Of a stretch of 32,317 nt of DNA, positions 1 through 32,317 are shown piece after piece. Source of the stretch: Vulcanimicrobiota bacterium (GTDB taxonomy: Bacteria; Vulcanimicrobiota; Vulcanimicrobiia; Vulcanimicrobiales; Vulcanimicrobiaceae); the NCBI GenBank assembly GCA_003136355.1, contig PLED01000051.1:19445-51761 (forward strand), written 5' to 3'. The translations under genes and the position numbers were made by a program. Each line of letters begins with the position of its first letter. Within the stretch, counting starts at the first letter, position 1. The notes beneath the pieces are model-generated. The model was not told the origin of the DNA. It made no database searches and saw only the letters and a program-made list of their open reading frames with translations.

Positions 1-23
1 CTTATCCATTAGACCACGGGCGC
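1..23 (-). tRNA. partial tRNA, probably tRNA-Arg (5' portion only)
   Basis: On the minus strand the first 23 bases read as the acceptor strand GCGCCCG followed by a D-arm beginning with GGTCTAATGGATAAG. This is the usual opening of a bacterial tRNA, most like arginine tRNAs. The anticodon lies beyond the left edge, so the identity is inferred from the 5' half only. It lies 62 nt downstream of tRNA-Pro on the same strand and could be co-transcribed with it. Confidence 0.6.
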
Positions 24-85
24 CTACTCCGAGCCTGAACTAGAATACCACGGTCCGCAAGCCTGCTTGCTTCTGGGGTAATTTA

Positions 86-164
86 TGGTCGGGGCGACTG
101 GACTTGAACCAGCGAATCCTCCCGCTCCCAAAGCGGGCGCTCTACCAAGCTGAGCTACGCCCCG
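86..164 (-). tRNA. tRNA-Pro (anticodon TGG)
   Basis: The minus strand folds as a full cloverleaf. The 7-bp acceptor stem is CGGGGCG/CGCCCCG, the D stem is GCTC/GAGC, the anticodon stem is CCCGC/GCGGG with loop TTTGGGA, and the T loop is TTCAAGT. The loop gives anticodon TGG, which reads proline CCA-type codons. The 3' CCA is encoded (bases 88 to 86). The first 10 nt of the tRNA (155-164) also contain the last codons and the TAG stop of the upstream HNH gene. Confidence 0.96.
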
Positions 165-595
165 TCTGCAAATTTGAACCATTTAAGTTGGCGACTGGTT
201 TTCCTGCGATGGCAATTCGCGCAACGAACCTCACACTTGGCGAGTTCGCTCTGGATTCGTGTCCAGGGCGTACCCATACTCACCATCTCGCTGATATTCC
301 CCAACTTTTCTCCGCGGACGTGATCGAACTCTAGAACTAATGGGTCTGCTTCGGCGCAATCGACGCAAGCTTTGCTCGAAAGGAACTGTCGTAAGAGAGT
401 GCGGTTCCGATCTCGATACCTTCGCCAATTACCCACTCGTCGGCGATTGTGCTCCGGCCTATTAGCGGCATAATGCGCCTTACAGTAGTCGCTTATACAG
501 TTCTTGCAATATGGCTGGAGAGAGCCCTTCGCCAAGGACCGAAACGCAAATGCTGTTTTAGGGAGAACCTGTCGGCACCAGTTACAATACTTCAC
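155..595 (-). CDS. HNH endonuclease-like zinc protein
   Basis: The protein has 146 residues. An N-terminal zinc-finger-like pair of Cys motifs (C4/C7 and C30/C33) is followed by a basic, Arg/Tyr-rich helix (about 46-66). A treble-clef HNH module follows: C77-x2-C80, the metal/catalytic pair D91-H92, and C125-x2-C128-H129 with N127. This matches free-standing HNH proteins found in phages and scattered in chromosomes; they generally nick or cleave DNA. No partner gene (terminase, methylase, intron) is adjacent, so its substrate is unknown. The start is a GTG with a GAGG Shine-Dalgarno about 7 nt upstream. It is more AT-rich than its neighbours, has a promoter of its own, and ends inside tRNA-Pro. 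Together these suggest a recently acquired gene parked against a tRNA. Confidence 0.8.
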   Translation of the reverse strand: MKYCNWCRQVLPKTAFAFRSLAKGSLQPYCKNCISDYCKAHYAANRPEHNRRRVGNWRRYRDRNRTLLRQFLSSKACVDCAEADPLVLEFDHVRGEKLGNISEMVSMGTPWTRIQSELAKCEVRCANCHRRKTSRQLKWFKFADGA

Positions 596-617
596 AACTA
601 CACCTCGCTTTGTATCT

Positions 618-623
618 ATTATA
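618..623 (-). promoter_or_regulatory. -10 element upstream of the HNH gene
   Basis: The minus strand carries a perfect TATAAT at 623 to 618, about 23 nt before the GTG start of the HNH gene, in an AT-rich gap between that gene and the GNAT gene. No convincing -35 hexamer is seen at 16-18 bp. The call rests on the -10 match and its position only. Confidence 0.5.
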
Positions 624-648
624 CTAAAAGCGCGTGTGTAAGTTGTTG

Positions 649-1509
649 CTAAAACATTAACGAACCGCCTCCGATGTAACGAGTTAGATCGGAAATGTTA
701 TTGTCGCTAGCAAACACTTTCATACAGGTTATTCGCAACCGCGCCTTCATCGCTGCGCGTAATATCTTCGCATTAACTCCCGGCACCAGAAGCGTGCACC
801 ACTCTGCGTTATAGCTCGCCCGCAAAGCAGCCAGAGCATATGCCAACATCTGCACCGAATAGTTATGCGACACCGACGCCATCGGCCCAATCCGACCGTT
901 CGGCCAAACATACGCGTAGCCGGCGATCTCGGCTTCCCGCGTAAAGACAAACCCCTTCGCATTATCCGCGAAATATAAATGGTCGGCCGGGCGCGCAGCC
1001 CCGCGAACCTCGCGATCCAGTTGATTGAGCGCCATCGCATGCGACATCGGATCGATCGGAACCGCGCCGAACCGGTGCTCGCCGGCGGCCATCTTCTCCA
1101 ACTCGCTCGCGCGCGGCACCTCGCCCGCAATCTCCAGCAACGGCATTTGCATCGGCACGGCGACGCGCGAATAGAACGCGAGGCCCTCTAATTGCGCCGG
1201 ATCCAAAACGCCGCTGCGCGTAACCGCGCCGGCGCCTTCCGCAGCAGCCGTCAAAAGCTGCAGTCCTAAGCCACGTCCGCGAAACGACGGTTCTACGTAC
1301 AGATCCGAGAGAAACCACTCGTCCTCGAGCGCGTGCGGAATCGCAATGCCGATCGCTGTTCCCTCATCGCGCGCCACAAACACGCCGTTGGGCGCTACGT
1401 GCGCGAGGTCGACGTACAGCCGCGCGTCGTGCTCGTTCGCCGTGCGCCGGCGCGCGAAATACGCGACCTCATCTGCAGTTGCGGGTCCGACGGCCTGCTC
1501 GTCAGCCAC
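649..1509 (-). CDS. GNAT-family acetyltransferase, two-domain
   Basis: A 286-residue protein. The N-terminal GNAT domain (about residues 8-115) shows the acetyl-CoA pyrophosphate-binding signature R77-G-R-G-L-G82 after a beta strand with the typical LYVEPSFRG wording. The C-terminal half (about 140-280) looks like the second, degenerate GNAT-like domain seen in two-domain acetyltransferases, but this is weaker. The substrate cannot be told. The GTG start at 1509 overlaps the end of rdgB by 8 nt, so translation is probably coupled to rdgB in the same minus-strand operon. There is no obvious terminator after its stop; the HNH gene's promoter follows directly. Confidence 0.85.
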   Translation of the reverse strand: MADEQAVGPATADEVAYFARRRTANEHDARLYVDLAHVAPNGVFVARDEGTAIGIAIPHALEDEWFLSDLYVEPSFRGRGLGLQLLTAAAEGAGAVTRSGVLDPAQLEGLAFYSRVAVPMQMPLLEIAGEVPRASELEKMAAGEHRFGAVPIDPMSHAMALNQLDREVRGAARPADHLYFADNAKGFVFTREAEIAGYAYVWPNGRIGPMASVSHNYSVQMLAYALAALRASYNAEWCTLLVPGVNAKILRAAMKARLRITCMKVFASDNNISDLTRYIGGGSLMF

Positions 1510-2098
1510 GCGTTCGCAACGCGCTCAAGAGCGCACTTGCCGCCCGTCCGCGATGGCTGACGCGGTTCTTCGCATCAGAATCGAGTTCGGCGAACGTTTT
1601 CCCGGCAGGCGGATAAAAAAAGACCGGGTCGTATCCGAAACCGAATTTGCCATGCTCCTCAGCCGCAATCGTCCCGCGAACCTCGCCGTAGCCCTTGACC
1701 TCAGCGCCATCGCTCAGTATAAGAAGTATCGCGCAGCAAAACTTCGCGGCGCGCTTATCATCAGGTACGGACTTCAGCTCTTCCAGCAACGCCTCGCGAC
1801 GAACGGGCCATGTCGCATCCGGCCCCTGGTAACGTGAGGATAAAACGCCGGGCCGCCCGTCCAGCGCCGTTACCTCGAGTCCGGAGTCGTCCGCCAATAC
1901 CGCTCCGTCGACGCCGGCCTGTTGCAGCTGCCCCCGCAAGGCGTTCGCTTTAATGGCGGCGTTTTCGACATAGCTCGTCTCTCCCTCAGCCGGTTCCGCA
2001 TACAACGGATACGTGTCGAGGTCCAATTCCGTACCGGCAAATATCTCGCGCAGCTCGCCGAGCTTCCCGAAATTCTTCGTCGCGACAAACGTCTTCAC
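1502..2098 (-). CDS. rdgB: XTP/dITP diphosphatase (RdgB/HAM1 family)
   Basis: This enzyme hydrolyses non-canonical purine triphosphates (XTP, ITP, dITP) to the monophosphate and pyrophosphate, keeping them out of nucleic acids. Its 198 residues match the family length of about 200. Visible signatures are the N-terminal nucleotide loop T7-K-N-F-G-K-L13, the metal-binding D70-D71-S-G, F154-G-Y-D-P-V-F160, and the base-recognition S181-H-R-G-R-A186. The start is GTG (2098), 5 nt after the lepA stop, with no strong Shine-Dalgarno, so coupling to lepA is likely. Confidence 0.95.
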   Translation of the reverse strand: MKTFVATKNFGKLGELREIFAGTELDLDTYPLYAEPAEGETSYVENAAIKANALRGQLQQAGVDGAVLADDSGLEVTALDGRPGVLSSRYQGPDATWPVRREALLEELKSVPDDKRAAKFCCAILLILSDGAEVKGYGEVRGTIAAEEHGKFGFGYDPVFFYPPAGKTFAELDSDAKNRVSHRGRAASALLSALRTRG

Positions 2099-2103
2099 GC
2101 GAG

Positions 2104-3921
2104 CTAATCCGATCCCAGCCGCAACACCGCCATGAAAGCTTCCTGCGGCAGATCGACTTTGCCCACGCGCTTCATGCGCTCTTTGCCGATCTTCTGCTTC
2201 TCCAGCAGTTTCCGTTTACGCGTGATGTCGCCGCCGTAGCACTTGGCAAGCACGTTCTTGCGCATGGCGCTCACGGTCTCGCGGGCCACGATCTTCCCGC
2301 CGATCGCCGCCTGAATCGGCACGTCGAACATCTGGCGCGGAATCAACTCTTTCAGCTTCTCCGCCAGCGCGCGTCCACGCGCGGCAGCGCGTTCCCGCGA
2401 AATAATAAATGACAGCGCGTCCACAACGTCTCCGCCGAGCATGATCTCGAGTTTAACCAGATCGCCCTCGCGATAGCCGATGATGTCGTAATCGAGCGAT
2501 GCGTATCCCTTCGTGCGTGATTTAAGCTGATCGAAGTAGTCGATGATGACCTCGATCAGCGGCATTTCATACGTCAGGATAACGCGCCCGTCGTGAAGGT
2601 ATTCCATGTTGCCGAGCTCGCCGCGGCGCGCTTGCGTGATATCCATAATCGCGCCGACGTAATCCGGGGGCGTAATGACCGTAGCCTTGACGTACGGCTC
2701 TTCGATCGTCGAAATCATCGTCGTTGCAGGCAATTTGCTCGGATTATCGATCATCTCAACGGTGCCGTCGGTCCGCGTCACCCGAAACACGACCGAGGGC
2801 GACGTCGCGATCAAATCGAGCGCGTAATCCCGCTCCAGCCGCTCTTGCACGATTTCCATGTGCAGCAAGCCCAGAAAGCCACAGCGGAAGCCAAAGCCTA
2901 GCGCGATAGACGTTTCCGGCTCGTACGTGAACGCTGCGTCGTTGAGTTTGAGCTTTTCAAGCGCGTCGCGCAGCGCGCCGTACTCGGCTCCCTCGTTAGG
3001 ATAGAGCCCGCAGTACACCATCGGCACTGCCTTGCGATAGCCCGTCAACGGCACGTGGGCCGGATTACTCGCTCCCGTGATCGTGTCGCCGACGTCGATC
3101 TCGCCCAGCGATTTGATGTTGCCGATCACGTAGCCGACGCTGCCCATATCGAGTTTCGTCGTCGGCTGCATCTGCGGAGCGAAAATCCCGACCTCGGTAC
3201 ATTCGAACACGCGCTGGTGCGCCATCGACATGAACTTGGTACCCGCATGCAGTTCGCCATCGGCGACACGCACGTACGCAACCACTCCTCGATACGAATC
3301 GAACTGCGCGTTGAATACCAACCCCCGCAAGTGGTCGCGGTGCCCCTTGGGCGGCGGAATCCGGTGTACGATCGCTTCGAGGATCTCGTCGATCCCCACG
3401 CCGTTTTTCGCGCTGGCCAGAATGCACTCGCTGCGCTCCATGATCAGCAGCTCTTCAACTTCGCCCATCACACGTTCGGGGTCAGCGGCCGGCAGATCGA
3501 TCTTGTTGATGACCGGGATGATCGTCAGGTCGTGCTCCAGCGCAAGGTGGTAATTGGCAAGCGTTTGCGCTTCTATCCCCTGTGCCGCATCGATAATGAG
3601 AATGGCGCCTTCGCACGCGGCGAGCGACCGCGAGACTTCGTAAGAGAAATCGACGTGGCCGGGCGTGTCGATCAAATTCAGTTGGTAAGTTTTACCGTCG
3701 CGCGCCGGATAACTTAGCGTGACGGGATGCATACGGATCGTGATGCCGCGCTCGCGTTCCAAGTCCATGGCGTCGAGCGCCTGATCTTCCATGTTGCGCA
3801 GCTCGATCGTGCGCGTCGTCTCGAGCAGCCGGTCCGAGAGCGTCGTTTTTCCGTGATCGATGTGGGCGATGATGCAAAAATTGCGGACGCCCTCCGCAAT
3901 TTCGCTACGGTGAGCGGTCAA
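2104..3921 (-). CDS. lepA: elongation factor 4 (LepA), ribosomal back-translocase GTPase
   Basis: LepA is a ribosome-associated GTPase, close to EF-G, that acts on stalled or mistranslocated ribosomes. At 605 residues it is a standard length. The P-loop A19-H-I-D-H-G-K-T26, the G3 motif DTPGH, the G4 motif NKID, the EF-G-like domains II/III/V and the LepA-specific C-terminal domain (ending in VLRL after the basic KRKLLEKQK stretch) are all present. The start is TTG at 3921; TTGA overlaps the yggT stop by 4 nt, which implies translational coupling. It is the central gene of the M23-yggT-lepA-rdgB-GNAT operon. Confidence 0.98.
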
Positions 3922-4193
3922 TAGCAGGCAAACGCGTTAGGCCGGATCACGAGATTGTCCAGCAGCCACAACAGGAAGATCACGATCATGAACGACCAGT
4001 CGATGCCGGCCGTCGGGGGAACCAAGCGGCGCACGGGAGCCAGCACCGGTTCGACCAGCATGTCCACCCAGCGGCTCCATGAGCCGCGCAGGTCCGGCAA
4101 AAACGAAAGGACCGCGTAGACGAGCATGACGATCGTATAGAGCCAGATCGCTTTGTCCAGCACAAAAAAGACCTGGCAAGACAGTGCGCTCAT
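3918..4193 (-). CDS. yggT: YggT-family membrane protein
   Basis: A 91-residue protein with two hydrophobic segments (about residues 9-31 and 66-85). They flank the loop with the family signature [13 protein letters not shown] (about 48-60), followed by a short DWS element and [11 protein letters not shown]-like helix. The precise role of YggT proteins is not settled; they are usually linked to cell division, osmotic stress or membrane-protein placement. It starts with ATG 12 nt after the M23 peptidase stop and overlaps lepA by 4 nt. Confidence 0.9.
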
Positions 4194-4205
4194 AAAGTAG
4201 CGGTT

Positions 4206-5129
4206 CTAGGGAAGAGAGGCTAAAACTTTTGGCGGGACGCCGCTCAGGTAAGGCGCCGGATCAACCGCCGTGCCTTTGAGCATCACCTGATAGTGCAGGT
4301 GCGGGCCGGTGGAAAAGCCGGTGTCGCCCACGAGGCCGATCAGCTCGCCCTTGTGGACGTACTGCCCGGCGGAAACGTCGAAATGCGAGAGATGTGCGTA
4401 CCACGTGTGATAGCCGTTGCCGTGATCGATATCGATCTTCATCCCGTAACCGCCGTCCCAACCCGCGCTGGCGATAGTCCCGGCAGCGGCGGCGTGGATG
4501 GCGTCGCCGTAATTCGCACCCAGATCGACGCCCGGATGAAATTCGACATCGGGAGCCGAGCGATAGCAGAAGCACCCGACGACGGGCGCGCCTTCAACCG
4601 GATCGATCGACGGAATCGCAGCGAGCAGCCGCCCGCGAGCCATTTCGGCAAGATGATGCATGTTCAAAACGTGCAGGGTGAGCCGGCGTAAATCGTCGGC
4701 TTGGCGGAGCGTTTCATTTGAAGCTTGCGCCAGCTGGTCGACGTGCCGTGCCAGTTGCACGACGCCCGGCTTCCCGCCGGCTGGCACCCACGATGTCTTC
4801 TGCACGCCGCCGCCGCGCGAATGCGGCTTTGAACCAACGCCGATCAGTTGCTGAATCTCCTGATTCTGGCGCTGAACTTGCTGCAGTTGCGACCGGATAG
4901 CGCTGGCCTTTTTATCCAGGCTCTGCAGCTGCTCGTGCTGAGACTGCAGCGCCGCCTGTTGAGCGTGGACGCGGAAGACCTGGAAGCCCGCGGCCGCCAA
5001 TACCAACAGCAAGACCGCCGCCACGGTAGCGGAGCCGGAAACGATATGTTTGCGCGTCACTTCAAAGCGATGAACGACATCGCCCCGTTGCGGCACGATC
5101 TTAATGAAGTAGCGTTCTTTTATGCTCAA
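4206..5129 (-). CDS. membrane-anchored M23 (LytM-type) metallopeptidase
   Basis: A cell-wall peptidase of the M23 family, anchored in the inner membrane. From the chosen start: a basic cytoplasmic N-terminus, one transmembrane segment (about 28-54), a Gln-rich coiled coil (about 55-95), a Gly/Pro linker and a complete C-terminal M23 domain. The zinc ligands H198, D202 (HPGVD) and H279, and the catalytic H277 (HLH), are present, as is the HTWYAHLS strand. It may cleave peptidoglycan cross-links during growth or division. I chose TTG 5129 because of the upstream GGATGAG and because the domain-like sequence begins there. The frame stays open to a TTG at 5219, only 9 nt from the SRP RNA; those extra 30 residues look non-conserved. 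Confidence 0.9.
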   Translation of the reverse strand: MSIKERYFIKIVPQRGDVVHRFEVTRKHIVSGSATVAAVLLLVLAAAGFQVFRVHAQQAALQSQHEQLQSLDKKASAIRSQLQQVQRQNQEIQQLIGVGSKPHSRGGGVQKTSWVPAGGKPGVVQLARHVDQLAQASNETLRQADDLRRLTLHVLNMHHLAEMARGRLLAAIPSIDPVEGAPVVGCFCYRSAPDVEFHPGVDLGANYGDAIHAAAAGTIASAGWDGGYGMKIDIDHGNGYHTWYAHLSHFDVSAGQYVHKGELIGLVGDTGFSTGPHLHYQVMLKGTAVDPAPYLSGVPPKVLASLP

Positions 5130-5228
5130 AAAAAGCTCATCCGGCGTACGGTAAGCCGGGACGAGGCAGGTTCGCGCCTGGGCGACCCCGCCCTGCCCAG
5201 GAAGAGTTCGTAACCACAACGGGAGTCA

Positions 5229-5322
5229 GGTGGCTCGCGGCACCCGTAAGGGCTCGCTTACCGTTGCTCCCTTCCGGTCCTGGCGGGGTTCACGAGGTTA
5301 CGCTGCGCGAGGCCCGGCCCCC
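5229..5322 (-). ncRNA. ffs: signal recognition particle RNA, small bacterial type (4.5S-like)
   Basis: The minus strand contains the hallmark SRP apical domain: CCAGGACCGGAAGGGAGCAA, with the GGAA tetraloop and the conserved asymmetric internal loop that binds Ffh. The flanks fold back on each other; GGGCCTCGCG near the 5' end pairs with CGCGAGCC near the 3' end. The length of about 95 nt fits the small bacterial SRP RNA. Exact ends are estimated from the helix (5' GGGGGCC at 5322). It lies upstream of the M23-yggT-lepA operon and divergent from the M3 peptidase gene. Confidence 0.93.
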
Positions 5323-5337
5323 GTTATGGCGACAAGC

Positions 5338-5364
5338 ATCATAGCACAAAGGGGCGATTTCCAA
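5338..5364 (-). promoter_or_regulatory. probable promoter of the SRP RNA
   Basis: On the minus strand, TTGGAA (5364-5359) and TATGAT (5343-5338) are 15 bp apart. The -10 is preceded by TGC, giving an extended -10. Transcription would start about 8-10 nt upstream of the SRP RNA helix. The short spacer is off-consensus, so this is a moderate call. Confidence 0.45.
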
Positions 5365-5398
5365 CGTTTCCAAAAACGACACCCTCCGGAGGTACACC

Positions 5399-7441
5399 TT
5401 GAAGCGTATTGCCCTCGCTGCTCTCTTGCTCGCTTGCCCGCTCCCGGCCGCCGCTGCAGCCGGACCCGGCCCCGTCAATTGGAATCTGACCAAAGACCAA
5501 ATCGCTTCTTCCTGTAAGGCGGCGATCGCGCAAGCCCAAGGCCGGCTGAAATCTATCTTGGCGCAACGCGGCACGCGCACGTTCGCCAACACGGTGCTCC
5601 GGCTGGAAGATCTGTCGTCGGATCTGAACGACACAACGATCGCCGATCAGTTTCTCTTTAACGTCACCACCGACACAGCCGTGCAGCAGGCGTCGCTGAA
5701 CTGCAACAACGACGAGTCGTCGTTCTTCACAGACTTAAGCGCGAGCCCGCAGCTCTATGCGGCCCTCGCCGCGGCGGTACGCAGCAACACGGCCAAAGAC
5801 GTCTACCAGCGCAAACTCGCGTCGAGCTGGCTCGACACGCTCAAGCGCAGCGGCGCCGGCCTAGCATCGGCGCGCCGCTTGGAATTCGTGCGCCTCAGCA
5901 AAGAGCTGACGGATCTGCAGAACACGTTCGCGCAAAACTTGGGGAATGACACGACGACGATTACCATCACGGCGGCTCAAGCCGCGGTGCTGCCGGCGGG
6001 TTTAACGGCGGGCCTCAAAACCGCCCCGGGCGGCGGGTTGATCGTCCCCGTGAACGAGAGCACCGTCACGCCCTTCATGCAGAACCAATCCGATGAATCG
6101 TCGCGTCAAACATACTATATTGCTTACAACAATCGCGAAGCCGCCGCGAATACGCCGCTGCTCGAGCGCGCGATCGCCGTGCGCGACCGCCTGGCGCATC
6201 TGCTCGGATACGAAACCTGGGCCGCCTACCAAGTCTCCAATCGGACCGCCAAAACACCCAAGCGTATCGAAACGTTCTTAGGCGGCCTGGATAAGACGCT
6301 GCTGCCCAAAGCGCAAGCCGAGGTGGCGGCGCTTGCGGCACTCAAGGCGTCCGACACGCACGATCCCGCCGCCGCGTTGCACGCATGGGACTTCACCTAT
6401 TACGACAACATGCTGCATAAGACGCAATATGCCGTCGATTCAAACGAGATAAAGCAGTACTTCCCGGTTCAACACACGATCGATGCTGTGCTCGACGTTT
6501 ACCACCGGCTGCTCGGCGTCAATTTCAAACAGATCACGCCGACCGATGCGTGGAATCCGGACGTGCTCGAGTATTCGGTCAGCGACTCGGCTACGGGCCG
6601 TTTCATCGGCACGACATACTTCGATCTCTATCCGCGGCCGCACAAGTACGGGCACTTTGCGAATTTTCCGATCTTGCCGGTGCGCAAGCTTTCTAACGGG
6701 AACTACCGTCCGCCGTTTGCAGCCATCCTTGGAAACTGGCCCCAGCCCGCACCCGGACAGCCCGCGCTCCTGAGTCATGACGACGTCGTCACCTTCTTCC
6801 ACGAGTTCGGCCACAACATGGCCGCACTGCTTGCCACCGCGCCGTATGAATCGCTTTCCAGCGGCTTCGTCTGGGATTTCGTTGAAGCGCCTTCACAGAT
6901 GCTCGAGAATTTCGTTTGGCAGCCTTCGGTGCTCAAGCAGATCAGTTCGAACTGGCAAACCGGCCAGCCGTTGCCCGACGATCTGATAAACAGCTTAATC
7001 AAGTCGCGATACGTCGACGATGCCTACGCGACGACGCGCCAGATCATGTACGCGCAGATCGACATGGCCTATCACACCAGCGGCCCGCACGTCGATACGA
7101 CCGCCGTGTGGGACCGTTTGGCAGCCGAACTCACCCCCATGCCCGCAGTACCTGACACGCATCCGCAGGCGTCGTTCGGACATTTGATGGGCGGATATGA
7201 CGCGGGATACTACGGGTACTTGTGGTCGAAAGTCTACGCTCAAGACATGTTCACCGCGTTCCTGAACGGCGGGCTCGAGAATCCGGTCGTCGGAATGCGC
7301 TACCGCCGCGACATTCTCCAGCCGGCGCGCACGTACGATCCCGACGTGGAAGTCAAGAACTTCCTCGGACGTCCGATGAATCCGAATGCCTTCTACGCCG
7401 AGTTCAACAACCCGCGGCCCCCGGGCGTTACCAAACCATGA
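5399..7441 (+). CDS. secreted M3-family zinc metallopeptidase (thimet oligopeptidase/Dcp type)
   Basis: A 680-residue peptidase of the M3 family, which cleaves short peptides. The zinc site is complete: H468-E-F-G-H472 and the third ligand E496 in EAPSQ, 24 residues later as expected. The downstream GYDAGYYGYLWSKVYAQD stretch is typical of the substrate-binding end of M3 enzymes. The N-terminus is a clear signal peptide (basic MKR, hydrophobic core, AAAAAG cleavage region at about 20-22). This suggests an envelope or periplasmic enzyme, whereas most M3 peptidases are cytosolic. The TTG start at 5399 is supported by GGAGG at 5388-5392, itself half of the perfect palindrome CCTCCGGAGG. The stop overlaps the next gene (ATGA). 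Confidence 0.93.
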   Translation: MKRIALAALLLACPLPAAAAAGPGPVNWNLTKDQIASSCKAAIAQAQGRLKSILAQRGTRTFANTVLRLEDLSSDLNDTTIADQFLFNVTTDTAVQQASLNCNNDESSFFTDLSASPQLYAALAAAVRSNTAKDVYQRKLASSWLDTLKRSGAGLASARRLEFVRLSKELTDLQNTFAQNLGNDTTTITITAAQAAVLPAGLTAGLKTAPGGGLIVPVNESTVTPFMQNQSDESSRQTYYIAYNNREAAANTPLLERAIAVRDRLAHLLGYETWAAYQVSNRTAKTPKRIETFLGGLDKTLLPKAQAEVAALAALKASDTHDPAAALHAWDFTYYDNMLHKTQYAVDSNEIKQYFPVQHTIDAVLDVYHRLLGVNFKQITPTDAWNPDVLEYSVSDSATGRFIGTTYFDLYPRPHKYGHFANFPILPVRKLSNGNYRPPFAAILGNWPQPAPGQPALLSHDDVVTFFHEFGHNMAALLATAPYESLSSGFVWDFVEAPSQMLENFVWQPSVLKQISSNWQTGQPLPDDLINSLIKSRYVDDAYATTRQIMYAQIDMAYHTSGPHVDTTAVWDRLAAELTPMPAVPDTHPQASFGHLMGGYDAGYYGYLWSKVYAQDMFTAFLNGGLENPVVGMRYRRDILQPARTYDPDVEVKNFLGRPMNPNAFYAEFNNPRPPGVTKP

Positions 7442-7905
7442 TGCTCGCAGCCGCGGCATTCGCGTTGGCGTCGTACACGTTTAAACCGAATACGACCCTT
7501 CCGTTCACGGCCGTTTATGACAAGTGCGGCGGCGGTAACGTTTCGCCGGAGCTGCATTGGTCCAACGCGCCGCACGGAACGCGCAGTTTCGCGCTGATCC
7601 TTTACGATCCCGATGCGACCGGAGGTTGGTATCACTGGGTTGCCTACAGCATTCCCGGGTCAATCAACGAGTTGCGCGCCGGCATAAGGCTGCAGCTCGC
7701 CGAGGTCGGCGCAACGTCATTCGGGCAGTTACGTTACGGTGGGCCGTGCCCGCCCCCGGGCAAAGTCCATCACTACGTCTTCACCCTGTTCGCGCTCGAT
7801 ACGAAACGGATCGGTCCAACAGGCATGACCGGGCCGCGCGCGCAGGCCGCGATGCGCAAGCATGTCCTCGCGCGCGCGACGATTACCGGTCTCTATAAAC
7901 GCTGA
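7438..7905 (+). CDS. PEBP-family protein (YbhB/YbcL type)
   Basis: A 155-residue phosphatidylethanolamine-binding-protein fold member. The conserved ligand-pocket elements are all there: a D-P-D-A motif followed by GGWYHWVAYSIPG, and GPCPPPGKVHHYVFTLFALD. Bacterial members have no agreed function. The ATG start at 7438 overlaps the M3 peptidase stop by 4 nt (ATGA). Longer readings in this frame lie inside the M3 gene and are shadow. A short hydrophobic start (MMLAAAAFALA) might be a weak export signal, but no clear cleavage site is seen. Confidence 0.92.
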   Translation: MMLAAAAFALASYTFKPNTTLPFTAVYDKCGGGNVSPELHWSNAPHGTRSFALILYDPDATGGWYHWVAYSIPGSINELRAGIRLQLAEVGATSFGQLRYGGPCPPPGKVHHYVFTLFALDTKRIGPTGMTGPRAQAAMRKHVLARATITGLYKR

Positions 7906-9056
7906 TGCCGTCGTATATGAAGGCGGGCGAGCTCCCGCCGAAACGTCACATTCAATTCCGCCGTCCCGACGGCGAGCTTTACGCCGAAGAATTGTTTTCG
8001 ACCAAGGGGTTTGAAAGCGCGTACTCGCTGCTCTACCACCTGCGCCCGCCGACCGCGACCCTTGAAGTCCAGCCATGGAAACGACCCGCCGTCGAACTAG
8101 TACCCAACGAGCCGCTGCGCAACCGCCATTTCAAGACGGCAGAGATTCCCGCGGGCAAAGACGCGATCGAAGCGCGCACGCCGGTGCTCGGGAACTCCGA
8201 CGTGCTAATGAGCGTCTCGGAAACCGCGGCGCCGATGGAGTACTTCTATCGCAACGTCGGCGGCGACGAACTGCTCTTCATCCACCGCGGACAGGGCACG
8301 ATCCAAACGCCTTTCGGTAACCTCGACTACCGCGCCCGGGATTACGTGCTGCTCCCCACGGGAACCACATATAAGGTTTTGCCGGAATCGCCGACCCGCA
8401 TGCTCGTCTACGAAAGCAGCGGCATGATCACGATTCCGCGCAAGTTCCGCAACGACTTCGGCCAACTCGAGGAACATGCGCCTTACTACGAGCGCGACTT
8501 CCGTGCTCCCGAGCTGCGAGCCCCAATCGCCAAAACGGGCGAATTCGAAGTGCGCGTCACCAACGCCGGCCGGAACGCCGTCTACACGGTGCAGAATCAT
8601 CCGTGCGATGTGATCGGGTGGGACGGCTATTGCTATCCCTACGCCTTCAACCTCGACGAATATGCACCGGTGACCGGAAAGCTCCACCAGCCGCCGCCCT
8701 CGCATGCAACGTTTGAAGCGCCCGGAGCCGCATTTTGCGCCTTCGTGCCGCGCATGTTTGATTATCATCCCCTCGCGATTCCGATTCCGTACAACCACTC
8801 GAGCGTCGATTGCGACGAAGTGCTCTACTACGTTAGCGGGAATTTCATGAGCCGGCGCGGCGTCGAGGAAGGCTCGATCACGCTGCATGCAGCCGGCGCT
8901 CCGCATGGCCCGCAGCCCGGAGCCGTTGAAGCGAGTCTTGGAAAAACCTCGACCGACGAAATTGCGGTGATGGTCGACACGTTCGCTCCGCTGCAGATCG
9001 CCAAGCCCGCGCTTAAAGTCGAGGACGATGACTACTATCGTTCGTGGATCTCGTAG
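7905..9056 (+). CDS. hmgA: homogentisate 1,2-dioxygenase
   Basis: A cytosolic Fe(II) dioxygenase that opens the ring of homogentisate to give 4-maleylacetoacetate in tyrosine/phenylalanine breakdown. Its 383 residues are shorter than the human type (about 445) but fit the compact bacterial branch. By spacing to the known cupin ligands, the iron site is H298 (PYNHSS), E305 (DCDEV) and H334 (PHGPQPG). H298 to H334 is 36 residues, as in the human enzyme, while the Glu sits one residue further on. The ATG overlaps the PEBP stop by one base (TGATG). It belongs with hppD and fah on either side of the convergent junction. Confidence 0.93.
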   Translation: MPSYMKAGELPPKRHIQFRRPDGELYAEELFSTKGFESAYSLLYHLRPPTATLEVQPWKRPAVELVPNEPLRNRHFKTAEIPAGKDAIEARTPVLGNSDVLMSVSETAAPMEYFYRNVGGDELLFIHRGQGTIQTPFGNLDYRARDYVLLPTGTTYKVLPESPTRMLVYESSGMITIPRKFRNDFGQLEEHAPYYERDFRAPELRAPIAKTGEFEVRVTNAGRNAVYTVQNHPCDVIGWDGYCYPYAFNLDEYAPVTGKLHQPPPSHATFEAPGAAFCAFVPRMFDYHPLAIPIPYNHSSVDCDEVLYYVSGNFMSRRGVEEGSITLHAAGAPHGPQPGAVEASLGKTSTDEIAVMVDTFAPLQIAKPALKVEDDDYYRSWIS

Positions 9057-9062
9057 CCGGAT

Positions 9063-9446
9063 ATGCTTCCAACACCGGCGCCTTCCCCCACGATCGACCC
9101 GTGCAATCATCCGCCGGCGATCGTCAGTAAAGCGCCGCTCAGATCCTACGGAGCATTTCCGCTCACCGCAATACCGATTGGAAGATATGGATCTTCGCGG
9201 ATGCCGCCGGACCCGCTCTCAGCCCAGCTGCCGCAGCGGGAGCCCCTAGCGGTAACTTTGGACGTGCTGATCGATGCCGCGGGAAGGCCGCTCGTAGCTC
9301 GCGTCGTGACGACAAGTAGCGACACGTCTTTCGACCGCGCCTCGATCGACGCCGCCATGCGTTCAACATATTCCGCCGGAAAGACGAAGTGCGCTTTCGT
9401 TACGGCGCATTATACGTTCGATGAAACCCTTGGGGCTGCGCTCTAG
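9063..9446 (+). CDS. small TonB C-terminal-domain-like protein
   Basis: A 127-residue protein. Residues about 60-125 look like the TonB energy-transducer C-terminal domain: a strand with LDVLIDAAGRP, then VVTTSSDTSFDRASIDAAM, then a final YTFDETL strand. The first 50 residues are Pro-rich and show neither a membrane anchor nor a signal peptide, which is odd for a TonB-like protein. It follows hmgA by 6 nt and is in the same reading frame, separated only by the hmgA TAG and two codons. Its own TAG shares bases CTAG with the fah stop on the other strand. The gene is likely real; its function is unknown. Confidence 0.65.
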   Translation: MLPTPAPSPTIDPCNHPPAIVSKAPLRSYGAFPLTAIPIGRYGSSRMPPDPLSAQLPQREPLAVTLDVLIDAAGRPLVARVVTTSSDTSFDRASIDAAMRSTYSAGKTKCAFVTAHYTFDETLGAAL

Positions 9447-10693
9447 CGCGGCGGTAAAATCTTTCCCCTCACTTCGCCGAATCCGATTCTTGGTTTTCCT
9501 GCCGCCTCGCAGTACCCGGTTAAAGTCACTTCATCTCCGTCTTCCAAAAAGCGCCGCTCTTCACCCGACGCGAGCTTCAACGGCTTCGTGCCGCGCCACG
9601 TGAGTTCGATCAAACTTCCGTAAGAGGCAGCATCGGGACCGGAGATCGTTCCCGACGCAAACAGATCGCCGGGCGATATCGTTGCGCCGTTAGAGGTCGC
9701 GTGCGCGAGTTGCTGCGCCATGCTCCAGTAGAGATATTTAAAGTTCGAGCGCGAGATGACTTCGCCCTCAGCGCTTTCGCCGCGCATCTTCTCCGTTCGC
9801 AGCGCGATCTCTAACGCGATATCGTAGTTCCAGTCTTGCGCGGCGTGCAGATAGGGCAGCGGCGCGGGATCCTGTTTGGGCGGCGCGGTACGGTACGGCT
9901 CGAGCGCGTCGAGGGTCACTACCCACGCAGAGATCGACGTCGCAAAGGATTTCCCGAGAAACGGCCCGAGCGGCTGATATTCCCAGGCCTGGATGTCGCG
10001 CGCGCTCCAGTCGTTTACGAGCACCAGGCCGAAAATGTGTTCTCGCGCGCGATCGATCGGAACCGGCTCGCCGAGCGCGTTACCGCGGCCGGTGACGAAT
10101 CCGACTTCGAGTTCGATATCCAGCATCGCCGTCGGCGCGAACTCCGGCTCGCCGTTTTCCTGTTTGATCTGTCCGCGCGGCCTGACGACCGGCGTACCGT
10201 CGACGACAACCGTTCCCGCGCGTCCGTGATAGCCGACCGGCAGCCGCCGCCAATTCGGGAGCAGCGGCTCGGTGCCGGGCCGCATGATCTTTCCTAAGTT
10301 AGTCGCGTGTTCTAAAGACGAATAGAAATCAACGTAGTCGCGCACTTCAAAGGGCATGACCATGCGCGCCGAATCACGCGAAACAATGAAGTTCGCGCGG
10401 TCCTCCGATGCGATCGGAGACGAACTCGCAAGCAGCTCCTGGAGCCGGCTGCGCACATCGGCCCACGCTTTACGCCCGAGTCCGAGTAACTCGTTCAACG
10501 AAGCGGCGCGCAAGGCGTCGCTGAGGGTAGAATCGCTAAACAAGCCGGCGCGCGACGCCGCGTGCACGTCGAAGATCACATCGCCGATCGCCACGCCGAT
10601 ATGCGCTCCATCCGAAGCGCTGAAAACGCCGTAGGGTAAATTCTCGAGCGGAAATCCGGACCCGGCCGGAACCGGAAACCAAGACTCAGCCAC
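9443..10693 (-). CDS. fah: fumarylacetoacetase
   Basis: This enzyme hydrolyses 4-fumarylacetoacetate to fumarate and acetoacetate, the last step of tyrosine catabolism. Its 416 residues match the family (about 420). Visible landmarks are DFYSSLEHATNLG with the catalytic His, the metal-binding DIELEVGF, NDWSARDIQAWEYQPLG, and LGKSFATSIS with the active-site Lys. The start is GTG at 10693, sharing one base with the TAG stop of the upstream unknown gene, so the two are translationally coupled. It converges on the TonB-like gene. Confidence 0.97.
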   Translation of the reverse strand: MAESWFPVPAGSGFPLENLPYGVFSASDGAHIGVAIGDVIFDVHAASRAGLFSDSTLSDALRAASLNELLGLGRKAWADVRSRLQELLASSSPIASEDRANFIVSRDSARMVMPFEVRDYVDFYSSLEHATNLGKIMRPGTEPLLPNWRRLPVGYHGRAGTVVVDGTPVVRPRGQIKQENGEPEFAPTAMLDIELEVGFVTGRGNALGEPVPIDRAREHIFGLVLVNDWSARDIQAWEYQPLGPFLGKSFATSISAWVVTLDALEPYRTAPPKQDPAPLPYLHAAQDWNYDIALEIALRTEKMRGESAEGEVISRSNFKYLYWSMAQQLAHATSNGATISPGDLFASGTISGPDAASYGSLIELTWRGTKPLKLASGEERRFLEDGDEVTLTGYCEAAGKPRIGFGEVRGKILPPR

Positions 10694-11625
10694 TACGCAA
10701 GCAATCCAAGTGCGGTGAGATCGTCAACGGGTTCGCTGAAGCTGCAGCTGCCGTAGGAATGAAAGCGGTTTGTGCGCGTATCGCGCAACGCATCCGCGCC
10801 GATCAAAGTCTCTCGCCAGCGCAATCCACCCGGATCCAAAGCGAAGTGGCCCGCGTCTTCATCTTCCAGTGCGGCGATGACGCTGTCTGCGCCGGCTCCT
10901 TGCCGCACGAGTGCGGCTGCCGTCAGCACGTTCAGAAATCCGTGCATCACGAAACCGCTTTCTTCATTGTATCCGCGGACCGGATGATGCAGCCCGGCCG
11001 TCGCCTTAAGGGCGACGTCTTCTTCGGCCGCGGCGCGCAGAAACGTCGCGATATCATACACCGTTGGGATTGAAGAAGCAGTAACTCCACCGCACCGGAG
11101 TTTGGCGCGCAAGTGGTGCCGTTTCATCGACGCCAACGCGCCGGGCAGCAGCGCGTTGCGCCGTTCGTGCTGCGGCAGCTCTATATATGAAGAAAGATCG
11201 CTCAGGCCGCTTTGTGCGAGCGCAGCTGAATATTGTCCGATCGCGGCGTCGTAGGTTTCGCGTTGTGAAAGCGGCGGCGGCAGCGGCAACTCGAGCGCTT
11301 CAATCGCCACGCCCGATGCTTTGTGCGCTGCGACGCGCTGCAGTGACGACTGTACCGCTGCAAACCAGGTCCGCGAGTCATCTGCTGTCCCGGCAATCAC
11401 GCTCAACGGAACCGGCGCGGGCGCAGACTGCAGCAGTTCGCCGAGCCGCGATTCCGGCACGATAAATCGCGCGAGCATCCACGCGTGCGGTCCGCGGCGA
11501 GCTCCGGCATACTCGGCAAGCGCCGCCTCCATTCCCAGCTGCGCCGGAGGAAAGAGCCCGGCGTAGTCGATCAACCCGGCAAACGCCGCGCGGAGAGCTG
11601 CCGAAGACGTCGCGGAGGTCGCCAT
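10693..11625 (-). CDS. conserved protein of unknown function in the tyrosine-degradation cluster
   Basis: A 310-residue protein that I recognise only as a conserved hypothetical type. It has no signal or membrane segment. Alternating strand-like stretches ending in charged or Gly motifs suggest a TIM-barrel-like enzyme. Candidate active-site motifs are YAGLFPPA near the N-terminus, K175-L-R-C178-G-G, K207-A-T-A-G-L-H213-H214-P, M-H228-G-F-L-N, and the C-terminal G-S-C294-S-F-S-E-P. The ATG at 11625 was chosen because upstream sequence in this frame is antisense to hppD. It is coupled to fah (shared base), divergent from hppD, and fills the place where a maleylacetoacetate isomerase gene would be expected. 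That role is only a hypothesis. Confidence 0.85.
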   Translation of the reverse strand: MATSATSSAALRAAFAGLIDYAGLFPPAQLGMEAALAEYAGARRGPHAWMLARFIVPESRLGELLQSAPAPVPLSVIAGTADDSRTWFAAVQSSLQRVAAHKASGVAIEALELPLPPPLSQRETYDAAIGQYSAALAQSGLSDLSSYIELPQHERRNALLPGALASMKRHHLRAKLRCGGVTASSIPTVYDIATFLRAAAEEDVALKATAGLHHPVRGYNEESGFVMHGFLNVLTAAALVRQGAGADSVIAALEDEDAGHFALDPGGLRWRETLIGADALRDTRTNRFHSYGSCSFSEPVDDLTALGLLA

Positions 11626-11667
11626 ATACAGGGCCGCTTCGGTCGGCTCGCTAAGTGCCCTTCTGCG

Positions 11668-12783
11668 ATGTCCGCGCTCACATCCCCAAAAACGCATCCG
11701 CTCGCGAAGATCGACTGGGATTATGTCGAGTTTTACACCGGCAATGCCAAACAGTCGGCGCATTATTATTGTTCCGCATTCGGATTCGAACAAATCGCCT
11801 ATGCAGGCCCCGAAACCGGCGTACGGGATCGCGCGTCGTACCTGCTCGCGCAAAACAATCTCCGCTTCGTGCTCACTTCGAGCTTGCTGCCGGACGACGA
11901 GATCACGCGGCACGTTGCGCTGCATGGCGACGGCGTGAAAGATATCGCGATTCTCGTTGAAGACTGCCGCGCAGCCTTCGATGCGGCCGTGGCCGGGGGC
12001 GCGCGCGTCGTTTCGGAACCCGCCGAGGTTTCCGACCAAGACGGCCGGGTTGTAAAAGCCACCATCGCCACCTATGGCGACACGGTGCATAGTTTCATCG
12101 AACGCAAGAACTATCGCGGCGTATTCATGCCGGGTTTCGTCGCTCAGGCTAAGTCGCTGCGGCACGTCACCAACCCGGAACTCTTGGCAATCGACCATTG
12201 CGTCGGCAACGTCGGCTGGGGCGAGATGGATACCTGGGGCGACTTTTACGCGCGCGTCTTCGGATTCTCGCAGCTGGTATCGTTTGACGACAAAGATATT
12301 TCCACCCAGTATACGGCGCTGCGATCAAAAGTTATGACCGACGCCGAGCACCGCGTCAAATTCCCTATCAACGAACCCGCGCAAGGAAAGAAGAAATCAC
12401 AAATCGAGGAGTACCTCGATTTCTACCGCGGCGCCGGCGTTCAGCATATCGCTATCCGTACGGACGACATCATCGCGACGATTCGGGCCCTCAAGGAAAA
12501 CGGGGTCGAGTTCCTCGATACGCCGGATACGTATTACGACGACCTCGAAGCGCGTGTCGGAAGGATCGACGAAGCGACGCAGATTCTGCGCGACCTGCGC
12601 ATTCTGGTCGATCGCGACGATCGCGGCTACATGCTGCAGATCTTCACCAAACCGTTGCAAGACCGGCCGACCGTCTTCTTCGAAATCATCCAGCGTAAGG
12701 GCAGCTTGAGCTTCGGTAAGGGAAACTTCAAAGCGCTTTTTGTCTCCATTGAAAAAGAGCAGGAACGCCGGGGAACGCTGTGA
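11668..12783 (+). CDS. hppD: 4-hydroxyphenylpyruvate dioxygenase
   Basis: An Fe(II) enzyme converting 4-hydroxyphenylpyruvate, O2 and water to homogentisate and CO2. The 371 residues form the usual pair of vicinal-oxygen-chelate domains. The iron ligands are H177 (AIDHCVGN), H260 (GVQHIAIRT) and E339 (FFEIIQRKG). The C-terminal gate region ends with GNFKALF as in the family. The ATG at 11668 is chosen; the longer open frame upstream is antisense to the divergent unknown gene. The 42-bp gap to that gene must hold both promoters, but no clear -35/-10 pair is seen. The stop overlaps deoC (GTGA). First gene of a seven-gene run. Confidence 0.97.
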   Translation: MSALTSPKTHPLAKIDWDYVEFYTGNAKQSAHYYCSAFGFEQIAYAGPETGVRDRASYLLAQNNLRFVLTSSLLPDDEITRHVALHGDGVKDIAILVEDCRAAFDAAVAGGARVVSEPAEVSDQDGRVVKATIATYGDTVHSFIERKNYRGVFMPGFVAQAKSLRHVTNPELLAIDHCVGNVGWGEMDTWGDFYARVFGFSQLVSFDDKDISTQYTALRSKVMTDAEHRVKFPINEPAQGKKKSQIEEYLDFYRGAGVQHIAIRTDDIIATIRALKENGVEFLDTPDTYYDDLEARVGRIDEATQILRDLRILVDRDDRGYMLQIFTKPLQDRPTVFFEIIQRKGSLSFGKGNFKALFVSIEKEQERRGTL

Positions 12784-13658
12784 GCGTCACGGTCGACGCG
12801 GTCATGCTCGAAGCGCGCGCCGGTTCGCTGGCGAAGCGCTCGATCAAAACGACTGCGAAGGTCGCCGGCATCCGGTTGGCGATCGGCTGCATGGATCTCA
12901 CCACGCTCGAAGGCAAAGACTCGCACGGGCGCATCCGGTCGCTCTGCGCAAAAGCGCTTCATCCGGCGCCGCATTTGCCCGACGTGCCGAGCGTGGCCGC
13001 GGTCTGCGTCTATCCGAATCTCGTGCCGGCCGCCAAGGAAGCACTGCGCGGAACCAGCGTCAAAGTTGCGTCGGTCGCGACGGCGTTTCCGAGCGGTCAG
13101 TCTTCTATGGAAGTAAAGCTTGCGGACACCGCGGCCGCGATAGCGGCGGGCGCGGACGAAATCGACATGGTTATCGATCGCGGTGCATTTCTTTCGGGCT
13201 ACTACCGCGCAGTGTACGACGAAATCGTCGCGATAAAAGCAGCGTGCGGGCCGGTGCATTTAAAAGTTATTCTTGAAACCGGCGAGCTCGGAAGCTATGA
13301 CGCAGTTCGGCGGGCGAGCGATCTCGCGCTCGAAGCCGGCGCGGATTTCATCAAGACCTCCACCGGCAAGGTGGGAACCAACGCCACCTTCCCCGTCGCC
13401 GTAACGATGTGCGAAGCGATTCGCGACTACGCGCGGCGCACGGGCCGGCGCGCCGGTTTGAAAGTTGCCGGCGGCGTGCGCAACACCAAGCAGGCCATGA
13501 CGTATTTGGTCATTATAAAGGAAACGCTCGGCGAATCGTGGCTCACGCCGGACCTTTTCCGGATCGGCGCGAGCTCGCTGCTCGACGATCTTCTTATGCA
13601 GTATGAAAAGCAGTTGACCGGCCACTATGCCGGGCGCGACTACTTCCCGATGGATTAA
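12780..13658 (+). CDS. deoC: deoxyribose-phosphate aldolase
   Basis: This enzyme splits 2-deoxyribose 5-phosphate into glyceraldehyde 3-phosphate and acetaldehyde in deoxynucleoside breakdown. A TIM barrel of 292 residues, longer than the E. coli type (259) because of an N-terminal and internal extension. The Schiff-base lysine is K192 in DFIKTSTGK, the second active-site lysine is K228 in LKVAGGVRNT, and the acid-pair Asp is in ADEIDMVID. The GTG start overlaps the hppD stop by 4 nt. The following aldehyde dehydrogenase would oxidise the acetaldehyde it makes. Confidence 0.96.
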   Translation: MSVTVDAVMLEARAGSLAKRSIKTTAKVAGIRLAIGCMDLTTLEGKDSHGRIRSLCAKALHPAPHLPDVPSVAAVCVYPNLVPAAKEALRGTSVKVASVATAFPSGQSSMEVKLADTAAAIAAGADEIDMVIDRGAFLSGYYRAVYDEIVAIKAACGPVHLKVILETGELGSYDAVRRASDLALEAGADFIKTSTGKVGTNATFPVAVTMCEAIRDYARRTGRRAGLKVAGGVRNTKQAMTYLVIIKETLGESWLTPDLFRIGASSLLDDLLMQYEKQLTGHYAGRDYFPMD

Positions 13659-13672
13659 GGCAGACCTAACAC

Positions 13673-15109
13673 ATGGCGATCTTCGAATACGCGCCCGCGC
13701 CTGAAACCGTCAAGGCTCCGATTCGCGAGCAGTACGGGCTCTTCATCGACGGCAAGTGGACCGCGCCGCGCGGCGGACAATATTTCGAGACCGTCAATCC
13801 CGCCACCGAAGAAACGCTCGCGCGCGTGGCCCACGCCGGCGACGAAGACGTCGACCGCGCCGTGCGCGCGGCGCGCAAAGCGTACGACAAGTATTGGCGC
13901 AAGATGCGCCCGGCCGATCGCGCCAAGTATATCTACCGTATCGCGCGCGCGATCACGGAGCGCTCGCGCGAACTTGCGGTGCTCGAAACGATGGACGGCG
14001 GCAAGCCGATCAAAGAGTCGCGTGATTTCGACATCCCGCTCTCGGCCGCGCACTTCTTCTATTACGCGGGCTGGGCGGATAAACTCGAATGGGCGATGCG
14101 CGCGGGCGAAGAGCCCAAGCCCATCGGCGTCGCCGGACAGATCGTGCCGTGGAATTTCCCGCTGCTCATGGCGGCATGGAAGGTCGCGCCGGCACTGGCC
14201 TGCGGCAACACGATCGTTCTGAAGCCCGCCGAGACGACGCCGCTGACCGCGCTCGCGCTCGCGCAAATTGCGGCCGAAGCCGGCCTGCCGCCGGGCGTGC
14301 TCAACGTCATCACCGGGGACGGAGCGACGGGAGCCGCACTCGTGGGTCATCCCGACGTCGATAAGATCGCGTTCACCGGCTCGACCGAAGTCGGTAAAGC
14401 CATTGCGCGTTCGACCGCCGGCAGCGGGAAACGCCTAACGCTTGAGCTCGGCGGAAAAGCGGCGCACATTGTTTTCGCCGATGCGCCTATGGATCAAGCC
14501 ATCGAAGGCATCGTCAACGGAATCTATTTCAATCAGGGTCACGTGTGCTGCGCCGGCTCGCGTCTGCTGGTGGAGGAAAGCGTCCACGAACAGATCGTCG
14601 TGCGCCTGACCGACCGCATTCAAACGCTGCGTTTGGGAGATCCGCTCGACAAGAACACCGACGTCGGCGCGATCAATTCTAAAATGCAGTTGGACAAAAT
14701 CAAAGAGTTGGTCGGAACCGGCATCGACGAAGGCGCCGTTCTCGTTCAGCAATCCTGCGAGTTACCGGAAAGGGGGTTCTTCTTTCCCGCCTCCTTCTTC
14801 ACGAACGTCCAGCAGTCGCACCGGATCGCGCGTGAGGAAATTTTCGGCCCGGTTCTTTCCATTCTTACTTTTCGAACGCCCGAAGAAGCCGTCGAGAAGG
14901 CGAACAACACGCCTTACGGCCTTTCCGCGGGCATCTGGACCGACAAAGGAAGCAAAAACATGTACATCGCGCAGTATTTGCGCGCAGGCGTGGTATGGTG
15001 CAACACGTTCAACCAATTCGATCCGAGCTCGCCGTTCGGCGGATTCCGCGAGTCCGGATTTGGGCGCGAGGGTGGCGTCCACGGCTTACGTGAGTACCTG
15101 GCCCACTGA
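13673..15109 (+). CDS. NAD(P)+-dependent aldehyde dehydrogenase
   Basis: A 478-residue ALDH-superfamily enzyme. The N-terminal cofactor domain includes PWNFPLLMAAWKVAPALA and FTGSTEVGK. The general base is E258 in LELGGK and the catalytic thiol is C292 in GHVCCAGSR. The C-terminal EEIFGPV and PFGGFRESGFGRE motifs are intact. Placement 14 nt after deoC suggests oxidation of acetaldehyde released from deoxyribose phosphate. A truncated, catalytically dead relative lies about 9 kb downstream (23834-24712), like the second half of ALDH16-type proteins. The stop overlaps the GGDEF-EAL gene by 20 nt. Confidence 0.95.
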   Translation: MAIFEYAPAPETVKAPIREQYGLFIDGKWTAPRGGQYFETVNPATEETLARVAHAGDEDVDRAVRAARKAYDKYWRKMRPADRAKYIYRIARAITERSRELAVLETMDGGKPIKESRDFDIPLSAAHFFYYAGWADKLEWAMRAGEEPKPIGVAGQIVPWNFPLLMAAWKVAPALACGNTIVLKPAETTPLTALALAQIAAEAGLPPGVLNVITGDGATGAALVGHPDVDKIAFTGSTEVGKAIARSTAGSGKRLTLELGGKAAHIVFADAPMDQAIEGIVNGIYFNQGHVCCAGSRLLVEESVHEQIVVRLTDRIQTLRLGDPLDKNTDVGAINSKMQLDKIKELVGTGIDEGAVLVQQSCELPERGFFFPASFFTNVQQSHRIAREEIFGPVLSILTFRTPEEAVEKANNTPYGLSAGIWTDKGSKNMYIAQYLRAGVVWCNTFNQFDPSSPFGGFRESGFGREGGVHGLREYLAH

Positions 15110-16769
15110 CCCCCGCGCTTTCGAATCACTCTTCGAGGCCACGCCCAGCGCGATCTTCGCGCTTGATCGCGCGGGTCGCATCGTTGGAGCAAACGCCGCC
15201 GCCTCGGAGCTAACCGGCTATTCCCGCGACGAGCTCATCGAGCTCGACATCTCGCAGCTCGCGCAAGAGTCGATTGCGTTCGTCAGCGACGCGCTGACCG
15301 CGGCGGAAAAACGCGAGGCCACCACTGCCGAAATGGATTTTCAGCGCAAAGATTCCTCGCTTGTCCCCGTGCAAGTGACGACCATTCCGATCCTCGACGG
15401 AAAACACGCCGGAGGCGTGTTCTTCCGCGTCGAGGAGGCGCACTACCTCACCGAGATGCGGCGCACGCGCGCGCACATGCGCACGCTCGCGTATTACGAT
15501 TCCTTGACCGGTCTTCCCAACCGGATCTTCTTCCAAGAACGCCTGCGTGACGCGTTGGAACACGCGCCAGGACAATTACCGTGCGTCGCCCTGCTCTTTC
15601 TCGACGTGGATCGGTTCAAGGATATCAACGATACGCTCGGGCATGCGCTTGGCGATCGTTTTTTGCAGCTGGTCGGAGAGCGGTTGGTGCTCCTGGTCAA
15701 GAATCGCGGCGTGGTTGCGCGGCTTGGCGGCGACGAGTTCGTCGTGCTGGCTCCATGCGCCGGTGGCGACGGAGTGCGCGAGCTTGCCGAAGAGCTGCTG
15801 GCAGCGGCCGCTCTGCCATACCGCATCGAAGGCTACGAACAGTTCATCACCACGAGCATCGGCATCTCGGTCTATCCGGAGGACGGCCGCAACGACCAAA
15901 CGCTGATCAAAAACGCCGACATCGCGATGTATCACGCGAAGGAAAAAGGGCGGAATGCGTATTTCTTTTATGACGAAGCGCTGGAAGCTCCCATTCGCAG
16001 CCGCCTCGCGCAAGAACAACAGCTCCGGCACGCGCTCAAACATGACGAGTTCGTGCTGCAGTATCAACCGATCGTGCGGATTGCCGACGGCAACCCGATC
16101 GTCGCCGTCGAAGCTCTCGTGCGGTGGAACCATCCGTCTGAAGGCATGATGGGACCCGACGCGTTCATTCCGGCAGCGGAGGCGAGCGGCCTGATCGTTC
16201 CGCTCGGAGAGTGGGTGCAGAAAACCGGCGCCGGGCAAATGCGCGAATGGCAGGAGCGGTTTGGATTTCTCGTGCTGGCGATAAATATTTCGGCGCGGCA
16301 ATTTCACCAGCGCGATCTCTGCGAGCGGCTGGTCGAAATCGTCACCGGAGCCGGCTTGCCTCCGCAAGCAATCGAAGTGGAGATTACCGAGAGCATGGCT
16401 CTATTCGATGCGGAGCATGCGGTCGAAACGATTCACGGATTGAAGCGGATCGGGGCGCAGATTGCGATCGACGACTTCGGCACGGGTCACTCGTCGCTGA
16501 ACTATCTGCGCAAATTCGATGCGGATCACATCAAGATCGACCGCTCTTTCGTGGCCGGCATAGGCGGCCCGGGCAGCGACGACTCCATTGTGAAGGCGAT
16601 CATCGCGATGGGACACAGCTTGGGGCTGAAGATCATCGCCGAAGGCGTGGAGATTCCCGAGCAGTACGAGTTCCTACGCGCACAGGGGTGCGATTTGGTC
16701 CAAGGGAACCTCTTTGCTCCTCCCATGGACCCCTCACAACTCGAAAAACTGCTGGCTGCCAAAGCGTGA
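15090..16769 (+). CDS. PAS-GGDEF-EAL protein (c-di-GMP synthesis/turnover)
   Basis: A cytosolic signalling protein of about 559 residues with no transmembrane segment. The PAS domain (about 10-120) contains IVGANAAASELTGYSRDEL. The GGDEF domain has an intact G213-G-D-E-F217 but no RxxD inhibitory I-site in the usual place. The EAL domain starts its signature at E341-A-L. The EAL metal and catalytic residues are kept: NISARQF, EITES, DDFGTGHSSLNYL, KIDRSF, EGVE and QGNLFAPPM. Both cyclase and phosphodiesterase activity are therefore possible. The start is one of two in-frame GTGs (15072 or 15090); I chose 15090, 20 nt before the ALDH stop. It is unusual in a catabolic operon, where the PAS may sense redox state or a metabolite. 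Confidence 0.94.
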   Translation: MSTWPTDPRAFESLFEATPSAIFALDRAGRIVGANAAASELTGYSRDELIELDISQLAQESIAFVSDALTAAEKREATTAEMDFQRKDSSLVPVQVTTIPILDGKHAGGVFFRVEEAHYLTEMRRTRAHMRTLAYYDSLTGLPNRIFFQERLRDALEHAPGQLPCVALLFLDVDRFKDINDTLGHALGDRFLQLVGERLVLLVKNRGVVARLGGDEFVVLAPCAGGDGVRELAEELLAAAALPYRIEGYEQFITTSIGISVYPEDGRNDQTLIKNADIAMYHAKEKGRNAYFFYDEALEAPIRSRLAQEQQLRHALKHDEFVLQYQPIVRIADGNPIVAVEALVRWNHPSEGMMGPDAFIPAAEASGLIVPLGEWVQKTGAGQMREWQERFGFLVLAINISARQFHQRDLCERLVEIVTGAGLPPQAIEVEITESMALFDAEHAVETIHGLKRIGAQIAIDDFGTGHSSLNYLRKFDADHIKIDRSFVAGIGGPGSDDSIVKAIIAMGHSLGLKIIAEGVEIPEQYEFLRAQGCDLVQGNLFAPPMDPSQLEKLLAAKA

Positions 16770-16773
16770 TCTC

Positions 16774-18042
16774 GTGCTAACGTACAGCGGGCAATTGGAT
16801 CGCCAGGTCCTGGCCGCCTGGTACCGGCGAAACCGTCAGCGGTCGGCGCGGCTCTTCGCACTGATCGCGCCCGAGGCGTACTACGATCGCCCCATTCCGC
16901 TGCGCCATCCATTTGCGTTTTACGAAGGCCATCTGCCCGCATTTAGTTTTTTAACCCTGGACGAGCGCGCTTTAGGCGAGCCGCCGGTAAATGTGCGCCT
17001 CGAAAAGCTCTTCGAGCGTGGAATAGATCCCGCCACCGTGGGTGACTCCGACGGGCACGCGCGTTCGGATTGGCCGTCAAAAAAAGAGATCGAAGCGTTC
17101 GGTCGCGCCTGCGACGAGCGCGTCTTGAAAGCGATAGCGCAAGCCAAGCTCGACGACCCCGACGTTCCGCGGCTGGTTCGCGCGCAAGCCGTCTATACGG
17201 TTCTGGAACACGAGCCGATGCACCACGAAACACTTGTCTATCTTCTTCATCAGCTCTCCAACGATAAGAAACGGCCCGTCAAACAGCCTCACCGCGATAC
17301 GCCACCGCCGGAGAATGGTTTCGTCGGCATCCCCGCCGGAACGGCGACGCTCGGCGCGCGCCGCGACGCGATACCGTTCGGCTGGGACAACGAGTTCGAG
17401 GAACATACGCTGCCGGTGGACGCATTTGCGATCCAGCGCTTCCCCGTGACCAACGCCGATTACCGAGAGTTCGTAAAAGCAGGCGGTCCGCTGCCGCCGT
17501 TCTGGATCGAACGCGACGGCGAGTTCCATCTGCGCGGCGTTTTCGAGGAGCTTCCGCTTCCGCTCTCATGGCCGGTATACGCGCGCCACGACGACGCGCA
17601 GTCTTATGCGGATTGGAAAGGCGCGCGGCTCCCGACCGAGCCGGAATACCACCGCGCAGCATTCGGCACACCCGCCGGAGGCGAACAAGCTTTTCCGTGG
17701 GGCGCGCAGCCGCCGAGCGCCGAGTTCGGAAATTTCGGTTTCGCGCGTTACGATCCCGAACCGGTCGATGCCCATCCGGCCGGCGGCAGCGCGTGGGGCG
17801 TTCAAGACTTGATCGGTAACGGCTGGGAGTGGACGGGCACCGTGTTCGCGCCATTTCGAGGATTCGAACCAATGGCCAGTTACCCGCAGTACAGCGCGGA
17901 TTTCTTCGACGGAAAGCACTACGTGATGAAGGGAGCCTCACCCGTGACCGGACTCGAACTCATCCGGCGAAGTTTCCGGAACTGGTTCTACGCAGATTAC
18001 CCATATATGTACGCGAAGTTTAGGCTCGTGCGCGACCGGTGA
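16774..18042 (+). CDS. EgtB-like non-heme iron sulfoxide synthase (DinB + SUMF1/FGE domains)
   Basis: A 422-residue protein. The N-terminal DinB-like four-helix domain has the three-histidine iron site of EgtB/OvoA-type enzymes: H53 (YEGHL) and H146-x3-H150 (HEPMHHE). The C-terminal formylglycine-generating-enzyme-like fold shows RLPTEPEYHRAAF, GNGWEWTG and the Arg-rich end SFRNWFY. These enzymes join a thiol (or selenol) to a histidine-derived betaine with O2. Ergothioneine, ovothiol or selenoneine pathways are all possible, since no EgtD methyltransferase or other partner is in the window. The GTG at 16774, 4 nt after the GGDEF-EAL stop, is chosen as start. The stop overlaps the next gene (GTGA). 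Confidence 0.85.
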   Translation: MLTYSGQLDRQVLAAWYRRNRQRSARLFALIAPEAYYDRPIPLRHPFAFYEGHLPAFSFLTLDERALGEPPVNVRLEKLFERGIDPATVGDSDGHARSDWPSKKEIEAFGRACDERVLKAIAQAKLDDPDVPRLVRAQAVYTVLEHEPMHHETLVYLLHQLSNDKKRPVKQPHRDTPPPENGFVGIPAGTATLGARRDAIPFGWDNEFEEHTLPVDAFAIQRFPVTNADYREFVKAGGPLPPFWIERDGEFHLRGVFEELPLPLSWPVYARHDDAQSYADWKGARLPTEPEYHRAAFGTPAGGEQAFPWGAQPPSAEFGNFGFARYDPEPVDAHPAGGSAWGVQDLIGNGWEWTGTVFAPFRGFEPMASYPQYSADFFDGKHYVMKGASPVTGLELIRRSFRNWFYADYPYMYAKFRLVRDR

Positions 18043-19649
18043 GACGCGTTATCGCACTGACCCTTGCCATTGCGTTCGCCGCGACGGGCTGCGCGAAGCA
18101 AGGCGGCAGCGTGTCTTCAGGCGGGAACATCTTACGGGCCGCGATCTTTGCGGAGCCGTCATCGCTCAATCCACTGCTAGGAACGACGTCGGCAGAAAAC
18201 TCTCTCTCGAGTCTGATCTTCGATTTACTCGTAACCCTCGACGATCGCGGTAACGACATCCCCGATCTTGCAGCGGTTGTACCCACGCTTGAAAACGGCG
18301 GCATCAGCCGCGACGGGAGGACGATCACCTACAAACTGCGTCGCGGCGTGAAATGGCAAGACGGAAAGCCGTTCACCAGCGCGGACGTCACATTCAGCTG
18401 GCGAGCGGTGATGAACCCGAATAACAACGTCATCGAACGGACCGGCTACGATAAAGTATCGTTCGTCGAGACGCCGGATCCGTACACGGTCGTCTTTCAT
18501 CTGAAAGCGCCGTTTGCACCGTTCGTCGACACGGTCTTCGGCGAAAGCGACCAGCCCTTCCGCATCATCCCCAAACATCTGCTCGGCGGATACGCGAACA
18601 TCAACCGCGTTCCGTTCAATCAGCAGCCGGTCGGCACAGGTCCTTTCCGCGTCGTGCGCTGGTACCACGGCGATCACGTCGAGTTGGCCGCTAATCCGCT
18701 GTATTTCCGGGGCGCGCCGAAGCTGAAAAAGATTCTCGTCTACACGGTTCCCGACGGAAACACGTCGGCCGCCGAGCTGCAGTCGCACGGCATCGATCTT
18801 ATTTTGGCTGTAACCGCGTCGAATTTTCGTAATCTCCGCGCGATCTCCAGCGTCCGGACGCTGCTCGTGAAACAGCCGTCTTATGCGGCCGCCATCTTTA
18901 ACACGAAGCATCCGCCGCTCGACGACGTCCGCGTGCGTCAAGCCATTGCCTATGCGGTCAACGAAAAGCGAATCGTCGACAATCTGACCTACGGTACGGC
19001 GACGCCCGCAACCGCCGACCTCTCGGATTATTATTGGGCACACGATCCTACGCTGGCCGGCTACGCTTACGACCCCGCGAAAGCCAACAGCCTACTCGAC
19101 CAGGCCGGCTGGCGCCGCGAGACGTCGGGGATGCGCGCGAAAAACGGTAAAATACTTACGCTGCAGCTTACTATAGGCGCAGGCAGCCAGACGGCCAGCC
19201 AGATTGCCATCGAATTGCAGTCGGATCTGCGCCGAGCCGGAATCGATTTGGCGATCAAGACGTACAGTTATTCGCTGCTTTACGCAACCGTTGCCATGGG
19301 CGGAATCCAGCAGACCGGTAAGTTCGATCTCACGCTGCAGGTATGGGTTTCAGGAGCCGATCCCGACGACTCCGGGCAGTGGACGTGCAAGGCGGCGCCG
19401 CCCAACGGAAACAACATTTCGCGCTATTGCAACGCTGCGTTCGACAGCGCCGAAAACGCCGCGCTGACGCACTTCGACCGCGCTACCCGCAAGCGGGCTT
19501 ACGGGCTCACACAGGAAATGCTGGTGAAGGATGCGCCGGCAGCTTTCGAATACTACCCGCGGGCCCGCTACGCAATGAACCCCGCCCTGCGAAACTTTTC
19601 ACCCAACGGCATCAGCGAAGGATGGAACGCTTACTTGTGGTCACTCTGA
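18039..19649 (+). CDS. ABC transporter substrate-binding lipoprotein, family 5 (peptide type)
   Basis: A 536-residue extracytoplasmic solute-binding protein of SBP family 5, which usually binds di- or oligopeptides or nickel complexes. The lipoprotein signal is clear: MRR, a hydrophobic stretch, then A-T-G-C18. The family signature follows: YKLRRGVKWQDGKPFTSADV, FRVVRWYHGDHVEL, and the DVRVRQAIAYAVNEKRI region. No permease or ATPase gene is adjacent, so its transporter is encoded elsewhere. The GTG start overlaps the EgtB-like stop by 4 nt. With the secreted M3 peptidase nearby, peptide uptake is a sensible inference. Confidence 0.94.
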   Translation: MRRVIALTLAIAFAATGCAKQGGSVSSGGNILRAAIFAEPSSLNPLLGTTSAENSLSSLIFDLLVTLDDRGNDIPDLAAVVPTLENGGISRDGRTITYKLRRGVKWQDGKPFTSADVTFSWRAVMNPNNNVIERTGYDKVSFVETPDPYTVVFHLKAPFAPFVDTVFGESDQPFRIIPKHLLGGYANINRVPFNQQPVGTGPFRVVRWYHGDHVELAANPLYFRGAPKLKKILVYTVPDGNTSAAELQSHGIDLILAVTASNFRNLRAISSVRTLLVKQPSYAAAIFNTKHPPLDDVRVRQAIAYAVNEKRIVDNLTYGTATPATADLSDYYWAHDPTLAGYAYDPAKANSLLDQAGWRRETSGMRAKNGKILTLQLTIGAGSQTASQIAIELQSDLRRAGIDLAIKTYSYSLLYATVAMGGIQQTGKFDLTLQVWVSGADPDDSGQWTCKAAPPNGNNISRYCNAAFDSAENAALTHFDRATRKRAYGLTQEMLVKDAPAAFEYYPRARYAMNPALRNFSPNGISEGWNAYLWSL

Positions 19650-21091
19650 CAGCCAAAAAAACGCCTATTACCGTAGCCTACGGTGACGGCATCGGCCCAG
19701 AAATCATGGATGCGACCCTGCGCATCATTACCGAAGCCGGCGCGCAGCTCGACATGGAACGGATCGAAATCGGTGAGAGCATCTATTCTCGCGGCATCAC
19801 CAACGGTATCGAGGACAGTTCCTGGGATTCGCTGCGCCGCACCAAGGTGTTCCTCAAGGCGCCGATCACGACTCCCCAAGGCGGCGGCTTCAAGTCGCTC
19901 AACGTCACGGTCAGAAAAACGCTCGGGATGTACGCCAACGTGCGGCCGTGCGCGTCACTTCACCCGTACGTCTCGACAAAACATCCCAAGATGAACCTGG
20001 TGATCGTGCGCGAGAACGAGGAAGACGTCTACGGCGGCATCGAGCATCGCCAGACCCAGCAAGTCACGCAGTGCCTGAAGCTGATCTCGCGTCCGGGCAG
20101 CGAGCGCATCGTGCGCTACGCCTTCGAATACGCACGCGCAAACACGCGCAAGAAAGTCACCTGTTTCACCAAAGACAACATCATGAAGCTGACCGACGGT
20201 CTGTTTCACAAGGTCTTCGATGAAATCGCTAAAGAGTATCCCGACATCGAAAACGAGCACTGGATCGTCGACATCGGCGCGGCCAAAATGGCAGACACGC
20301 CGGAAGCTTTCGATGTCCTCGTGATGCCGAATCTCTACGGCGACGTGCTCTCCGATGTGGCCGCTCAGATCACCGGTTCCGTCGGCCTGGCTGGTTCCGC
20401 GAACATCGGCGACCACTGTTCGATGTTCGAAGCCATTCACGGATCCGCGCCCCGCCGCGCCGGTCAAAATCTTGCCAACCCATCGGGCCTTTTCCACGGC
20501 GCATTGCTCATGCTCTCGCATATCGGCCAGGGCGAAGTCGCCGAGCGCGCGCACAATGCGTGGCTGCGCACGATCGAGGACGGCATCCACACGTACGATA
20601 TTTATAAGGAAGGCGTCAGCAAAGAAAAAGTCGGTACGAAAGAATTCGCGTCGGCGGTCATCGAGCGGCTAGGACAGGTGCCGCAGCATCTCGCGCCGGT
20701 CGAGTACGCGAAGGATGCGCAGATGGACGTCTCGATTCGCGCCGCCGGACCTTCAGCAGAAAAGAAACACGTCGGCATCGACGTCTTCATCGATTTTCCG
20801 GGTGGCGATCCGGATGCGATCGCCGGACGCGTCAATGCGCTCCCGCTCGAAGGCGCCAAGCTGACCGTCATCAGCAATCGCGGCACCAAAGTCTGGCCAA
20901 ACGGAAATCCGGATACGTTCTGGAGCGATCACTGGTCGTGCCGGTTGGAATCAGGCGGCGGCGACTTTTCAGGAAAAACGGTCGTGCAAATCCTGGCAGC
21001 CTTTTGCATGGGCGGTTTCGACGTCGTGAAAACTGAAGGGCTCTATACCTTCGACGGCGCGCGCGGGTACTCGCTGGCGCAAGGCGAGTAG
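19622..21091 (+). CDS. icd: isocitrate dehydrogenase, long (Thermus/Rickettsia-type) form
   Basis: This TCA enzyme oxidises isocitrate to 2-oxoglutarate and CO2. The dehydrogenase core (about residues 15-345) shows YGDGIGPEIM, the substrate loop KSLNVTVRK, RENEEDVYGGIEHRQ, and MPNLYGDVLSD. About 140 extra C-terminal residues follow, as in the Thermus-type enzymes (about 490-500 in total; 489 here). At the cofactor-discriminating site the sequence is H273-G-S-A-P-R278-R279-A-G. The positive residues argue for NADP rather than NAD, but this is inference. ATG 19622 overlaps the binding-protein gene by 28 nt; a GTG at 19637 is an equal candidate start. The stop abuts the convergent ubiB-like stop with no gap. 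Confidence 0.93.
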   Translation: MERLLVVTLTAKKTPITVAYGDGIGPEIMDATLRIITEAGAQLDMERIEIGESIYSRGITNGIEDSSWDSLRRTKVFLKAPITTPQGGGFKSLNVTVRKTLGMYANVRPCASLHPYVSTKHPKMNLVIVRENEEDVYGGIEHRQTQQVTQCLKLISRPGSERIVRYAFEYARANTRKKVTCFTKDNIMKLTDGLFHKVFDEIAKEYPDIENEHWIVDIGAAKMADTPEAFDVLVMPNLYGDVLSDVAAQITGSVGLAGSANIGDHCSMFEAIHGSAPRRAGQNLANPSGLFHGALLMLSHIGQGEVAERAHNAWLRTIEDGIHTYDIYKEGVSKEKVGTKEFASAVIERLGQVPQHLAPVEYAKDAQMDVSIRAAGPSAEKKHVGIDVFIDFPGGDPDAIAGRVNALPLEGAKLTVISNRGTKVWPNGNPDTFWSDHWSCRLESGGGDFSGKTVVQILAAFCMGGFDVVKTEGLYTFDGARGYSLAQGE

Positions 21092-22708
21092 TTAGCGCAC
21101 CTTTCGTTTCTTAAAAGCCGCCCAGACCGTTCTCAAACTAAAGACACAGACGATCGCGACGACGGACCAGAACGCGTAACCGATCCACCGTCCCCAACCG
21201 GAGGGATGGTACATGAGCATCACGATCGCGAGGCCGACGATACTGGCGGAGGCCAGCAGCGTGGCGTTGGTGGTTTCGACCGCGCGCTCGAATCGCGCCA
21301 TCGTGCGCTCCATATCTTCGACGCGCGTCCATACGCGCAGGTTGCCCCGCTCGATCTCCGAGAGCACGCGGTCCGCGCGCCTGGGCAGATCTATGCTCAA
21401 TTCGGCGGCGTCCAAAGCCGCGTTTCGAATGTTGCCCGGCAGATCTTGACCGGCAATCCGCTGATAAAGAATCTTTTCGGAAAGCGACGAGATGAACTCG
21501 TTCATGTTTGATTCGGGACTAATCTGTTCGATGAGACCCTCGCACATGACCAGCGCTTTGAAGAGCAGCGCTATCGGACCCGGAAGCCGCAGCTTGTAAC
21601 GGCGGATGGTGTCGAGCATGTCGGTGAGCGCCTCGCCGAATTGCACGCCTTTGAGATCCGGCGCGAGATGGCGCTCCATGAGACGCGAGATTTCTCCACC
21701 GAGCATAGCACGATCGATCGGATGCTTCGGAGCCGCAATCTGCATGAGGCGATCGGTGACGCGCTCGGGATCGCGGCGGTCGAACGCCATAAAGATATCG
21801 GCGACTCGCCTGCGTGCTTGCGGCGCGAGCCGGCCCGTCATTCCGAAATCGAGCACGCCGACGGCGCCGCCGGTCTCTACAATGAAGTTGCCGTTGTGCG
21901 GATCGGCGTAAAACAGGCCCTCGCCAAACGCCGGTTCCAAAACAAATCGCGCGATGCGCTCGGCCACCGTTTCCCGTTTGCGCTTCGCGCGCTCGGTCAG
22001 CTCGGACGGCTTTTGTCCCGCGATCCGTTCCAGCGTAATCACGCGCTTGGTGGAGCGCTCGTAAATCACGGCGGGAATCGTGAACCCGCGTTCCTCCTCG
22101 AAGAACTCGCGGAAAAACTCGATGTTGCCGGCCTCCCGCGTGTAGTCAAGCTCGGCGCGGAGCGTATCGCCAAACTCTTCTACGAGGTCGACTGCGCCGT
22201 ACTCGTCCAGAATGGACCAGCGATCCGAAGCCTGATGCGCGAGGTCTTCCATGATCTGCAGATCGATCTCGACGAGATCCTCCACGCCGGGCTTGATGAT
22301 TTTCACGACCACTTCGCGCCCGTCGTGCAGTTTGGCCGCGTGCACTTGACCGATCGATGCCGAACCCAGCGGCCGGCGATCGAAACGTGCGAAAAGTTTG
22401 TCGGGCGATGCTCCCAACTCGTCGCGGATGATGCTCGCGACGGCCTCATACGGAACGCCGGGAACTTCGTCGGTCAGCTTGCGCAACTCCACGCGGTACG
22501 GTTCCGGCAGCAGATCGGCACGCGTTGACAGGGCCTGCCCAAGCTTGATGAAGGTCGTGCCGAGCTCCTCACACGCCAGCCGCAATTGCTCGGCGCCCGG
22601 ATGCCCTGTCGCCGCGCTCAGCCCATGCTTCCCCAGGGTCGCGATAATCTCGCGATACCGCTCACCCTTCGAAGGGGCGTGGGTGGGGACGGTTGCCTGC
22701 TGCTCCAT
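21092..22708 (-). CDS. ubiB: UbiB/ABC1-family atypical kinase-like membrane protein
   Basis: A 538-residue protein of the ADCK/UbiB family, linked to isoprenoid-quinone biosynthesis or handling. The family-specific K55-L-G-Q58 motif in FIKLGQALSTRADLLP, the Ala/Ser-rich loop PLGSASIGQVH, VVVKIIKPGVE (kinase Lys), DPHNGNF and DFGMTG are all present. Two C-terminal transmembrane helices (LLASASIVGLAIVMLMY and WIGYAFWSVVAIVCVFSL) end in a basic tail. ATG 22708 is chosen; a GTG six codons upstream (22726) is possible. It is divergent from the small exported-protein gene. Confidence 0.95.
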   Translation of the reverse strand: MEQQATVPTHAPSKGERYREIIATLGKHGLSAATGHPGAEQLRLACEELGTTFIKLGQALSTRADLLPEPYRVELRKLTDEVPGVPYEAVASIIRDELGASPDKLFARFDRRPLGSASIGQVHAAKLHDGREVVVKIIKPGVEDLVEIDLQIMEDLAHQASDRWSILDEYGAVDLVEEFGDTLRAELDYTREAGNIEFFREFFEEERGFTIPAVIYERSTKRVITLERIAGQKPSELTERAKRKRETVAERIARFVLEPAFGEGLFYADPHNGNFIVETGGAVGVLDFGMTGRLAPQARRRVADIFMAFDRRDPERVTDRLMQIAAPKHPIDRAMLGGEISRLMERHLAPDLKGVQFGEALTDMLDTIRRYKLRLPGPIALLFKALVMCEGLIEQISPESNMNEFISSLSEKILYQRIAGQDLPGNIRNAALDAAELSIDLPRRADRVLSEIERGNLRVWTRVEDMERTMARFERAVETTNATLLASASIVGLAIVMLMYHPSGWGRWIGYAFWSVVAIVCVFSLRTVWAAFKKRKVR

Positions 22709-22756
22709 CGCGCAGGTTATTCCCACAAGGCGCTGGATCTCTCATGGGGAGGCAGC

Positions 22757-23239
22757 ATGATCGCACCGTTGCTCTTAGCCGTGGATTTTATGAACTTCAC
22801 GTATCCGACGAATCCGTGCTACAAAAACGTCCCCGTCCCGGCCGTGATGGTCAAAGGCTCGTTCTCTTACTTCGACAAGAACATGGGAGCGGGTTTCGAC
22901 TTGCACGTTGACTCGGTCAAGAAAGGGAGTCTCGCTCCCGGTACGCAGCAAGATGTTGTCATCATTGCCTGCGACTTTCCGATCGGTGGAACCGCCGAAG
23001 CTTACGTCTTCAGCGATCGCGGAAACTCCGCCGCACCGTTGGGCGACGTCGCCAGCGCGAATTGGGGTGGGGACTGGGGAGCCGGACCGGATTCCATCCA
23101 CGTCACGTTTAGGAACCGGTATCTTTACATCGACGCGTGTAAAGACGACGACTGTACCACGAACATTGTGACGACGTACGCTTTAAAGAACGGCAGGCTC
23201 GTCAAGGTTTACGAGAAGACCCGAAAAAACCGCAGCTAA
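22757..23239 (+). CDS. hypothetical small protein, possibly exported
   Basis: A 160-residue protein that I do not recognise. The ATG at 22757 is supported by a strong GGGGAGG Shine-Dalgarno 4 nt upstream; longer readings run antisense into ubiB. The first residues MIAPLLLAVDF are hydrophobic but lack a basic start and a clear cleavage site, so export is uncertain. The rest is beta-rich, with four cysteines (NPCYKN, IIACDFP, DACKDDDC), an Asn/Gly/Trp stretch NWGGDWGAG and a basic C-terminus. Its stop TAA shares four bases with the convergent ferritin stop. Confidence 0.7.
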   Translation: MIAPLLLAVDFMNFTYPTNPCYKNVPVPAVMVKGSFSYFDKNMGAGFDLHVDSVKKGSLAPGTQQDVVIIACDFPIGGTAEAYVFSDRGNSAAPLGDVASANWGGDWGAGPDSIHVTFRNRYLYIDACKDDDCTTNIVTTYALKNGRLVKVYEKTRKNRS

Positions 23240-23799
23240 CCCTTGCCGTGCTGTTCGAGTAAGTCCACCATGTCGTTGGCATGCTCTTCTTCTACGGCCA
23301 GGATCTCTTCGAGCATGCGGCGCGTCGTGGGATCGTTCTCGCCAAAAAAGCGAACCATCTCGCGATAAGACTCGATCGCGACGCGTTCGGCAACCAAATT
23401 TTCCTTAATCATGTCGACGAGGTTCTCGCCTTCTTTATATTCCGAATGGCTGCGCGTTGCCAGACCTTCCGGATTAAAGTCGGGGTCGCCGCCGAGCTGT
23501 GTGATCCGTTCGGCGATCATGTCGGCGTGCTGCTGCTCTTCGTTTGCGTGCTGCAAGAACTCGCCCGCGACGGAATCTTTGGCGATGCCTTTAGCCGTGT
23601 AGTAATGGCGCTTGTAGCGTAAGATGCACACGATCTCGGTGGCGAGCGCTGCATTCAAGACGTCCACGGCCTGATCGATGTCGCCTTTGTAGTCGCTGGT
23701 GACCGACCCGCGCATCATGTTCTCGCGCGCCCGGCGGCGCAGCTCTTTTATATCTGACAAAAATGGTTTTGCACTGCTCATCTCCCTGGCGTACCCCAT
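23236..23799 (-). CDS. bacterioferritin/ferritin-like di-iron protein
   Basis: A 187-residue four-helix ferritin-superfamily protein. Di-iron ligand motifs appear in order: E in ATEIVCILRYKRHYY, E-x2-H in EEQQHADMI, E in VAERVAIESY, and E-x2-H in EEEHANDMV. It probably oxidises and stores iron or protects DNA from peroxide (Bfr/Dps-like). No heme-ligand Met could be placed with confidence. The ATG at 23799 has GGGGAG 10 nt upstream. Another ATG at 23781 matches the usual family start (MSSAKPFLSD), so the first six residues are uncertain. Convergent with the small exported-protein gene and divergent from the ALDH-like gene. Confidence 0.9.
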   Translation of the reverse strand: MGYAREMSSAKPFLSDIKELRRRARENMMRGSVTSDYKGDIDQAVDVLNAALATEIVCILRYKRHYYTAKGIAKDSVAGEFLQHANEEQQHADMIAERITQLGGDPDFNPEGLATRSHSEYKEGENLVDMIKENLVAERVAIESYREMVRFFGENDPTTRRMLEEILAVEEEHANDMVDLLEQHGKG

Positions 23800-23833
23800 A
23801 GGGTACCAGCTCCCCTGCGTCGTAGCTCGCCCC

Positions 23834-24712
23834 ATGGCCAAATACGATCAGCCGCGGCTCGCCGTTCGCAAAATGTACAAGCTGTTCATCAACGGTGCGT
23901 TCGTGCGTTCCGAATCCGGCCGCAGCGACCCGTTATGGGACGGCTCGGAGTTCGGCGCCAATATCGCGCGCGGATCGCGTAAAGACGTCCGCGACGCGGT
24001 GGTCGCGGCCCGCAGCGCGCAGCCGAAGTGGCTGGCGACCAATCCGGGAACGCGCGGGCTGATCCTCTACCGTTTGGCCGAGATGATGGAAGCGCGCCAC
24101 GAAGAGCTCGTCGATCGCGTGCGCGAGGGCAGCGATCTCTCCGCGACGGCCGCGGAAACCGAAGTCGTCGCCGCAATCGATCGCGTTATTTGGTACGCCG
24201 GCTGGTGTGACAAATATAACGCGCTCCTGTCAACGCGTAATCCTGTCGCGGGTCCGCATTTCAACTTTTCGACAGCCGAGCCCACGGGTGTTGTCGGGAT
24301 CCTCGCGCCTGACGAGCCCGCGCTGCTCGGTTTGGTTTCCGTGCTCATGCCGGCGCTTGTTTCGGCAAATGCCGTCGTATTGGTCGCGTCGGAAAAAGAT
24401 CCGCGCACCGCGATTGTTTTCGCGGAAGCGCTTGCAACCAGCGATTTGCCGGCGGGCGTCGCCAACATTATCACCGGCTTCCGCGCCGAACTCGGACCCA
24501 TTCTCGCAAAGCACATGGACGTAAATGCAATCGCCTTTCCCGACGGCCCGCTGACCGAAGAGCTGCAGCGCCATGCGGCGGAAAATGTCAAGCGGACGCA
24601 TCCCTATCACCGCAAGGGTCGCGACGAATGGTTTGAGCCGGCCGCGCAAAGTTTGGACGCCGTCGCCGCTTACAGCGAAATCAAAACGATCTGGCACCCC
24701 GCGGGAATATAA
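23834..24712 (+). CDS. truncated ALDH-like protein lacking the catalytic domain (ALDH16 C-half type)
   Basis: A 292-residue ALDH-superfamily protein. It begins like the second module of ALDH16-type proteins (YKLFINGAFVRSESGR, then ARGSRKDVRDAVVAARSAQPKW) and keeps most of the cofactor-domain wording (EPTGVVGILAPDEPALLGLVSVLMPAL). It ends before the catalytic Cys and the C-terminal NPFGG-like motif, and the general-base LELGGK is missing. It cannot be an active dehydrogenase. In actinobacteria and relatives a similar dead module sits next to deoC-ALDH, so a structural partner of the ALDH at 13673 is the likely role. The open frame shows no internal stop, so it does not look like random decay. 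Confidence 0.85.
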   Translation: MAKYDQPRLAVRKMYKLFINGAFVRSESGRSDPLWDGSEFGANIARGSRKDVRDAVVAARSAQPKWLATNPGTRGLILYRLAEMMEARHEELVDRVREGSDLSATAAETEVVAAIDRVIWYAGWCDKYNALLSTRNPVAGPHFNFSTAEPTGVVGILAPDEPALLGLVSVLMPALVSANAVVLVASEKDPRTAIVFAEALATSDLPAGVANIITGFRAELGPILAKHMDVNAIAFPDGPLTEELQRHAAENVKRTHPYHRKGRDEWFEPAAQSLDAVAAYSEIKTIWHPAGI

Positions 24713-24752
24713 CGCGTTGTAAGGCAAATGGCAGACGGGCCGAGGGCCGGGT

Positions 24753-24775
24753 CCGTAAGACCTTCGGTCTTACGG
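24753..24775 (+). repeat. strong hairpin abutting tRNA-Ser
   Basis: A 10-bp perfect inverted repeat, CCGTAAGACC and GGTCTTACGG, is separated by only TTC. Its last two bases (24774-24775) are the first two bases of tRNA-Ser. There is no T tract after it, so it is not a standard intrinsic terminator. It could still end the ALDH-like transcript or mark the tRNA leader for processing. Confidence 0.7.
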
Positions 24776-24860
24776 AGAGGTGGCAGAGTGGTCGAATGCA
24801 CTCGCTTGGAAAGCGAGCAGACGTGAAAGCGTCTCGGGAGTTCGAATCTCCCCCTCTCCG
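24774..24860 (+). tRNA. tRNA-Ser (anticodon GGA)
   Basis: The acceptor stem is GGAGAGG/CCTCTCC. The anticodon stem is CTCGC/GCGAG with loop TTGGAAA, giving anticodon GGA (reads UCC/UCU). The long variable arm with its own stem (AGACG/CGTCT) is typical of class II serine tRNAs, and the T loop is TTCGAAT. The discriminator is G and no CCA is encoded. It converges on aroE with a 10-nt gap. Confidence 0.97.
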
Positions 24861-24870
24861 AATCTAACTG

Positions 24871-25611
24871 TTACAGAATCTCTTCGGCTTGCTCTTGCGC
24901 ATGCGCGAGCCAAAAATCGAATGAAGCGCGCGCCTGCGCTTCGAGCATGAGATCGCCAGTCACCACTTCACGCAGCAGCAACCGCTCGATATTCGAACGC
25001 GATCCGTAGTTCGTGTCCATCACGACCTCGGCTTTGCGCACGTGTTCGAGGATGTGTTTCGGGAGCTCCGTGCTCGGCGGCAGCGTCGCGATCACGATTT
25101 CGGGCCGGCTCTCGGGCCACTGCTGCGCCTCGAAGCGATCGCAGAGCGCAAGCACCTTGTCGTGATCGCGTCCCCAGACGTAGGTGTAGGCGTCGGTTTG
25201 GTGGAGCTGTGCCAGAATAGCGCGCGCGGTAGCGCCCGTGCCTAAGATCCCGATGCGTTCCAGCGCGACAGGTTGCCCAAGAATCGTTTCCAGCGCCGTC
25301 CGCGCGCCGATGCCGTCGGTGTTGCTCCCAATAACTTTCCCGCCGAAGAAGATTGTGTTCACCGATTCGGACATGCGCGCGTCTTCATCAAGAGACTCGC
25401 AGGCGGCGAGCACTTCTTCTTTCAGTGGTGTGGTGACGTTGAGTCCGGTGTAGCCTTCTTCGCGCAACCGCCGCACTGCATCTATGCCGCCGCCTTTGGG
25501 CACGCGGATCGCAGTGTACGTCCCTTCGATACCGGCATCTTCCAAAAACTGCCCGTGCAGCTCCGGACTGCGGCTGTGCGCGACCGGATCGCCGATCAGC
25601 GCCAGTTTCAC
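24871..25611 (-). CDS. aroE: shikimate dehydrogenase
   Basis: This enzyme reduces 3-dehydroshikimate to shikimate with NADPH in aromatic amino-acid synthesis. It has 246 residues (family about 270, so slightly short). The substrate site has S13-R14-S15-P, K64 in NVTTPLKE, N85 and D99 in NTDG. The Rossmann loop is G124-T-G-A-T-A129. The C-terminal Q-A motif region (LEAQARASFDFW) is present. GTG 25611 is the start, because the frame upstream lies inside the yqeG-like gene. It overlaps that gene's stop by 4 nt (GTGA), so the two are coupled. Confidence 0.95.
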   Translation of the reverse strand: MKLALIGDPVAHSRSPELHGQFLEDAGIEGTYTAIRVPKGGGIDAVRRLREEGYTGLNVTTPLKEEVLAACESLDEDARMSESVNTIFFGGKVIGSNTDGIGARTALETILGQPVALERIGILGTGATARAILAQLHQTDAYTYVWGRDHDKVLALCDRFEAQQWPESRPEIVIATLPPSTELPKHILEHVRKAEVVMDTNYGSRSNIERLLLREVVTGDLMLEAQARASFDFWLAHAQEQAEEIL

Positions 25612-26093
25612 CGGCGGCGCTCCGGAAGAATGATGCGTTCGAGGAACCGGAACATCCGCGTGATCGCGAAGTCGTGTTTTTCGATCGGTTCGGTCAGAAT
25701 CGTATAAAGGTTCCCGCAGAGCTTCGCGCCCAGCACGTCGGTGAACAGCTGATCGCCCACCACGGCCACCTGACTGCGTGGAAGCCCCAACTGCTTGAGG
25801 GCGCGCATGAATCCGAAAGGCAAAGGCTTGAGGGCATTCGGGATGCATCCGATCTTCAGCTGACCGGCGATGCTGCGTGCGCGCTCACTGAAGTTATTAG
25901 AGACCATGCACATCACAAATCCCCGGTCGTGCGCCTCGGCAATCCAAGCCGCGTGCTCGGCGGCTAATTCCGTCTCCCGGAAGCCCAAAAGCGTGTTATC
26001 CAGGTCGATAATGAGGCCGCGGATCCCAGCGTCGGCGAGCTCGGCCAGCGAGACGTCGTGCAGCCTGGGGGCAAAGCGATTGGGACCGAGCAT
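25608..26093 (-). CDS. yqeG: YqeG-family HAD phosphatase
   Basis: A 161-residue HAD-superfamily hydrolase of the IIIA/YqeG type. Motif I is D30-L-D32-N-T-L, motif II is S65-N-N, motif III is K89-P, and motif IV is G113-D-Q-L-F-T-D119. The conserved N-terminus (LHDVSLAELADAGIRGLIIDLDN) supports the start at ATG 26093. An upstream GTG (26153) would add a basic stretch of 20 residues without clear conservation. The substrate is unknown; in Gram-positive genomes yqeG often sits beside aroE, and here it is directly coupled to it. Confidence 0.93.
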   Translation of the reverse strand: MLGPNRFAPRLHDVSLAELADAGIRGLIIDLDNTLLGFRETELAAEHAAWIAEAHDRGFVMCMVSNNFSERARSIAGQLKIGCIPNALKPLPFGFMRALKQLGLPRSQVAVVGDQLFTDVLGAKLCGNLYTILTEPIEKHDFAITRMFRFLERIILPERRR

Positions 26094-26236
26094 TCGCCAG
26101 CGCTTTGGGCCATTTGTCCTCGCTATCCTCGGAAGTTTCCACAGCCCCCTCACCGACGGGGCCCCTTGTCCACCAGTTCAGCCTAGCCCTACACAGATTT
26201 TTAACGTTTTGGACAGTTTGCGCACAAGGACCCGAA

Positions 26237-26252
26237 GCACTATATCTTGTAT
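26237..26252 (+). promoter_or_regulatory. NrdR-box-like operator, site 1
   Basis: GCACTATATCTTGTAT matches the NrdR box consensus (acaCwATATaTwGtgt) at nearly all core positions; the core CTATATCTTG differs at one base. It overlaps the -35 of the predicted nrdJ promoter. NrdR is the known ATP/dATP-sensing repressor of ribonucleotide reductase genes. No nrdR gene is in the window. Confidence 0.75.
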
Positions 26253-26275
26253 CCGGATTCTCTCAGTAGTACAAT
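26247..26275 (+). promoter_or_regulatory. predicted nrdJ promoter
   Basis: A -35 TTGTAT (26247-26252) and a -10 TACAAT (26270-26275) are separated by exactly 17 bp, about 100 bp before the nrdJ ATG. Both hexamers lie within the two NrdR-box-like sites, a layout expected for repression by occlusion. Confidence 0.65.
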
Positions 26276-26284
26276 TTATGGGCA
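26269..26284 (+). promoter_or_regulatory. NrdR-box-like operator, site 2 (weaker)
   Basis: The core CAATTTATGG matches the NrdR box core at 8 of 10 positions and lies exactly 32 bp from site 1. Three helical turns is the usual spacing of paired NrdR boxes. It overlaps the predicted -10. On its own it would be weak; the spacing is what supports it. Confidence 0.5.
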
Positions 26285-26349
26285 CGCCTGAACGGTTCTG
26301 TCCGTTGTGACCGAACAGGTGTTCGATTTAAAACCTCGTATTAAACGGG

Positions 26350-26366
26350 TCCTCCCGCTCGGAGGA
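26350..26366 (+). promoter_or_regulatory. hairpin enclosing the first nrdJ Shine-Dalgarno
   Basis: TCCTCC and GGAGGA form a 6-bp stem around the loop CGCTC, pairing the first GGAGG of the purine-rich tract. A second AAGGAG (26366-26371) stays free 5 nt before the ATG. The stem could tune initiation; no riboswitch features were seen around it. Confidence 0.4.
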
Positions 26367-26376
26367 AGGAGCCTCG

Positions 26377-29300
26377 ATGAAGTTCCGCCGCGTCTATTCG
26401 GCCCCCGGCGACCCCTACGCCGGCCTCACATTCGAACCGCGAACCTCGCGCATCGTCAATCCCGACGGCTCGGTAATTTTCGAGGCGAAAGACGTCGTGG
26501 TGCCGACCGGTTGGAGCCAAGTCGCGACCGACGTGCTTTCCCAGAAGTATTGCCGCAAGGCGGGGGTTCCCAAGGCGCTCAAGCGCGTCGCCGAGGAGGG
26601 CGTGCCCGAATGGCTGTGGCGCTCGGAGCCGGCCGACGACTCTGGCTTCGGGCCGGAATGCGACTCGCGCGAGGTCTTCAATAGACTGGCGGGCTGCTGG
26701 ACCTACTGGGGTTTCAAGCACGGCTACTTCAACAGCGAAGACGACGCGCAGATCTATTACGACGAGATGTGCGCGATGCTCGCGCGGCAGATCGGCGCGC
26801 CCAACTCGCCGCAGTGGTTTAATACAGGTTTGCACTGGGCGTACGGCATCTCCGGACCGTCGCAAGGGCATTACTTCGTCGATCCGATCGATCAGCAAGT
26901 AAAACGCTCGACAAGCACCTACGAACATCCGCAAGTCTCGGCATGCTACATTCTTTCGATCGAAGACGACCTCGTCAACGAGGGCGGCATCTTCGACGGC
27001 GTCGTGCGCGAAGCGCGCATCTTTAAGGGCGGCAGCGGTTCAGGCGCTAATTTTTCCAAGCTCCGCGCAGCCGGCGAAAAACTGACAGGCGGCGGTACCA
27101 GCTCCGGCTTGATGTCCTTCCTGAAAGTCTTCGATCGCGCGGCCGGGGCGATCAAATCGGGCGGCACCACGCGCCGGGCGGCCAAGATGGTCGTGCTGAA
27201 CGCGGATCACCCCGACATCGAACAGTTCGTGAATTGGAAAGTTCGCGAAGAACAGAAAGTTTCCGATCTCGTCGCCGGTTCAATCGCGTGCGAAAAGCAT
27301 CTAAATGCTATCATGAAGGCCGCGCACGACGAAACACTGCCCGATACTGCGCGGCTCGATCCCGCGCTCAATCCCGCGCTCAAACTCGCCATGAAATCGG
27401 CACTGGCATCGGGCATTCCCCAAGCCAACATCCAGTACGCGTTGGACTTTGCCAAGCAAGGTTACAAGTATCTGGACATCGCGACATACGACACCGGCTG
27501 GGATTCGGAAGCATACAATACCGTGTCCGGACAGAATTCGAACAACTCGGTTCGCCTGACCAACGCATTTTTCGAGACCTTGGATCGCGACGAGGATTGG
27601 CATCTCACCGCTCGCACGACGGGCGCGGTCGTCAAGACCATCAAGGCTTCTTCTCTCTGGGAGCAGATCGCGCTCGCGGCTTGGCAGTGTGCCGATCCCG
27701 GCATTCAATACGACGACACACTGCAAGAGTGGCACACCTGCGCGAGTGACGATCGCATAAACGCGACCAATCCGTGCTCCGAATATTGCTTCATCGACGA
27801 TACGGCGTGCAATCTTGCAAGCTTAAACCTCGTCAAGTTCTTGAAAGATGACGGCACATTCGATGCCGAGGTCTTCGCTGAAGCGTCGCGCACGTGGACG
27901 ACGACGCTCGAGATCTCGGTGACGATGGGACAGATGCCCTCGAAAGCCATCGCCGAAAAAAACCATGGCTATCGCACGCTGGGTCTGGGATACGCCAATC
28001 TCGGCACACTGCTGATGCGTATGGGCCTGCCCTACGATTCCGAAGAAGCCTTCGGCTGGTGCGCCGCGCTGAGCGCGCTGATGACCGGCAGCGCCTACCG
28101 CGCGTCGGCGGAAATGGCTCGCGAATTAGGGCCGTTCGCCCGTTTCGAAGCAAATGCGGAGCCGATGCTACGCGTGATCCGCAATCACCGGCGCGCCGCT
28201 TACGACGAACCCGACGCGGCCTACGAAGGGCTGACCGTCAAACCCGTGACGCATTCGCCCACGCTCTTCACGCAAGAGACGTGGGTTCTGGCGCGCAAAA
28301 TGTGGGACGATGCGCTCACCATGGGCGAAGTTACCGGCTTCCGCAACGCGCAGACCGTTGTGATCGCTCCTACAGGTACCATCGCGCTTGTCATGGACTG
28401 CGATACCACGGGCATCGAGCCCGACTTCGCGCTTGTGAAGTTCAAGAAGCTCGCGGGCGGTGGCTACTTCAAGATCGTCAACCAGTCGGTCGAAGCCGCG
28501 CTTCGCAAACTCGGCTACAGCGAACAGCAGATTCACGAGATCGAACTCTTCGCCAAGGGCACCGGATCGCTCGAGGGAGCGCCGCATATTAACGCTGCGA
28601 CCCTGCGCGCGAAGGGCTTCGACGATGCCATGATCGCGCGCATCGAAGCGGCGCTGCCGTCAGCCTTCGAGCTGGAGTTTGCCTTCAATAAATTCGTGCT
28701 TGGCGAAGAGTTCTGCACGCAAACGTTGGGACTGCCGGCCGAGAAGCTCGATCTGTGGAACTACTCCATCCTGCGCGACGGGCTCGGATTCACGCAACGG
28801 CAAATCGACGAAGCGTCCGATGTTATCTGCGGCCGCATGACCCTCGAAGGTGCACCGCATTTGAAGGACGAGCACCTGTTTGTTTTCGATTGTGCCAATC
28901 CGTGCGGCAAACACGGCCAACGCTTCATTCGCCCCCTCGCGCACATCGACATGATGGCCGCGGCCCAGCCGTTCGTCAGCGGCGCCATTAGCAAGACAAT
29001 CAACCTTCCGCAAACCGCCACTTTGGCCGACGTGAAGGAAGCCTACCGCTACGCTTGGGAGCGCATGATTAAAGCGGTCGCGCTGTATCGCGACGGTTCG
29101 AAACTTTCGCAGCCTTTGGCGTCGACCTCCGATCTCGGAGGCGAGATTACCGAGGAAGCTCAGCCGCCGGTTGCCTTCCAACATCCGTTGCAAATCGCCG
29201 AGCGTATCGTTTACCGCTACATCGCCAAACGCCGACGCATGCCGGAACGGCGCAGCGGCTACACGCAAAAAGCGATCGTGGGCGGCCATAAAGTCTACCT

Positions 29301-29973
29301 GCGTACGGGTGAATATGAAGGCGGCCAGCTCGGCGAGATATTCATCGACATGCATAAGGAAGGCGCCGCCTTCCGCTCGCTGATGAACAACTTTGCGATC
29401 GCGGTGTCGCTCGGATTACAGCACGGCGTGCCGCTCGAAGAGTTCGTCGACGCGTTCACTTTCACGCGCTTCGAGCCCAACGGACCGGTGGTCGGCCACG
29501 ATCACATCAAGATGGCGACGTCGATTCTCGACTACATCTTCCGCGAACTGGCCGTGAGTTATCTCGGCCGCTACGAGCTCGCGCACGTGCAACCCGATAT
29601 GGACATGGACTCGATGGGACCGGTTCGCCAGGAGGATTACTTCGGCGAGGAAGCCGGGGAAGTGCAGTACGTTACCGCGGGTGTCAGCGAGAAAATGCAC
29701 CCGACCAGCACGCATCTTCGAATGAACGGATCGGCTCCGCACGCCCAAACGCTCGACGTCGTCGATCGCGTGATCGAAAGCGCCGGCAATGCGCCGGCGA
29801 TGGCAACGGCCGGAACGGCAACGGCGGTGGCCGTGAAGACGGCGCAAATTACCGCGGCAAAAGCTAAGGGCTACACCGGAAATGCGTGCTCGGATTGCGG
29901 ACAACTCACGATGGTCCGTAACGGCTCTTGTGAAAAGTGCGACTCGTGCGGAGCGACCAGCGGCTGTAGCTAA
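26377..29973 (+). CDS. nrdJ: adenosylcobalamin-dependent ribonucleotide reductase (class II)
   Basis: This enzyme makes deoxyribonucleotides using coenzyme B12, with or without oxygen. The 1198 residues fit the long NrdJ form. The redox Cys pair is C190 (QVSACYILS) and C478 ([10 protein letters not shown]). The thiyl-radical Cys is C467 in N465-P-C-S-E469; the 11-residue spacing to C478 equals that in the Thermotoga enzyme. The finger-loop region [10 protein letters not shown] is also present. A TSCPD domain (about 965-1080) is followed by an Ala-rich linker and a Cys-rich zinc tail ([13 protein letters not shown]), the usual redox tail. ATG 26377 has a GGAGGAAGGAG leader. Expression is probably NrdR-controlled. 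The downstream gene is 9 nt away. Confidence 0.97.
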
Positions 29974-29982
29974 AACTGCCAA

Positions 29983-30708
29983 ATGAAGACCATCCTTTTT
30001 GCTCTGTTCATCGCATCGGTCGCAGCATCTCCCGCCGCAGTGTGTGCCGCGCAGCCGATGAGGCCTCCGAACGGAACCTACGTTTACTCGATTGGCCCAG
30101 GAACGGGCCCACCGGAACTCACGAGCACGATCAAGGTCGATGGCAGTGGATCAATATTCGCGATCTCGGAGACGACGAATCTACCAGGCGGAGCGATTGC
30201 AACGACACAAAGCAGGTGGTCCAGCGCGACGTTGTTGCCACTGACCTTTGACGTACACCAAGGCAGGGTAACGCTGCGCGCGCGAATCACACCGGCGAAG
30301 CTCACGTTTATCGGTAAGCGCGTTTCGTTTGCGCGCCTGCCCGGGACCAGCTCGATTCTTCCCAGCGTGGGCCTCATCTCGACCGATTTGATGTTTGCGT
30401 ACTTCGTGAACGCGCATCCGGACGAATCCCTCACGCTTACGGAGATTCAAAATAATCAAACCGTGCTCGTCCGGCCAAGTAGCGCGTCGCCGGCGCCGAT
30501 TGGTCGTGGCGACCACACAGCCATCGTAATCACCAAGCAGGAGAGATATGGAGATGCTGGGGACCAAGAGCAGATCGTTGCCTGGTTGAACCGCCAGAAC
30601 GGAATCATCGATGAAGAGGTAGCAAATCCTGGCGATGCGCGGATAACGCTTCTCCACTTTACGCCAGCCGTCGGTAACCCGAATCTGCAACGCTCACCCG
30701 CGCGGTAG
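29983..30708 (+). CDS. secreted protein of unknown function
   Basis: A 241-residue protein with a clear Sec signal peptide (MKT, hydrophobic core, cleavage likely after AVCAA at about 22-23). The mature part is rich in Thr/Ser/Pro and beta-like strands, without cysteines or a known domain that I can name. It follows nrdJ by 9 nt, but a functional link to deoxynucleotide synthesis is not suggested by the sequence. Codon use is less GC-biased than in nrdJ. The next gene is another exported protein. Confidence 0.75.
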   Translation: MKTILFALFIASVAASPAAVCAAQPMRPPNGTYVYSIGPGTGPPELTSTIKVDGSGSIFAISETTNLPGGAIATTQSRWSSATLLPLTFDVHQGRVTLRARITPAKLTFIGKRVSFARLPGTSSILPSVGLISTDLMFAYFVNAHPDESLTLTEIQNNQTVLVRPSSASPAPIGRGDHTAIVITKQERYGDAGDQEQIVAWLNRQNGIIDEEVANPGDARITLLHFTPAVGNPNLQRSPAR

Positions 30709-30740
30709 CAGTAAGTGGCATCAGCCGGAAAGGCAGTGTC

Positions 30741-31637
30741 GTGATACTGCCTATGCGTGGGATAAATTCGCGCACTGAAATGCTGCGCCAATGTGTTTGT
30801 GTCGTCGCGCTCCTTGTGTTGTCGGGATGCAGGCTTGACGTCACCCAAGGCATCGATGTCACCACTAAGGGTCGAGAAGTCATCACCTATACCGAGGTAT
30901 TTGACGACGAAGCGTTTACTGCCACGACGCAAATTGGCGGAGCGTATGCCTTCGGCTTTGATGCAGCAAAGCAAGATGGCTGGGACGTCCGCGGCTCGAG
31001 CGGTCCAAATGCACATACGTTCGTATTCACACGATCGTTCTCAGCACAGGATGCCGAAGCGGACCTTACGCGCCTGGCGAACGACGGCGCCCGAGCCACG
31101 CCGGCTGATGCTTTCTTCATCGGTCCCACAGCCTTCGTTGGTGTTCCGATAACAGCTTCTACAACAAATGATAAGGTAGTTTCGCTCCCATCGCTCTTAC
31201 CAAGGGAAATGCTGTCGAAAAACGACCGGCGAAACTCAGCGTTCCAACTTGCAAACGCGCGTGTGAACGCCGCCGTCGTCGACAGCGTTGTGCACGTTCA
31301 CATCGAACTCCGCGATGCAACGGGGGTTCATCGGTTCGAGCCGAGCTTTGCCGCGGCTTCTGTGATCTCACCGTCGTCCTCGGCCGGTATGCATATTGGT
31401 CATCAATGGCCTGTCTCACGCATCCTTGCCTTTTGGCGTGAAGTAGGGGCCTATGGCGTATTCGACTACGTGCACTACTCGCCGCCGTTGTGCCACGCCG
31501 ATCCGAAATATCGTAAGTCTTGGTTGTTCGGCGTAGGCGTCTATGCGACCGGAGCCCGGATACCGGAACAACTTATGTCGAGCGCGGTAACGCTCGCCGA
31601 CGAATGGCTCACCGTGCATCCCGTGAAGTGTCCCTAG
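30741..31637 (+). CDS. lipoprotein of unknown function
   Basis: A 298-residue exported lipoprotein. The lipobox L-S-G-C (about residue 30 from the GTG start) follows a hydrophobic core, and the sequence after it (CRLDVTQGIDVTTKGREV) vaguely recalls the LppM-like domain of actinobacterial lipoproteins. That link is weak. GTG 30741 has AAAGG 7 nt upstream; an ATG at 30780 would give a more normal signal length (Cys at 17). No catalytic motif is seen. Codon use is less biased than in neighbouring housekeeping genes. It is not in an evident operon with the truncated amidohydrolase, which is on the opposite strand. Confidence 0.75.
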   Translation: MILPMRGINSRTEMLRQCVCVVALLVLSGCRLDVTQGIDVTTKGREVITYTEVFDDEAFTATTQIGGAYAFGFDAAKQDGWDVRGSSGPNAHTFVFTRSFSAQDAEADLTRLANDGARATPADAFFIGPTAFVGVPITASTTNDKVVSLPSLLPREMLSKNDRRNSAFQLANARVNAAVVDSVVHVHIELRDATGVHRFEPSFAAASVISPSSSAGMHIGHQWPVSRILAFWREVGAYGVFDYVHYSPPLCHADPKYRKSWLFGVGVYATGARIPEQLMSSAVTLADEWLTVHPVKCP

Positions 31638-31652
31638 CGGAATAGCGGCCGC

Positions 31653-32317
31653 TTACGCCGCCGAGGCGTAGATTGTGCGACCGTCGCGCAGCGTGAGTCG
31701 CACGTCAGCGAGCGCGCGAATGTCCGTCGTAGGATCGCCGCGTAGCACAGCGAGATCCGCTTCGCATCCCGGCGCTACGCGTCCGAGTCGATCGCAATCT
31801 CCGAAGAATTGAGCCGGCGTCGACGTCATCGACGCGAGGATCTCAGCGAACCTCATACCTGCAGATTCCATCACGTTATACTCCGCGGACGGCTCGGGAT
31901 CGACAGCGCCGAGGTCCGTTCCGAAAAGCACGGCGGCGCCGGCTGTGATCCAGGCGCGCAATTGTTCTATCGCCGCGTTGGTTACGTGTTCTTGCGCCGA
32001 TACGCTATCGTGTCTTGCGAAATATTTCCAAAGCGTCAGCGTTGGCGTCAGTGCGACCTTTCGCTCGCGCACTTCTTCCAAGATCGCGTCGGTCCACGGA
32101 CCCGAGTGGGGAGTCGTGTGCGCGATCACGTCGACGCCTCCGCGAAGTGCCGTCAGAACGTCGTCACCCGTCGCCGGGTGTGCAAAAACGAGCTTCCCCG
32201 CCCGGTGCACTTCTTCCGTAACCGCTGAGATAAGCTCTGTGGAAAACGCGGGCGCTCCTGACGCTGCGCCTTGCACGAACAGTTTGATGCCGTCGACACC
32301 TTTCTCTAAAAGTGCTT
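31653..32317 (-). CDS. amidohydrolase-family protein, partial (C-terminal part)
   Basis: The reading frame is open to the right edge, so the N-terminal metal-binding HxH part is outside the window. The visible 221 residues carry the later family motifs: a Lys in GIKLFVQGA (possible carbamylated ligand), His in VFAHPA, His in DVIAHTT, and Asp in LFGTDLGA. The C-terminal small domain (GCEADLAVLRGDP, ending in GRTIYAS) is typical of imidazolonepropionase/prolidase-like amidohydrolases. The substrate is unknown. Convergent with the lipoprotein gene, 15 bp apart. Confidence 0.9.
   Translation of the reverse strand, partial: ALLEKGVDGIKLFVQGAASGAPAFSTELISAVTEEVHRAGKLVFAHPATGDDVLTALRGGVDVIAHTTPHSGPWTDAILEEVRERKVALTPTLTLWKYFARHDSVSAQEHVTNAAIEQLRAWITAGAAVLFGTDLGAVDPEPSAEYNVMESAGMRFAEILASMTSTPAQFFGDCDRLGRVAPGCEADLAVLRGDPTTDIRALADVRLTLRDGRTIYASAA

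Follow-up and report, generated by a model that had tools for sequence, protein, structure and literature searches.

Our analysis indicates that the gene directly before the fumarylacetoacetase gene (fah) in a 32,317-nucleotide stretch of DNA from a Vulcanimicrobiota bacterium (the whole stretch is called the window hereafter) probably encodes a maleylacetoacetate cis-trans isomerase that is unrelated to MaiA, the zeta GST. We put the probability of this assignment at roughly 0.6, with the substrate read from the gene context. In the absence of the glutathione (GSH)-dependent MaiA, a central amino-acid pathway has a hole that annotation leaves open, and the family of this 310-aa protein fits the maleylacetoacetate-isomerase hole across many phyla. 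A non-GST isomerase had been suggested for this gene in the original prediction, and the suggestion is now supported by the linkage to fah, by the absence of maiA over cut-off and by the predicted fold.

The genes of the pathway named in that prediction, hppD, hmgA and fah, are all present in the window (Table 1); Fah and HppD pass their NCBIfam cut-offs, while HmgA is a divergent member that stays under its cut-off. The TAG stop of the 310-aa gene (10695-10693) and the GTG start of fah (10693-10691) have one base in common, and 42 bp (11626-11667) separate the 310-aa gene from the ATG start of the divergent hppD at 11668, so that both the overlap and the gap claimed earlier were found in the sequence. 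The window genome has 2.52 Mb and is 96.6% complete, and the 310-aa gene is 82% identical in a record named Candidatus Eremiobacterota (L067). Relatives of hmgA lie near fah and the 310-aa gene in many loci, and in a locus of another genome with the 310-aa protein family (L183) the hmgA-like frame is longer, 447 aa against 383 aa in the window. Between hmgA and fah there is a plus-strand frame of 127 aa (9063-9446), whose end overlaps the end of fah. On the other side, deoC (DERA) directly follows hppD in the window (11668-13658) and in L067-L070, L072-L077 and L079, and among the loci scanned this adjacency was seen only in Eremiobacterota-titled loci or in untitled ones near them (four untitled). 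The gene after deoC (13673-15109) is presumably aldehyde dehydrogenase-like.

Table 1 Genes and proposed active-site codons at the fah locus of the window. A1 and A2 are family alignments of 21 and 81 members.
Feature	Position	Strand	Support or conservation
Candidate non-GST maleylacetoacetate isomerase, DERA-like TIM barrel, 310 aa	10693..11625	(-)	ORF, family alignment A2, AlphaFold, PDB fold search
fah, fumarylacetoacetase, 416 aa	9443..10693	(-)	TIGR01266, 531.4 bits (cut-off 375.3)
hppD, 4-hydroxyphenylpyruvate dioxygenase, divergent	11668..12783	(+)	TIGR01263, 462.8 bits (cut-off 277)
hmgA, homogentisate 1,2-dioxygenase, divergent short form, 383 aa	7905..9056	(+)	TIGR01015, 61.3 bits (under cut-off 510.75)
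K175 codon, strand 6 (173-177), proposed Schiff-base lysine	11101..11103	(-)	81/81 in A2, 21/21 in A1
K207 codon, strand 7 (206-209), proposed second lysine (pKa shift)	11005..11007	(-)	81/81 in A2, 21/21 in A1
C294 codon, end of strand 8, possible Michael nucleophile or substrate contact	10744..10746	(-)	81/81 in A2, 20/21 in A1
E112 codon, strand 4, possible general acid/base	11290..11292	(-)	81/81 in A2, 20/21 in A1

The 310-aa protein had been described as a member of an unknown family, and indeed no Pfam or NCBIfam model covers it: the window protein gave no match in Pfam or NCBIfam (both at E ≤ 10), in PADLOC or among PDB sequences. A profile scan of named genomes gave at least 592 candidate stretches, at least 575 of them encoding a relative, and the best 80 were kept; these 80 loci are the most similar to the query among at least 575 and not a random draw. 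Alignments of 21 members (A1), of 81 members (A2) and of seven DERA sequences (A3) were used. None of the 81 members had a Pfam match at E ≤ 0.01, and two NCBIfam families matched one member each (E 0.006 and 0.0076), which we took for chance. The A1 profile gave only chance matches against the PDB (best E 0.63). When the 21 A1 members were scanned individually at E ≤ 1, six Pfam families had a match to a single member (the strongest was Amidohydro_2, at 7e-4); these were likewise rejected as chance, as none recurred in A2 at E ≤ 0.01.

By their titles, the 80 best loci belong to Eremiobacterota, Actinomycetota, Bacillota, Cyanobacteria, Planctomycetota, Acidobacteriota, Gemmatimonadota, Chloroflexota, Verrucomicrobiota and Armatimonadetes, and further to Krumholzibacteriia, Eisenbacteria, Calditrichia, Bacteroidetes/Rhodothermia and Ignavibacteria; for some of them we presume the phylum from the genus name. 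Two are archaeal MAGs (Heimdallarchaeota and Poseidoniia), for which misbinning is possible. Plasmid copies in Streptomyces, Priestia, Pseudonocardia and Rhodococcus are annotated as "hypothetical protein" and lie directly before fahA. GSH-independent isomerization in Bacillus was a subject of older biochemistry. Among the matches listed from the open-licence PMC literature, including PMC6193087, PMC10950700 and PMC10970868, the matching parts of the articles named no such isomerase, which is not proof that none is in print; an operon of Bacillus thuringiensis is said there to hold hppD, fahA and hmgA (PMC6193087).

The family gene is closely linked to fah. In 74 of the 80 best named loci the stretch also contains fah, in every case on the same strand and downstream of the family gene, and at a distance of 200 bp or less in 71 of the 74 (median 48 bp between profile ends). 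Three of the remaining loci have no fah on the stretch (L124, L136, L144) and three have no pathway gene there at all (L098, L103, L105), but the genomes of all six hold fah over cut-off elsewhere, so that fah is present in 80 of 80. On plasmids of Priestia and Pseudonocardia the family gene sits between hppD or hmgA and fahA, and on a Rhodococcus plasmid between a cupin protein tagged tyrosine metabolism and fahA. An apparent fusion of the family protein with FAH, suggested by a zero gap in L079, was rejected: the two are overlapping frames, and no open frame in the loci examined spans both.

Presence and absence across genomes follow the same pattern. A set of 148 genomes, made up of the window genome and its relatives, includes 89 with the family and 87 with Fah over cut-off; when nine truncated or sub-cut-off Fah of over 70 bits are counted as well, 88 genomes have both, one has the family only, eight have fah only and 51 have neither (Fisher p = 6e-30), and in 119 Acidobacteriota genomes the corresponding numbers are 18, 0, 4 and 97 (p = 8e-18), although both p-values are overstated because related genomes are not independent. 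The sole family-only genome of the 148 (G094) carries only a fragment. All 119 genomes come from one phylum, that of G186 (title Acidobacteriaceae; its locus is L130); G186 counts among them and had been picked because it has the gene. No Fah over cut-off is present in the 14 control genomes, which are therefore uninformative. Occurrence mostly in genomes that lack the pathway would have spoken against the original prediction, and this is not what was seen: fah accompanies the family in 88 of 89 genomes, in 18 of 18 Acidobacteriota and in 80 of 80 named loci or their genomes. In a mirror-tree comparison of 74 loci, distances in the family correlated with those in Fah (r = 0.69, or 0.71 when Eremiobacterota are left out), but the remaining protein pairs of the pathway that we tried gave similar values (r = 0.66-0.68), implying only that the proteins travel together. 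A role in another aromatic side pathway, which had been considered equally open, is less likely, because the partner is the long fumarylacetoacetase itself.

No maiA was matched in the window genome at E ≤ 0.001, and the expectation that maiA is missing from the rest of this genome therefore held. With TIGR01262, the MaiA model, no match over cut-off was obtained in any of the 148 genomes, in two sets of named family-bearing genomes (0 of 50 and 0 of 13) or in the 119 Acidobacteriota. These 63 named genomes remain from the 80 when 17 taken as Eremiobacterota are set aside (13 by title, and the untitled close relatives L072, L074, L076 and L077), and for 55 of the 63 TIGR01262 gave nothing even at E ≤ 0.001. 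Weak GST-type matches of at most 98.9 bits occurred in 16 of 148, 6 of 50, 2 of 13 and 24 of 119 genomes; the Cyanobacterial family members have host genomes rich in GST-like genes. The model does recognize MaiA, since four plasmid-borne MaiA scored 227-297 bits (cut-off 171.05).

Plasmids allowed a comparison with maiA-bearing loci. Sixty of 171 plasmid fah records were listed, 41 of those with a Fah covering at least 94% of the query (118 plasmid records reach 80% coverage). Seven of the 41, all non-proteobacterial (two Priestia, four Streptomyces and one Rhodococcus), carry the 310-aa family. The other 34 are all proteobacterial (we take their genera to be Pseudomonadota) and do without the family. 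Of six proteobacterial fah stretches inspected, maiA adjoins fahA in four, a complementary occurrence, and the other two have neither maiA nor the family gene within 4 kb. In all, 24 plasmid records carry the family, and none of them is among the 60 maiA-like plasmid records listed out of 231.

The AlphaFold2 model made from the 81-row alignment (pLDDT 95.8, pTM 0.93) is a beta/alpha (TIM) barrel, and together with the PDB fold search it bears out the earlier guess of such a barrel. The top 47 of the 50 VIA matches listed are DERA or derived from DERA (Z 14.3-16.2, rmsd 3.1-4.2, 204-239 residues, 9-16% identity), and the DERA-type alignments span residues 7-310 of the 310-aa protein; the next matches listed are beta-amylase (13.6) and pyruvate kinase (13.4), with non-DERA TIM barrels at Z 13.3-13.6. 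In Foldseek the first 28 matches are DERA as well (best E 6e-5; rmsd 4.7-7.1 Å among the DERA matches listed). Comparison of the family with DERA by hhalign gave no sequence relation (probability 2%, E 0.024), so the Schiff-base reading given below rests on fold and spacing. The deoC gene of the window (12780-13658) was considered as the source of the family and rejected, because the profile comparison gave no relation and the adjacency is confined to Eremiobacterota-type loci. No DERA relatives were confirmed in viral contigs.

All six residues that had been pointed out as catalytic-looking are in place, and K175, K207, H213 and C294 are conserved; C178 is kept in only 41 of 81 members in A2 and 15 of 21 in A1, and fails as a catalytic hint because it is not conserved. 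The conservation of the K207 motif and of an N-terminal motif in A2 is partly built in, because parts of both were used in choosing its members; A1 was made without that selection. The single exception at C294 in A1 is a copy in G011 (L057:6938-7765) that lies directly before fah. It retains K207 but lacks R177, G179, H213, C294 and the GSCS loop, and has the look of a degenerate or repurposed gene. When the eight barrel strands were assigned from the AlphaFold model, 13 of the 15 polar residues conserved at 97.5% or more fell within a strand's final three residues or the five that follow, against a background of 28 of 132 polar residues (p = 1e-8). By strand position in the model, these residues gather at the C-terminal strand ends, which agrees with the clustering that had been proposed as a check.

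Conserved charged residues at this face of the barrel are the usual mark of an active site, and they argue against the idea that the protein is a non-catalytic partner, stabilizer or regulator of Fah. Such a role would agree with the one-base overlap in the window and with the near-constant fah adjacency in named loci, but the proteobacterial fah loci inspected do without the protein, and we consider it very improbable. The fold bears on another possibility, namely that the protein works in parallel to Fah as a C-C bond enzyme (aldolase or hydrolase type) and directly cleaves either maleylacetoacetate or an analogue derived from homogentisate, since the closest fold is that of an aldolase and the lysines agree in position, as judged from the order of the strands and the spacing. 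However, nearly every genome examined pairs the 310-aa gene with a long fumarylacetoacetase, which already cleaves the C-C bond, and a bypass of this cleavage would make fah dispensable; an enzyme of this kind is thus rather improbable.

Some genomes carry fah and neither isomerase gene. fah without the 310-aa family was found in 8 of the 96 fah-bearing genomes of the 148 set (two with Fah under cut-off) and in 4 of 22 Acidobacteriota, and in these 12 genomes (G013, G021, G025, G029, G034, G043, G051 and G128; G233, G237, G290 and G299) neither maiA nor the family was found over the search thresholds; the empty profile search of the 12 had no positive of its own, while the same profile matches elsewhere. 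G034, G043, G051 and G128 have weak GST-type matches, and some of the 12 have otherwise normal hppD/hmgA/fah clusters. It follows that the isomerase step can be met otherwise, and isomerization in these genomes may be spontaneous or thiol-driven, or may be carried out by a third enzyme. A nonenzymatic bypass has been reported for GSTZ1-deficient mice, according to a title cited in PMC10970868. The fah loci of the 12 genomes (L061-L066 and L177-L182) are candidates for a third isomerase or for uncatalyzed isomerization. One of these Acidobacteriota clusters has a 265-aa frame between hppD and hmgA (L177:7630-8424). We suspect from its motifs that this frame encodes phenylalanine 4-hydroxylase.

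As for glutathione itself, PF02955 (glutathione synthetase, ATP-binding part) gave a strong match of >150 bits in only 3 of the 148 genomes (G084, G112 and G128) and no match in the window genome, which makes a GSH bypass unlikely there. In ten more genomes weak matches exceed the low cut-off of 23 bits, but such matches mean little because 9 of the 14 control genomes, archaea included, match too. The fah-only genome G128, which has a strong PF02955 match and GST-like genes, fits a GSH route; G084 has a strong match although the 310-aa family is present.

The 12 genomes with neither gene would also be expected if the 310-aa protein cleared a side product of maleylacetoacetate (cyclized, reduced or decarboxylated) by Schiff-base chemistry, with isomerization left to proceed spontaneously or by low-molecular thiols, and a DERA-like site acting on a beta-diketone would be as well suited to a retro-aldol reaction or a condensation as to an isomerization. 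Under this explanation, however, complementary occurrence with maiA beside fah is not expected, and the lack of a PF02955 match in the window genome and of a strong one in 145 of the 148 also speaks against it; we therefore regard it as unlikely.

If the 310-aa protein is the isomerase, as we favor, it would be made together with Fah, so that Fah would receive fumarylacetoacetate without a GSH-dependent MaiA. For its mechanism we propose, with less confidence than for the reaction itself, a lysine-based route deduced from fold and residues. The C4 ketone of maleylacetoacetate, which adjoins the cis double bond, would be bound by K175 on strand 6 as a Schiff base, and K207 on strand 7 would lower the pKa of K175, as in DERA-type aldolases. 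Addition of a nucleophile (C294 or activated water) to C2 of the unsaturated iminium would turn the C2-C3 bond into a single bond, about which the molecule would rotate; elimination would then give the trans isomer, from which hydrolysis would free fumarylacetoacetate. The carboxylates might be held by Arg177, Arg284, His213 and Ser293, and protons might be moved by Asp20, Glu112 and Glu149. C294 presumably stands at the place where DERA binds phosphate, and it may therefore bind the substrate rather than attack it.

Taken as a whole, the proposal that MaiA, with its dependence on glutathione, was replaced in the tyrosine breakdown of many bacterial phyla, and possibly of some archaea, by a lysine-iminium, cofactor-free isomerase in a DERA-like barrel is tentative, and we would give it somewhat less than even odds. 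If true, the maleylacetoacetate step would have been solved a second time by an unrelated enzyme, and an aldolase site would have found a new use, with an aldolase-like lysine site doing cis-trans isomerization; tyrosine and homogentisate catabolism would become annotatable in many genomes, and pathway engineering would gain a GSH-free part.

Compared with known systems, the protein shares with MaiA/zeta GST (TIGR01262) the proposed reaction and the place beside fahA. It differs in sequence, with no maiA match among the 81 members at E ≤ 0.01 and no NCBIfam match of the window protein at E ≤ 10, and in architecture: MaiA has the GST fold (a thioredoxin-like and a helical domain), whereas the model of the 310-aa protein is a TIM barrel. 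The glutathione-independent (mycothiol-dependent) maleylpyruvate isomerases of Gram-positive bacteria perform the same type of chemistry on the analogous intermediate of the gentisate pathway, but their Pfam domains are absent from the window protein (E ≤ 10) and from the 81 members (E ≤ 0.01).

The closest predicted fold is the DERA-type TIM barrel of DERA (DeoC). In DERA, the Schiff-base lysine is on strand 6, a second lysine is on strand 7 and the catalytic Asp is D102; the 310-aa protein likewise carries one lysine on each of these two strands, as judged from strand order and spacing, and a KxxxG motif is found on both lysine strands in both families. The spacing E112-K175-K207 is 63 and 32 residues, and that of D102-K167-K201 in E. 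coli DERA, three residues invariant in the seven sequences of A3, is 65 and 34. At the end of strand 8 the 310-aa family has GSCS (81/81) where DERA has GASS, which binds phosphate. Unlike DERA, whose catalytic Asp D102 is on strand 4, the family has Glu (E112) in 81 of 81 members, the equivalence being by strand order; it has no DeoC Pfam match and no profile-profile similarity to DERA, its 310 aa include extra hairpins between strands 7 and 8, and its gene context is tyrosine catabolism. Among the fold matches are 7p75 and 7p76, which according to their titles are DERA variants re-engineered for Michael additions. In contrast to the 310-aa protein, these are engineered enzymes that act on other substrates; by analogy, their titles suggest that a DERA-type site can drive a Michael-type addition through a Schiff base.
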